NCBI GenBank assembly: GCA_012862575.1
Contig: BLSF01000053.1
Coordinates: 1-64,000, forward strand
Length of the DNA stretch: 64,000 nt
Origin: Parietichytrium sp. I65-24A
Taxonomy: Eukaryota > Sar > Bigyra > Thraustochytrida > Thraustochytriidae
Direction: 5' to 3'
Part shown: positions 1 to 64,000 of the stretch, one piece after another
Position numbering within the stretch: position 1 is the stretch's first letter
Layout: each line of letters begins with the position of its first letter
Program-made: the position numbers and the translations under genes
Notes under the pieces: model-generated
What the model saw: only the letters and a program-made list of their open reading frames with translations
Told to the model about the DNA's origin: nothing
Database searches by the model: none

Positions 1-256
1 CGAAGCGTTTTGTTTCCATTGAGCGCCATGGCCACCGTGAACGCTCCACCTTGTCCCACGCAATCATCAAACCTGTGCGTGAAAGGAACGGCACCGTCAG
101 AAAACCAACTCGGCCGGCTCTTTCACTCAGCGGACGTCACCTCACTTACCACACGGCCACCTCTCGGTCGAGAGCGTTTTGTACTTCGCCCAACGAGTTC
201 ACACACCAGCATCTCAACGAGACGCCACAAATCCACCGGTCCTCGTACTTTCCCAT
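1..256 (-). CDS. Partial LRR protein, N-terminal exons (cut by window edge)
   Basis: Not flagged by simple ORF length; found by comparison with the LRR gene at 1892-5337. On the minus strand an ATG at 256-254 opens a 107-nt exon (150-256) ending in a GTAAGT donor. An acceptor at 73-74 starts a second exon (1-72) that leaves the window. The first exon encodes a cap beginning MGKYEDRWICG and ending VAVW. The whole gene's exon 1 begins MGRFEG and ends EAVW with the same phase-2 junction. Exon 2 reads WFDDC...ALNGNKTL, the first LRR, matching the second exon of the other gene (KLEGNKTLL). The two genes are therefore head-to-head paralogs. The rest of this gene lies to the left and cannot be judged. 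Confidence 0.72.
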
Positions 257-1891
257 CTTTCTCCGTTGCGTCAGCCTCCAGAACGCTTCGATCGCGTACA
301 ACGAAACCTATGACCTCCACTCTGCGAACTGCCCCGTGCCCTGCCCCGTGTCCGTGTCCGCGTGTTCTTTTCGGGGTGTGGGGGTGTGTGCCGTCTTATT
401 CCACTGAGAGTCAACATTATAGTTTTGTGTATCTGTGGTACCCCGAACCTCCAAACCGCCTGTTAGTTATCTTCTGAGTTTATCTTATAAGCGCGTAGGA
501 GTATTTGTCTATTGACGGCATAATTACTCTTAAAACCTAAGGTGGGAGAACAAGGAGCTGTTCCTTTTTTCTTTGTATGAATTTCTTCCAAACTTGAAAA
601 ATTCATTGAAAATTTTACGATCCCATCAAACGAGCACAAGTGACGTGGCCGACATGTGCAAGCAAACCCGTAGGCAAACCGCATTGACAGTGAGTTTTGA
701 GAGTTGTCGTATGTTGTCGTAGTTATCGTGAGCTTTCGAAGAACTGACCGTCTAGTTCAAATTAGACGACGAATACTGTGCAGTACTTCTAGATCCTGGG
801 ATGGGTACTGGAAATGCGTCCGACTCTTTCTGACTGAACAAGTCAAAGTGCGGCCGCCTTCGGTGGTTTTCTTCCTGCATGAGATTTGCGCCTGCCAGAG
901 TAAAAATTTGGATTGAACATTTATCTAAAGAGAGACTGATCTACGAGCCCTTCAAACAAGCACAGGTGGCGCAGCCGACATGTGCAAGCGCGTAGGCAAA
1001 TTGTGGAGTCAGGCTTACTCAGAGTAGAAAAAACTTGGATTGACTGTGAGCACTGACTGTGAGTAGAAAATTTTTGGATTGAAATTTTGAGTCAGGCTTA
1101 CTCGTAGCATAGGCTCTTGAGTAGGGCCACACCTTCGGCAGGCGTAATATCGCCTTACGGGAGATTCGGATTGATGACAGCTCTACTCCTCTCCGTAGAG
1201 TGCAGTGTGCAAAGCAGTAGAATTGTGTTCGCCGTAGAGTTTCCACTTGCTGGGGGGTCTAGAAAATGTGGTCTCAAAGAATTCGTTTTGGTGCGAGGAG
1301 CTTTGAACATCTCTGAACAGCAGCAAACATACCAGATCATACCAGTAACCGGTACTGATTGTCAGTACCGGTACACACCGGGAGAGCTTCGCAAATGCGC
1401 GCAGATTAGACTAGCGAAAACAAACCTTCATAACCGGTAAACTAAAGTTTATTAACCTCAACAACAACGTCGATCTTAAAGCCGGGAGATGCGAACGTTG
1501 GCTTACATCTGAAACATCCTGAGTACGGGTTTGATGAAAGTGTGAGATTTTCGTTCGACGACTTGAAAACTTTACGGATGCTCGCTTCCGCAAGTTTTCA
1601 AGTCCCTGCCATAGAATTGACCATCCCCACTATCCCCACTTTAACTCAGAATGCCAGTGCAGCGTAACCAAACCCTATGTGGGGGGATGTGGGGTGTGCA
1701 AGTGTATGCAACTTTCCGTAGTGACCGAATGTCACTGACTTCGGTAGAGTCGCGATTCTACGGGTTATTATACGACGCATGCCGGCTTTAGACGGTAAAC
1801 TCGAAACGGAGAAGAGGGCGGGAGACAACGCAAAGTAGCGGAGGCCATCACGTGCGCGAAAGCTAGAGACCGACAAGCTGAAGAAAAAAAG
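257..1891. other. Intergenic region between head-to-head LRR genes
   Basis: This shared upstream region of the two divergent LRR genes holds no convincing exon. It contains a degenerate direct repeat (about 628-675 and 958-1005, sharing the core GCCGACATGTGCAAGC and GTAGGCAAA) and three loose copies of a TTGGATTGA-containing motif (about 905, 1031 and 1073). A block at 1659-1681 with core GTGCAGCGTAA recurs at about 6971-6994. An ORF at 1117-1440 has no recognisable family and I do not call it a gene. Confidence 0.5.
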
Positions 1892-4800
1892 ATGGGCAGG
1901 TTCGAGGGGGTAGAGGTTGGAGCAGGCAAAATAGTGAGGTTTTGGCGTGTGGACTCGTTGAACGAAGGCCTTAGGGCGATTGGCTTTGGGGAAGAAGCCG
2001 TGTGGTGAGTTGACATTCATCAGACTGTTGAGTGGCGGAATACGTCGTTCCTAATGGTGCTTTCCTTTCACGCAGGATTGACTCGGGTTGCAAAGCGGGA
2101 CCAGATGGGGCGAAAAAGATCGCCGCCAAGCTCGAGGGAAACAAAACGCTCCTTAGGTTGAGGTAAGTCGTTCTCCAGAATTATAGGGAGTCTCGCATTA
2201 TGGCGCTACATTTCGAAATCTAGCGAGACTGTGACACTGGTTTCGTGGAAATACACTACGTGCTGACTTCGTTGGCGTTCACGTCACTTGGACACTGGCT
2301 CGGTGAAATGTGTGGTACTTTGCTACATTTCTCGAACTTGGTTGCTGACTTTTTGAAATGAATTAGATTTTATAAGAACGAGATTGGCGATGAAGGAGCA
2401 TCAGCGATCGGTCGCGGGTTGGAGAAGAACACTGCGCTGACTTCGTTGGAGTACGTGTGACTTTGACGCCGATTTGATGAAAACGTTTAGTCCTTGCTAA
2501 ACTTCTCGGACTTGTGGCTGATGACTTCATGCCTTTCTGTAATAAAATAGTCTTCATGAAAACGTGATTGGCAATGAAGGAGCATCAGCAATCGGTCGCG
2601 CTTTGGAGAAGAACATTGCGCTGACTACATTGCAGTACGTGTGACTTTGACACCGCTATGGTGAAAGAGATTACTCATGCGGAACTTTCTCGGACTTGGT
2701 GGCTGACGACTTCATGTCTTTTTGTGATGAAATAGTCTTAGGGACAATGACATTGGCGATGAAGGAGCATCAGCGATCGGCCGCGCGTTGGAGAAGAACA
2801 CTGTGCTGACTACGTTGTCGTACGTGTGACTTTGACACCGGTTTGTGAAAACTTTTCGCACTTGGCGAAGCTTTCTCGCTCTTGGTGGCTGACAATTTGT
2901 GCCTTTTGAAACGTAATAGTCTGAGCAGAAACAAATTTGGCGCTGAAGGAGCATCAGCGATCGGTCGCGCGTTGGAGAAGAACACTGCGCTGAATACGTT
3001 GGGGTACGTGCAACTTTGAGACCGGCTTCTCGAACTTAGTGGCTCTGACGGTTTCAATTCTTCTTATTCAGTCTTGAAGAAAGGAACCCTATAATCGACG
3101 CAGAGCTCAACAAAAACCGTCACCCTGCAATGCGCCATGAAAAGGAGCAATTCCTTAAAGTGGAAGAAGCACTGGCTTCGTTGGCGTACGTGTAACTCTA
3201 ACCCTTCACGGTTTGATTGATTGTACAGGTTCTTGTTGGACAAATTTGTTCTTTGTAGCTGACGATCTCATGTCTATTATTTCAGCCTTTCGTCGAGAAA
3301 TTTTGGCGCCGATGGAGCACTATCGATCGGTCGCTTGTCGGAGATGAAAGCAGAATTAAATTACTTGAAGTCGGCTCCAATTTCTAATCTTGGGAGATAC
3401 GAAGACCACTTGGTTTGCGGAACAAAGGCGTCCTATTTGACAGTGGATTCAGTCTTGAAGGGAATTGTGGCAGTTGTGAGAGGTGTACTCGAGGTCTGGT
3501 GAGTTAAGAATGGGACATAGCTCAGCATGTTTGTATAAATCTCACGGCGCCTTCATTATGTCGCGCAGGTTTGATTGTGAAGTGGATCTTGCCGAAGCGA
3601 CATTAATCGCCACGCAATTGGTGGAAAGCAAGACGCTCCGACTAGGGTAAGTCATTTAATTTCTGGCGGGGCCGATAAGTGTACGAAACCCTTGCGACAC
3701 TTCTAACAGAAACATGATTGAAATTGTTAGCTTCAAGAACAGCGGGATAAGTGTCGATGGCGCATTAGCTATCGGTCTTACGCTGGAGAAAAGCAGTGCC
3801 TTAATCAGTCTTTCGTACGTCGTTGTGATACAATTTGTGGTATACCACAGGTCTTTAAGTTGCTCACTGTTTTTTCAACTCTGTTCTTGGGCTGTCCGAA
3901 ACGAGCAGTCTTAGAGAAAGTCGCATCTTCGGCAAAACAGCGTCGGGAATCAGTCGCGCGTTAGCAAAAAACACACGGCTGACTACCTTAGAGTAAGTGA
4001 CACTGGCATTGTGAACTGGAAATTAGCATAAGAAATCCTGACTCTTCGTTTGTATGAATAGTATCGGAGGAAATATGATTTCAGATGATGGCGCATTTTG
4101 GATCAGTCGCGCATTGGAAAATAATTCTGCGCTGACTTCTCTTGAGTACGTGAGATAAGCCCGCTTTCCGATCCTGGAGTTGATTATTCTCAGCTCACTT
4201 GTGATATGGTATAATTATAGTCTTGGTCACAATTTCATTGGCAGTAGAGGTGCACTGGAAATAAGTCGGGCACTGGAAGCGAATTCTGCAGTAACCTATC
4301 TCGAGTTAGTTTCCTCTAGCTAGCGCTTAATCAAGTCTGTCACTGATCAACTAACTCTCAAGTTGTGCAACCCTGGAATTTAGTCTCAGTGTGAATGGTA
4401 TCGGGGAAGCAGGCGCATTAGCAATTGGTCACGCGATCGAATTGAACACTGCATTGACTCATCTTGAGTACGTGATCGTTTTGTCAGTCTTGTTTTGGAG
4501 GCTTTCCGTCGTCTCCATTTAAATTTTGAGTTCCGATTTTGCGACACGCTGACGCCCACTTTTAGTCTTAGAAGCAATGGCATTTTCGGCGAAGGAACTG
4601 CTGCGATCGGTGACGCATTGGAAAAGAATACTGTGCTTGCAACTCTCCCGTACGTGTTTTTTCTTCAGGTTTATCGAGAACCGCCGGCTAATTTCCATCT
4701 CGTCTGGCAGTCTGGAGGAGCGTTTTGTGGTTGACTTCGTTCGCGTGTTGAGCATTCGCATCTTCAAAACCGTTTTGGAGTGGCCAATTCTTGATACCTT

Positions 4801-5337
4801 TCACAGGTACGTCATTATTTTAATGCGCAACTCTTCTTATGCACCTCTTTTCATTGATAGTGGCGAGCTACGAATTCTCTGACATTTCATTTCATTCTAT
4901 TCAGTCCGGACAACCAGCTGAGTGGAGAACAGCAGTTCGTCGGCTCAGGCGATGCTATGGAAGACTCTTTCCGCATTGATTTGGTGACTACAATTACAAT
5001 TGCTCAGGTTGTTCTTTCGATAGCTCCAGTTGTAGGAGTTTTGTTTTTTAGAAAACGGAGAGGGATTATAGTTGAGTCTATCTTCGGCTCCCTGCTTTTC
5101 CTATCTTTTTTTGGAGCTATGATGATCGTCATTGCCGTCGAAGCTTCATCTGCACCCCTGTTGACCTCTCTGGTATTGGTCCTTACTCACTTCACTTCAA
5201 ATCTCGTGCTTGTTGTATGTGCTCAACTCGCTCATTCGCTCACACGGCATACTGTCAGAACCCCAGGGCCAGAAGTGCGTGCTCAGGGATCCCTGAGTGG
5301 AAGAAATGACCATAAGAAGGGTTATGAATTGGATTAG
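1892..5337 (+). CDS. Multi-exon LRR protein (NLRC3/RI-like repeats) with C-terminal membrane domain
   Basis: Predicted exons are 1892-2004, 2076-2162, 2367-2450, 2551-2634, 2736-2819, 2920-3003, 3072-3185, 3286-3498, 3569-3646, 3710-3814, 3909-3992, 4062-4145, 4221-4304, 4384-4467, 4566-4649, 4711-4806 and 4905-5337. Every intron is GT-AG and phase 2. The sum is 1995 nt, giving a 664-aa protein with an intact frame. Most exons encode one 28-residue LRR of the type NxIGDEGASAIGRALEKNT. Exon 8 ends in a second copy of the N-terminal cap (GRYEDHLVCG...LEVW), so the gene looks like two cap+LRR units joined in tandem. The last exon encodes about three hydrophobic segments (roughly residues 545-625) and a charged tail ending GYELD. 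No NACHT or kinase domain is visible. Function is unknown; membrane-anchored recognition or scaffolding is inference. The 4711-4806 exon is the least certain, and skipping it keeps the frame. Confidence 0.8.
2367..3071 (+). repeat. Tandem exon+intron units of the LRR array
   Basis: Four consecutive units begin at 2367, 2551, 2736 and 2920, spaced 184, 185 and 184 bp; the fourth is shortened to 152 bp. Each has an 84-nt LRR exon followed by an intron starting GTACGTGTGACTTTGA or near it and containing TTCTCGGACTTGTGGCTGA or near it before the acceptor. Introns are as alike as exons, which indicates recent tandem duplication or conversion of whole units and not selection on the protein alone. 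Confidence 0.85.
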
Positions 5338-5760
5338 CCGACTATGTAATGCCAGACTCTAACGAACAAGGAATCTTAGAGAACGAAGAACTGAAGAGAA
5401 CAAGGAATCCCAGAGAACAAGGAACGAGTCCCCCGAATCACTTCTTGCTCTTGCTCTCTTGGTTCTGTTGGAGACCTTGCTCTTGTTGGGCGCTTTGCGT
5501 TTCTGTGGTTCTTGAGACACGAACGAAAATTGCGTCTCAGGGCTGCTATTGTGTCGGTTCTAAAGTCTGGAAGGCAGGCCGCTCTGTCGACCGCCGAGGC
5601 GTATTTTTGTTTGAACTCCAGACTGCGTCTTTGCATCCGAGCGAGTTCATTTTGTTTGGCATCCGGATGAGCAGCCTTTGCTATTGCTTTCGGAACAAAT
5701 ATTGCACGTTCTTGTGACGTGGTGTAAAGGGGCTTTGCGATACTTCTTCGCCTTAAGTAA
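5309..5760. repeat. 3' flank of LRR gene; copy A of an inverted repeat
   Basis: This starts in the last codons of the LRR gene (CATAAGAAGGGT) and runs about 450 bp. It matches the reverse complement of about 8975-9330. Shared blocks include GCTCTTGCTCTCTTGGTTCT and GCGCTTTGCGTTTCTGTGGT. On the minus strand an open frame (5376-5801, 141 aa) contains KAIAKAAHPDAKQNEL, and the other copy keeps the matching peptide KAIGKAALPDATQNEL with several silent differences. That hints at past coding constraint, but I recognise no family. Copy A carries about 50 nt more than copy B in the middle. A second paralogous LRR gene may once have ended at about 9330 on the minus strand. Confidence 0.7.
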
Positions 5761-5799
5761 TCTATTGTTTTAAAATACTGCCCGAAAAGAATACCACTC

Positions 5800-6190
5800 A
5801 TATGCTTGCAGTGAACAACTCATTCCACTGGTATCGCTGTTCAACTCTTTTTTGTGCCTGACTCGCTCGCTGGGATCATCGTTTCTTGAGTCTCTTGATC
5901 AGCAGAGCATCTGCGTAGTACTCTACTCACCGTTCGTACCGTGGTATGACCATTGCTGTGCTTTGAATTGTATGGATGGATGTGGAAGACTCGTGCCATG
6001 CGCACCCCATTTTTTCGACAGCAGCTTGAAGCACCAGGCCAAGCAAGATTCTTCGCTGCAGTGAAAATCCCTGCTGATTGGGGTTGCCACCCTTGAACGC
6101 ACAACCCAGAAAACTTTAGAGTTGGTTTAGGAAACTACACAAAGTCTTAGGTTGTCCTATGAGGTTACCGGAAACTTGGCGATTCGAATT
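5800..6190. other. Non-coding or decayed sequence
   Basis: No intact gene is supported. A short open stretch on the plus strand near 5999-6085 reads MRTPFFRQQLEAPGQARF, which looks like degraded coding sequence, but it has no recognisable partner or family. Antisense ORFs here show no motif. Confidence 0.3.
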
Positions 6191-6194
6191 CAGG

Positions 6195-6660
6195 CGGACA
6201 TGGGTTGCTTTTCAATCAATCTGTATCGCTTATGATTTCTTTTAATGAACTGTTTTACATTATTGACCCGTCTCTTGAGCTTCTTGCAGTTTTCGTCATC
6301 TTCAAGCCAAGTATCGTCCTCGTAGGCAACCTTCAAGTTCTGCAGAACCTGCGTTGGAGTCTGATCCAAGTCCACTTGTAACTCATTCTGAATAAATGCC
6401 CAAAATGGGAAGGGATACCCAGTTGCCCGGTTCTTCCTGCTGCGAGAGCTGTATTCGTAGTCGGCTGCGCATTTGCCAAGGCTGGTACACGTGCACCTGT
6501 GTAGCTTGATGATTGACTCGGTGCGGCAGCCCCCTTCTTGCGGTGTGTTCGAATGTTTCCCACCCGCAGTATGAACTTCGTTTTGTTGGCGTCCAGCGTT
6601 AGCCATTCCTTGTGGTCTTCCAAAGAGTCCAGCGCCCGTTGATAACATTCAGCAGGAAGA
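6195..6660 (-). mobile_element. Degenerate DNA-transposon-like fragment, possibly MULE/FLYWCH type
   Basis: On the minus strand two overlapping frames (6333-6623 and 6190-6648) appear to be parts of one broken coding sequence. The upstream part reads EDHKEWLTLDANKTKF. The downstream part has a Cys-rich stretch HRCTCTSLGKC, then an aromatic/charged region and a basic helix CKKLKRRVNNVKQFIKR. The layout of a short Cys/His zinc-binding region followed by basic helices resembles the N-terminal part of MULE-type transposases, but no catalytic DDE region is present. The family name is a guess; the protein-like, frame-broken character is what the sequence shows. No terminal inverted repeats were found. 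Confidence 0.35.
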
Positions 6661-7069
6661 ACGCTTGTAGTGCAAACGCGTCAGTCCAGGCGTGAACTGT
6701 GGATTATATTATATACCTCCTGCACCTCTGCCGGTCAGGATCATGTCGCAGGGCTCGTGCAAGAACAGAGTCGGGCCGCAAGACTTGACTCTGTGCGAAT
6801 GCGAAAGAGAAAGCTGACGACGGCTACCTCCACCAAGCCCCGATTCCTACGAGCTGGCCCTCCCTGCCTCGTGGGACCCAATAATCTATGAGAGGTTTAA
6901 AGGAGTTCTGTTACCAGACGAAAGTGTCTGCAGCCCGACTCCAGTTGCGACCCGGAAATGCATGGGGCTATTTCAGTGAAGCCACGAAGTGCAGCGTAAA
7001 CAAACCCTATCGGAAGGTGGGGTAGGGCTATTTTCCCATTGGTTTTGGAGGAACGTTCGGTCTTGAGTA
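6661..7069. other. Intergenic stretch with LRR-promoter-like block
   Basis: No gene seen. At about 6971-6994 lies a block with core GTGCAGCGTAA followed by CAAACCCTAT, nearly identical to the block about 230 bp upstream of the LRR gene start at 1892, and both are followed by G-rich sequence. It may be the promoter remnant of a lost LRR paralog. Confidence 0.45.
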
Positions 7070-7728
7070 CTAGTACTCACGTCTGTATCACGCGCTCGCG
7101 CACAAAGTTCGATCTACACACGCTTGTCAACTGTCGGAGAGGCTCTCGGATTCAGCTTGCTCCCTGCCCCTCTCAGCAGTCAGTCAAGCCCACCTCTTGA
7201 GTCTCCTGAGCGTGAGCACCCCCGTTGGTTTCGTGCAGAGTAGGACGGAGTTCATTTTGGGAATGAGCGAGATAATGAACCCCTGAAAACCTTGCTGTAG
7301 GAGCGTGGATGTCGCAAATGTGCTTTGAAGTTGAATAGTATATCCGGGTAAACCTTACACACATTTTTGGCAAACAGAAAACCTTCAGACTAGGAAAATT
7401 GTACGGGAAACCTCTACGGTCACCGTACAGCAGACAAACATGTGAGATCCGTCCGACAAAGTCGACAACCCCGTGAGTTCGGTATCGCGTACTATTACTC
7501 GCGTCTGAATCACGCGCTCGCGCACAAAGTTTGATCTGCACATACTTTTCAACTGTCGGACGGACAGGCTCTCCGTGTCCCTCTCAGGAGAGGAGTCAGT
7601 CAAGCCCACCTCTTGAGTCTCGCGTGAGCACCCCCGTTGATTTCGTGTAGAGGAAGATGTAGTTTAGTTTACTCTATAGGAATGAGCGATAATGAACACC
7701 TGAATTCTGAAAACTTTGCCGTAAGATC
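7070..7728 (+). repeat. Direct duplication of a ~235-bp non-coding segment
   Basis: Segment 7070-7303 recurs at 7490-7728 with an offset of about 421 bp. Shared blocks include CACGCGCTCGCGCACAAAGT, GTCAGTCAAGCCCACCTCTT and GAGCACCCCCGTTG. The copies differ by scattered substitutions and small indels. Open frames in the two copies are not conserved, so this is probably a non-coding tandem duplication within the decayed region. Confidence 0.8.
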
Positions 7729-7807
7729 AATGCCTGCTAGGATCAAAGTGACGGTCATTCCAAGTCCGTGAATCCAAGCTTGAGGCAGACCCCATTCTAA
7801 GAACAAC

Positions 7808-8017
7808 ATGTTGACCAATCTTCTCCTGAACACCCTTCTCATTGTTCTTATCCTTGTTTTGTCGGCGTGTTTCCCACCCGTCCTTCTCGTAACTGTGCCG
7901 TTGTTGTTAGTCGTTCTTCTCGGATGGGGAGCTGTTACAATGTATCAGATGCCAGTTCTGGGAGTAGTTTTTGTGGGATTGCTGATGATGTTGGGCGGAG
8001 CGGGCTCTGGCAAGTAA
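7808..8017 (+). CDS. Small hydrophobic ORF, doubtful
   Basis: A 69-residue frame starting MLTNLLLNTLLIVLIL has two to three hydrophobic segments and ends GGAGSGK just before a GTAAGG that could be a splice donor. No homology is recognised and the surrounding sequence is decayed. It may be a chance ORF. The terminal GGAGSGK resembles a P-loop, but no ATPase domain follows in any frame. Confidence 0.15.
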   Translation: MLTNLLLNTLLIVLILVLSACFPPVLLVTVPLLLVVLLGWGAVTMYQMPVLGVVFVGLLMMLGGAGSGK

Positions 8018-8162
8018 GGTATGACACTTTGCACGTGCGTTGCATGCGCGATGACGGTGTCTGTGTGGACGACGAGTGTCAAGAAGATGATCACGTGGTG
8101 CAGATCGTGATCGGGATGAGTTTGTTCGCGTGTGCGTGATCCTGTTCTAGTGTGCTGAGTGT

Positions 8163-8850
8163 TCATGCGGAATCAGGAGACTGTCTCGTTGGTCGTACCT
8201 GGCGATTGGGCGCAAGACGAAAAGGAGGTCCCTGAGATATGTGAAAAAGGGTGGCGGAGAAGGATGGATCAAGAGTTTGAGCAAGCACGACACGTGCGAA
8301 GGGTGTTATTATGAATATTCCAAAATCAAGAATTCAAATTTATTTTGGCATCTGGCAAATTTGACCCTGTGCATCATCTCCTGAAGCTGAAGAACGCTCG
8401 TCCAAATCTAGTGATTGAGAGAACTGTTTGGGCGGCTCCATATCAGCGACTGGATGCTCGGAAAGGTCCTGAACATTTTCTTCACTGTGAGTACGTGGTG
8501 AATTGCCTTTCCAGATCTTCGGCCATGCGTCTTTCTACATAATTACCTCGTCGAAGTTTTCAAAAGGAAACGCACCGATGAAAACTAAAAAGAGGGGTGT
8601 ATTGGGGACCATTGTCTGGCACTTTGACGGGCAAGGGACGCGCCTAAAGGAAGGCTTTATACCCTCATATCGTTGTGAAAATCGCGGAGACAGACTTCAC
8701 GGAAGCACAACTGCAGGACCTCGCGGTCCATGAATCGATAAGTAGATGTGTGGATTCGATCGTGTCCGCTACTCTCATCGGTGCGGCGCTCGATGTGCTG
8801 GACGACAGCGCAAGAGGATGTCTTCCCTGCTCATTTGAAAACTGACTAAA
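8163..8850 (+). pseudogene. Decayed coding remnants of unknown family
   Basis: Several short plus-strand frames in different phases look protein-like: one from 8163 (51 aa, rich in charged residues), one containing FDPVHHLLKLKNARPNLV (8345-8542), one containing GTIVWHFDGQGTRLKEG (8503-8733), and one near 8660-8845 reading IVVKIAETDFTEAQLQDL. Together they suggest one gene that lost its reading frame. I do not recognise the family. Confidence 0.35.
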
Positions 8851-8974
8851 TGGTCCAGTGCGCAGCGATACGCAGCCCTCAGAAAAGCGTCATTGATCTT
8901 TTTATCCTGCTCGACGACAAGGTCAACGCGGGTTCTTGGCTCGTCATGTTTCTAGAGCGAAGATACTGGACCAC

Positions 8975-9330
8975 TTTTACCTCGCAAGGCCCCTTAACAC
9001 CACGACACAAGAAGCGCAATGTTCGTTTCAAAAGCAATAGGAAAGGCTGCTCTTCCGGATGCCACACAAAACGAACTCGTTCGAATGCAAAGACGGAGCC
9101 AAGAGTTGAAGCGAAAATCTGCCTGAGTTTTAGGTTAGGTTAGGTATCCCAAGAACCACAGAAACGCAAAGCGCTCAGCAAAAGCAAGGTCTCCAAGAGA
9201 ACCAAGAGAGCAAGAGCAACGACGACACAATCATGTGGGGACTAGCTTCTTCAAATTTCGGCTAGCTAGCTAGCTCTATAGTCGGCTACTACAACTCCAT
9301 ACCCTTCTTATGACTGAGAGTTCTAACCCC
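8975..9330. repeat. Copy B of the inverted LRR-flank repeat
   Basis: The reverse complement of this segment matches 5309-5760, including the LRR stop-codon neighbourhood (TAGCCGACTAT and CATAAGAAGGGT). On the plus strand an ATG at 9019 opens 36 codons (MFVSKAIGKAALPDATQNEL...) homologous to part of the minus-strand frame of copy A. A short run of TTAGGT repeats (about 9131-9147) sits where copy A carries extra sequence. Confidence 0.7.
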
Positions 9331-9730
9331 CGTTAGTTCAATGGTAAGTTCATTTGGCATTAGCAGATTACGTAGGTTTCACGATGCACACCCAGCCTAC
9401 CAAAGACTACCACGTTCAATAGCAAAATCCTCTCCCGATCTCTTTTGTTACGCCTCCAAGCCACCATTACCCAACATGCTAATCAGCGGCAAGCTCACCA
9501 CTACATACCACTACTACCTTCCCATGAAAACATAAGAATAAACTGTACTGCCTACTACTAACGAACTCTATCTCCTCTTCAGCTAAAGAGCTAATCAAGG
9601 GCGATATAGAAGAAGCTAAGTAGATAGCTAAATGAGTAACCCTAGCATAAGACCTTCCAGAATCGTCTCGGACTACTAATATATATAGTATAAATGACCA
9701 CTAGAAAGCAAAACCAAAACGGTTGGGGGG
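9331..9730. other. AT-rich stretch of unlike composition
   Basis: About 400 bp with many CTACTA/TAGCTA words and visibly higher A+T than the genes to the right. A 64-codon frame at 9341-9535 is open but has no recognisable motif. The composition suggests inserted or decayed mobile DNA. No terminal repeats found. Confidence 0.35.
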
Positions 9731-9832
9731 AAAGAGAGAAAGAGAAAGAATAAAGAGAAGAAAGAATAAAGAGAAAGAGAGAGAGAAAGAAAGAAAGAAA
9801 AAAGAAAGAAAGAAAGAAAGAAAGAAAGAGAG
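9731..9832 (+). repeat. GA/GAAA-rich microsatellite upstream of secreted protein gene
   Basis: About 100 bp of nearly pure purine on the plus strand (GAGA and GAAA units), ending about 125 bp before the start codon at 9958. Similar sense-strand GA tracts precede several other genes in the window. Confidence 0.9.
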
Positions 9833-9957
9833 CACTGCGCGCGTCTCAGTAACATATCTCCCGCGCATCCCTCGCGGCCAACTAGCTCACCAACTAACCA
9901 ACCAACTGTCCGCGGCTAACTATCCGGCGGTGCGATCCTCCCCAGACCCCGTGCACC

Positions 9958-10659
9958 ATGCGCCTCTCCTCTCTCTCCGCTCTCTCCGCGTACACAATAG
10001 CATTCGCGAGCCTCCTCGCAGGAGCTCGCGCGGGCGGACTCCGCCACTCGCTACACGAATCTCTATCCGCGACTAGCACCGACGGCGGGCTCGAGTACTT
10101 GGGCGGGTACGTGTACGCGGACCGGCGGTCGGCGGAGGTGGCGTGCAGCTTTCGCGGCAAAGGTTTGTGCTCGAAGAAGCAGGTGCTGGGTTACAGCAAC
10201 TGTGCGGCGGGCTGGACGTTGGACGATGAAGGGTACTACATGGAGACGAAAGCGGAAGGGTGCGGCGATGCGGGATGGAATGCGTGGGCTGGCAAGGCCG
10301 GAGCGTACTGTTGCACGGCGTATCCGGCGGGGAAGGCTGAGTATGTGGGAGGCTATGAGTTTGGAGACAGAGATGCCGCGGCGTCGGCGTGCGGGGCCCG
10401 CGGGAAGGTGCTGTGCGCGAAGATGCAAGTGCTTGGAATGAGCAATTGCGCGGCGGGCTGGACGGTGGATGATGAAGGGTACTACATGGAGACGAAAACG
10501 GAAGGGTGCGGCGATGTGGGATGGAACGCCTGGGCTGGCAAGGCTGGAGCGTACTGTTGTGCTACGAATACTCCGCGCTTCGTTGCCCCTATTATTGATG
10601 AGTCCGCTTTTGTCATGCCCAAGATCCCGGCAGTCGATTTGAGCACCTGGTACAATTAA
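9958..10659 (+). CDS. Secreted cysteine-rich protein with two tandem 74-residue repeats
   Basis: Single-exon, 233 aa. Residues 1-25 form a signal peptide (hydrophobic AYTIAFASLLAGARA). Two repeats at about residues 46-119 and 128-201 each run from EY(L/V)GGY to AGAYCC and carry six cysteines at matching places, implying three disulfides per repeat. The shared core includes SNCAAGW, DDEGYYMETK and GWNAWAGKAGAYCC. The DNA of the repeats is nearly identical around these blocks, so the duplication is recent or homogenised. The last 32 residues have no cysteine. No catalytic motif is visible; an extracellular structural or binding role is inference. Confidence 0.85.
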   Translation: MRLSSLSALSAYTIAFASLLAGARAGGLRHSLHESLSATSTDGGLEYLGGYVYADRRSAEVACSFRGKGLCSKKQVLGYSNCAAGWTLDDEGYYMETKAEGCGDAGWNAWAGKAGAYCCTAYPAGKAEYVGGYEFGDRDAAASACGARGKVLCAKMQVLGMSNCAAGWTVDDEGYYMETKTEGCGDVGWNAWAGKAGAYCCATNTPRFVAPIIDESAFVMPKIPAVDLSTWYN

Positions 10660-11820
10660 AGTACGATTGCGGGAGAACGATTGCGCGCATGAGTCTATGT
10701 TTCGCGGGGGGGGTGTTTATCTTTTCTGAATGCTAGTCATGCCATTAATCGTGCTCCTTCCGCGCCGCACAAGTCTCCGCAAACTGTCGAACAGCTCGGT
10801 CAGTTATTACATTACATTACACAGTTAATAAAAAATAGAAAGGAGATATAATTGTAAACACCTCCGGTCTTCCAGAGCAGAATTTTTTCCAATATTTGGA
10901 GTATCCCAGAAAGCACAACCCAACGATAGCACGTCGCTTCAGCCCAATCGGCAAGGACAGAAGAACTTGAAGTCAGTGGAAGCACCCTTACACTCGGATT
11001 AGTCTCGGTCCCATTGTACATCATGATGATCACGAGTCAGAAACTCTCAGACAGAATGCATAGTCAGGCTAAGGCTAAAACCTAGAAGAATTCCGGATCT
11101 CAAAGTCAGTGCGGGGCACTGGGATTAATCAATGTAGCGTAAAGGAATCAACTACCCTTCCTGTAGCGCACACACCCCCAAAGAGATACGAAAGGCTGAA
11201 CTTTGGCTCTATTTTACAATTTCACTGAGTTGGTCTTGGGAGAACAAAGATCGAGAGAAGCGCAGCACGCAGTCCTCGAGAAGTACCGCGCAATATTTCA
11301 GGTCCAGGTCGGCGAACACAGGCTCAGAGCTTTGGGAGAAAGTGGGAAGGCAAAGCTAGCTCTTGATGCCTGGTGTGCGCAGATCCTGTTGGAACTGGAA
11401 ATTGTTAAATCTTTATCAGGCGTCTGTACAACTGGGAAGCCACATAGAGCACAAGACGAGTTGTCGCTCAAGCTCAGCGTCCTTTCCTTCCTTCCTCTCC
11501 TTCCGCTCTTTGACCAGGTACCAGGTATCCAAGTGGGCGGTGCAGAAGCAAGGAAAAGTGAATACTTCTTCCAGTTTCCAAAGGAGCGAGCGCAAGAGCG
11601 CGCCATGTTGTGACAAGGGAGGCGAAGCTTAGCGGGGCAAATAATCAAAGCCGTTGCTGTTTGCCAATGCCAGTGGTGAGTTTGAGCTTTGTTGTTTGCT
11701 GGGAGCCACAAAATGTGTGCCATTGCAGGCAAAAACTGGCAAACCCGAAACCTGAGAGCTGGCCAAAAGACCGAACGAACTGCAGTCCTTCATTTCCGGG
11801 GGTCCTAGGTCCGAGACAAC
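10660..11820. other. Intergenic; doubtful ORF at 11203-11613
   Basis: A G8 run lies near 10706-10713. A 136-codon plus-strand frame (11203-11613) contains plausible helices (REAQHAVLEKYRAIFQVQV) but overlaps an equally long antisense frame (11298-11732) and shows no recognisable domain. It may be an exon or 5' sequence of the gene starting at 11821. I leave it uncalled. Confidence 0.3.
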
Positions 11821-14487
11821 ATGGCGAAACGAGGAATGCGAGGCCTTTTCCTCGGTCTTCTTGCACTTGCCGGTAGCGCGCAGCAAGAAAGATATTCCTC
11901 TCCGCTAGACATGTTCACCTTGCACGGGGTTCCCGTCAACAACTTCAACAAGGTGCTTGGTGCAGAATCGACCGCGGAAGACACCTTTGATGCCGCCCTC
12001 GACGTGGAGGGGTACTGGGTCATGTTTATGCCTGATAAAGCGAGGATCACGCTGAAAGCCTTCCCTCCCAAGGTTTTGCCGGACCGCGTCAAATTTGACA
12101 AGGACATCAAAAAAATCACGCGGACTCGAGAAATCGGCATCATTCTCTTTGAAGATGAGACCCTCTCGACCTGGCCATACGATTACATGCTTCCTGTGAA
12201 CCAAGGCGTCAAAGACGTCTTTGGCATGCAGAACTCGGCGCTGATTTTGACTAGTGCTGGGGAGCTACAAGTCGTCGGGAGCCCGATAACGTTGGAGGCC
12301 GCGACGGAGGATGACGCAAGCTCCGACATTGCAAAAGTTGGCGATAAAGCGCAGGCCTTGATTGGGCCAGATGAGAAAGCAGACTCGATCAAAGTATTTG
12401 ATTTCTCTTCGGTCGCCATCCTAAAGGCAGACAAGTCGAGCTTAATCACGTGCCCCACGTCAAGCCGCGGCTCGGTGGCCTTCTCTCTGAATGGAACTGT
12501 GGAGGCCCTGGAGTGCGGTGATGACGATGCTGTGCTCGCGACCGAACAGGGTGTTTTCACATTATCGCTGATGACAGGGATCCTTACAGCTGCGCCAATC
12601 GAGCGGGACGACGGTGTTGTCGTCAAAGACATCTGGAGATGGGATGACGAAATCTATGCATACCTCGATAATGGGATTGTTGTCGCTTCGAATGGCAGTC
12701 AGGTCTCCCCAACCGGTGCCACAGTCACGAGCGTTTCGCGGAGAGATAATTGCGTCGCCGCAATAATGTCGGATGACTCCTTGTCAATGTGGGGTAGCGA
12801 TTGCCACACAATGGCTACCGAGGGAAAGTATTCGAATGCCTGTTTGCTCCGTTTCATGACCATCCTCCTGCGCAAGGATGGGAGCTTGAACATGTACGTG
12901 AACCCAGAAGTGAGGGAATACTACACGCCTGTTGACGATAGTCTAGTCGTGCAATCCATCCTGTGCACTCACCAATTGATTGAAACAATGGATGGGGCGA
13001 TCCATGAAATCACTGGCAACAAAATCGCGGAACCGTCTCCGCATCCAGTCCAGCTTACAAGGAGCGGCTTTCTTAAGATCGCAGGAGATGGGAGCCTTTT
13101 TGGCGTCATGGAGTTTGGCCGGACTGTTGGCCCCGAGTCTGAATTAGCCGAACTTCAGCTCTTCGTAGAGCGGCCATCTCGCATCATTAATTTGGCTGAT
13201 TTCCACGCTTTTTACGACGAGTCTTCCAAAGATTTGCATGCAATGAGCCGTGAATCGAACGTTTTTATTGCCAATACAAGTGATGTAGTGACTCTGGACG
13301 AGAAGATATGTGTACTTGTCGAAACTGATAGTTATACCATTGTAAAAGTGTTCGATGGCAGGCAAGAGCGTGAGTTGTTGCGGGTTGGCCCGAAAGCCAT
13401 CAAGAAAATCTACTCTGGGAACAGGTATCGGGAAGCGTGCGTGTTCGTTCATTATGTGGATGGTCGCTTTGAGGGTTTGGGGTGCGAAGAATCAATCGAA
13501 TTTGAGAACGTGACGTGGGTTGAGGAGATTCCACTTGGGAAGAACACGCCCTCTCGTAGCGGGAGTGCCGCTCTGAAAGGTTTCGTTTTCGGAAATTTAA
13601 AAGGGGAGCGTATATTCTTCCAGTCTGATTCTCCTGCAGGAGCGGAGCTCGTTTCGAAGGTAACGTCGTCGAGCAAGCCTGCAAAATTCGTGGGAGTTGC
13701 AGAGCCAGAGCCAATGCTTGTTTCCATTGACGCGAATGGAAGCGCTCACATTGACATCGACAGCGCGGAAGGCATCAAGCTGCCCGAGGGAATTTCATTT
13801 CGAGACATTGTGATGAGCAGATACGGGGAACCTCTTTCTCTCTCCACAGATGGGCGATGCTTTCTTGGCGAAACGGAGCTCACGCAGGGAGTGGCCGAGA
13901 TTTTCGCTTTCCGAGGGTCGCTGTTCATTCTGGAAACGCGCGGAAATTTCTCTGCGATAGACGGCATTTCCGGAGCTGTTAAAAATATTGCAAACGAAGT
14001 GGTTGCCGTTTTCGGGAAACAATTTGAAAAGGAAGTCTTTATGCTTCAGAAAAACGGTGTGGCTCTTAGTTCTTCCGGATTGGACCTTGATTATTTGGGA
14101 ATTGTGAACTCCGGTTTGGCGTCTCTCACAATACTCAACGAAGCGGTTCTGGCATCAAGAATTGATGGTTCCCTTTCGGTGTGGTTCGACGCAAGCCTTT
14201 CAAGCGTGGTCAAATTTGCTGGCATTGGCGCGGTCGACAGCGTCCTCGCGTGTGGTACCGACGATTATGAAAAATCGGCTCTGCTCGTCTTTCCTGACAA
14301 TGCCGCAACCAGCGCGATTTACATTTCTCCAAAAAATCTTCTCCGCGTCAGGCTCCGAGAGCCAGAGAATCCAACTGACGCGGGTGACAACTCGAATGAC
14401 GAAAGTGGAGCCCTAAAGGGGGCAATTGCGTGGGTTGCTATTGTGGCCTGCCTCGGTGCCGCACTTGTCAGTCCCTCGGGGCTATGA
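11821..14487 (+). CDS. Secreted RCC1-like beta-propeller protein with likely GPI-anchor signal
   Basis: Single exon, 888 aa. It starts with a signal peptide (GLFLGLLALAGSAQQ). The body repeats a pattern of a hydrophobic strand plus DGxL and W/V, for example ILFEDETLSTW, AAIMSDDSLSMWG and ILLRKDGSLNMY, which resembles diverged RCC1-type propeller blades. Several NxS/NxT sites fit an extracellular location. The C-terminus has a polar spacer (DAGDNSNDESG) followed by a hydrophobic tail (AIAWVAIVACLGAALV), as in GPI-anchor signals. Family placement rests on repeat rhythm only; a different propeller class is possible. It is probably a cell-surface protein of unknown ligand. Confidence 0.7.
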   Translation: MAKRGMRGLFLGLLALAGSAQQERYSSPLDMFTLHGVPVNNFNKVLGAESTAEDTFDAALDVEGYWVMFMPDKARITLKAFPPKVLPDRVKFDKDIKKITRTREIGIILFEDETLSTWPYDYMLPVNQGVKDVFGMQNSALILTSAGELQVVGSPITLEAATEDDASSDIAKVGDKAQALIGPDEKADSIKVFDFSSVAILKADKSSLITCPTSSRGSVAFSLNGTVEALECGDDDAVLATEQGVFTLSLMTGILTAAPIERDDGVVVKDIWRWDDEIYAYLDNGIVVASNGSQVSPTGATVTSVSRRDNCVAAIMSDDSLSMWGSDCHTMATEGKYSNACLLRFMTILLRKDGSLNMYVNPEVREYYTPVDDSLVVQSILCTHQLIETMDGAIHEITGNKIAEPSPHPVQLTRSGFLKIAGDGSLFGVMEFGRTVGPESELAELQLFVERPSRIINLADFHAFYDESSKDLHAMSRESNVFIANTSDVVTLDEKICVLVETDSYTIVKVFDGRQERELLRVGPKAIKKIYSGNRYREACVFVHYVDGRFEGLGCEESIEFENVTWVEEIPLGKNTPSRSGSAALKGFVFGNLKGERIFFQSDSPAGAELVSKVTSSSKPAKFVGVAEPEPMLVSIDANGSAHIDIDSAEGIKLPEGISFRDIVMSRYGEPLSLSTDGRCFLGETELTQGVAEIFAFRGSLFILETRGNFSAIDGISGAVKNIANEVVAVFGKQFEKEVFMLQKNGVALSSSGLDLDYLGIVNSGLASLTILNEAVLASRIDGSLSVWFDASLSSVVKFAGIGAVDSVLACGTDDYEKSALLVFPDNAATSAIYISPKNLLRVRLREPENPTDAGDNSNDESGALKGAIAWVAIVACLGAALVSPSGL

Positions 14488-15356
14488 AGCGGAGACAGAG
14501 GACGCACACCATCCTTTGCGCATTCGCAACTCATTCTTCTATTTCCCCATATTTTTCCTTTTCTAGACCAGTCTTCTCATCTCATTTCTATCATTTAGTT
14601 TCACCTTCCCGAATCATTTTTTCGAACTTGGCCTTTTCCCGTGTCCACGATGTCCACGAGGCGAAAGAAGCTGATTCTCGCATATTCTGACGAGCGTGGA
14701 GCGCAGTGCTTCGAAGTGTCGAACACAATTCGACGGTTGGCCTACCAAGAGATCATGATGACTCAGGTATATAAGTAACAGTACGTGAGAAGAAGAAGAA
14801 GAAGACAAAATATCCATCTCTTTATTTATTTATTTTTTGGTATCAGTGAAACGAAATCCGCGCGACGCACTCTCGCAACGAAGCTTTCCTTTTCATCTCC
14901 ATTTTTTCATTGTTTTTTTATTTTGTTTCTTTTGTTTCGGTTTGTATTTGTATTTGTATTTGCATTTGTCCAGTGCTAGGGCTGGCATCAGGAACCAACA
15001 AAAAGACAAGATCCAAATAAGTGACAGCAAGTGAGAAGAAGAAGAAGAAGACAAAATATCCATCTCTTTATTTTGTTTTTTTTTTGGTATCAGTGAAACG
15101 AAATCCGCGCGACGCACCCTCGCAGTGAAGCTTTCCTTTTCATCTCCATTTTTCATTGATTTTTATTTTTGAGTTTTGTTTCGGTTTGTACGTGGACCAA
15201 CAAACCTTCAAGCTTCCCCGACAACACGACGCTGGTCATTTCCATGCAATCAACTAGTCCATTCTCACTTTCTCCTCTCGCAGGCCTGCAACTAAATTTC
15301 TTTCTTTCTCTCTCTCTCTCTCTCTCTCCTTCCGCGCTTCTCGAAATAGTTTCACA
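14488..15356. repeat. Convergent intergenic region with 170-bp direct repeat
   Basis: Segment 14773-14946 recurs at 15018-15189, about 245 bp apart. Both copies contain a run of GAA units, CAAAATATCCATCTCTTTAT, TCAGTGAAACGAAATCCGCG, and end in TTTCGGTTTGTA. A (TC)n tract lies at about 15299-15329, just beyond the stop codon of the uL1m gene. No gene is seen. The repeat may be a duplicated 3' UTR/terminator region. Confidence 0.8.
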
Positions 15357-16238
15357 TCAAGCCGCGGTGGTGAGCTTCTCGTCCCGCATGAAGAAGACCG
15401 AGGACGGGTCGGCGTACTGCACGTCTAGCTCTATGGACGGTCCCATGGTCGACTTGATGGCGACCCGCTCGATGTACTTTCCCTTGGCGCCGGCCGGTTT
15501 GTGGTCTCTGACGCTGAGCATGATGGCCTTAAAGTTCTCGAGCAGCACATCATCGCTGAAGCTGAGCTTGCCCACGCCGGCGTGCAGCACGGGGTACTTT
15601 CCCGTGCGCAGCAGCACGCTGCGATTCTTAAACGTCTCCACCAGCTCTGCCACATTCTCCGACACCGTGCCCAGCTTCGGGTTCGGCATGAGCCCTTTCG
15701 GCCCCAGGATCTTGGCGATCTCCTTCGACACCTTCTTCACCACGCCCGGCGTCGCCAGCACCTTGTCCGTCTTCTGCAGCTTGAGCTCCTTGCTCTTGAT
15801 CTTCGCAATCACCGACTCCAGCCCGGCCACCTGCGCTCCAGCAGCCTTGGCCTGCCCAGCCGCCTCGTCCTCCGCGAACACAATCACGCGGACCTTGTCC
15901 TTGCCGTGCGCGTGCGGCAGCTCCACGTGCGCGCGCACGATCTGGTCCGCCTTGCGCACGTCCAGGTTGAGCTCCACCTCCACCTCCAGCGTCTCGTCGA
16001 ACTTGCGCGCGCCGCTCACCTGCCGCAGCACCTCCAGCGCGCGCGACGGCACGAACTTGCGACCGCTCACGTCGTCCGCGGACACCTGCGAGGACACCTG
16101 CGAGGACACTTGCTGCCCGCCGACCGACAGGGCACGCGCCCACGCAGAGACCACTGCGGAACGCTTTCCGAGACCGCCGGCAAAGTTGCTGGCGGCCGAG
16201 GCGGCGTGTCGCCGCGCGATGTGCAGACCGAGCGACAT
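15357..16238 (-). CDS. MRPL1: Mitochondrial large-subunit ribosomal protein uL1m
   Basis: Single exon, 293 aa. Residues 1-45 are rich in Arg, Ala and Ser and lack acids, as in a mitochondrial presequence. The mature part follows the bacterial-type L1 family: strands of LEVEVELNLDVRKADQIVR, then VRVIVFAED, and the signature ILGPKGLMPNPKLGTV. The end runs from KPAGAKGKYIERVAIKSTMG to the C-terminus. L1 forms the mobile stalk at the E site of the large ribosomal subunit and binds rRNA. A 12-nt triplet repeat encodes VSSQVSSQVSAD near residue 55. The gene is divergent from the small gene at 17370. Confidence 0.93.
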   Translation of the reverse strand: MSLGLHIARRHAASAASNFAGGLGKRSAVVSAWARALSVGGQQVSSQVSSQVSADDVSGRKFVPSRALEVLRQVSGARKFDETLEVEVELNLDVRKADQIVRAHVELPHAHGKDKVRVIVFAEDEAAGQAKAAGAQVAGLESVIAKIKSKELKLQKTDKVLATPGVVKKVSKEIAKILGPKGLMPNPKLGTVSENVAELVETFKNRSVLLRTGKYPVLHAGVGKLSFSDDVLLENFKAIMLSVRDHKPAGAKGKYIERVAIKSTMGPSIELDVQYADPSSVFFMRDEKLTTAA

Positions 16239-17369
16239 ATTTGTTGGTAGATTTTTTGGTGAATGGGTGGTAGGAATTGCTCTTCCTGCCGCGGACGTGC
16301 GCGCTGATATGGGGAGGATCGCTTCTATACGCTCTACTACGAAGATGACTAAGGGGACACTACGAGAGCGCGGACCTTGCTCTCCTTGCTCGCTCGTCAG
16401 GAGGACCAGACGGCGGAGGGTAGGAGTTGGTTACAGACCGGTAGGGGAATGTGTGGCGCGTAAGGGAGGATAGGCAGCGGGTAGGCGCCGCCAGTGGTTC
16501 CCGGCGTTAGCGGGAGGGTTAGCTGGCGCGGTGGGACGTGGGTTCTTGCGTGGTGGGGGGGGCTAGAGGGGAGTATAGGGATGGTAGCAGAGCGAGAACC
16601 CTTTTGCTCCTTGGGAGTAAGGAAGGTTAGCACGCGGAGAACCGACGGACGCGGTCGTCATTATTATGCTCAGAATTCAGAATTCAGAATAGTTAATTCA
16701 GAATTCTGAGAATTCTCTGAGAATTCAAAATTCAGAACAGAAAGAACGGTGGGCTCCTTTCTTCTTCTGTTTTTTTTTGGCCGTTCATGCTTTTATCTAT
16801 TTCAATTGGTCTGTTCTTTTTCTTTTTGCGCCTGAGCGGTCGTGGTCCGCTCGAGAGGGAATGGGTTCATTTAGTAGTTGTTTGGTCTGACAGCCATTTG
16901 CGACTCTTTGCTCTTGAGTCTACACATTACCTCAGTTGCGAATCATCTTTCGATTACTTCTTCTCATAAAACTTATGTTATACTTTTTAAAAAAAATGCA
17001 AACTACATACAAAGTGAAAAGTGTAACGTGCCAACAATTCTGTCGCTTCGTACAAAATCTCCTACCATTCCAACTAGCAAATGACAACAAGCCAAAGCCA
17101 ATGATCAAAGAACTGCTCGTTGCAGTCTTTGCCAACCTGACGTCATCTTCTGAATACACACGAATTGCCACTAGTCATGCACATGACGTGTCTGGGAGCG
17201 CTATACCGGCAGCTTAGGCACCGGTAGGCATTGCCCGCGCTAAGGCTCACTGGCACTGCTAGCGGATGCGGTAGTGAGGCGAGGACCTCTCTCTGGTGCG
17301 CACTGTGTATACCCACGATACATACAGTCCAGCGCACGGAGCAGCGAGAGAAAAAGTCTCGATCATAAA
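16239..17369. other. Divergent intergenic region (uL1m / 77-aa protein)
   Basis: It presumably contains both promoters. At 16668-16738 lies a cluster of CAGAATTC/GAGAATTC words forming short palindromes. Similar words recur near 39135 and 55085 in other intergenic regions. No ORF here is convincing. Confidence 0.5.
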
Positions 17370-17948
17370 ATGGGAGCTACGCCACAGTTCAAGCCGCCAA
17401 AGGCTGTCTGGACGCCGTCAGGAGGGTAAGTGTGCTTGCTTGCTTACATGGCGAGGGATTGTAGATTGTTGATTTCGTCTTGGCGTGCGGCGGTGTTTTT
17501 TAATTGTGCGGGACAAGGATGAGATTGTAAAAGTGCGAACGCTTACGTGTACATTTTGTGGTTGTTCTCTCCGAATGGTTGCTTTCTTGGCTGTCCGGCG
17601 GGCGTGTGTGTGTGTATATGTCGGTGGACTATTGATTGGCTTGTGCGAAAACTGTAAACCGGTTCGTTTGAATGCAATGACAGATGGTGGAATGTCGCCC
17701 CTCCTCAATGGAAGATGGTCACTGGCGTCGCTTTCGCTGGTGTCATCACCCTCACACTCGTTGCCGGAAGCACCGTTGGATCCTTCCAGGTAAGTCTCCG
17801 TGTGAGCAACGTCTATAAGTTATTGATCATCACCGTCTAACAAGTGTCGCGTGAACTCCGCGCGCGCGATTCGCAGCATACGTACTTCTCCACCGACAGC
17901 ACCACCTCCAAGGTCTGGAAAGTGAAGGGCAAGGATTGCGATGTTTAG
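17370..17948 (+). CDS. 77-aa single-pass membrane protein, three exons
   Basis: Exons 17370-17425, 17684-17789 and 17877-17948 join in frame (234 nt) with GTAAGT donors and CAG acceptors. The product starts MGATPQFKPPKAVWTP, continues GGWWNVAPPQWK, has one hydrophobic segment (about residues 33-50, VAFAGVITLTLVAGSTVG) and ends GKDCDV. The Pro/Trp-rich N-terminus before a single membrane helix is reminiscent of small accessory subunits of mitochondrial respiratory complexes, but I cannot assign one. The coherent splicing, the (A+T)-rich 3' end with AATAAA at about 18107-18112, and its position opposite uL1m support a real gene. Confidence 0.72.
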
Positions 17949-17996
17949 ACTAAAAAAGAGTAAAAGTTGCACAAACCCTGTTTCCGTCGCGTCCTA

Positions 17997-18028
<32 letters not shown>

Positions 18029-18427
18029 ATATACATAACCTTGAAGCAAAATTGTATGCACCATTTTTCCCAGAGCACGCTTTCGACCACCACTTTTTTA
18101 AAATTTTAATAAAATAAAGTAAAAAAAAGGTCTTGCTTCTCTACTTGCTGTCACACACTCCAGAGTCAAAGCAGACAGTCGCAGCAAAGCTTTTCTGCAA
18201 ACGGATACAAGGAGGGAGCTGCAGATATAGCAGGCAACAAGCGTCTTGTTCGGAAGGACGGCAAAAAAGGGAAATTCAATTGTGAAATATTTGTTGCTTC
18301 CTTATGATTTGCGATAAAACCAATACAGAAAGAAACAACAAGACCTCCTCTCAACAAAGGCACTCCAAAGGCTAGAACATCAGGCCCTTCGAGCAGCCCC
18401 GGCCAAAAAAAGCACTAACTCAAATAT
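17949..18427. other. Convergent intergenic region with (AG)n
   Basis: An (AG)n microsatellite lies at 17999-18026 and AATAAAATAAAGTAAAA at about 18107-18123, consistent with a polyadenylation region for the gene ending at 17948. The rest shows nothing recognisable. Confidence 0.55.
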
Positions 18428-19263
18428 TTAGATCTGTGGGCGCGCAACAAACATTTGTGAGTAAGTAATCGAGCACCACACACATACATGGTTGAATGGC
18501 GAGACGTCAACGAAACTTACGATTCCAATTCGGTTAGCAACATCAAGAGCGTCAGAGTCTCCAGCGAGTTTCACGTAAGCCTTCTTCTGGCCGTCTGGGC
18601 GGATGAGTGTGTTGACTTTGCTTGCTTCGATTTGGTACAAATCCTTGACTGCCTGCTTAATCTGCCTCTTGTTTGCCAGGATGTCGACGATAAACACAAG
18701 GGTGTTGTTGTCCTCGATCTTCTTCATGGCAGACTCAGTGGTCAATGGGAAGCGAACGATGCGGAACTTGTCCATCTTGTTCAACTTTGGAACTGGAGCC
18801 TGTGCAAAACAAAAACAAATACCGACAGCCAACGACGTCAGTCCAACGAAAACTTGACCAGCCAAATCCTCCAGATGAAAAAAAAAACTTACAGTTGGGG
18901 CTTTTGGTGCGCGAGGCAGGCGCTTAGTAACTGGGCGGCTGAACTTGGTGCTGTAGCGAACCTTCACCCCCTTGGAGCCATTTCCTCCGCGGTGGGCATT
19001 AGCTGCCACCTGAGCCTTGCTCTTCTTGTCTATATACCACACAAACAACCACATTCCGTCAGCACCACAACCTCCTCATACTCGGGACCCCCATCAACCC
19101 GCGCCACCGTTCCAATCACTCATCCATCACACCATCCATCCTCCCATCTCCCGCTACATCGGCCGCAACGCAACGCAGTGCAGCGCAGCGCCGCGACCAC
19201 GATCCTCAGACCAGGACGTCCCGTCCTCGCTCCTCAATCCGTCTCGCACGTACCTGCTGCCAT
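18428..19263 (-). CDS. RPL23A: 60S ribosomal protein L23a (uL23), four exons with micro-exons at both ends
   Basis: Exons on the minus strand are 19254-19263 (ATGGCAGCAG), 18893-19029, 18521-18799 and 18428-18433. They give 432 nt and 143 aa. The protein begins [16 protein letters not shown], and the globular part includes [37 protein letters not shown] and [16 protein letters not shown], typical of eukaryotic uL23. It ends RIGII. The final Ile and stop come from a 6-nt terminal exon (ATC TAA) after a CCCACAG acceptor, and read-through of the last intron would replace the conserved end. uL23 binds 28S rRNA near the peptide exit tunnel. The gene is divergent from LSM7. Confidence 0.92.
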
Positions 19264-19927
19264 CTTTCCCGTCTTGTTCTGTGTCACCGTCGCGTGTGTG
19301 TGTGTGAGTGAGACAGGCCGAGAGAGACCACTTGCTCCGCTGCTTGCCCAATTGCCTCTCGCAACCAGCGACTCCTACGCTCCCGCGCTAGGAAGATGGT
19401 AACCGGCGCTAGCGGACCTCAGCACCACCCACACATACCCCACTCGAGAGTCTACCGCGCTCCTATGAGTGGAGGTAGTGCGATTGGTTGGGGGCCTAGC
19501 GGGTAGGACGCGGATACACGATGGCGGTAGTAGTTCGCGGAGGGTAGCGACCGGAGTAATAGTTACTAGCGTGCTGATCTTCCACCACCACCCGCTCAAG
19601 GTAAGAGCCATTAGCGATATAGTATTATTGGATATAGTCGATACTGTAGGCGTCGAGACGGAGCGAGCGCCGCTAGCAGAGCGGAGCGGGGAACAGAGAA
19701 CTACTCGCGCAACCCCAGCCCTAACCGGGAAAAACGCGGGTTCCCGCACGGTTCTGCGACGGAGAACCGCGGTCCCGCAGAGCGTCTGTCGAGGGAAGAT
19801 TTCGCGGTGTCAAAAAAAATTCGAGAGAGAAATCAATCACAGATTGTGACAACGGTTGAGAGAGAAGAGAGAGAGAGAGTGAGAAAGATACACAGTGTCG
19901 CGGAGAAGAGCTGGGACAGCAAAGAAG
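19264..19927. promoter_or_regulatory. Divergent promoter region RPL23A / LSM7
   Basis: 664 bp between the two divergent start codons. A sense-strand GA tract for LSM7 lies at 19859-19885, about 45 bp before its ATG. A GT/GA stretch lies at 19294-19328 near RPL23A. No other gene seen. Confidence 0.5.
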
Positions 19928-20328
19928 ATGGTGAGTTTCTCAACGGTTGCGAAAGCGTTTGAACATGCGTAAACTAACTCGGTGGAGCATTCGTTTCTCC
20001 TTTGCGTTGTACAAAATGGTTGCGCTACGGCAACGATGAACAGTCGAAAAGAGATATTTTGGACTTGACCGCCCACGTGGACAAAAAAGTCCATGTCAAG
20101 TTCCAGGGAGGCCGCGAGGTCACTGGCGTGCTCAAGGGATACGATCAGCTAGTTAACATTGTGCTGGACGACGCGGTGGAGCACCTGCGCGAGCCGGAGA
20201 ATCCAGACCGCGTGACCGACAAGACAAGGAAGTTGGGGCTGGTTGTGTGCCGCGGCAACTCTGTCATGCTTGTGTGCCCTGCGGAAGGCATGCGCGAAAC
20301 GGCGAATCCTTATGACGGTGAGGCTTGA
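19928..20328 (+). CDS. LSM7: U6 snRNA-associated Sm-like protein LSm7
   Basis: Predicted exon 1 is only the start codon (19928-19930), followed by a GTGAGT donor. Exon 2 is 20044-20328 after AACAG. The product is 95 aa, starting MSKRDILDLTAHVDKKV. The Sm1 motif is VHVKFQGGREVTGVLKGYDQLVNIVLDDA and the Sm2 motif LGLVVCRGNSVMLV, with the LSm7-type insert (EPENPDRVTDKTRK) between. It is a subunit of the LSm2-8 ring on U6 and the LSm1-7 ring in mRNA decay. A possible unspliced start at 20002 would add an unlike N-terminus, so the spliced form is preferred. The intron has a CTAAC branch-like site (20 nt past mid-intron). Confidence 0.9.
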
Positions 20329-21643
20329 AGATTTATACGCTGTGTTCGTATTAGCTGGCTCCTGTTCGTGCGTATTATAAATCTATTGCTGCTGAAATAT
20401 CTACTTCATACCCTTTATCTTGTCAAATTATCCACCATCGACGAGATCCCCTCCCCGTTCTACCTACCTCGAAGGTGGCTAGTAAATTCTGCGCTGCCGA
20501 GCTAGTGCCTGCAAGACAGAAAGTGCTGTGTGTCCCTTTCGCTTCGGGAAGAAGGAAAGGAAAAGGAAATAAAGACCTCATGGAAAGGTGAGCATGAACC
20601 CGCGTCTTCTTGCCCTTCAAAATAAATTGCTTTTATTTTTGGTAGGAGAAAGGAAAATAATAAAGTATTAAACAACGCATCCAAACTCCACTTCTCTGGC
20701 TTTGAATCCTTTACAAATGCGCATTAATCATGTTTGTCAAGTGTCGCCAAACACAGAAAGAAACTGATTAGAAAAAGAATGTGCACGATGCGACGACTGG
20801 CGCAAATGTCACAGGAGGCGATCGTGAAGGAGAGGTGTTTTGTATTGTATTGTATTGTATTGTATTGTATTGCTTTTCGGCGAGCGCAACTTTATTACTT
20901 TGAGTGCGCGCAGCTTCTTTGCTAGAGTTCAAAATCGGGCTTTGGAAGTTTGCAATTAACCCAAAATGACTGTACGACGACCCTTGCTTGTCTGCAATCT
21001 ATAGCTCGAGTCCAAATCATTCCTTGGCTATTTGGAATCGAGTGCGGGAGCTCATGTCATTAAATGATGGATGACGCTGCGAAATTCTTTTTGCAGACTT
21101 TGTCCGGCAAATCGCAAATGTTGTTCGTTTGCTCTCTGAGAAAAGGATGGAAGGAATGAAGAGTCTCAGAAATAGGAGATTAAATGATCAGTTCCAGAAG
21201 TGAGTCAACCACTTTCAAACCATGTTGAAAGCCGCGCAGTTCTGTATCCATCCTCTACCGAAATGTGATTACGTTGATGCAAACCCGCGATAACAAAAAG
21301 TACCAAACCAAGCCTCCCTTTATAAAAAGATATATTTACTTTCGTTTCGCCAAACGATAGCGCAATCCCTGCGGGTTCCCCTCGACTACCGCCATCCGTA
21401 GTAGTTGGACTGGAACCCACCTCGCCGAGGGTTCCTCTCGACTATCACTATCCATAAGAGTGGCGAGCAGAGAGAAAATGGCGTCAAAGTTGACGGACAG
21501 AGACACAATGAGAGCACCCAAGTCACTCACAGTCACTCTCAAAATATACAATCAATACTCACTGTCAGTACCATACTATCTTTCAAAGGATCCATCATCA
21601 CCGTCTCGCAGCTCCAACGCGAATCATCCACGACTCACAGACT
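20329..21643. other. Intergenic with (TGTAT)n microsatellite
   Basis: A pentanucleotide tract (TGTAT)6 or so lies at 20841-20872. Two similar words (GGGTTCCCCTCGACTA at about 21368 and GGGTTCCTCTCGACTATC at about 21430) form a short imperfect direct repeat. No gene is recognised. Confidence 0.5.
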
Positions 21644-23758
21644 TTGTTGCAGCGCAAGAGCGCAGATCGGTTGTGTTTTATAGGAGATCATCGGTGTTCT
21701 GGAAGTGGACTTGTTGGCAGCAAAATGCACGACCCTGTGTACCTGGACTACAACGCCACCACGCCGCTGGACGAGCGGGTGGCGCGGCGAATGTGCGAGA
21801 TTCTACAACAACCTCAGAACAGCCCGGAGTCTTGTTTCGGGAATCCTTCGTCTGCTCACGTGTATGGGACCACTGCCAAAGCCGCACTGGAGACAGCGAG
21901 GGGCCAAGTCGCAAAGTGCATCGGGGCTCGTGATGCTAAAGAAGTTGTGTTCATGTCCGGCGGCACAGAGACCATCAATCACACGATCAAAGGGCTGTGC
22001 TTCAAATCTTTGCGGGAAGGGAAAGCGGCTGGGTCGAGCCAATGGAGGAATCACATTATCACGAGCGCGATCGAGCACGTTGCTGTAACGGAAACCATCG
22101 CGTACATGGTGGAGAATTTTGGATTCACGTGCACCGTACTCCCAGTGGACGAGCTCGCGTCCGTATCTGTGCAGTCGTTGCGCGACGCCATCACGCCACG
22201 AACTTTGCTTGTAACGATCATGACAGCAAACAACGAGGTGGGCACTGTTCAACCTGTGCGCGAAATCGTCCAGGCCGTTCGCGAAGCAGAGTCCGAGGGC
22301 CACAGGATTTTTGTACACTCTGATGCAAGCCAGGCCATCGGGAAGATTTCTGTCAACGTGGAAACTTTCGGAGTTGACTTTTTGACGGTCGCTGGCCATA
22401 AAATCTACGCTCCCAAGGGAATCGGGGCTCTGTTTATTCGGCAAGGCTGCGAGTCTGCGCTCGACAAATTTTGCCATGGTGCCAGCCATGAGTCAGGGCG
22501 CCGAGCTGGCACCGAAAATGTTTTGCTGGCGTGTGCCTTGGGCCAAGCATGCGAAATTATATCTCAGAGCCTCGACGAGGAGGAGGCTCGTCTTGGAAAC
22601 CTCCGGCGTAGACTATTGGAGCTGATCACCCAGTCACTCGATTCGGCTCTTATCCGGGTGAACGGAAACCCAAAAGCCTCTCTCCCGAATACCTTGTCCA
22701 TCTCATTCAGAAACTCGCTTTCGAATAGACTCCTGGACAAGTTGTCTGGCAAAGTCGCTTGCAGTGCTGGAGCGGCCTGTCATTCCTCCAGCGGTGCTCT
22801 TAGCGAATCACATGTGCTCAAAGCAATGGGGGTTCCCAAAGAATTTGCTCTTGGAACCTTACGGCTTTCTGTTGGCCGAATGACTTCGGTCGAAGACCTT
22901 GAGTTCGCCGCCAACTGCATCAAGAAAGCCGTAGAGGGGGCTTCGGCCACCGCAAGTGACTTGGAGAGCACGTCATTTGAAACAGAGTTGGAGTACTTCT
23001 GGGACACATACAAATTCAGTTCTACAGCGAACGTTATTCACGCAAGGCAGCCTACCGAAACTGATCGGATTGGTCGTGCAGGAAAAGAAGGCCACGACAC
23101 CTTCATAGTCACGTTAGACAAAACCATTTTCTATCCCCAAGGGGGCGGGCAACCGAGTGACACTGGTCGAATTCGCCAAGGCGATGTGGAGTTTGTCGTG
23201 CAGCATGTCGTCATGAAGGGTGAGGCAGTTGAGCATATTGGCTATTTCCAAGACTCCGCGAGATTTGAGCTTGGCGCGACAGCCGAATTGACCATTGACG
23301 AAGCGAGCAGGCGATATCACGCTAGGATCCACTCTGCGGGCCATCTCATAGATCAGGCAATGTCGGCGTGTGGGGTTGATCTTAGGGCCACCAAAGGTTG
23401 CCATTTCCCTTCTCTCGGCCCATCTGTGGAGTACGAGGGCACTCTCCCAGCGGACGAGCTTCCAAGCCTAAAAGAACGGCTTCAAGCGAAAATCGATGAA
23501 CTCATCGGTGCGGAGTTACCAACCAAAGTCTTCAGTGTTCCAGCCTCAGACGCTGCTCAGTATTGCATGGAGGGAGCTGCACCAGCAAACGCCGACCCAA
23601 GCGATAAGCAGCTCCGAATTGTTATCGTTGGCGGCGATAAAGGTTGTCCGTGTGGCGGGACGCATGTAACAAACACTGGTGAACTACGGCAGGTAGAGAT
23701 CAGAAAGCTGTCCAACAAAAAGGGCTCTCTTCGCGTTGCCTATCACGTTCCAGAGTGA
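21644..23758 (+). CDS. Selenocysteine lyase/cysteine desulfurase fused to AlaX-type tRNA-Ala editing domain
   Basis: Single exon, 704 aa from the first ATG. A second ATG at 21725 (residue 28) starts directly before the conserved VYLDYNATTPLD and may be the true start. Residues about 30-435 are a class V PLP enzyme: FMSGGTETIN, TANNEVGTVQPV, PLP lysine in TVAGHKIYAPKG (about residue 251), and active-site Cys in SAGAACHSSSG, then TLRLSVGR. The wording is closest to eukaryotic selenocysteine lyase. Residues about 460-704 are AlaX: FYPQGGGQPSDTG, the zinc motif HSAGH, and CGGTH in CPCGGTHV. All zinc ligands are present. The first domain makes L-alanine from (seleno)cysteine; the second would hydrolyse mischarged tRNA-Ala. 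No break or linker stop separates them. Confidence 0.88.
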   Translation: MLQRKSADRLCFIGDHRCSGSGLVGSKMHDPVYLDYNATTPLDERVARRMCEILQQPQNSPESCFGNPSSAHVYGTTAKAALETARGQVAKCIGARDAKEVVFMSGGTETINHTIKGLCFKSLREGKAAGSSQWRNHIITSAIEHVAVTETIAYMVENFGFTCTVLPVDELASVSVQSLRDAITPRTLLVTIMTANNEVGTVQPVREIVQAVREAESEGHRIFVHSDASQAIGKISVNVETFGVDFLTVAGHKIYAPKGIGALFIRQGCESALDKFCHGASHESGRRAGTENVLLACALGQACEIISQSLDEEEARLGNLRRRLLELITQSLDSALIRVNGNPKASLPNTLSISFRNSLSNRLLDKLSGKVACSAGAACHSSSGALSESHVLKAMGVPKEFALGTLRLSVGRMTSVEDLEFAANCIKKAVEGASATASDLESTSFETELEYFWDTYKFSSTANVIHARQPTETDRIGRAGKEGHDTFIVTLDKTIFYPQGGGQPSDTGRIRQGDVEFVVQHVVMKGEAVEHIGYFQDSARFELGATAELTIDEASRRYHARIHSAGHLIDQAMSACGVDLRATKGCHFPSLGPSVEYEGTLPADELPSLKERLQAKIDELIGAELPTKVFSVPASDAAQYCMEGAAPANADPSDKQLRIVIVGGDKGCPCGGTHVTNTGELRQVEIRKLSNKKGSLRVAYHVPE

Positions 23759-24863
23759 ATGAAACTCCAACTCTATCATCGCTTATGTAAATTCTTTCAC
23801 TGCAATTTTTGCCGACCAGGGGAATTTTCCGCGATGCCAGTCCTTATGTCGCATCACTTTGGCAATCTCCCCTCGACATGTGCGTATCGGTGGTAATTTC
23901 AGAGCTTCTATCAACACACATAGGAGAAAGGAGGGACCAGTAGGCTGCATACCCACCCATCTATCTCCCAATGGCCAGCTCGTTCATGTTTCATCGACAG
24001 TTGCAACACGATTGTAACTGCTCAATAGTGACTGTGTGATAGTGAGAACCACGTAAACCGTGTTTCTTATAGCAATCAAGGGTTGAAAACCTTCCTCCTA
24101 CAAAGACTGGCTCTCAGTGTAGTACTCGAGCCTAGTAGCGATTACACGGGTGCCCAACTGCACTGCGCTCTTGCCAACGTTTTCAAGCCTTTCTTTCGTC
24201 CCTTTTTTTTTTCCTAAGACCTTGGCCAACCGCGACAACACTCTGCCCAACGGATTGCATTTGTGCGGGCCTCATTACCTTGTGACCGTACTACACAGTA
24301 TTGTACTGTTCCAACTTTCACAGTCTAAGTTATAGAGACTGAACTTAAGGACCTTAAGTCTTAAATGGCCGTTAACGGCTCTTGAGACTATCAAGTGGAC
24401 GGCATCGACTATGAGCAATTGCGTGTTACACCACTCTTGGCAATGTGACAGACCGTGAAAGGAAAAGGGCACCGGAAACGTGGAATCTGTCTCTCAAGTG
24501 GTGTGCTGGGAGTTTGAGCGCGAAAGGGGTTAGGGAATCTGGTTTAAAAGTATGTGTACACTGTCTGGAAGCACGGCCAAAAAATAAAATAAAATAAAAA
24601 GCACACATGGTCTTACAAGTGTTGGTCGTGTCTCCCAACACCTTCACCAGTCAGAGATCAGACATTTGCTTTGTTGGAGGAATGGTAAAGCCGTCAATAT
24701 GTAAACTTTACCAAGCTGGAGTAGGAAGAGAGCTACATCTCTCGTATGGGTACTTTCGATGGAGTTTGGATTCGCACTCGAGGCTTCGAGCGATAACGCA
24801 GTTCGCAATCTATGCCCGCGGAAGACGGCAGCTCGCCATACTTCACCGAGATAGATCAAGAGG
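23759..24863. other. Intergenic
   Basis: No repeat or gene recognised. Frames opening near 24607 run into the gene starting at 24864 out of phase and look like 5' UTR. An AAAATAAAATAAAATAAAA tract lies at about 24580-24600. Confidence 0.4.
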
Positions 24864-27800
24864 ATGGACGAGCACTTTGGGGCGCGGGGAAATGAAGAGC
24901 TCGATCACGGCTGGATCAGTTCTTTAGCGCGTGGGTTTGCAAAGTTTAAAGATGGTTTTCATGGTGTGCTGTTCTTGATCTCCAAGAAGGGCTCACACTC
25001 GATGCGCGCTACTATACTCCTTGCGATCCTCGACACCATGCAGCTGACAGGCTATGCAATTCCGAAGAAAGCCTTGGAGGCTTACAACTTTCCTTACATA
25101 TTCCAAGTTTTTGCGCAAGCCTTCTCCTACACGGCCTTTGGCAGCTTGATCGTGCAAGCCCTCGGCCTTCTCGTCGCAACAATCATTGTGCTGCTCGCGG
25201 TGGCACTTCAGCTGGCCAACCTCTTTTACGTTGGCCGCGCATGGGTCAACAAGGCTTTCTCAAGTATTATGGCTGTTCGCGTGCTCCGCTGGACGACGTC
25301 CGCGATGGTTGGCTTGTTGTACATCCCTATGCTCAACATCCTTCTACTCTTCCTCAACTCGTGCGAGTTTTCTTTCTCAACGTCGACGGCTTGCGCTGTG
25401 ATGGTCGCTCCGATTTCAATCGTTGCTGTCTTTTTCGTGTGCTTCTCCCTCGTGGTTTGCATTTCATTTTTCAACTCGTATCCCCTAGCAGGGAGCCCTG
25501 CTGCTCGGCCACACTCACGAGTTTCATTTGCCCACCTTGCCTGCAAAACCATTTTGGTGACAACGTCGACGCTGACCACGCTTATGAAAGAATCCACCAT
25601 CATCTGGGCATCTCTGGTTCTCGTGCTTGGGGTCGGCCTGTTCGGCCTCTACGTCTGGTTTTTACCATTCTACAGCCAGCAGATGTGCTTGATCAAGGCA
25701 ATGTCCACGGCCTTTTTTACGTGGTTTGCACTGTGCGGTCTGGCTCACGTTGCCACAGACGCCACCGAGCATGTTGCAACCGTCCTGCTTTTCACTGGAC
25801 TTCCTATTGTTCTGTTGCTGACTTTCCTGCTTGTGCACTACAGAAAGCAGGAGCTTCTCGACAGAAAGTGGGAGGAAGTTTCGGGACCGTTCGAAGCAGA
25901 GCTCAAAGCAAGGCTGGTTCTCCAGGGCGTTGGCCGCTCCTATGTGAACATCGCAAACTGCGAGCGAAGTGAGATTGAGGACCGCATAGCTCAAGTGACT
26001 GAAGCTTTCGAGATACTCAAAGATAGGTTTGACACGTCAGCCGTGATGGCAGTATTCATAGCGGAGTTTTACTTGGCATTTGCCAAAAAACACAAGACAT
26101 TGTTGGCAAGGAAAGCACTTATGGACGCCAATGAACAAGGGGCGCCGATTGACTTTGAATTCATCATTCTGAAGAAGCGCCAGGTTATCCAGGAACTCAC
26201 ACAGACCAAGGAGACCGACATACTCAAATACGTCATGAGTGAAAAGTACAAGCGCGAGGCCACGGAGGAGGATCGGCTGTGCTGTACGACATTGCTCGAC
26301 CTCTGGAACGAGTTGCTCAATGAGCACCCAAATCTGGCAAAAATCCGCCTCTTAACGACAGTTTTCGGGAAACACTCTGCGAGCGCCATTCAAGCGTACA
26401 AGAAATTATTGAAGGTATCGTCGCGGTCATCCTACGTCTACGAGCTTTACGGCAGTTTTTTGCTCGACGTGGTGAATGACCGGGCTGCGGGCGAGCCGCT
26501 GCTTATCCGCGCGAATCGGCTGCAAGAAGCCGAGGCTGTAAAGTCTCTGCAAGATTCGGACGATGAATTAACACTCAAGTCCCAGGATGGGTCCTCTGCG
26601 GCTGTTTTAGTGATTCGGGTCGAAGGCGAAAAGAACGACATTGGCGACATTGTTTCCGCGAACGAGCGAGCTCGCGGGGTTTTAAATGCCTTCAATCACG
26701 TTCTTGTTGGCCGCAACATACACTCTGTCTTTCTGCCACCGCTTTCCACCCGGTTCACCGAGGAAATTAACAAGTACTTTTGTTCTGGATCGTCAGTTTT
26801 GTTCAACCACAAAATCGAGACGTTCTGCAAAACGGTACAAGGAAGCCTCGTACCAATCTCTGTTCGCTTCAACCCTTTCACATTCAATGGCTTTGACTAC
26901 AGTGTCTACGCAATCTTCACTGACCGTCTGGATACGAGTGAGCCATACTTGATTGCTGACGAGCGTGGGGCCATCCTTGGGTGTACGCAAGCCTTTACGC
27001 TGTTTCTCGACCAGCTTTCGGGAGCACATGACCTTGGCGAACTTCGTTTCAGTGCGACTACCAAGCTGCAGAGTCTTATTGAGAATTTTGATTTGCTTCG
27101 GGAGAAATTTTGCGACCCAGCCGGCTCACCTGGACGGATTTGTCTTTCGAATACTGCAAGAGGTTTATCAGGCAGCGCTGGAGCTGACAAGTCGGATCAA
27201 GAGTGGATTCGCGTCCCAAACATCAAGATCAAGACGCTCGTCTCTCTACCCGGCGAGCCTCCCCTTCTGCAAGTCATATTTCCTGAACCGACGTTCTCTG
27301 TGAGTGATGGGGAGAGTCTCGAGGATCAAATGGGTCTTGACAATTCTAGTCTACAGCAGTACCCTTCGGATGTTGAAAACATGACAAGGGATAAAGACTT
27401 GAGCTGTAAGAGCGAAGCAATATCACAGTCCGCATCCCCAGTCCATATGTCTATGAAACGCGCCAGCAGGCTGGGGAACACGGTTAAAATGGACCTTCCC
27501 GGCCGACCGCCATCTTTAGCGCCATCGCACGACTCTGGGGCAAGTCGACAGACAGGAAGTTCGATCACGGCAACCCTGAAGCGCCTCGTGATGGAGCGCA
27601 CAAATAAGGACATGAGCCCAAGTCTGAAGCGAATGCGAAGAATTTACGGCATCGCAGTCACCTTTACAATTCTGATATTCGTCATCAAACGAGTCGCAGA
27701 GGCAAACTCGTTGGAGCGGTTTCAAGCAACGGTTTCCATGGTGCTTCTGGCTGGCTACAGACGGTTTTGCGCCGCGTCCATAGCTTACAACACTCACTCT

Positions 27801-29504
27801 CTGCTGCACAACTCCACAGATCCCACGGAGGTGGATCTTCTACAGGACCTAATCCACTTTTATGCAGACGAGCTGCGAACCACCGAGAAAGAGCTGTACA
27901 ACAACCGCGCCGGGTACTCTGATGAATTGAAGGTGTACTATGAGGAACCTTGCGTCGAAGGGCTCAGAATGAGAGAGGGGGATGCCCAAAACACGAATTT
28001 GTCGCTCTTTGACATGTCTATGCTTTTTGCGTCTTCAGCAGATCGTGTCGCGAGCACTTTGTCGACAAATCTTGACCTTGATGCCTCAGAGACATACTTT
28101 GTTGTCGCCAACGCTGAGCCGGAGACAAGCTACATGAACGCATTCGTACACACCACAGAGCTCTACGTGCAGTACGCAAATGATTATGTCGACTCCATGG
28201 TGTACCTCGCCAACATTTTGATTGGAATTGGTCTGGGAACGACAGTATTGCTGCTCACAATATCGCTCATCCCGTTGTATCACGCGACTCGAGAGATCGA
28301 GATCAACAAAGAGGAGGTTCTGCAAGTCTTTTTGAGTATTGAGCCGGGGACTGCCAAGTTGATCTCCAACACGTTCGTGTCGCGCCTGCGAGATTATCAC
28401 AAGCAAGATTGGGAAACCGGTGTGGCAGATGCAGTCGCCTCTCCAAACTCGAGCGGAGGTATCGAAGAGATCGGGATTAAAGGAGCTGACCCGGCGACAA
28501 AGTCCCCGCCAAAGAACCCCTCAAAGACCAAGATGCGGAAAATCTTTCCGGTGCATGGCGCTGCAAATGTTCGGCCGAAGAAAAGCTCCAAGAGACGTGT
28601 TGGTGCTGAAAGAACTCTTCTCGAGCGGCACCAGGGGATGCTGGTCTTCTTTTTAAAGATGGCGCTTATTTTGGCTTTAAGTGTGGTGTATTTTCTGGCC
28701 TCATCTCTGCTTCGCCAAGATGCACTGGTCGTATTCCTCAACAATGCGGCAAGGGAGGCAGCGTTTGCGAGTTTTCAGAAATCGCTTGTCCGGCAGTCAA
28801 TTCACAAGTTGCGCGTTCTGAACGACCCTGATATTTACACAAAAGTAAGCTCCAAGTCTCGAGAGGAGCAAATTCTGGATGCGAATGCTTTGCTGGAACA
28901 TCTCGACCAGGTCCACTCTGCCTTGCTGTACGGTAGCGCAGAGTACGATCTTCTTGGTCTCCTCCAGTACGAAGCAACCCAGCAAGATCCTGAAAGCTTG
29001 TACCTAAACTTGGAGAGCGGGTGTGACGGGTGGAACGACACCAACGTATTCAACCGCACTGCGGCGGATTGTGAGACCGTGGAGTCTGGGGCCATGAATG
29101 GCGGCTTGCATGCCGTTATTTTAGAGTTTGGAAGCAGGATGACAAAGCTTTTGTCAAGAAACACCTCGCTAGAAGGCGAGCAACTTGTTTCCCTTGAGCT
29201 ACTGGAAAAGGAGTTTCTACAGCCACAATTGAGTCACGCAACAGACGTGCGATCAGAGTCCCTAAACTCGCGATTCGCCACTAATAAAAGTCTCCAGGGA
29301 TCTCTCCTGGCGGTCTATGGGACCGTCATTGCGTTTCTGCTCTTATTCGTTGCAAATCCTATGATCTCGGCACTCGACCAGAACGCCAAGAATACTACGG
29401 CTCTTTTGCTCAACATCCCGGAAGAGGTTATCGAAACGCTGCCTCTCGCGTGTGCTCACTTAAAGAAGCTCTCTATTGAGCACCGCATGGTAACCCGAAA
29501 GTAG
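24864..29504 (+). CDS. TmcB-like multi-pass membrane protein with PAS domain
   Basis: Single exon, 1546 aa. About seven hydrophobic segments fill residues 45-325 (for example VQALGLLVATIIVLLAVAL and IWASLVLVLGVGLFGLYVW). A soluble helical region (about 340-560) contains the phrase KKLLKVSSRSSYVYELYGSFLLDV, as in the TPR-like part of TmcB/TmcC family proteins. A PAS-like domain follows (about 575-800, IVSANERARGVLNAF). Four further membrane segments near residues 925, 1120, 1270 and 1490 bracket two probable extracellular helical domains. No cyclase or kinase is present. Such proteins occur widely in protists as putative sensors; role here unknown. There is an upstream in-frame region without stop-free extension, so the ATG at 24864 is preferred. 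Confidence 0.75.
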   Translation: MDEHFGARGNEELDHGWISSLARGFAKFKDGFHGVLFLISKKGSHSMRATILLAILDTMQLTGYAIPKKALEAYNFPYIFQVFAQAFSYTAFGSLIVQALGLLVATIIVLLAVALQLANLFYVGRAWVNKAFSSIMAVRVLRWTTSAMVGLLYIPMLNILLLFLNSCEFSFSTSTACAVMVAPISIVAVFFVCFSLVVCISFFNSYPLAGSPAARPHSRVSFAHLACKTILVTTSTLTTLMKESTIIWASLVLVLGVGLFGLYVWFLPFYSQQMCLIKAMSTAFFTWFALCGLAHVATDATEHVATVLLFTGLPIVLLLTFLLVHYRKQELLDRKWEEVSGPFEAELKARLVLQGVGRSYVNIANCERSEIEDRIAQVTEAFEILKDRFDTSAVMAVFIAEFYLAFAKKHKTLLARKALMDANEQGAPIDFEFIILKKRQVIQELTQTKETDILKYVMSEKYKREATEEDRLCCTTLLDLWNELLNEHPNLAKIRLLTTVFGKHSASAIQAYKKLLKVSSRSSYVYELYGSFLLDVVNDRAAGEPLLIRANRLQEAEAVKSLQDSDDELTLKSQDGSSAAVLVIRVEGEKNDIGDIVSANERARGVLNAFNHVLVGRNIHSVFLPPLSTRFTEEINKYFCSGSSVLFNHKIETFCKTVQGSLVPISVRFNPFTFNGFDYSVYAIFTDRLDTSEPYLIADERGAILGCTQAFTLFLDQLSGAHDLGELRFSATTKLQSLIENFDLLREKFCDPAGSPGRICLSNTARGLSGSAGADKSDQEWIRVPNIKIKTLVSLPGEPPLLQVIFPEPTFSVSDGESLEDQMGLDNSSLQQYPSDVENMTRDKDLSCKSEAISQSASPVHMSMKRASRLGNTVKMDLPGRPPSLAPSHDSGASRQTGSSITATLKRLVMERTNKDMSPSLKRMRRIYGIAVTFTILIFVIKRVAEANSLERFQATVSMVLLAGYRRFCAASIAYNTHSLLHNSTDPTEVDLLQDLIHFYADELRTTEKELYNNRAGYSDELKVYYEEPCVEGLRMREGDAQNTNLSLFDMSMLFASSADRVASTLSTNLDLDASETYFVVANAEPETSYMNAFVHTTELYVQYANDYVDSMVYLANILIGIGLGTTVLLLTISLIPLYHATREIEINKEEVLQVFLSIEPGTAKLISNTFVSRLRDYHKQDWETGVADAVASPNSSGGIEEIGIKGADPATKSPPKNPSKTKMRKIFPVHGAANVRPKKSSKRRVGAERTLLERHQGMLVFFLKMALILALSVVYFLASSLLRQDALVVFLNNAAREAAFASFQKSLVRQSIHKLRVLNDPDIYTKVSSKSREEQILDANALLEHLDQVHSALLYGSAEYDLLGLLQYEATQQDPESLYLNLESGCDGWNDTNVFNRTAADCETVESGAMNGGLHAVILEFGSRMTKLLSRNTSLEGEQLVSLELLEKEFLQPQLSHATDVRSESLNSRFATNKSLQGSLLAVYGTVIAFLLLFVANPMISALDQNAKNTTALLLNIPEEVIETLPLACAHLKKLSIEHRMVTRK

Positions 29505-29839
29505 TTTGTATTTTCGTAAACTTTCTAATAGATTAAAATTACAATGTACAAGTGTGTGTTGTGTGTCAGTCGCCACCTCGCTTCGGTTCTATTCGCGCCA
29601 TTCTCCACAGGTGCCAAAATTGATTTAAAGGGGACAGAGGAGCTCCAAGAAGAGATAGTGTGCGTGTGTGTGAAATAGTTTGACGCGAGAACTTCGTTGT
29701 TCCCACAAGTAAAGGATGCGCTCCACGACCTGAAAATGCACGCCAGCTATTAATCGCAACATAATCTTTAACACGTAAGGAAGGCTTTGGTCCCGACTTC
29801 AAAGAGGCCACAATGACCATGGAGCATGAAGCGAGGCTC
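29505..29839. other. Convergent intergenic gap
   Basis: 3' regions of two convergent genes. TGTGTGTTGTGTGTCAG lies near 29551. Nothing else recognised. Confidence 0.5.
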
Positions 29840-31055
29840 TTACCTCGGCGTCTCCGTGTCCAAGAGCTCCGTTTGGGCTTCCGCCGCCCTGCTTTCTCCA
29901 CTCGCCACCTGCGGCTCAGCAGCAATTTGCTCCCTAAGCTTGTTGTTTTCTTTAGCTTCTGGTGTAGGTGTTGAACAGAGCTCCACTGTGTGAACGACTA
30001 AAACCCGGTCCGCAGCGTGGGGCGAGAACCTAATTTTGAAGTTGTCGAAATCGAGCACAAAGTTGTCCCTGAACAGATGCTCCTTGAGTACAGGGGATTC
30101 CTATCTTCTCCAGGGCGTCGCTGTTGGCGGCGTCGCTTTCTTCTGCGTCCGCCTTGGGGCTGTTTGCAGCGTCGTTGCATTCCACAGAGTCCTCGGCATC
30201 CACATTGGCTGCACTGTAGACTCCACGCCCGTGAATCACCCCTCGGGGATCGAGGGACACAATTTGCTCCACCGCTTGGCACAGCTCGTCCACTTCATCC
30301 CGGGCGAACCACTTGGACTTGCCCCCACGAGCGAAATTTTCCAAGTTGGCTCTGGCCTCGTCGGTGAACTGGACCACCGCGAGCTCAAATTTCTCGTTCT
30401 GCACCCACTCTGCCATTTGTGGATCAAGTGGTGTGTCGACATGCGGGACATAGGGCTTGATGTCCAACACCGGCGTGCCGTCGATGAGATCCACGCCTCG
30501 AAAGTGAACGATGCCTTTGTTCACATCCACTTTGTCCAGCTTGATGAGCGACAGCCCCACCGGGTTGGGTCTGTGCGGCGTCCTAGTTGCAAAGAGCCCC
30601 ACCCTGATGCCCCCGCCCTGAGGTGGCTTTACGAACGACGGGAAGATCTTCTTCTGCTTGGGCTTGTCCGCGCTCGTGACGAGTTTATGCATGTTGGTGT
30701 TTTCATGAAACACGAACAGGACCCACGCGTGGCTAAAGTCCCCGAGGCCTTGGAGCGACTGATTCCCCACCACCGACCTATCCAACCTAACGCGGCCCCT
30801 GCTCAGCGTGGCCAGCGATCCCTGTCTCGGGGTTCCAAACCGCGTCGGGAAGCAGCTTTCCATCTTGCCGATCGGCTTGAGCGCGCCAAGTCCTGCAGTT
30901 TCCGCAACGAACTCCTCCCGTAGCCGTTTCTCGGCGTTGGTTCTCCCGGCCGTTTCGAACTGCAGCCTCTCTCGCAGCCTTTTGTTCTCGGCCTCGAGGG
31001 CCGCCAGTCTAGCTTCCATTGTGCCAATGGCCTTGCGCAGCATAGACAGCAACAA
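29840..31055 (-). CDS. TRMO: tRNA (adenine37-N6)-methyltransferase, TrmO/TRMO family; apparent one-base frameshift
   Basis: The N-terminus (residues 1-50) is a coiled coil (MEARLAALEAENKRLRERL). The TrmO barrel follows: PIGKMESCFPTRFGTPRQG, FSHAWVLFVFHENTN, TRTPHRPNPVGLSLIKLDKV and DGTPVLDIKPYVPHVD, all close to metazoan TRMO. An acidic linker leads to a C4 run (minus strand, 30093-30096). The frame as given then ends at 30030 with an unlike tail. With one base fewer in that run the frame continues as PVLKEHLFRDNFVLDFDNFK to a stop at 29840, giving 404 aa with a normal C-terminus. This is either a sequencing/assembly error or a recent frameshift. The enzyme methylates t6A37 of tRNAs using SAM. 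The start could also be the Met at 31019. Confidence 0.88.
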
Positions 31056-31968
31056 CTACACTATCACAGCAACAACAACAGCAACAACTCCAACTACAAC
31101 AACAGCAACAATAACAATGCGGACAGAACCAGGCACCCCCGGGCCACGCCGATAGAACCGAGGAACCAGCGAGCGGGACCTGCGAGATGGAACCGAAATC
31201 CACTTGCTGAGGCTGCACCAAGACGCGCGACGCAAACTACGCAAACGCAAGGAAGCCTTTTGATAGTCAGAGAGAGGGATTGAGACAGTGAGCGGCCGGC
31301 CCTCTTCTGTTATCTGTTTTGAGTGGCGATTTCAGAAGCTCTCTGTCTATCTAACTCTTTCTCTTCTTCTCTCTATCGCAGTTCGTGTTCGCACTCCTCA
31401 CGTCGTTCTTCACTTTTCACTTTTCACTTTCACTTTCACTTCTCTTTCTTCTTTCACTCACCACTCATTCATTGCATCCACTGCCAACTCCTACCCTCAC
31501 GGTGACCCCGTGGGCTGCGGACAAAGCCGGCATTTTGCAGGTCTTCAAGGATGCTACTGTACGCCCAGCCGCGATGGTAGTGACGCGTTAAGCCTTCACT
31601 AGCGACATCGGTAGGAGTGCTGAAGGAAGGATCTGGAGTGTATTCGAGGATACTTGGTGCATACTTTGCTTAGTGAGTCCTCACGGTCCCACAGTGCGCG
31701 GCGAAGTTGGAGAACCTAACTCGGAGAACTTGGAGAACTTGAACGACTCGGACAACTTGGAACCCCGGCGTTGGCATTGGGTGAGAAGCACGTTTGCATC
31801 AACGAACGAGAGCGAGACGTAAAGATTTGCTGGGGGCTTGTCAGGTTCAGGTTCAGGTTCAGGCTCAAAATTAGAATCAGAATCAAGTTGGAATCAGAAT
31901 TACAATCAGAATCAGAGTCAGGTTGGGAGGCAGATTTAGGTGGGAATAGCAAAGCGCACTCGGCGGAT
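31056..31968. other. Divergent intergenic region TRMO / reductase
   Basis: A CAA/CAG-rich tract lies at 31046-31114. A CT/TTCAC-rich stretch lies at 31362-31465. A degenerate hexanucleotide array (GGTTCA then AATCAG units) covers about 31846-31925, right before the reductase start codon. The array is open in frame but low-complexity (RFRFRFR, SESES), so I treat it as 5' sequence. Confidence 0.6.
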
Positions 31969-33042
31969 ATGGGTCCATGGCAGGTGCGTTTGAGCAGCAG
32001 GCCCGGGCTCAACGAGCATGTGACGGCGACATGCATGGAGTCTGTGAACGTGGAGAGCGGGACCGAGGCTCTGGAAGAGCCCGGGCTGCTGCGCCTGCAG
32101 CTTCTGTGCGTGAGCGTGGACCCGTACATGCGATGCAGGTTCAACGAGTCCACCGGCGCAGAGTACTTGACGCCTTTTCAGATCGGAGAGCCCATCGCCT
32201 CGGGCGGGGTCGCCAAAGTGCTCGAATCCTCTGCCGCGGAGTTCGAGGTCGGGCAGCACGTTGTGTCGCAGATGTTCATGCCATGGCAGGAGGTGCAAGT
32301 GCTGGCCGTCAAATCACTGCCGGACCTCGCAGTCGTGCCGGCTGGACTGGACCCGATGCTAGCATCCGGGCCCCTCGGGATGCCGGGACTTAGCGCGTAC
32401 CACGGGGTTCGGCAATGCAAGCCCGTAGCAGGCGAGCTGGCCGTGCTTAGCAGCTGTGCTGGCGCCGTCGGTTCGATGGCAGGTCAGCTTTTGAAGCTCC
32501 AGGGCGTTAGAGTGGTGGGCATCTGCGGCTCAAAGGAGAAAGGGGACTGGGCCAAAGGCATTCAAGCTTGCGACGTAGCCCTGTGCTACAAGGACGCCGA
32601 TTTCGCAGCTCAGCTCGCGAATGAATGCAAAGGGATGGTCAATTTGTATTTTGACAACGTAGGCGGGGAAATTTCGGAACAGGTGATCGAGCAACTATGC
32701 CCAAACGGAAGAATTGTAGTCTGTGGACAAATATCTTCTTACAATCAAGACACAACTAGGGATGATTACGTCTACCCTGACCCATTGTCGGAGCAAGCCC
32801 AAGCAACCATGCAAAGGCTCAATGCGACGCGAGAGAGGTTTTTCGTGGGCTGGTACACTGCGGAGAATGGCGCAGCGCTTCAAGACCTGCAAAAACTAAT
32901 CTCTGAAGAGAAGCTGAAAGCTCCAGTGCAGTGGGTCGACGGTCTCGAGAATGCTGGTCAAGCATTCGTCGACATGATGGATGGTAAATACATGGGGAAA
33001 GTGTTGGTGAGGTGTCAATCGCAGCAGGCCGATGGGAGGTAG
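31969..33042 (+). CDS. Medium-chain NADPH-dependent reductase, prostaglandin reductase 2-like
   Basis: 357 aa from the ATG at 31969 (MGPWQVRLSSRPG). The frame is open back to 31771, but the extra 66 residues are encoded by a tandem repeat and are unlikely to be translated. Family landmarks: LCVSVDPYMRCRFNESTG, GPLGMPGLSAYHGV, the nucleotide-binding SSCAGAVGSMAGQLLKL followed by RVVGICGSKEK, VNLYFDNVGGEISEQV, GQISSYNQD and INGLEN-like VDGLENAGQAFVDMM. These match the PTGR2/alkenal double-bond reductase group, which reduces C=C bonds of 15-keto-prostaglandins or other enones. No zinc sites are present, as expected for this subgroup. Substrate here is unknown. Confidence 0.9.
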   Translation: MGPWQVRLSSRPGLNEHVTATCMESVNVESGTEALEEPGLLRLQLLCVSVDPYMRCRFNESTGAEYLTPFQIGEPIASGGVAKVLESSAAEFEVGQHVVSQMFMPWQEVQVLAVKSLPDLAVVPAGLDPMLASGPLGMPGLSAYHGVRQCKPVAGELAVLSSCAGAVGSMAGQLLKLQGVRVVGICGSKEKGDWAKGIQACDVALCYKDADFAAQLANECKGMVNLYFDNVGGEISEQVIEQLCPNGRIVVCGQISSYNQDTTRDDYVYPDPLSEQAQATMQRLNATRERFFVGWYTAENGAALQDLQKLISEEKLKAPVQWVDGLENAGQAFVDMMDGKYMGKVLVRCQSQQADGR

Positions 33043-33817
33043 CAGGTGGTAATTGAGTGAGATGAAGAAAAAAAAAGGTTTTCCCTCAGTCCCAACAAGA
33101 CAAACATGCATGCCCATGTGCTTTTGACACTGCATAAAAATCACAGCCAACCTCTCGAACGCCACAAAGAGAAGCACAGGAGCTCCCTTCGTGGATCAAA
33201 TAACTATCAACAAAATTGCAGAGAGAAGAGCCTCTTGGGAGCTTCCGCAAGCAAAGCATTGCAGTCAAAAGAAGAATGCCAACCAGCGATCTGCAGAAAC
33301 TCAGCGCACATAGAGAAACAAAACTAGAGCCTCCATTGCGCTTGTACAAGTGCGCATTGCTCTCGATCTATCTATCTATCAATGAATCAATCCATTCTCC
33401 TTTAGAGAATATCGCTGATATCCACCTTTCCACTTCTGGTCATGCGCCTCTTCTTGTGCTTTTCGCCAGGTGCGTACTCCACCTTCATGAACGATTTTCC
33501 GGTCTTGACTTGGTAGGAAGCCTTTCTCTTTTTTGGTCTGTATCAAGCAAATGCACGTTTTCAGTCAGATTCCTTGTTCAAGAATTCCTATACCAGGCAC
33601 GCCATCCATCCATCCCACCTTGCTTCCTCTTTCCTTTCCCATCAGCATTGAAAATTACGTTTCACTATGATTCAAACGAAAGATGGTGTATTTTTCTATT
33701 CTCTTCACCTGGGACGAAGGAAAAAACGAAGACTTTTTTCGCGCAAACACGCGGCCGGCAACCACTCCACACACTTCACTCTCCCTCTCTGAGCCTATCA
33801 GCAATTGCTGAACTAAC
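33043..33817. other. Convergent intergenic gap
   Basis: Contains (TCTA)n-like ATCTATCTATC near 33368 and short direct words. No gene recognised. Confidence 0.4.
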
Positions 33818-34951
33818 TTACTGCTTCGGTCCGGTGGATGCTATGAGCATCAGGTTGCGCTGGTGCATACTGTCCCTGCGATCATCGAGCAAGTTCCCGT
33901 GAGGCCTCATCAAGCGCATACTGCCAGCGAGCTCATCCGGGAGGGCCACTCTTACGACTGGATTTCCCTCCAAGACATTCCCTTTCACATCGCGAATCTC
34001 CGGCTCCTGTGTGAGCTCGAGCTCCGCCCTCTCTTTCCTCTTGCTCAGCCGTTGTGCCGCCTTCGCCTCGCCATCTTCGAGCTGCTCGCCAAACTCGTCG
34101 ATGTGGTTAAGCCTCTCCTTGATCCTCTTCTCCCTCTCCTTGAGCCTTTTCTCGGCCTCCAGCATCCGCAGCCTCTTCTGCTTGTTCCTCTCCGTGCGCG
34201 TGTACCTCTCACCGGGGAGCTTGATCTTCTTCTGCTGCCGCTTGCTCAGCACCGGCGCGTCCTCCTCCGCCTTGGTCTCCTCCTCCTCGTCATCATCACC
34301 TTCCTCCTCGTCGGAGGAGCTCGCCTCAGCATCAGGGTCGGTTTTGGGAAGGCCGCGCGCAAGCTCTGCCCTCGCGTCGAACCTCTTGCGGAACTCTTTG
34401 TCGTCCAAGTCCGTGATGCGCTTGACCTCGGCCTGCAGCTCGGCCTTGTACGCCTCCAGCTCGGGGTTGTACGAGGCGGCCTCGGACGGCAGCTTGACGC
34501 TCGGCAGCGTGCGGTTGGTGGCGGGTCTGCGGCGCACGTCCTTCTCGCGCTTGGTCTTCCGCGGCTTCTGGAACTGCACCCACGCCTCGTCGCCCCCTCG
34601 CGCGCCGGGCTCGCCGGGTTCCGCCCACAGGTCGGCGGGTTCTCCGGCGGGTTCCGGGTTCTTGCCGGCGCCCGCCCGCTTCGCCAGCGCCGCCGCCTTC
34701 TTAGCGGCCAGCTTAGACTCCGCCGTAGACGCCAGCGCCGCCGCGTTCTCGCGCTCGAACGCCTCGCGCTCCTCCGCCTCGCGGCGCTTCTGCCGCGCGC
34801 GTTCCCGGAACCCGCCGGCGCCAGTGGCCTCGGCCGCCGACGTGTCCGTGAAGAACAGATCCTCGTTCGCCCGGCCCGCGGGACCCCCCAGCGCCGCGCG
34901 CAGGGCGTCGTCCAGCGCCTTGCCGCTGTTCTTGGACTTGTGCCGCCCCAT
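33818..34951 (-). CDS. NOP53: Ribosome biogenesis protein NOP53 (GLTSCR2/PICT1 family)
   Basis: Single exon, 377 aa, highly charged. N-terminus MGRHKSKNSGKALDDALRAA, then the conserved patch DLFFTDT. The middle (about 150-175) reads LPSVKLPSEAASYNPELEAY, matching the family's nucleolar segment that precedes the acidic stretch (SSSDEEEGDDDEEEE). A basic coiled coil follows. The end has the family signature VALPDELAGSMRLMRPHGNLLDDR then RNLMLIAS. NOP53 works in late 60S assembly and recruits the Mtr4-exosome for ITS2 processing through an N-terminal AIM-type motif; the segment around LPSVKLPSE is where I would look, but the exact motif is not clear. The sense strand has a GA tract just upstream (35040-35100 on plus is CT). 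Confidence 0.88.
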   Translation of the reverse strand: MGRHKSKNSGKALDDALRAALGGPAGRANEDLFFTDTSAAEATGAGGFRERARQKRREAEEREAFERENAAALASTAESKLAAKKAAALAKRAGAGKNPEPAGEPADLWAEPGEPGARGGDEAWVQFQKPRKTKREKDVRRRPATNRTLPSVKLPSEAASYNPELEAYKAELQAEVKRITDLDDKEFRKRFDARAELARGLPKTDPDAEASSSDEEEGDDDEEEETKAEEDAPVLSKRQQKKIKLPGERYTRTERNKQKRLRMLEAEKRLKEREKRIKERLNHIDEFGEQLEDGEAKAAQRLSKRKERAELELTQEPEIRDVKGNVLEGNPVVRVALPDELAGSMRLMRPHGNLLDDRRDSMHQRNLMLIASTGPKQ

Positions 34952-37453
34952 GCTGCTCGCAGTCCTCTCCCGGGGCCACTCCCTGCACTCCCTGCACGCC
35001 CTGCGTTTGGGGTCTGCTGATGCCTCGCTCCCGCGCTCTGTCGCTCTCTCTCTCTATCCCGCGAGCTCTCTTCTGTTCTGTTCTGTTCTCTTCCTCTCCT
35101 TTCTCTTCTTCAAAGTTTGCTTTGCTTTTCTTTGGTTTGGTTGTTTGGTTGGTGTGGAGATGTGTGGAGAGAGTGCAGAGAGAGAGAGTGGTTGGTTGCG
35201 GCGAGGCACTACGCTTTCGGATAGACAAGCGCTATGTTATAAGGGTTCACTATCATGGCGGTAGTGCTGACGGGCTACTCAGTGGCTACTATAGTGGGTG
35301 AGGATGGAGTGATATGCTGAATTAGTGGATACAGTGGTAGAGGTGGTAGGCGTGGCGGTAGTTGGGGGGTGGTGTACTCTGTGCTCAGTACTCAGTAGGC
35401 GTGGCAACGTTTTGCACGGATGAAAAAGGAAACAAGTGGAGATGATGATCTTTCTCGATCGCTCTAGCTTATTTTTTCGCTTCTTCGCGGACAGGCCAAA
35501 GAATGGCAAATAACAAAGGAGGAAGGACGGAGGACGAAGCGCAGGCGTGAATGGGTGTGATCGAATGCAGCGTTAATGATACCGGTATTGCTCATAGTTG
35601 TGCATGGATGGTCATTCATGGACGATGAAGGGCGCCTCAATGGACAAATAAACCTTGTCGCTTCTCGCCAAACAGGCGAAACAAGGAGAATGCAGGTGAT
35701 TGAATGAGTAACTGTGTTCAATTCAACGTTCACCAACGATGAATGTTCATGATGAATAGATGAATAGTCTGCTCGCCGGAGTTTACTTTTGAGCTGACCT
35801 TTTCGTAGAAAAGTCCGCCCGAATCCCTTGGAACTTCACATTTCTTGCAAAAGCCTACCTGCCAACTCCGCACGAGCGCTCGATAAGAGACTTGCGGAGA
35901 AGCCTCGAAACAGATTCAAAGAAGAGCGGGGCACGCTCACAGTAGTGCATGAGCAAGCGCTTCCGATGCTTGAAAGGACCGAAACGAGGCTCGCGTCTGC
36001 AGCTGCGAGAACCTCTCCAAGTGAAAAGCCCATACGCGGAATCTGCATCCGGAGAAGACGCCGGCGAAGGCTCGAAAGATTAAGATCGCCAAGAGCCCTC
36101 CTGTCTCCTGTATTCTAAAGACCCCTGAAAATGTACACAGCACGGGTCCATCGCCATAACTTGTTCAAGCAGTCGAAAGGCAGAGTTCCCGCTTCCAGCC
36201 TCGTGACGCATTCTACTTGAAGCGTCGCTTTCCAAGCGATGGACCAGTCAGTCATCTTCCGCATCGCGATCAAAACATAACTTACCGTCATGTCATCACA
36301 CCAAAGGAACTGACCCGAAAACCAAACCGTATGAATTATAGTTCATCCTATTAGAGCGTTAGCGCCACAGATCGGCATTTTGGTTCCTGAAAGCTGCAGC
36401 ATTAATGCTTGATAACACTACCCTACACCACCAGCTCGTACGCTCTGCATAGTCACTCCTACCGCTCCCGACGAACAGGGTGGAACAGAGCACTCTTAGC
36501 CGGTCCCTAACCATTAGAACCTGTCTAACCACGCTACCCTCGCTCAGGGCGCCTAGGCAGACACTAATCTCACTAGGCCGTGATCCGCAACTGCGGAACG
36601 CTTTGACAACCCACGCGCGCGTCCTCTCCCAGCTAACCCAGCTATCAGCAATCCCAGCTAAGCTATCCCCCGCTGCACGCACCTCCGCGCGGACCGCTGC
36701 GGAACATTCGTCTGTTCGCCGGGGACTCCCTCACTCTCTCCGTCCCTCTCCTTTTCTTTCTCTCTCACAGTCAGCGCCAATCTCACTGTCCCTCTCTCAT
36801 TCTCTCTCTGTCTCTCTCTCTCTGTGTGTGCGATCGGGCTCTTTCTGTCCCTCTCTCTCTCACACAGACACAGCACGCTGGGAGAGCAACTGACGTGCGG
36901 GTCAATCGGAACGACCGCTCTCAGAGTCTCTCTAGCTATCTGCGTAGCTGTGTTGGCAGTGTTGGCTGTGTTGGCAGTCTCGTCAACGGAAGCTACGCTC
37001 GCACTGGACACTGGACACTGGACACGGTGACATTGGTGACATCGCCGATCATCGTCGATCTTCGTCGATCTTCGTCGATCATCGCTGGCCGCGTTGCTGG
37101 GTGCAAGTCCTCGCTTTCGTCGGCCGCTGCCTAACTGCCTGCCTATTTGCCTGCCTGACTGACAGACTGACTGACTGACTGCGCGCATGCATGTATGGGC
37201 TCCGTGCATATCTGCGAACCTGTATGTCTGTGCACCTGGAGATACATAGCTCGCTGTGATCTCTGCGATCTGTGAATTGGAGTCCGGACTTGGACTTGCG
37301 AGGCCGTGGGGTTGTTGGATCTTTGAGGCGATCGGTTCTGGCTGTGCGGATCCGGCAAGTTTTGGGGGATTTGGCAAACCAAGGTCAGGCGGGCTGGATT
37401 CTGGACAAATAGCGTGGGTTGCTTTGTCGGTGTGACAATCTACAAGCGGAAAG
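34952..37453. other. Divergent intergenic region NOP53 / B56, 2.5 kb
   Basis: A CT-rich tract (35037-35105) lies next to NOP53 and a second at 36716-36870, the latter with CTCTCTGTCTCTCTCT. A short array of GATCATCGTCGATCTTCGTC units lies at 37048-37086 and (CTGA)n at 37157-37178. A frame at 35828-36118 is open on the plus strand but has an equally long antisense frame and no motif. No gene is called. Confidence 0.45.
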
Positions 37454-38905
37454 ATGGAGCTGGATCTGCGAGATGAAGGGCTGGGGGACTTCGAAGGTGG
37501 CGGCATGCGCAAGGCACACCATAGACGGCGGTCGTCCGTGGCCAGGGAATCCGTCACGGAGGAGATGGTTCAGCTCCCGCTGCTGCGGGATGTCCCCATG
37601 CAGGACCATGTGAAATTGTTCTGCCTTAAGCTGAACCTCTCGCAGACGAGGTTCAACTTTGACGACCCCACATCCAATCAAATGGGCAAAGACTTGAAGC
37701 GCAACACGCTGCTGGAGCTCATCGACTACGTCAACTCGGAGCGAGGGCAGAAGATCTTCACGGCCACGGGGGTCATGGAGGACTGCATCAAAATGATCTC
37801 CACCAACATCTTTCGCTGCCTCCCGCCTCAGCTGCCGGGCTACGACGCAGAGGAGGACGAGCCTGTACTGGAGCCTTCCTGGCCCCACCTGCAGGTGGTG
37901 TACGAGTTTCTGCTACGGTTCGTCGTCAGCAAGGAAGTGGCCGCTAAGGTCGCCAAGCGAAAGGATGTAATCGACCAAACCTTCTGCTTGAAGCTGGTAC
38001 AGATATTTGACAGCGAGGACGTGCGAGAGAGGGAGTACTTGAAAACCATCCTGCATCGAGTGTACGGTAAATTCATGTCGCACCGCAGCTTCATAAGAAG
38101 GCAGATCAGTTACACGTTCCAGCGCTTCGCCTTCGACACTCTTCGCCACAACGGCATCAGCGAACTCCTGGAGATTTTGGGAAGTATCATTAACGGATTC
38201 GCTCTGCCACTCAAACCGGAGCACATCCGCTTCCTCCTCACGTCACTGCTCCCGCTTCACAAAGCCCCTAGCGTTTCTACATACCACCACCAGCTCTCCT
38301 ATTGCATTATACAATACATTGAGAAGGACTCCTCAACAGTCGTTCCTATCGTCAAAGGCATCGCCAAGTACTGGCCGTGGTCGGAGTCAAGCAAGCAGGT
38401 CATGTTTCTCAATGAGCTGGAGGATATACTGGAGTCCACGCCAGGGGAGTTCACGAACCAAATCCTCCCTTACGTGCTAAAGATTGTGTCGCGATCAATC
38501 GCCAGCGAGCATTTTCAGGTCGTGGAGCGCACCCTTTACTTGTGGAACAACGAAGTTCTCGCGTCAAACTTTTTCGGTCCGCACTTTTCGCACGTAGTAT
38601 TTCCTCGACTTTACCGTTGTCTGCGCGAAAAGGAGAACCACTGGAACCCCACCGTTAAAAACCTCGCCGACGAAGTCGTCAGACTTTTCCAGCGCGTAAA
38701 TGGTCAATTGTGGGCCAAGCTTCTTGCCGAGGATCAACAGCAATCGGAGTTGCAACAAAACCAGCGCAAGCATCGCGAGTCTACCTGGCAACTCATAAAG
38801 TCCAGACACATCAGCGCTGTGGAGAATGGCGTGCCACTCATGATGCTCTCGTCATCGTTCGTGCAGCCGCCTAATGCGCCAATGAGCCAATTAAAACTTG
38901 AATAG
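37454..38905 (+). CDS. PP2A regulatory subunit B56 (B')
   Basis: Single exon, 483 aa. The HEAT-like helical body follows the B56 family: REYLKTILHRVYGKFMSHRS, IRRQISYTFQRFAFDT, HNGISELLEILGSIINGFAL, LPLHKAPSVSTYHHQLSYCI, VPIVKGIAKYWPWSESSKQV, FLNELEDILE and HFQVVERTLYLWNNE. The acidic loop and Arg/His positions that bind LxxIxE peptides lie within this conserved region (RRQISYTF). The N-terminal 50 residues are charged and unlike other B56 proteins, and the C-terminal tail is short. It targets PP2A to substrates in mitosis and signalling. Confidence 0.95.
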   Translation: MELDLRDEGLGDFEGGGMRKAHHRRRSSVARESVTEEMVQLPLLRDVPMQDHVKLFCLKLNLSQTRFNFDDPTSNQMGKDLKRNTLLELIDYVNSERGQKIFTATGVMEDCIKMISTNIFRCLPPQLPGYDAEEDEPVLEPSWPHLQVVYEFLLRFVVSKEVAAKVAKRKDVIDQTFCLKLVQIFDSEDVREREYLKTILHRVYGKFMSHRSFIRRQISYTFQRFAFDTLRHNGISELLEILGSIINGFALPLKPEHIRFLLTSLLPLHKAPSVSTYHHQLSYCIIQYIEKDSSTVVPIVKGIAKYWPWSESSKQVMFLNELEDILESTPGEFTNQILPYVLKIVSRSIASEHFQVVERTLYLWNNEVLASNFFGPHFSHVVFPRLYRCLREKENHWNPTVKNLADEVVRLFQRVNGQLWAKLLAEDQQQSELQQNQRKHRESTWQLIKSRHISAVENGVPLMMLSSSFVQPPNAPMSQLKLE

Positions 38906-39321
38906 ACCGGCTGCATCGGGATTCCTTTTGTTTTCTTTGCTCTTTTTTTCTTTTTAAAAAAGGTAAAATGAAATTGAAATGAAAAGAGGCAAATAATTAT
39001 TAGCAATACAATCCCACGGCACATGTGCAGTCTTTTTTAGTGACATGCCCCTCACCCTGCTGTTTGTGTTTTTCAAAACACACTCACCGATACAATTACG
39101 ATCCGCTCCCTACCCCTTGACTTGGGATTCTCAGAATTCTCAGAATGTGATTTTACTCTATCCCGGAAATCTCGTCCAAAGTGAAACGCGTTTCCTTGTA
39201 GATACTGGCACGATTTCGAATTTTGACAGTGAAAAGCAATACCGGTAATATACGTTAAAATTTAAACTTTAAGGATAGAACTTGTCGGAAAAAAGAAATG
39301 TAATGTAATGCAACGCCAACT
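38906..39321. other. Convergent intergenic gap
   Basis: Contains the words GATTCTCAGAATTCTCAGAA near 39126-39145, similar to clusters at 16668-16738 and 55085-55105. No gene. Confidence 0.5.
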
Positions 39322-42300
39322 CTAATCGTCATCTCCGAAATCCCAGTCAGAATCCTCATCCTCAGCTTCAGCTGTGGGAGAGACATCCGGACTTGGGGCA
39401 CCGTCAGAACTGGATTTCGACGGAGTGGCTGCGCTTGCCTCTGTCTCCGTGGCCGAGGCCGCCCCTTCCTCACTCTCCTCGGCGATGAACAGGTCGTTGA
39501 TATGAACCGCCGGGCGGCCGCCCTGACGAAAAAAAGGTTTCAGGTGATACGACTCTGCGAGCCCGCTTTCTTCCATAAAGCTGTCTAGACTTTGCCGTGT
39601 TCCAGGGAATGTCCATCGCAACCCATAATGGCCGCTTTCTTCCGTGAAGACATATCGCTGGCTCTCTTTGTCAAAGCGCACATACCCGCCTGTCACCGTG
39701 CCGCTCACACCGCATGTTTCGTCGCCCAGGTGATGCTCGACCATGTACGATGTCTTGCATAACTTGTCGAGATAGTGAAGGGTGGTGGTCAGCGCATAGC
39801 CAGCGGAGGCGTGCTGGCTTAGCACTGCAGTTTCCGTGAGATCATGCAATGCCTCGGAATCTACGGGCATCAGGTCAAACACCGTACTCAAAATTTTGCG
39901 AAAATTGGCACTCGTGTCGTCGGGCGGCTGGGTGGATGTATCCATCTCGCATGGGGGGAAGAATGCCAATACGCGAAGTCCAAAGTCGAAACAGTATGGG
40001 GTCTGATTCTCGCCATACTTGTGGTCTCTAATGTACTTTGCCAGTTCCACACTAGCCTTGGGAAGCCGGCTGAGGCCTTCCCTCGACTCGTTGTCAGCTA
40101 CGCACACGCGAGGGTGGACCAAATTCAATTTTTTGACGTGACCCTGAAGAGTTTTCAGCTTTTGGGAAAGGTCGTACGACTCGTCCAGATTTTGACGAGC
40201 TTCCGACACCACCACGCGACTCAGATGCCTCAAAATACCGTGCAAGGCGTGAATCGGGTTGATGGTGATCTGCGTCTTGGGGCTCAGGTCAGTCCCTTGG
40301 TAGAAGGCGCTGTTAGAGATGCTGCTCGAGCTGGTTACGCTGCCGACATCTTGTTGCGCTGCGCTTTGCGGACTGAAAGGAGAAAACGGAATGTTTTGAG
40401 ATGAAGAGAGTGACGCCCTTTGAAGCGTACCAACCGCGCCCGAATGTAGGGGAGATCTTGAAGAGGACACAACAGTTTGAGCGGCTCCTTTCAGTCCCAG
40501 CGGGAAGGTGCGCAGGTCCAACTCGGTGCTAATTGGGCGAACAGGCCGCTCCGTCAAAGTTTGACGGTGTCTCACCTCACGGCGGCTGGAGAATTCGCCT
40601 GGAGAGAATTCCCTAGAGACTGAATTTTTCCGGCTGCTTGCAAACCGTGCGCTTTCGTTGGAAAACAGGTCAATGGACGCCAACGTTGACTTACTCTGCA
40701 CGCCTAGGGCTTCAATGACGACGCCTTGATCTGCGGCCGAGGTTTTCGTTGGGCTGCTTGTAAGCTTGCTTTCGGTTGCAGCCAGACCTGGCGCACCACT
40801 TGGGGGTGGAGACCCAGACGCCTCAAAGGATTGCCAGGAGCGCAGGGTGTTTGAGCGACGATTCAAAAAGTTTCCACCTCGCGGAATGCTCTCGGTGGTG
40901 AGACTGTCTCTGGACTTGGTCGGGGACATCGCTTCCGGTTGAGTCACTGCCTCAGGCAGCCTCTCTTCTGCCTCCCTCATGCTTCTTCGCCATGCCTGAA
41001 TGCGGGATGCGGCCTTACTCTGCTTACTCTCGGCCGCCTTTTTGATGATGCTGATCTGGGTTCCGATAAGAGCTCCACTAAAGTTCAAGCAGTACGTCGC
41101 AACGTCTCGGACATGTCCAGTGACCTGCGGTTGGGACAAAAGTTCATCGCAGATTTCATCTACCGAGTCAATGGCGACCATGAGCACAAGCCTCGCCTTG
41201 CAAATCATCGCAAGTCGCTCGATCCGAGGATCCTCTTTCATCGCCGGAGGGAAGGACTCGAGGTACCCGAGAAGTTCGATCGCACTCTGTTGGTCAAGCT
41301 TTTCCAAAGCACAAATTTCTTTGTTGCCGCCTTCCAAGAACTGGGAGAGGGCATGGTACAAGTGGTCACTGACCTTCTCCTCCCTGCGCAGCCCAAGTTT
41401 CGAGAGCAAAAGAAGCAAATCGATCGTGGCGCTCCTTCTCCGCTTGTGTATTGGAGTGGGCGATTGAGCGGACTTCTCCTTCAATACGAGAGGCTCTGCT
41501 CCAAACGTCCCACGGTCGCTCCCATGGTCGTCTCGAGCTAAAAACGGGGCAAGGGTGACTTGCTTGGTCCCACTACTCCCAGTACCCTGGGCTCCGCGCG
41601 TTATGTGACCGCCGCCAGTTTTCGGTGAGATTTTTGTTGGTGCCTTAGGAGGGAGGCCGTGAAGCGTATCATTTCGCTTTCTTCCCGAAGACAGACTAAT
41701 TGATGGAGACTCTTGCACGTGCGTAGAGAAGGAAATGTCATCATCCTCATCATCATCATGTGAAGTTGGTCCGCTGGGCGAAGACGGATTCGAAGGTTCG
41801 CCAAGGAACGAGAGAGACAAGAATTCACCGCCGTCAAGGCCGGCTGCGGGAGAGCTGGGCTCGTCGCCCTTATTCGCCTGGCGGACATCTGCGAGAGCTG
41901 TTTTAAACTCTTCCTCAAGCGCCTTGAGAATGTCGTCGAGGCCTTCGCCACTCTGCAAAAGCTTCATGAACTCTTGGGAATGAAGTGGGAACCCAGTAAA
42001 GTGCTCAAGCATTGAGCTGACATGCTTGAGCGAATGGCGCAGCCCGATGAACCCAATGGTGCTTTCATCCTCCTTCTCAGTTGGCTCATTGTTGAAGCGA
42101 CGCATCATCCGCAGAGCTTGTCGGAGGCCCTTGAATGCGTCCCCACCCGCAAGGGCCTGTGGCTTGTCTGCGAGCCACTGGGTCACGACCCTCTCGTCCG
42201 CAGGTGTCATGGCATACCCTAGTAACACCTTTCCCACGGCCTTCGTCGCCTGCTCCATTGCAGCAACCGCGGGGCTCTTGACTGGAGCTGGCTCATCGTC

Positions 42301-43593
42301 TCGCGGCTTTGGGGGGTTGATAGGGGCGGGCTCCTCCACAAATGTCATGTCATTTATCTCTGTCTCCACGCTGCAGGCGGTACTACTGCTTGTTCGGAAC
42401 CTACGCAGAGACCCTTGTCTAGAATTGTCCAACCGCTTGGAGGCCTCTTGGTCGTCCATGGCCCTCTGGCCGTTGGGCGAGCTGCCTTGAATGGGGCTGG
42501 AACGAGATGAGCTCGGACTGGTTTCCAGTGGCTCCTGTGTAATCTCAAACAGCCGGAGGGAAATCCCTCTTTCCAGCTCCGGCTTTCCTTTCTCCTCTTC
42601 GTGAACTCCGGAAGCATCGCCAGCGCTCATATCTTGCTTTGCATTTGCGTCAATTGTGGGAAGTGCTGTGGACGAGGACGATGGACTACCCGCGGAGCTT
42701 CCGAACGCTCGATGATGTGCGTTCAATGCCGCATCATCGGCTGAGATAGTGTGCGACGCCAATTTTTTCTTCTTCGGGCGAGTCTCGCTGAGGATAGTCT
42801 CGATAAATGTGTTAGCTTTGGAGCTCGTCTCCTGCTCATAGGTGTAATTTTCTGGCGGCGTCTCAAACATGTCCTGAGAGAGAATAGAAGCAGAGGTCGG
42901 TGGGTGCGACACCTCGGGGGCCTTTTCAAGTTCCTCGCGCACCTTTTCGATAGTTTCTGGCGAGAGGTCCCTATTGAATTTGTGGAATAACTCCAACTGT
43001 TGCTTAAATCCAATGTTCGGCGCAACGATGGGACGGGATTTCTGTACCCTTGCCAACGCCTCTGCGTTGTCTAGATTTTCTGATTCCATGAGGTACGCGC
43101 AGCAGATCGTAGCGCTCCTGCTGACACCCCCTTCCTGTGGTCCGGAAAGAACGAGCGAAAGAACGAGCGAAAGAACGAGAGGAAGAAGAAGGACGGCAAA
43201 TTAGTGTCTCCGCATAAAGTCTTGCATGAATGGACCTGCCCAGCGCCATGGCGCGGTAAAACCACACACACAGCACACAACAGGGCGAGCAAAGAAAGAA
43301 CTTACGCAATGAACGAGCAGCTTGCCATTTTGGGCAAGCACATGGTTGATGAACGAGAAGCATTCCTTAAACCTTGCGATGATGAGCTCGTCGGCGCTGT
43401 CGTTGAGGTTGTCCACGAGCTGATAGCTAAAGTCCATTTTGTACAGCGGGGGCATGCCTCCGCCCACCGTGAGGATGTGCGTGATGCCGTGCGACTTTAG
43501 CAATTCCAGGTCTTGCGCCTGCTCCAGCGATCCTAGGTACACCACATTTGGATCGATCACGTCCAAATGCTTTGCCTTGTCTTGTTGCGCCAT
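39322..43593 (-). CDS. Dual-specificity phosphatase with very long C-terminal extension and IQ-like motif
   Basis: Exon 1 is 43306-43593 and exon 2 is 39322-43134 (GTAAGT donor, CCACAG acceptor). They join in frame for 1366 aa. The join completes the catalytic loop: exon 1 ends KLLVHC and exon 2 begins EGGVSRSATICCAYLM, giving HCx5R with the Arg. The general-acid Asp probably lies in VDNLNDSAD. Residues about 10-165 are a compact DSP (VVYLGSLEQAQDLELLKSHG, ITHILTV). The remaining ~1200 residues are Ser-rich, with alpha-helical islands, an IQ-like motif (ASRIQAWRRSM) and a conserved-looking end (SGTVTGGYVRFDKESQRYVF, YGLRWTFPGT) before a final acidic tail. I recognise no domain for this part. 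An alternative start is 43614. Confidence 0.85.
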
Positions 43594-45295
43594 CCTCGGC
43601 GAACCGCCACCCACGCCAACGAGCTATTCTTCGTTCTGCGCTTCCCACCTTCCTTACGCCGAGAATTCCTGTCCCGCTGTCCCGCTGCCTCCTGGAACTT
43701 TTGCTGTTGCTTGCGCAGTTAGTTGGACACCGACTATTGCAACTTGACCGAAAAACTCCCGAAAACTCAAACTCTCTCGTCTCTCTTCCTTCTTCTTCTT
43801 CTTTACTTTTCCTTTCTTTCTCTCTCTCGTTTCTCTCTCTCTCTCTCGTTTCTCTTTGTGCTGCTCCTCGTTCGCCGGACACTTTCAACAACAATGCTCT
43901 CTCCACTCTGCCGGCCCTCAAAAGGCTTTCTTTCTTGGTTACTTAGTGTTTGCCTTGTCTGGAAGCACCGCCCGTGCGCTAGGACGCACTTCTATCCGCT
44001 ATTAGCCAATGTTAGTGGTACTCGCCGAGGACCGATCGAACGGGTCCTCGCACGTACCAGCTGTGCGGGCTGCAAGTAGGGTGCCACTATTACCTGCGTC
44101 AGGGGCGCTGTGTGAGGAATGTTCAGTTGTGATTACTGTTGTGCGCTGCTGCTGGTACTAAGGAGAGGAAATTTTGGGCTGCATTGTTCAGTTTCTTTTT
44201 GCGGAACCCATCGCAATTGGACACTACCGGTCGCTAAAGTTCGCTAACAAGTAGCGCTCTTGTATGGAAACGGGTAGACCCACCGTAGGCAGATGGATTA
44301 AGGGTACTAAGCCGGTTCTAGCTAGCCCGAGGCGGACATTTTTTCACACAGTTCCCCCTGACATCGTTTTCCTCTTTTTCTCTCCTTTCTCTGCACTACT
44401 ATTGCCTACTATTGTAATATGTTGTACTGACAGTGAACGTACTCGTACGGGAGGCATACTGTTTACTGTAAATGATATTTACACTTTACAGAACTTCTTG
44501 CAGTGGAAGCAGCGTATAGTGTAAAGCATTATATAACGAGTAGGCCTTGCAATCGATAACGTCGTAAACGCTCGTTGCTCGCTTATTTCTTGATTCAATT
44601 GAAATGAAATGACTGTGTAAATGTATGAGATTGCATGACTGTATGATGCGCAACGAAGACAGTGAGTTCACTGTCATTCAATTGTTTATCCGTCGCGCCA
44701 CAGTGCAGAAGACAAAGCAAAGTAAAGCAAAGCAACAGTGGGTCATCTCATGCCTCTCATCGCACTTCTCATCATGAGCACGATCACTACCGGTACGCTA
44801 GTCCCGGAATAAAGACATAGGTAGACGTCAGTACGAGCTACAACACTGAGCCCTGCTTCTAGCGCGCTGGCTATCTGCGCCAGTAGGATCGAGAGAACGA
44901 AGGAATGAGCGACAATGGAACCTTGATTGTGAAAGAGAGAGACAATGACAAACAAGCAAAGCAAAGCAAAGAAAGAAAGAAAGAAAGAAAGAAAGGAACA
45001 GACAAGCCTTGAGGTGGCACGAAGCACACTTCTGCGGCCTTTCCCTCCTCCTGCTGCTGCTCACTATCTGTCGTATCTACATCCATCTCTACATCCACAT
45101 CTCTACCTGTCCTCGCGGACACAGAGCGCGTTCTCTCAGAGGCTCCCACCCAGCCCAACGCTCCAACGCTCCAACGCTCCAACGCTGCAAAGGTGTAACG
45201 CTGCAAAGGTTGCAAAGGTTGCAACGCTGCAAAGGCGCAGGAGGACGAGGGACGAGGGACGAGGGACAAAGGGTGTGTTGGGAAAGGGTTCCGAG
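43594..45295. other. Divergent intergenic region phosphatase / SPG1
   Basis: A CT-rich tract at 43785-43855 is GA on the phosphatase sense strand. An (AAAG)n tract lies at 44967-44995. An octamer array (CAACGCTC units, then AACGCTGCAAAGG units) covers 45158-45238, and GGACGAGGGACGAGGGACGA follows just before the SPG1 start. No gene is recognised between. Confidence 0.55.
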
Positions 45296-46152
45296 ATGGC
45301 CGAGGAGGACAGCAGGAACGATGAGCGCCTGGACGACTTCGACGAGAAGGAGGAGGGCGCTCGCAAGGTGCTGGGCGGCGACGATCTCGGCGCGGACAGG
45401 CTGGACAGGAAGGTGAAGCGGAACTCGCTCGTGGTCAAGGTCGGCATGGTGGGCGACGCGCAGATCGGCAAGACGTCGCTCATGGTCAAGTATGTCGAAG
45501 GGAAATTCGACTCGGGTAAGTCGCGGAGATGGTGTTGCTGCGGATGTGAGCCGGACGGCCGCCATCGGAGAAAGAGTTGCTGACGCCGGATGAAGACTAC
45601 ATTGAGACGCTGGGCGTGAACTTCATGGAAAAGTCGATCGCGCTGAAGAACGCAGAGTAAGTTGATTTGTGAAAAGGCATTTTGGGCTCAAGGCGCGCAG
45701 ATCTTTTCTGACCGACCTGGTACTGTGCACGCCACAGGGTCACCTTCTCGATCTGGGATCTTGGAGGCGAGCGGGAGTTCATTTCAATGCTTCCGCTAGT
45801 GTGCAACGATGCCATCGTCATTTTGTTCATGTTTGACCTGTCCCGGCGGTCCACGCTCACCAGCGTAAAGGAGTGGTACCGTCAGGTGCGCGGTTTGAAC
45901 AAACAGGCATTCGCTTTCTTGATTGGCACCAAGTATGATATTTTTGCAACACTCCCATCCGAAGAACAAAAGGAGATAACCAAGCAAGCCCGCAAGTTTG
46001 CTCGGGCCATGAAAGCCCCGCTCATCTTTAGCTCTTCCTCGCATTCCATCAATGTGCAAAAGGTCTTTAAACTGATTTTCGGGAAAGTCTTTGATGTTGA
46101 CTGTAAGGTGCCTATCGTGACAAAGATTGGCGATCCGATCCTCGAGTATTGA
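45296..46152 (+). CDS. SPG1: Spg1/Tem1-type Ras-family GTPase, three exons
   Basis: Exons 45296-45515, 45596-45656 and 45738-46152 give 231 aa in frame. A charged N-terminal extension of about 45 residues precedes the G domain: P-loop GDAQIGKTS, switch I-like DYIETLGVNFMEKSI, G3 IWDLGGEREF, then MLPLVCNDAIVILFMFDL, G4-like GTKYD in place of NKxD, and G5-like SSSSHS. TLGVNFMEK and LPLVCNDA are signatures of the Spg1/Tem1 group, which control septation/mitotic exit and, in protists, centrosomal or ciliary functions. Gln is replaced in the DxxG loop by Gly-Glu as in this group. The acceptor of exon 2 (GATGAAG) is less canonical but required by the conserved peptide. Confidence 0.9.
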
Positions 46153-47011
46153 AGTATCTGGCGAAGGCGGTGCCAGCATACCTTGGCCGACTCGCTCACA
46201 GGCTACGGTGACGCCTCTTTACGCGGCTTGGGGGAGGAGGTGGTGCGCACTTGTACCCTCGCTGCTAAAGAGCTCTGTGGTCGGGACTAACTCGATGCAC
46301 CGCAGTTGTGCGAAGCGCCGCCTTCAGCGAATCTGGGCTAGAACGGACATGCTTGGGTTTAAAATATGAGCGAGACTAAGCGTGTGCTTGATTGATCTGA
46401 TCTTAATTTCTAAATTGCATATACCTCAGAAAATCTACGGGTGGCTTTTGTCAGCCCAGAAAGTAAGATTGAACACTTTGTATTTTCCCACAGATCTCTC
46501 CTCCTCTCTCAAGTGTTAATTGAAAGCTACTGGAAAAGAAAAATAGGGGTAGTGAGATGAAGTGCGTCAGGCACTTTCCGTGATGCGAGTAATTGCTTGT
46601 TTGTTTGGAATGCTTTTCGCAGAGCCATGCTATCGAGCTGGATGACGTCGAGATGGCTTGCAAAAGATGCCGTTCCCAGCGGCGAAGAAGACCTTGCCAA
46701 GCTCAGCCAACGATGGACCAACAATGAGTCCACTCTGGCGGTTCACACTCACGCGTTACACATAGCGAGTATGTTGAGGCGGCCTCCCTACTGTCTCGGT
46801 AGACACAAGCTACGCCATCATTGTCTCCCAGCAGTGGTGAAGCTATCTGTACAACTTGACAAGGAATGAGAGAAAGAGAAACGAGACGGGAGAGACAAGA
46901 GCGAGCTTGGGCGCCTTCACGCGTGTTTACGTTTAAAGCGACAGGGGCTACGACTGCGACTGCGACTGCGACTGTGACTGCGACTGTGACTGCGACTGCG
47001 ACTGCGCGGAG
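46153..47011. other. Intergenic before LRR gene, with hexamer array
   Basis: A (GCGACT/GTGACT)n array at about 46946-47008 ends directly at the predicted LRR start codon. An unrelated frame through it (46866-47186) reads TATATATVTATV and is a repeat artefact. No other gene seen. Confidence 0.55.
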
Positions 47012-50000
47012 ATGGTTCGGAGGATGTGTTTCCGTCCAAAGAAGAACACATTTGCGAGGACTTTGGAGCGTTCCAACCGCACTCGGTGTGTACTCGAAGG
47101 GAATTACATCCAGCTGCGAAGCGCGGCCGAAGCCCTGCGCGCTGTTGAGCGCGGGGAGGAGGCTATTCAGTAAGTCGAGGGATTAGACTCGGACATTGTG
47201 GATCGATTCTGACTGTGCCAGAACCACCCTCTCTAGCTTGGAATTCAGCTTTGATGGTATTGGACATTGCGAAGTGGTAAGGTTGTTTGCCATGTTGGCG
47301 GAGAGCGTGGGAACAAGGAAAGTCTTGTAAGTATCGATGTGCACAATCACCTGGAGGCCGTTGCCTGACCAAAGGCTGTGCATGATTTGGCTCGATTCAG
47401 TATTGTTTCAAGGCTAGTCGGGACCTTTCACATGACCTCCCTCGCCCAAGCATTGCGGAGAAACAAATCGTTGATGCACCTCGCGTAAGTCCGTTTCTTG
47501 CGGTACTAGAGATGACAAAGCTCATTTACAGCTGACTATTGCAGCGAAGCCTCCCGAGCAGCAGATTGGACGACAACGGGGTAAGCATCCTTGCCTGTGC
47601 TCTTAAAGAGAACTCGGCGATCACCGTTCTCTAGTAAGTGCTCTTCTGGTGCGCTGGCCATTGCAGGGATGAAGTGCAGGCTGACACTATCTCTTAAATG
47701 GTTCCCACGCACCGAAACAGTCTTGCAGACAACAACATTCAAGAGCATGGGGCTCTGGCACTAGCAACTCTGCTTTCTCGCAACACGAGACTATCTCGCC
47801 TGGTGTAAGTTTCCATGGGCTTCTAATTTTCGTTCTGTAGACCAGTCTCTTTTCCACTGATGCACCTTTTTCTCCAGACTTTCGTTGAACAAACTTGGCG
47901 ACCCTGGAGCCGCCTCTGTTGCGCGGGCTCTCGATCGAAATGAGCACCTGCTTGCTCTGGAGTAAGCTAGCATGAAGTTTGGACATAAAAAACCGATTTC
48001 GACCTACTGACAACTTGACAAAACGGCGACAATTAGTCTGTCAGCAAATGGTATTGGCGTCGAAGGGACGGTAGCGCTAGCAAATGCACTTCAGAGCAGA
48101 ACCGTCCTGCGTGAGCTTTCGTAAGTTGTGTGATTTGGAGCCTTCTTTGCTGCTTGCAATTAACAAGCGATTGGAACTCGAATGCAACAGATTAGCCGGA
48201 AATAAAAAATTTGAGGAGCGCGGGGCATCAGCCCTCGCGGAAGCACTCAAATTGAACATTACGCTTAAGACGCTCATGTACGTACATCCAGGAGTAGCGT
48301 TGCCCAAATTGTAGCAGGTCTGGACTAACATTCATGTCTGTGACAAACAAAGTCTGGCAGACTCCAGTATAGATGAGCAAGAGGTATCTCTGCTTTCTGG
48401 TGGGCTGGTCGAGAATGCAAGCTTGGCACATCTAGAGTAAGTTTTCAAGTAAAAGCTGGCCCTCGAGAATACATTCACGTTGCTTTAACTTGAAAGCCGT
48501 AAAAAACAGTCTCGCAGATAACGGCTTTGGTGATGAAGGGCTACTGGCCCTTGCTCAGGCGCTCAAAAACAATCGAAGTTTGGTTCGCTTAATGTGAGTC
48601 TCTGATTCACAAGTATCAGATTCTTTATCTTTGTCAAACTGACAGAGAAATCACGCTTGTTTAGCCTTTCCCGCAACAGCATCAAAGACATTCAACCTCT
48701 CGGTGACGCTCTACTAGTTAACGACCATTTGGAGGAGCTAGAGTACGTTGAATATTGCTCCCCGGAGTACCCGGAGTACGAGGTAGCGCGACACTCACAA
48801 TCATGGCCACAATCCAGTCTCTCGTTCAACCACATAGAATACAAAAGCGCGATTGGCTTTGGAAACGCTCTCAAACACAATCGATCCTTGCAAAAGGTGA
48901 TGTAAGTCAATCGTTCTGAATTGCGGCGTTGGGTGAAAGGAAAGAAGTGGGTGGGAATTTTTCTGAACAATGGTTTTTGCAGCTTCTTGAAGAATTGCCT
49001 CGGCGACCTTGGTGTCTCCCTCTTTGCAGAGGCCATCAGAGCTAACAAGACATTGACGCATTTGGAGTAAGTTCACTCAGTCCCTCATTGCGTGGCGTAC
49101 GCTAATCTCGGTGTTCATGACTAATCGATTGCCCGGTGACCACCAAAAAAGTCTCTCTGCGAATGGAATGGGGGGTGCAGGGGCAAACGGACTTGCAGAA
49201 GCGATGGTGGGTGGCACCAGCTTAACAACGTTAAAGTAAGTGATTGTAGACCGACCTTTTTTTATCTATTTGCGAAAACTTTGTCTCACAACTGTTACGA
49301 AGACTTTCAAAATGTAAGGCTGATTATGCGGTTCTTGTGAAATTGCGAGAATCACTTGATATTTGCAGAGGGATCGCTGTTTTAGAGTACGTTGCGTGGT
49401 AGCGACCGAAAGGAGACATTTCAAAGAGACTCACACCTCTTGCTTGTTCTCGACAGTCTCTCTTTCATAGACGGCATGAATCACGCATGTGGTGAGTTCT
49501 TCGGCCTGCTCAAGGGTAGGAACTCCCTCGTCGAGCTCAAGTAAGTTTCTGCAACGCACAAAAATTCCATCCTTTTCGAGTGGCGACCTGTTGTTGTTTT
49601 AAAAGTAGAGAGTGTTTCCAGTCTTGCAGGAAACGGTATTGGTGATTTTCTGGAGCGTTTCGCGGATGCTTTAGAAAGTTGTACAAGCCTCATGTCACTC
49701 GAGTAAGAACACACTTGCAAGAGCGCTCGGATCCCAACCAATTTTATACTAACAAGGCTCACTTCCTCCTACTCAAAAGCATTTCTGGGAATCTAATTGG
49801 GTGCATGGGAGCAGAATGGATTTCGAGAGCTCTGGGAAACAATATTTCTGTGACGCATCTCAAGTAAGTTATTTGACAACTCTCTTCAAGTCAGCACACT
49901 GCTCACATTATCCCTCGTCATCTCTTTCTTCAGCATCATGTCAAACAGAATAGGGGATCGCGGGGCATCTCTGTTGTGTGAGTCGCTTTCGAAGAACAAC

Positions 50001-50186
50001 ACACTGCTCAGACTTGAGTAAGTAGCATTTCTATCCACCCACCTGAAGTACCCAAGCGACGGCACTCCTTACCAAATTGTTCATGCCCTTGCATTGTATC
50101 ACAGTTTTTCCGGAAATAGAATTGGCGCGGGCAGTGCGAACGAACTTGATTGCGCTTTAAAGCAGAGAAGATGCTACCAACTTTAG
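47012..50186 (+). CDS. 20-exon LRR protein, one repeat per exon
   Basis: Predicted exons: 47012-47169, 47222-47326, 47401-47484, 47550-47633, 47721-47804, 47878-47961, 48037-48120, 48191-48277, 48353-48436, 48510-48593, 48665-48742, 48818-48901, 48983-49066, 49152-49235, 49303-49386, 49457-49540, 49622-49702, 49780-49863, 49934-50017 and 50105-50186. All introns are phase 2 and 51-97 nt. The total is 1767 nt, 588 aa. Fourteen exons are exactly 84 nt. Repeats have the form LADNNIQEHGALALATLLSR, i.e. RI/NLRC3-type LRRs of 28 residues. The N-terminal exon (MVRRMCFRPKKNTFARTLER) has no recognised domain, and there is no signal peptide or membrane segment. The fourth exon uses an acceptor at GCGAAG. 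Probably an intracellular scaffold or recognition protein. Confidence 0.82.
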
Positions 50187-50435
50187 AAAGACTGCTGTCT
50201 CGCATCAACAACAGGAACTCAAAGGAGATAACGTACATCAATTGGCAGCATTTCAAATTCTGAATATTTAAAAGAGATGGAAAAATTCTGGCTTTTCCAT
50301 AGTCTTCTCGCTCAAAGAAAAAGCATTGTGATGAGCAGGGTTTCTACCATGTTAGGTTCTACACAAATGAGCGAAGGAGTTTTTAAAAAGGAACAGCCTT
50401 CTAAAAATTGGACACCCTTAGAAGAAAACACTGGG

Positions 50436-53400
50436 TCAATGAGCGACCCCCTCAGACATGACCTTTGCGGAAAGGGCTTGGAATCGCTTTTCCTCGGCCT
50501 CGACCAACTTTTTGTACTCCTTGCTATTTCGATCAAGGTTTGTGGAATCTACATACAGATCGGACACGTTCTTGCTTGGCGGCATATTTGGGTCGTCGAT
50601 AGCAAACGTGCTGCTGTCTCTATCCTGGGATCTTGCCGCGCTGCGTCTCGCAACGTAGGAAACCCGCTCCACCTCACGCTCGAAGAAGTTGAGCATGAGC
50701 TGTTCCTCTCTTGGCATTCTCCACCTCAAATTCCTTGGGACATCGATGATGTGTAGATTGCCAGATGCGTCCCCGAGGGCAAGGAGTTGGCTCACATCGC
50801 CTTGAGGCGCGGCTGCAGTCGCATGATTCACCAAATACTCTCGCACAGCCTTCTCGTCGACCCCGAGAGAAGAGACTTGTTGGTTCCTTTGGTTTCGCCG
50901 TTTCCCGATAATCGCGTCTTTGCGGAACTGAATAGAGGTGATGGCGTAAGCCGTAATTGGTACAGTCGCGATCGGCCGATGCGACTGGTCAATAAAGTCC
51001 CAAATATCGACAGTTCCGTCATTTTTGCCGATGAATACAACCGCAGGCCTCGTTGGAGACCAAGCTGCACAGGTCATGTGAGACATGCCTGTGACAACAG
51101 GGGACGAGAAAAGAGCTCGATCAAGATCTTCTTTCCACACGTTGAACCCGTTGGGCGAAACCGAGAGAAGGAGGAACGGGAAGAAAGGGGACCTGATGAG
51201 CGAGACGCTGTTGCGAAAGTGGTCAGAGGCGATCCAATGAATCTTCTCATCGGTCACCTTGCTTTCCTCACCGCTCGACTCGGTGGACCGAGAAGTCTTT
51301 ATGGCCTTGGCCCCTAGCCAGTCGCCAAATATCATCTCGCCGTCCTCTGTGGTGCACGAAAAGGTTGTACCCGACTTTCCGGACTTTGATAACAGATCAA
51401 GTGTTTTCGACTCAGCTTCCAGAACAGATCCTTCGTCATGGCGGATCATTTGCTCCAGAATCAGGTCAATTCTGCCTCGCAAAGAGACTTTCGACAAGCC
51501 AAACTCCACGCTGCCATCGTTTCTAGTAAGCGTAGTCTTGAAGATTGGGACCCACTGAAGCTCGTCGACGGTGGAGGCAGCAGCAGCGGCGGCAGCTGTG
51601 GTCTTAGGGTCGTTCGCAGGGTCTTCTTCTGCCCCTCCTTGCTTTGTGCGACGCAAAGTATTGAAACGTGAATCCCAGAAATTGATTCGGCCATCGCCAG
51701 CGCAGCTTACGAGCTGATGGGAGACCTTGTCACTGTTTGACTTTCCGACGCTTTGCACTCGACCAGAGCTGCTAACATTCAAGTTTCCTGGAATCCATTG
51801 TAGATGAGATACCGGACGTCGATGCGACTGATCGATCAAGGAGATTACAAGTGGCTCGATAGGGGGGATCGTCGCGTTGCCGGACCCACCTTCTCCTTCA
51901 TCGTCGGCCGATTCTGGCGCACCCTCTCTATCGGCGGTTGTGACAATTGGCTGCTCTCTCGCAGCAGCGTCCTCTTCAGCGTCAGCGAGAGCCTCGCCTC
52001 CAGCGCCCACTACTGCGTTGCTATTTGCGGTGTTGTTCCCGGTCTTGCTGTTCGCAGCCCGTTTGTTTTCTTTCTTCTTGCGAAGCTGTGCTTGCGCTTT
52101 GGAGATATCCCACAACAAAACTTGGCCTGTCACGCAACCACCGGCAATCAGATGCGGCTGGTCTGGGTTGAAAGAGAATGTCGTACATTCGTGGGGAGAC
52201 TGGAGGACCAGCTGTGGGTGGATCAGGTCGGCGAAATTCCAAATAAGAATGAACGAGTTACGCTCTTTGCCCGAGAGCTCAACTCGCTGATCGAACTTCA
52301 TGGGCTCCACGCACGCACACGCAACAACATTGGAAAGTCGAGGATGCCAGTCTACGCATGAAAGCAGCTTGCCGTTCGAATACACCAGGTCTGTAAAAGT
52401 CCGTAGCTCGCGAAGGAAATTGTCCTCCTTGTTTCCAAGCCCAGCAACCTCCTCGGATCTGAGAGCATTAAACTCATTTGCAAACACGTCCATCGTTTCA
52501 TTCTGTTGAAGGGCGAATTCCAGAGTGGGCATCACTGCTGTCAGAAATGCGCCAATCTGCTTGTCTTCGCTTGCAGCCGCCTTCTCCTCGGCGTCAAGCT
52601 CAATGTGCTTATATTGCGTCGACGAGTTCACCGTGCGAAAGTGAGATGTCTGGGACGAGCTCTCGACGAGACGCGGAATCTCCCTCGCTTGGGCAAAGTC
52701 CTCTAGATCGAGATTGTCCGAGCAAAAGTCAAAAATCCCCGCACTTGCGGTTTTCTTGCCCCCTGTGCCGACCGAGATTTGCGCAGATGGGAAGAAATGC
52801 TCTGAGGATCCTCCGTTTGCCCTGCTTGGGTCATTCTCTCGGTTCCATCCCGAGTTTGGAATCCATGTGGCCAGCCAGGATGGGCATGCTTGGAGGCCGA
52901 CATCCAGTTGCATTTTCTTGAGCTCGAAATTTGGGTCTTTGTGCTGTCGGAACTCGAAGAGTCCGCTCTGCTCCGAGTCTCTGTCACTAAATTTGTAGGG
53001 GGCTCCGAACTCGCTTCGCTTGCGAGAGATGGTTAGCGTCATGAACTTTCGTGAAGGTTTAATGTCGAGCCACTCGATTTCTGACATGGTCTCAAACTCC
53101 GTGTCCGAAACCCTCGTCTTGGGGATGATAGGCTTGTCCTCGTACACCACATTGCGCTCAGCCTCTTCTGCGGCTCTGCGTTTGGCCTCCTCTTCTTCCA
53201 CTTTGCGACGCTCTTCGGCTAGCCGAGCTTCCTCGGCGGAGATGATTGAGTGCATGAGATCGCGCGCCGCTTCGGTGACGCAAATCATCCAATTTTCGCC
53301 ATATATCTCCTTGTAGTCTGCGATGACAAGGATCTCCTCCCCAGGGTACGCGGCCAACTCCGCCCTGAAAGGATGAAAGTCGCTATTGAAGCCGATGCGT

Positions 53401-53864
53401 TGCACATCCTCTAATACCTCCGCCTTGTTGAACCACTTGTACGCGCACGTGTCCTTGAGGTTCGGCCCTGTCTTGAGCTCGTACGCGTCCATGTTCTTCA
53501 TGCTGATCATCATGGCCAACACGCCTTCGGGCCTCTCCTCCGGAAATAGCTGCGTCTCTCCTTTCTGTTCGCTCACCGCCGCCTGCGCTGTTTGCTCTGG
53601 TTCTCCCGGTGCTTCCATCTCCTCCTTTTCCTTCTCCTTTCCCTCTTCCTCCTCAGAGTTCTGCGGCTCGGGTTCCGGGGTTCCTTGCTCGCCTTCCGCT
53701 GCTTCCGCCGCCTCTGTGCCCACTGTGCCCACTGTGCCCTCTGTCCCCTCGGTGCCTTGGGCTCCCTGCGCGGCGGGTTCCTGAGCGTCGCTGGCGTCCG
53801 CGCCTTCTGCCGCGGCGGGTTCTTGCGCCGGCGGAGTCGGGTTCTCCTGCTGCGGGTCCTCCAT
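50436..53864 (-). CDS. DNAI3: Axonemal dynein intermediate chain 3 (WDR63/IC140-like)
   Basis: Single exon, 1142 aa. The first 110 residues are a low-complexity Ala/Glu/Pro/Gly stretch (EGTEGTVGTVGTEAAEAAEG). The conserved N-terminal region includes DFHPFRAELAAYPGEEILVI and YGENWMICVTEAARD, then FSDRDSEQSGLFEFRQHKD, matching WDR63. WD40 repeats follow: SCVDWHPRLSNVVA, LIAGGCVTGQVLLWDISKAQ, SCAGDGRINFWDSRF, FPFLLLSVSPNGFNVWKED and VFIGKNDGTVDIWDFIDQS. A basic C-terminal helix ends the protein. It is an intermediate chain of the inner-arm I1/f dynein complex and shows that the organism builds motile flagella. It is convergent with the LRR gene, 249 bp away. Confidence 0.93.
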   Translation of the reverse strand: MEDPQQENPTPPAQEPAAAEGADASDAQEPAAQGAQGTEGTEGTVGTVGTEAAEAAEGEQGTPEPEPQNSEEEEGKEKEKEEMEAPGEPEQTAQAAVSEQKGETQLFPEERPEGVLAMMISMKNMDAYELKTGPNLKDTCAYKWFNKAEVLEDVQRIGFNSDFHPFRAELAAYPGEEILVIADYKEIYGENWMICVTEAARDLMHSIISAEEARLAEERRKVEEEEAKRRAAEEAERNVVYEDKPIIPKTRVSDTEFETMSEIEWLDIKPSRKFMTLTISRKRSEFGAPYKFSDRDSEQSGLFEFRQHKDPNFELKKMQLDVGLQACPSWLATWIPNSGWNRENDPSRANGGSSEHFFPSAQISVGTGGKKTASAGIFDFCSDNLDLEDFAQAREIPRLVESSSQTSHFRTVNSSTQYKHIELDAEEKAAASEDKQIGAFLTAVMPTLEFALQQNETMDVFANEFNALRSEEVAGLGNKEDNFLRELRTFTDLVYSNGKLLSCVDWHPRLSNVVACACVEPMKFDQRVELSGKERNSFILIWNFADLIHPQLVLQSPHECTTFSFNPDQPHLIAGGCVTGQVLLWDISKAQAQLRKKKENKRAANSKTGNNTANSNAVVGAGGEALADAEEDAAAREQPIVTTADREGAPESADDEGEGGSGNATIPPIEPLVISLIDQSHRRPVSHLQWIPGNLNVSSSGRVQSVGKSNSDKVSHQLVSCAGDGRINFWDSRFNTLRRTKQGGAEEDPANDPKTTAAAAAAASTVDELQWVPIFKTTLTRNDGSVEFGLSKVSLRGRIDLILEQMIRHDEGSVLEAESKTLDLLSKSGKSGTTFSCTTEDGEMIFGDWLGAKAIKTSRSTESSGEESKVTDEKIHWIASDHFRNSVSLIRSPFFPFLLLSVSPNGFNVWKEDLDRALFSSPVVTGMSHMTCAAWSPTRPAVVFIGKNDGTVDIWDFIDQSHRPIATVPITAYAITSIQFRKDAIIGKRRNQRNQQVSSLGVDEKAVREYLVNHATAAAPQGDVSQLLALGDASGNLHIIDVPRNLRWRMPREEQLMLNFFEREVERVSYVARRSAARSQDRDSSTFAIDDPNMPPSKNVSDLYVDSTNLDRNSKEYKKLVEAEEKRFQALSAKVMSEGVAH

Positions 53865-53964
53865 GCTTGCTGTTCACCTCTACCTACCAAGGTGGTCCAA
53901 CGAGTGAGTGAGTGGGAACGAGTGAGTGGATCTATGGCGGCGGAGGGAGTGCTGGTCGCCGCGC

Positions 53965-54002
<38 letters not shown>

Positions 54003-54482
54003 CTCTCTTTCTCTTTCTCTCTCCGCGGACACTCTCCCGGGACGGACTGATTCGCCGAGTACACCCTGGCTGCCTCTATCTCTGTCTCTGTCTCGCCTTG
54101 TGCGCGCCTGTGCGGAGCTACTAACAGACACTAATCCGTTCAGTAGAGCGTGAAGAAATTAGCGAAAGGGGTTCCAAGCCTTCAAAGGAGACAAGAGCTT
54201 AGCGAGGGCTACTGCATCCGCATAGACCTCGTCAACGGTCGTCGTCTGCGGAACCCAATGTGTTGTTCGCGAGTGTTCCTTCTGTTCTTCTCCAGCGCCG
54301 GCTAAGTAGTTGTAGGCCATGGTATCGCTAGACTATCTTTGTGTGCTGTAAAGTAATAAGGTACTACCAGCAGAAGCGAGAAACTTTTGTTGACTGTGAG
54401 AACCAAATTCCAACTCGAAGGTTCAAAGCGCCATGGTATTCGTGGAATCGTGACGTAGTTTTCAAGTTCTCCAATTTNCTTC

Positions 54483-54524
<42 letters not shown>

Positions 54525-55477
54525 CGGACACTCTCCCGGGACGGACTGACTTGCCGAGTACACCCTGGCTGCCTCTATCTCTGTCTCTGTCTCTGTCTCG
54601 CCTTGTGCGCGCCTGTGCGGAGCTACTAACAGACACTAATCCGTTCAGTAGAGCGTGAAGAAATTAGCGAAAGGGGTTCCAAGCCTTCAAAGGAGACAAG
54701 AGCTTAGCGAGGGCTACTGCATCTGCGTAGACCTCGTCAACGGTCGTCGTCTGCGGAACCCAATGTGATGTTCGCGAGTGTTCCTTCTGTTCTTCTCCAG
54801 CTCCTGCTAAGTAGTTGTAGGCCATGGTATCCTCAGACTATCTTTGTGGTACTGTAAAGTAATAAGGTACTACCAGCAGAAGCGAGAAACTTTTGTTGAC
54901 TTTGAGAACCAAAATTCAACTCGAAGGTTCAAAGCGCCATGGTATTCGTGGAATCGTGACCTAGTTTTCAAGTTCTCCAATTTCTAAAATCCCAAGAGAC
55001 AACACCATCTCGAAGCGGCATTCCAACAACCATTGATGGGACTTAGCCAGGGCTTCTTCTCTGAGCTTGCAGAAATTCAAAAGTCAGAATGCAGAATTCA
55101 GAAATTCCATACACTATCCAGACGACGGAATGTCCACTCCAGGTGACACAACGTTTGCGGAGCGGATCGCCCGGCGCAGAACGGTCGGCAGCTCTTCTGG
55201 GGAGAAGCTTCCTGTGCTCACTGAGACCTCGTGGAGAAGAAATGCAGGTCTGGCAGCGTGCGAGACGAGCGAGTAGAAAACAAACAAGAAGCGAAAATAA
55301 ACGTCAAGACATGGCATTCAGAGAATTTAAAAGAGTAAACGGGTAATCTCTCTTGAAAGTGTTTTTACAGGTCACTCAAAACAGCTTCAGAGATGAGAAG
55401 ACTGTAGATCATTGTGCGTTGGCAGCGAATCTTTTGCCGCTCACTAGCTGGGCGCCAATAACACACATGCAACAGGC
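53865..55477. repeat. Tandem duplication of DNAI3 5' flank, with an N at the junction
   Basis: Segment 54022-54477 recurs at 54521-54983 (offset 499 bp), starting TCCGCGGACACTCTCCCGGG and ending GTTCTCCAATTT. Each copy is preceded by a CT tract (53968-54018 and 54485-54520). A single N at 54478 lies at the junction. Copies differ by scattered substitutions and a few small indels. The rest (54984-55477) holds TCAGAATGCAGAATTCAGAA near 55085 and no recognised gene. Confidence 0.85.
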
Positions 55478-55870
55478 TTAAAGGAGCAACTTCTCAATGT
55501 CAAGCTTGATCTTGTTCACCTGGCTGGTGATCTGGGACTCCTCGTTGGAGGTCACACTGCAAGCAATGACAGGGCGGGACACACCGCAAGCGCGGCCCAG
55601 AGCGGTCATGGAAGGGACGAACACGTATGGAACGTTCTTGTCCTCGCACAAGAGCGGGAGGTGCAAGAGGATGGCCAGAGGCTCAGCATCAGCCGCAAGA
55701 ACGATGAACTCGCTGCTTCCGCGGTTGAGGGTCTTGGTAGCCTCGTTCGCGCCCTTCTTCAGCTGCTTGAGGTTGGCTGCCTGCTGGATGAGCTCCAGGA
55801 TCTTGACCGAGAGGTCGTCGCCTGCCAGCGGGTAGGCGCGTGGGTCCACCTTTGCATCCTCCTTGCCCAT
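55478..55870 (-). CDS. SNU13: 15.5K snoRNP/U4 snRNP protein SNU13 (NHP2L1)
   Basis: Single exon, 130 aa, the usual length. L7Ae fold: [19 protein letters not shown], then the RNA-contact segment [53 protein letters not shown] and [14 protein letters not shown]. It binds kink-turns in U4 snRNA and box C/D snoRNAs. A (TCTG)n tract (55873-55899) starts immediately before the ATG, and a CT tract (GA on the sense strand) lies at 55950-55975. The gene is divergent from the one at 57008. Confidence 0.96.
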
Positions 55871-57007
55871 CTTGTCTGTCTGTCTGTCTGTCTGTCTGAC
55901 TATTCGTGCTTGGCAGCTTGGCTGCGTTCGAGTTCTGCTTCCTTCCTACTCTCTCTCTCTCTGTCTCTCTCTGTCTTGCTGCTCAAGGTCTCTCTCGCGC
56001 TTTGCACAAGGGTGATAGAAACTGTAGACACCATCCTAGCTCGGTTTTGATAAGTAGTTGTACAGACGGAGGAGATGTGGGTGGTTCTGCGCTTCCGTGA
56101 GGGATTGAATATGATTGAATGCTGGGTCTAATAGTGGAGCTGAGACTGCGAGTTGGCTGGTTCTCGCGAGATGCCCTAACATATCATAGGCGATAGTGTA
56201 GCACTCTGGCTCGCTCCATTCATGTTGTTCACTTCGTTCCTTCTTAGAGTGTACCGGTACCATTTAGAATAAGAGACGTTCGCTAAGCTGTGCCTGGTGT
56301 TTCCTGCATAGGAGTGCTCCACCACTTGTGCTCCTATCCACTATCCTACTGTTGGAGGTAGTATCTCGTGAGAGGGCACTAGGCCATTCGGGAGCCAACC
56401 AACCATTTCAAGTATTCCAAGTCCAGCTTGCTAGGAAGCGTCTGGGCTACTGTTCTCATAGCCAAAGCTATACCCCGGTTCCACTGTAGGGCTACTGTAG
56501 ACACTGTAGACCTCACTTCGAGTGCGCGTTCGTTGATCGCGAACATTCTCTTGCTCCTCAGTTTATCCGGTGGAGAAGCAACCCACACAGAAATTTGATT
56601 TTGACTATTTGGAACTCTTCTGAAATCTAAAAATGGTTTCGGAGGTGGTTTTAGCTCTTCATCCACCAAGCAACCAAGCAACAAACTACCAAAGATAGAG
56701 AAAGAAGAGAGAAGGAAGAAGAGTGGGAGAGTGGGAGAGTGGGACTCCAGAACAACACTTGACCAGCCAAGCGAAGCAGCAGGGCTGACAAACAGACAGA
56801 CAGACACACACACACAAATAAACAATCACACGCGCACACGCACACGCACACGCACACGCAGACAACAGAGACAGAGAGAGACAGAGAGAGACAGAGAGAG
56901 ACAGAGAGAGACAGAGAGAGACAGAGAGAGACAGAGAGAGACAGAGAGAGACAGAGAGAGACAGAGAGAGACAGAGGGAGGGAGGGAAAGAGAGCCGACA
57001 TGCGACG
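55871..57007. other. Divergent intergenic region with long (GACAGAGA)n
   Basis: A (CGCACA)n run (about 56827-56862) is followed by an octamer array of ACAGAGAG units (about 56867-56983, roughly 13 copies), ending 25 bp before the ATG at 57008. Antisense frames through it code only Leu/Ser/Cys repeats and are artefacts. 56020-56650 shows no gene. Confidence 0.85.
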
Positions 57008-57607
57008 ATGTGGAAGGGCAACGTGATCGACAAAGCCACGCGGCAGAGCGCGCAGAGCGAGGAAGACTGGTACCTGGCGTGCATTTCCAGCGGGGATCCC
57101 TCTGCCGCGGCCGCAGCTGCAGAAGCGCTGCTCAAGGCAGGCAAGGCGCAGGAGATCCGGAGCTTCAACGACCTCGAGCGGCGCGTCAAGAAGCTGTGCT
57201 CGCTGTGCGAGCTCAAGTTCGATCCGGCGTCCCTGGACAACCGCGTCACCAGGAAGCGCCTCGTGGAATGGCGCTCTGCGCACGGGGTGCTCATGAAGAA
57301 CGTCAGCCCTTACACCTTGTACGACTACGTCCCGGTGTGCAGGTTCTGCGCGCAGTTCTTCAACCTCTCCTCTGGCAGAGGGGGAAAGGGCGATAGAGGC
57401 GGCTCAATGGACGCCGAAAAGATGGAGAAATCGGAGAAACGGAGAGACAGAGAAAGAGAAAAAGACAGGGACAAGGACAGAGAACGTGAGAATGACGAGC
57501 GCTTTGATGCTATCATACCAGCGATGGTCTTTGCCAGGGACGATCGAACAAAGCCTTCTCTCCCATTATATTACTTTGCGACACATTTCTCTGCATTTGA
57601 GTCGTGA
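57008..57607 (+). CDS. Putative zinc-binding protein with two CxxC pairs and charged tail
   Basis: 199 aa from an ATG just after the octamer array. The central domain (about residues 55-120) reads KLCSLCELKFDP..., NRVTRKRLVEWRSAHGV..., then VCRFCAQFF. Two CxxC pairs about 50 residues apart suggest a treble-clef or ribbon zinc site. Residues 125-165 are a charged KERD stretch (RDREREKDRDKDRER) typical of low-complexity helices. The last 35 residues may be intron read-through, so the true 3' end is unsure. I do not recognise the family. Confidence 0.65.
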   Translation: MWKGNVIDKATRQSAQSEEDWYLACISSGDPSAAAAAAEALLKAGKAQEIRSFNDLERRVKKLCSLCELKFDPASLDNRVTRKRLVEWRSAHGVLMKNVSPYTLYDYVPVCRFCAQFFNLSSGRGGKGDRGGSMDAEKMEKSEKRRDREREKDRDKDRERENDERFDAIIPAMVFARDDRTKPSLPLYYFATHFSAFES

Positions 57608-57931
57608 GTCACAGGCACTCTCAGGCGACCAATCGGAGATACGCTTTTGTCATCCGAGAAGAGCAACGCGAATTAGCAGTGGGGCGATCCGGTTTTCGCA
57701 TCCGAATGTAAAGTAGATAACGGACTGAATGCGACAGCGACAGCGAAAGCCTGAGGGCTGGGCTGGGATAAGAAAAAAAGTATTTGAGTTAAAATTAAAA
57801 TATGTGTTTTGGGAAGAGGGAGATTCCTCTTTCTAAAAGTGTTCCTCTTTTCTGCAGAACAGAGGAGAAGAAAACAACTGCAATAGCCTAATAGCCAGGG
57901 AGGGGATAGTTCAAATTGCGAGAGTCTTCCA
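57608..57931. other. Convergent intergenic gap
   Basis: A short A-rich stretch with TTAAAATTAAAATATG near 57789. Nothing else recognised. Confidence 0.45.
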
Positions 57932-60900
57932 TTACTCCGGCCGACTCTCGCAAAGCAATTCAATCAAATTAGTTGCAGAGCTTGCGCTCGCATTCGTGGA
58001 GCAGCCTGACAGGATCGCATAAGCTCGGACGAATTCATTCCGCATGAGCTTGAACTCCCTGTCGCGAACCACATGAGCAACGTCATACCCGACCTCAAAT
58101 GGATCCTCGATGGCAATGCGCTGGTGAAGTTTCCACGAGTCTTCACTGGCCTTGGTCTCCTTCGTCACAAGGTTCAAGTCGCGGATTCCTACGACATATC
58201 GTCTCCAATCGAAGCCGAAAGCAAGGGACCAGAAAAAGCGAATCAGGAGCTCCCCGACCGGAGACTGGTTTCTGGCACCAAATGCCCGCAATTTGTGAAT
58301 TGCCTCTTGCGAGGCTTGGGCATTCGCAAAAATGTGACTCTGAGGGTCTCCGTAAAAATATGTATTGTGTTGTTTTCCGTCGTTGCTCTGAGCGATGACC
58401 ACTGGGAGTTGAGCGGATTCCTCCTCTGCAACTGTGATTCCATCCCAATTTGGCGGAAGACTTTGCAGCGGCGGCAGGATTGGCACCTGGAGCTGTTGTA
58501 GGAAATTAATCAGGACCAACACGTAGCCATAGCTGGACAGCGTCCGCTGTGCAGGGTTGTTAATCCTCCTTGCTTTCGTCCATCTCTTGATGATGTAAGC
58601 CAGTTGCCGCACACGTGGGTCCGCAATAGAGTAGGTTCTCAAAAGCAAGGTGTTTCGGATCGCCAACCGGTTGTCAATACAAATGTCGCAGTCCAAGTCC
58701 AATTGGGGGCTGCGGAACTGAAGGATTGGGATTCTTGCTGTCTTTCGGGAGTCGTCAACGTCCTCAAATCCACTCGAGCTTAGCACCGCGGCCAGATCGG
58801 TAACAGCTTGCTCTGGCGTCGGGGCGCCATCTTCCACAGTCGGGCTCTCCTCATGGATGGCGTCCGGCCATCGTGATCCGCGCGGGTAAATGACCAAGCA
58901 CAAGTCCAGATCCGAGTCTGCGGTGCCGAAATTGTTAACAGAGCTTCCAAATGGTACGATCCGGGCATCGCAGGCCCACCTTTCGCTGGCCCTATTCACC
59001 ACCTTTTGCAGCTCCGCAATGAAAGCAAGCCGTTCTTGCTCCACCGAGGGAGGTGGGATCGTTGCCCGGAGAATAGTCCCCATTTGTTCCTGAATGCTTG
59101 CAATACGCCGCTGAAAGCTTGGGTGCCCAAAGTCCACGCAAAACCTCAATTCCCGAGGGGATTCAAAAAAGCGCATTTCGAAGTCTTTCGCAAAGTGCAG
59201 CACAAGCTCCTGAGGCGTTGCAAAAAAGACTTCCTCTACTGGACAGTACAGATCCAAGATTGCTTCTGCCCTGCTTCGCTCTCGGGGTCCTAGAGCGCCC
59301 CCGAGCGCACTATTCGTGAGAAAAGAGAACAACACGGCCCTGAGCGAACTGGAGAGGGCTGCTCGGTCTCGGATGTTTTGCCGCGAGCTTCTCTCAGCCG
59401 CCACTAGCCGCTCTTTGCTATCTTTCCATTTCGCTAAATCCTCCTCAGACAAGTTGCCCTGGGGCAGACCGAGCGGATCATCCTCGTCGTCATCGCCTCC
59501 AGTCAAAGGAACAAAGTCTTCCCCCGCGCTACTTTCGTCAAACTTTGACGAAGCCCTGTCCCGCGCGGAGTTTAGCGCCATAAGCTCTTTACGTCGCTCC
59601 TCCACCAGCGCCTCTTCTTGATCGATGGCCGCGGAGAGGTCAGCGCAACGTTGCTGGACATTTTGCACGCAGTTTCCCACCGTGTTCCAAAGCTCGCTGA
59701 AGAGCTTCATTTCCTGGTCTGCTGGAGTGTAGGACGACGATGGGAAAGCCTGATTGCGTCCAGACCCTCTGTCATTATTCCGCCCAAAGTTGGACGAGCC
59801 GGAGTTGCTAGGGTCCTGAAATGGGCTCCGCAAGGTCCGAAGCTGCCGCAACAAAGTCGCAAATTGAAGCGTAGCATTCGAAAGCTTGCGCCGGTCACTC
59901 AGATTTCTCTGCACAAAGTCGAGGGCTTCGAACATATCGGCGCCCTGAACCTCTACACGCACCGTGTTGGATCTCGCCAAGGGAAGCATGGCATCGCGCT
60001 TAGAGACCTGGTCAGCATCATCGTTTCCAGCTTGTGCACCTCTAAAATACCTAAAGTTGTACTGTCCAACGCCTCGAGGAGTTCGCAGTCTCATGGATCC
60101 GTGTATGAGGCCGGTGCGTGGGTCTAGCTGCGACCGACCATTTACGTCCCTGCTGAGAATGAAACCATCGGATGCATCCACTCTTGTTCGTGCACGAAAG
60201 AGCCCAACCCAGTCAAATGCGCCGTGCATATCGCCAGAGTTTTTCGAGTAAGACGACGGCAAGACTGCGTCGGCCGGTAGTGTCCAGTTTACCTGAATAA
60301 ACTGATTCGGCCCAGTCTGCGCCGGCGCAACAGACATGCTGCCCACGGGCTGCCAAAGAAATCTCGCAGTCCGCGCAGCCTTGCGATCCGCCTTGTCGCT
60401 TTCCACCGGCTCTTGAGAACGCGGGGCCTGAGGATCGCTTTCCAACTGACTTCGCTTGTGTTGTTTCTCTGAAAATTCCGGGGTCTCATCTTCCTTCAGC
60501 GCAATCCCAAATGACACGAGTCTAGACACCTCCTTACCAGCTGGCCCGTTTTGTCCAGACAAGGCAGGGTTTTGCGAGGATTGGTGCTGCGGGATGTGTT
60601 GCTCGCCGTGGAAAGCGTCGCGCGACTTGGCACTCATCATCTGCTGTTCCAGCTCGTGCATTGTAGTCACTCCCTGGACTCTGCCGCCGTAAAATTCATC
60701 GGCCCTAAGGTTAGCTGGTCCCGTGCGGGTGCTTGGTAGTACTTGGGGCTGTGGTCTTTGCTGAGTAGGTGGCGACGGGGCATGTTGGAAGCGTTGAGGA
60801 TTAGACACTTGCGGAGATGGAGAAAACTGCGCGGGCCACTGAGGATGACCACCTTGCTGTTGCGAGCTGTCGTAATGCGAAGAAACGTTTGGGCCAGCCG

Positions 60901-61642
60901 ACAAGGTCAAAGAGCTCAGGTCTGGCAGCGCGCTATTATTTCCGAATGGAGACGGATAGCTCTTCCCGCCACCAGAGTAAGATTCGCGAAATGAGAACGA
61001 ATTACTGCTATGGTTCTGGTTGCTAAATCCGCTGTTGCTACTACCATTGCCTTGCTGTCCTGGGACCCTCAGTTCATTACTCTGACCATCAAAGTAGCCC
61101 GGGGACTGGAAATGTTGGCGCTGGGGCTGATCGGAAGCCGGCCGTCCCATGTGCATATTCATACTATTCTGGTTCTGGAACATAGTTTGCTCCGAACGGT
61201 ACGGGAAGTGCATAGGCACGCGTTGTTGTTGCTGCTGACTTGGCGGTGCTGCACGGCCTTGGCGAAACGGTTGACTTTCGTAGGGGTGTGTTTGGCCAGC
61301 TGCAGTTGTAAATCCAGGAGGCATGGAGGTTTCACTGCCCTGCGCAAAAGAAGGCATGTGCTGCTGTTGCTGCTGTCCTTCATTTTGGAACATAAGCGAG
61401 CTTGCGTCCGAGCTGCTGCCATGGCTTTCAATCGAAAAGGCAGGATTTTCTCGAGAAGAAGGCTGATTAAGTGGCGGGGCCCGTGGAAAATGCGCGAACA
61501 AGTCCCTGTCAACGTCAAACGAGGGTTCTGGGTGCTGCGCGGCCCCAAGGGGGTGCTGCTGTCTCACGAAACCCGGGGGCGCTTGACCATTTTGCTGATT
61601 CCAGAATGGGTCTCCCCTCCCTCCAGAGTTGGAGCTCGCCAT
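57932..61642 (-). CDS. Cid1/TUT-type nucleotidyltransferase with SKICH-like domain
   Basis: 1236 aa from MASSNSGGRGD (61642); the frame is open to an ATG at 61693 but the later one has the better context. The first ~400 residues are Gln/Ser/Pro-rich. Residues about 425-580 look SKICH-like: an Ig-type beta domain with FDWVGLFRAR and GVGQYNFRYFRG. A coiled segment follows. The catalytic part (about 880-1235) has the pol-beta motif FGSSVNNFGTADSDLDLCL with two Asp, the third Asp in LDLDCDICIDN, then VRQLAYIIKRWTKARRINNP and a PAP-associated region (SPVGELLIRFFWSLAF). The enzyme would add U or A to RNA 3' ends. The nucleotide cannot be told from the sequence. The SKICH-like assignment rests on two motifs. 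Confidence 0.85.
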   Translation of the reverse strand: MASSNSGGRGDPFWNQQNGQAPPGFVRQQHPLGAAQHPEPSFDVDRDLFAHFPRAPPLNQPSSRENPAFSIESHGSSSDASSLMFQNEGQQQQQHMPSFAQGSETSMPPGFTTAAGQTHPYESQPFRQGRAAPPSQQQQQRVPMHFPYRSEQTMFQNQNSMNMHMGRPASDQPQRQHFQSPGYFDGQSNELRVPGQQGNGSSNSGFSNQNHSSNSFSFRESYSGGGKSYPSPFGNNSALPDLSSLTLSAGPNVSSHYDSSQQQGGHPQWPAQFSPSPQVSNPQRFQHAPSPPTQQRPQPQVLPSTRTGPANLRADEFYGGRVQGVTTMHELEQQMMSAKSRDAFHGEQHIPQHQSSQNPALSGQNGPAGKEVSRLVSFGIALKEDETPEFSEKQHKRSQLESDPQAPRSQEPVESDKADRKAARTARFLWQPVGSMSVAPAQTGPNQFIQVNWTLPADAVLPSSYSKNSGDMHGAFDWVGLFRARTRVDASDGFILSRDVNGRSQLDPRTGLIHGSMRLRTPRGVGQYNFRYFRGAQAGNDDADQVSKRDAMLPLARSNTVRVEVQGADMFEALDFVQRNLSDRRKLSNATLQFATLLRQLRTLRSPFQDPSNSGSSNFGRNNDRGSGRNQAFPSSSYTPADQEMKLFSELWNTVGNCVQNVQQRCADLSAAIDQEEALVEERRKELMALNSARDRASSKFDESSAGEDFVPLTGGDDDEDDPLGLPQGNLSEEDLAKWKDSKERLVAAERSSRQNIRDRAALSSSLRAVLFSFLTNSALGGALGPRERSRAEAILDLYCPVEEVFFATPQELVLHFAKDFEMRFFESPRELRFCVDFGHPSFQRRIASIQEQMGTILRATIPPPSVEQERLAFIAELQKVVNRASERWACDARIVPFGSSVNNFGTADSDLDLCLVIYPRGSRWPDAIHEESPTVEDGAPTPEQAVTDLAAVLSSSGFEDVDDSRKTARIPILQFRSPQLDLDCDICIDNRLAIRNTLLLRTYSIADPRVRQLAYIIKRWTKARRINNPAQRTLSSYGYVLVLINFLQQLQVPILPPLQSLPPNWDGITVAEEESAQLPVVIAQSNDGKQHNTYFYGDPQSHIFANAQASQEAIHKLRAFGARNQSPVGELLIRFFWSLAFGFDWRRYVVGIRDLNLVTKETKASEDSWKLHQRIAIEDPFEVGYDVAHVVRDREFKLMRNEFVRAYAILSGCSTNASASSATNLIELLCESRPE

Positions 61643-62844
61643 GCGGCAAAAACGTGTGCGGCCGAAAGACGCACAGTTAAAGGCAAGATGCAATCGATCC
61701 CGGTATTTCAGCAGCTTGGCGTTTCACCGAGAGAAATGTTTCGGAGCAACCCCAAAACCGTCTCTCCTTTCCTTTCCACTCCTCGCCTGTTGTATCTTTC
61801 GAGCTCCTGACCGGCCAATTCCAGACTCCCGGAGCGCAGGAGAAGAACAGTTGTTAAAAGACTAAGAGCAGCGCGAAGCGGAGTGCTTGACGCTCGCTCG
61901 CCACACCGATCGAAGCGCCTTATATAACGCGCGAAACTGGCCCTCTCGTCTTCGCTCGGATACTCTGATACTCTGATATTCTGATATTCTATCTTCCGCT
62001 CTCTTTCTTTCTTTCCGCCCAACCTGCCGTGACCGCGACTGCGACCGTGACTGAGTAGCAGGCCGACTCTGCGCACGCGAAGGAACACAAGGAACGCGAG
62101 GAACTTGAGCAGTTCAAACTGTTCAAACTGTTCAAACGATCCGATGTGGTGGGCCGTCGCATGCCCTGGCAGACAACACACAACACCCACTGTTGCGACC
62201 ATGGCGAATGCCGACAAATTGATTGTATAACCATGATCAGTAACTTACTGTTAGCCAGTTGGTGCTACCAACGAGTACTAGCGCCAGTAGGGATAGCTAG
62301 CTTTGGTAGTACTCACAATCAGTAGCTCGGAGAGAAAACAGCCTTAGCGTACTTAGCGTAGGTGTACTAGGGGAGTTGCGTAATAACGGTGTCAGTAGGG
62401 GGGTGAGCGAGGCCAACGAATAGAGAACTGGTCTTTATGAAGAACAGAGAGCTGCTCCCCAGGATGACTGGCGTTGCCAGCCTGAGCCAGTGGAAGTGGC
62501 AGTGGCACTCACTAAATGTCTCATTTGCTCACTCACTCACTCACTCACTCACTCACTTGCTCACTCAGGTGCTCACTGCGGTGCCTTTGAATGATCACTT
62601 CCATTCGCAACAGAGTGGTTTTCAGAGTAGTTGAGACTCGTCAGACTCGTGAGGCACGCCCCGCGTCCACGTCGCCGCCAGCTGCAGTCGTCTGCAGTCG
62701 TCTGCAGTGCTCTTCAGCATTCTTCAGCGCACTGAACGGCCGTCGCGCGAAACGGGAGGAGAAGAAAAGAGAGGACTGAAGGAGTGCAGCAACGAGGGTA
62801 AGTGCTCGCGGTCGCACAAGAGCACACGGAGCACACAGAGCGAA
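61643..62844. other. Divergent intergenic region TUTase / RRM protein
   Basis: Contains TTCAAACTGTTCAAACTGTT (62115-62134), short GATATTCTGATATTCT words near 61975, and (CACT)n at 62523-62557. No gene recognised. A (TCTT)-rich run near 61990 is GA-rich on the TUTase sense strand. Confidence 0.5.
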
Positions 62845-64000
62845 ATGGCAAGGGACTCTGACGCCGCGAGCGTCTCTTCTTCTTCATCTTCTTCGTCTTC
62901 TTCGTCTTCGTCTTCATCATCTTCGTCGGGAGACGAGGGCACCGGGCCAGTTCTCCTCAAGGGCTCGAAGCGTAGTGACCCCCAGCCAGAAAATCAGTCG
63001 GTTCCGCAAGAAGGGTCTCGGAGCGAAGCAGAAGCAGAAGCAGAAGCAGATGCTCAAGTAGAAGCAGAGCCAAGCACAGTCCCTGCAGCAACCGCAGACG
63101 TAGACGAAGAAGGACAGTTGGAACAACAGAAGGGCGAAGGAGAAGAGGTTCAAGGAGAGAAGACGAAAAAGAAGAAAAAGACCCGCCGCGGGAAGAAGCG
63201 CAAGCGCACTGCGGATGATGACAATGCTGACGAGAAGGGCGAGGAAACTGCCAATGGCGAGAACGGAGACGACGACGAGTCTTTCGAAAAGCACATCGTC
63301 TTTGTGGGCCAGCTGCCATTCACCGTAAAGGCGTATCAGGTGGAAGAGCATCTGAAGCGAAATGGTTGTTTTGGCATCAAGGCAATCCGCCTTCTGACAG
63401 ACAAAAAGACTAAACGTTCCCGCGGAATTGCCTTTGTTGAGCTCAACACTTCGAAAGACCTCGTGTTGGCTCTCCGCTGCCATCACACGAGAATGTTTGG
63501 TCGGATGATCAACGTGGAGCGCACATGTGGAGGTGGTGGCAACTCGTCCAAGAGAAAAGACAAGCTAGAAACTCTTCGGAGCATGCAGAATGTCAAAGTG
63601 GAGCGGGAGGTCAAGTCCAAAATCGGCGAGCTCATCGCAGAAAACCCTCAGACCGGCATTCGGCTGGATGACTTTGACGACAGGGCGATCGAGACGCTGG
63701 GAACCTTTCCCCGTGATGTGATGGAGATTATCGTCTCCGATTTTTTGAAAACCAACACAAACCTTGATAGCATAAACAACCGCTCAGCCTGGCTCATGGG
63801 CATCATCAAGCGGTATAGGTCCAAGTTACAATCTGGGGAAAGTTTCAAGGAGGAAGAGGACTCTAAAGGCAACGATCGCCGTGGAGGCGGTGGCCGAGGC
63901 GGTGGCCGTGGAGGCGGTCGAGGCGGAAGAGGAGGTCGCGGTGGCCGTGGGGGCGGCCGTGGAGGCGGCGGAGACTTTGATCGGAAACGCAGGAGGGTCG
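62845..64000 (+). CDS. RRM protein with hnRNP-Q-type acidic domain and RGG tail (runs off the right edge)
   Basis: The frame is open from the ATG at 62845 to the window end (385 codons). A poly-Ser stretch (residues 10-28) and acidic/basic low-complexity region (KKKKKTRRGKKRKR, a nuclear-localisation-like run) lead to one RRM (about 150-225): RNP2 IVFVGQLPF, RNP1 RSRGIAFVEL. Residues about 250-330 resemble the hnRNP Q/R acidic domain (IRLDDFDDRAIETLG, then NNRSAWLMGIIKRYR). An RGG/GGR box starts at about 350. The RRM also resembles nucleolar Nop12/RBM34 types. A role in nucleolar or nuclear RNA handling is inference. The 3' end is outside the window. Confidence 0.85.
   Translation, partial: MARDSDAASVSSSSSSSSSSSSSSSSSSGDEGTGPVLLKGSKRSDPQPENQSVPQEGSRSEAEAEAEADAQVEAEPSTVPAATADVDEEGQLEQQKGEGEEVQGEKTKKKKKTRRGKKRKRTADDDNADEKGEETANGENGDDDESFEKHIVFVGQLPFTVKAYQVEEHLKRNGCFGIKAIRLLTDKKTKRSRGIAFVELNTSKDLVLALRCHHTRMFGRMINVERTCGGGGNSSKRKDKLETLRSMQNVKVEREVKSKIGELIAENPQTGIRLDDFDDRAIETLGTFPRDVMEIIVSDFLKTNTNLDSINNRSAWLMGIIKRYRSKLQSGESFKEEEDSKGNDRRGGGGRGGGRGGGRGGRGGRGGRGGGRGGGGDFDRKRRRV

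Follow-up and report, generated by a model that had tools for sequence, protein, structure and literature searches.

Parietichytrium sp. I65-24A encodes, in one uninterrupted reading frame, a desulfurase of the NifS-type superfamily followed by an AlaX-type tRNA editing domain. The frame lies in what we call the window, the whole analysed stretch of 64,000 nucleotides (positions 1 to 64,000 of contig BLSF01000053.1, forward strand), in a genome of 42.5 Mb and 172 contigs. The desulfurase-AlaX fusion is real, as both domains occupy the same frame. Each half belongs to a known family, and it is the joining of the two that was not found elsewhere in the collections searched. Judging from its sequence, we consider it probable that the protein is a bifunctional enzyme, in which a selenium-delivering selenocysteine (Sec) lyase/desulfurase is combined with an active AlaX deacylase.

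One reading frame for two enzymes

The fusion protein has 677 residues (Table 1), on which Pfam placed three domains above cut-off: Aminotran_5 (5.7e-60), the tail of tRNA-synt_2c (1.1e-11) and tRNA_SAD (1.2e-6). Together with a continuous codon signal, these matches confirm the original prediction both in its claim of a single uninterrupted frame with both enzymes and in the names it gave to the two domains. The catalytic Lys and Cys and the AlaX zinc ligands that it listed are likewise present, by alignment, as Lys226, Cys352, HSAGH (536-540) and CGGTH (643-647). Its start at 21644 needed correction. That codon is TTG, which is accepted as a start under table 11; the first in-frame ATG is at 21725, and a sequence scan found no in-frame ATG between the upstream stop and this position.

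The coding signal runs through the junction. A codon score trained on five other long frames in the window, two of them without a Pfam match, is positive in the fusion frame and higher there than in either remaining forward frame throughout the 12 scoring intervals between 21700 and 23649, junction included, with the narrowest margin (0.11 against 0.08) at 23050-23349. The two competing frames are interrupted by 16 and 25 stops, and none of the four donor hexamers looked for occurs within the fusion frame. No Met is present between residues 386 and 497, so an AlaX half made on its own could be intact only if translation began at Met386 or at a codon other than ATG. It is extremely unlikely that assembly or annotation has joined two genes here, given halves that are in frame without a stop, a continuous codon signal and a linker of about 14 residues with no AlaX start codon inside.

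Upstream lie genes for a ribosomal protein of the L23 type and for an LSM protein; the next gene downstream encodes a TmcB-type protein, and a PP2A B56 subunit follows at a greater distance. These neighbours are eukaryotic, which makes a bacterial contaminant contig unlikely. A search for light-harvesting proteins gave no match. About 6 kb from the fusion gene lies a frame with a TrmO-type tRNA methyltransferase domain, and its nearness is probably a coincidence. The fusion gene is additional to the genome's AlaRS, ThrRS and NFS1 genes and to one other AlaX-like gene. Reading of translations identified two AlaRS-like and two ThrRS-like genes, a canonical NFS1 (L008) groups with human NFS1 at 100/98 in the tree, and a second AlaX-like protein (L004, G000:C66:48916-52047) carries a tRNA_SAD domain. 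This second protein also has a low-complexity stretch rich in Asp, Ala and Asn.

Table 1. Features of the fusion gene and its downstream neighbours, in positions of the window.
Feature	Position	Strand	Basis
Fusion protein coding frame	21725..23758	+	677 aa, ATG to TGA, no internal stop
Desulfurase / Sec lyase domain (Aminotran_5, residues 5-393)	21737..22903	+	Pfam 5.7e-60, tree, motifs
Lys226, aligned with PLP lysine of human SCLY and NFS1	22400..22402	+	alignment columns
Cys352-His353, aligned with Cys388-His389 of human SCLY	22778..22783	+	alignment columns
Linker, about residues 405-418, about 14 residues, without assigned homology	22937..22978	+	domain borders, sequence
AlaX-M-type domain, residues 419-677	22979..23755	+	Pfam tRNA-synt_2c 419-526, tRNA_SAD 630-670; model, fold match
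GGGQ motif, residues 473-476	23141..23152	+	invariant in 35 aligned AlaX rows
HSAGH, presumed zinc ligands His536, His540	23330..23344	+	alignment, position
CGGTH, presumed zinc ligands Cys643, His647	23651..23665	+	alignment, position
Frame directly downstream, 1546 aa, with TmcB TPR domain	24864-29504	+	
TrmO-type tRNA methyltransferase domain	30033-31043	-	PF01980, 3.6e-36

The fusion was sought in prokaryote, plasmid, phage and viral sequences and was not found. No match listed for the 1,338 different prokaryote genomes sampled extends over both halves. The set comprised 16 genomes searched at E <=1e-3 and phylum samples of 398, 286, 297 and 151 genomes at E <=1e-75 and of 195 at 1e-60, with five centre genomes common to both sets. 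The two best candidates per genome were scored in the 398-genome sample and up to 4-6 in the others; the 151-genome sample gave no match of any kind and is therefore uninformative on the fusion. Among 72,556 plasmid and 50,697 phage records, no place covers 80% of the fusion protein. In viral contigs the AlaX half as query gave no match, and the whole protein as query matched three loci in the desulfurase half only. A literature search for a desulfurase or Sec lyase with AlaX or tRNA editing found no such fusion among the matches listed, and the words 'alanyl' and 'desulfurase' are both absent from the main text of an oomycete fusion survey (PMC2705460). The sequence searches covered prokaryotes, plasmids, phages and viral contigs, and the fusion may be common to other protists while having gone unremarked in databases.

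Kinship of the desulfurase half and the selenium machinery

The N-terminal half has the marks of the NifS-type superfamily of PLP desulfurases and Sec lyases, namely the Aminotran_5 domain, a predicted PLP lysine (Lys226) and a predicted catalytic cysteine (Cys352). The protein scores below the NCBIfam cut-off in every family matched (NifS, 352.6 against 530.75; SclA, 81.6 against 525). What this half matches best, in two phylum samples, is a set of prokaryotic proteins that join a desulfurase to SelD. By tblastn, SelD lies in the same frame in 14 of the 15 best rows (nine and six rows from the two samples); in the remaining row, L107, the contig ends just after SelD-like sequence, as judged by eye, starts. 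Pfam confirmed four of the 14 fusions (L106, L108-L111, L114-L119 and L126-L128), with AIRS and AIRS_C after Aminotran_5. No SelD match was found in nine lower-ranking fetched loci of the same two samples (L120-L125, L129, L130, L133). SelD fusions thus make up 14 of the 34 prokaryotic desulfurase loci that were fetched, a set selected for good matching rather than sampled randomly. All 14 come from the phylum samples of an Acidobacteriota-titled and a Heimdallarchaeota-titled genome. Very few such fusions in prokaryotes are in print, as far as the consulted portions of two papers go, one giving two instances (PMC4561486) and the other Geobacter only (PMC2398784).

In the tree, the fusion protein lies inside a 22-row clade (support 100/99) in which every member has His after the catalytic cysteine (Cys-His); the remaining 15 rows, which include NFS1 and IscS-like sequences, have Ser or Thr in place of this His. 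The clade holds all 14 SelD-fused rows, which account for 14 of the 21 partners of the fusion protein, the other seven having no detected SelD (one is cut by its contig). Two other of the longest rows, S_L068 and human SCLY, are omitted from this tree; human SCLY, when included, joins just outside the clade as the outermost row (94/84, not starred). Placing the fusion protein with the NFS1 group, which was named after the first tree had been seen, costs 24 log units (p-AU 0.002). On this sequence evidence, the desulfurase half falls outside the NFS1/IscS enzymes. The branch of the fusion protein is long (1.3), which leaves its place inside the 22-row clade unsure, and because of this long branch and the seven partners without detected SelD, kinship falls short of establishing a role in selenium metabolism.

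Specificity for Sec in human SCLY has been traced to Asp146, Val256 and His389, and changing the first of these to Lys brought a gain of cysteine desulfurase activity, according to the part of the study available to us (PMC3266270). At the same three positions the fusion protein has Val119, Ala223 and His353, keeping only the His of the SCLY triad; the 14 SelD-fused rows have Pro/Ala/His and NFS1 has Lys/Ser/Thr. The absence of Lys at the first determinant is consistent with a selenium role, with the proviso that the published substitution covers Lys and not Val. Mammalian SCLY (3gzc / 3a9x) resembles the fusion protein in having Cys-His at the catalytic cysteine, but differs in the first two determinants (Asp/Val against Val/Ala) and in the absence of an AlaX domain from its solved chains. 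NFS1 and IscS share the superfamily and its PLP chemistry with the fusion protein, which is 38% identical to the genome's own NFS1, but their determinants differ (Lys/Ser/Cys-Thr in NFS1) and they form a separate clade. The SelD fusions are closer, as the desulfurase half is 46-51% identical (tblastn) to most of the 14 and has the Cys-His motif and the Ala at the second determinant in common with all of them. They differ in that SelD follows the desulfurase there and AlaX here, with no AIRS domain in the fusion protein and SelD a separate protein in this genome, and in having Pro rather than Val at the first determinant. Desulfurase homology starts at residue 3-5 of the fusion protein, too early for a targeting peptide to precede it unless a 5' exon was missed, and this suggests a cytosolic location.

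The genome contains a single match to SelD (G000:C58:271667-272608, L112), a tRNA-Sec with anticodon tca, and SepSecS. Its SelD is preceded in the same protein by a pyridine nucleotide-disulphide oxidoreductase domain and, by eye, is the Cys form. Both oxidoreductase-SelD and NifS-SelD fusions are already in print (PMC4561486, PMC2398784). In the excerpts consulted, the same two papers report NifS-SelD from Geobacter, Acanthamoeba and Naegleria and explain the protist copies by transfer from bacteria; a passage of another paper mentions it for Spironucleus (PMC6006210), and part of a study of T. brucei describes selenophosphate synthetase bound by SCLY (PMC7595633). Given this binding, the SelD-fused kin and the presence of SelD, SepSecS and tRNA-Sec, a selenium-donating desulfurase that acts in trans on SelD is a natural reading.

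The AlaX half and its relatives

By sequence and model, the AlaX half is complete. It has the HxxxH and CxxxH ligands and GGGQ of AlaX-M, as well as all 17 positions that are invariant in 35 aligned rows. The presumed zinc ligands are themselves not universal in these rows, as L023 and L024 are without the first His and L064 is without the Cys and the last His. We modelled this half with its own relatives because joint alignments misplaced the AlaX rows or, when reweighted, the desulfurase rows. From a 31-row alignment that left out L064 and three plasmid rows, AlphaFold returned a model with a mean pLDDT of 92.6, which matches AlaRS editing regions and has the predicted AlaX-M fold (TM by target 0.83 to 2e1b and 0.85 to 9iuw). 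In a full-length model built with desulfurase rows only, the AlaX half is poor (pLDDT mostly <50), and we make no claim on inter-domain geometry.

Among the matches listed, the sequences nearest to the AlaX half are bacterial and archaeal AlaX proteins, at <=44% identity, and the AlaX tree places it in a 26-row clade (97/99) without a resolved sister. Its score against the NCBIfam AlaXM family (NF040865), 96.7 bits, is below the curated cut-off of 300. The likeness to AlaX-M (2e1b, 9iuw) and bacterial AlaX extends over the whole domain, its motifs and its fold, but those proteins are free-standing, whereas here AlaX is the C-terminal half of a desulfurase. AlaX is also free-standing in Leishmania, in the portion of a survey that we consulted (PMC3532385). 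Among the best matches listed, AlaX of the fusion's type is frequent under small-genome (Patescibacteria-type) titles (L020, L022-L024, L027, L030, L033, L034, L036-L038, L041, L046).

The sections consulted of one paper give Ser-tRNA-Ala and Gly-tRNA-Ala as the known substrates of AlaX-M enzymes and describe an AlaX-like arm on malaria TrpRS, which is proposed for binding and has lost the HxxxH and CxxxH ligands (PMC3680381). Malaria TrpRS resembles the fusion protein in that an AlaX-like domain is joined to another enzyme in a protist, but the partner is a different one and the ligands lost there are kept here. Since the ligands, the 17 invariant positions and the AlaX-M fold are all kept, unlike in the malaria arm, the AlaX half is probably an active deacylase.

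Possible roles of the joined enzymes

In the bifunctional reading that we favour, the N-terminal half would act as a PLP-dependent Cys-His-type selenocysteine lyase/desulfurase and load Cys352 with selenium taken from Sec, perhaps also with sulfur taken from cysteine. From there, selenium would pass to the cell's separate oxidoreductase-SelD protein and into Sec synthesis. The C-terminal zinc AlaX-M half would remove Ser or Gly, and possibly other small residues, from mischarged tRNA. We infer both activities, the delivery of selenium in trans and any benefit from joining the halves; with a single copy known from a single genome, selection for the join would be conjectural.

A serious competitor, to which we give a little less than an even chance, is that unrelated activities were joined by chance and that the join is tolerated, with the two halves uncoupled. 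The relatives of the two halves point this way: a desulfurase match occurs in 3 of the 80 best AlaX loci of the longer list, none of them joined or next to AlaX in frame, and an AlaX match occurs in none of the 34 fetched prokaryotic desulfurase loci. That both halves are intact in one frame argues for some use of each, though not for their coupling. It is unlikely that the AlaX half merely binds tRNA and so brings the selenium donor near the tRNA-bound steps of Sec synthesis. The malaria arm is a precedent for such binding (PMC3680381, in the sections cited above), but that arm is without ligands, whereas the fusion protein keeps all four together with the 17 invariant positions.

A further role, distinctly unlikely in our view, is that the AlaX half strips Sec (for example from Sec-tRNA-Cys) or Ser from mischarged tRNA and that the lyase half then destroys the freed Sec and passes its selenium to SelD. 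The two activities would run consecutively within one chain, in a genome that makes and uses Sec, and Sec-tRNA-Cys is documented in E. coli, in the part of the report consulted (PMC3636253). Against this stand the Ser- and Gly-tRNA-Ala substrates known for AlaX-M (PMC3680381, as above). No sequence feature of the fusion protein indicates another substrate for its AlaX half, and a SelD match is absent from all of the 80 best AlaX loci of the longer list.

Desulfurases of the NifS-type superfamily supply tRNA thiolation, and the protein might thus be a desulfurase for thiolation or for Fe-S clusters that is tied to tRNA through AlaX. We regard this as very unlikely and reject the thiolation role raised by the original prediction, because the NFS1/IscS grouping is rejected by the test given above, the Lys/Ser/Thr determinants of NFS1 are absent and the genome has a separate NFS1. 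A coupling of alanine release to tRNA-Ala quality control, also part of that prediction, was rejected as well, with nothing found in its favour; to our knowledge every enzyme of this desulfurase class releases alanine, so the release is not evidence for such a link. Its selenium side, by comparison, gains support from nearest desulfurase kin that are SelD-fused and from a genome with SelD, SepSecS and tRNA-Sec.

In the fusion, a likely donor of selenium is physically joined to an enzyme that proof-reads tRNA, which opens to direct test the question of whether cells that use Sec possess a dedicated mechanism for keeping other tRNAs free of it. If the protein does clear Sec from tRNA, this would be a translational defence against the replacement of Cys by Sec. 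Should the halves work independently, the fusion would still suggest that a desulfurase of the kind found joined to SelD is able to switch partners, and the gene would offer a natural construct for assaying selenium release and tRNA deacylation side by side.
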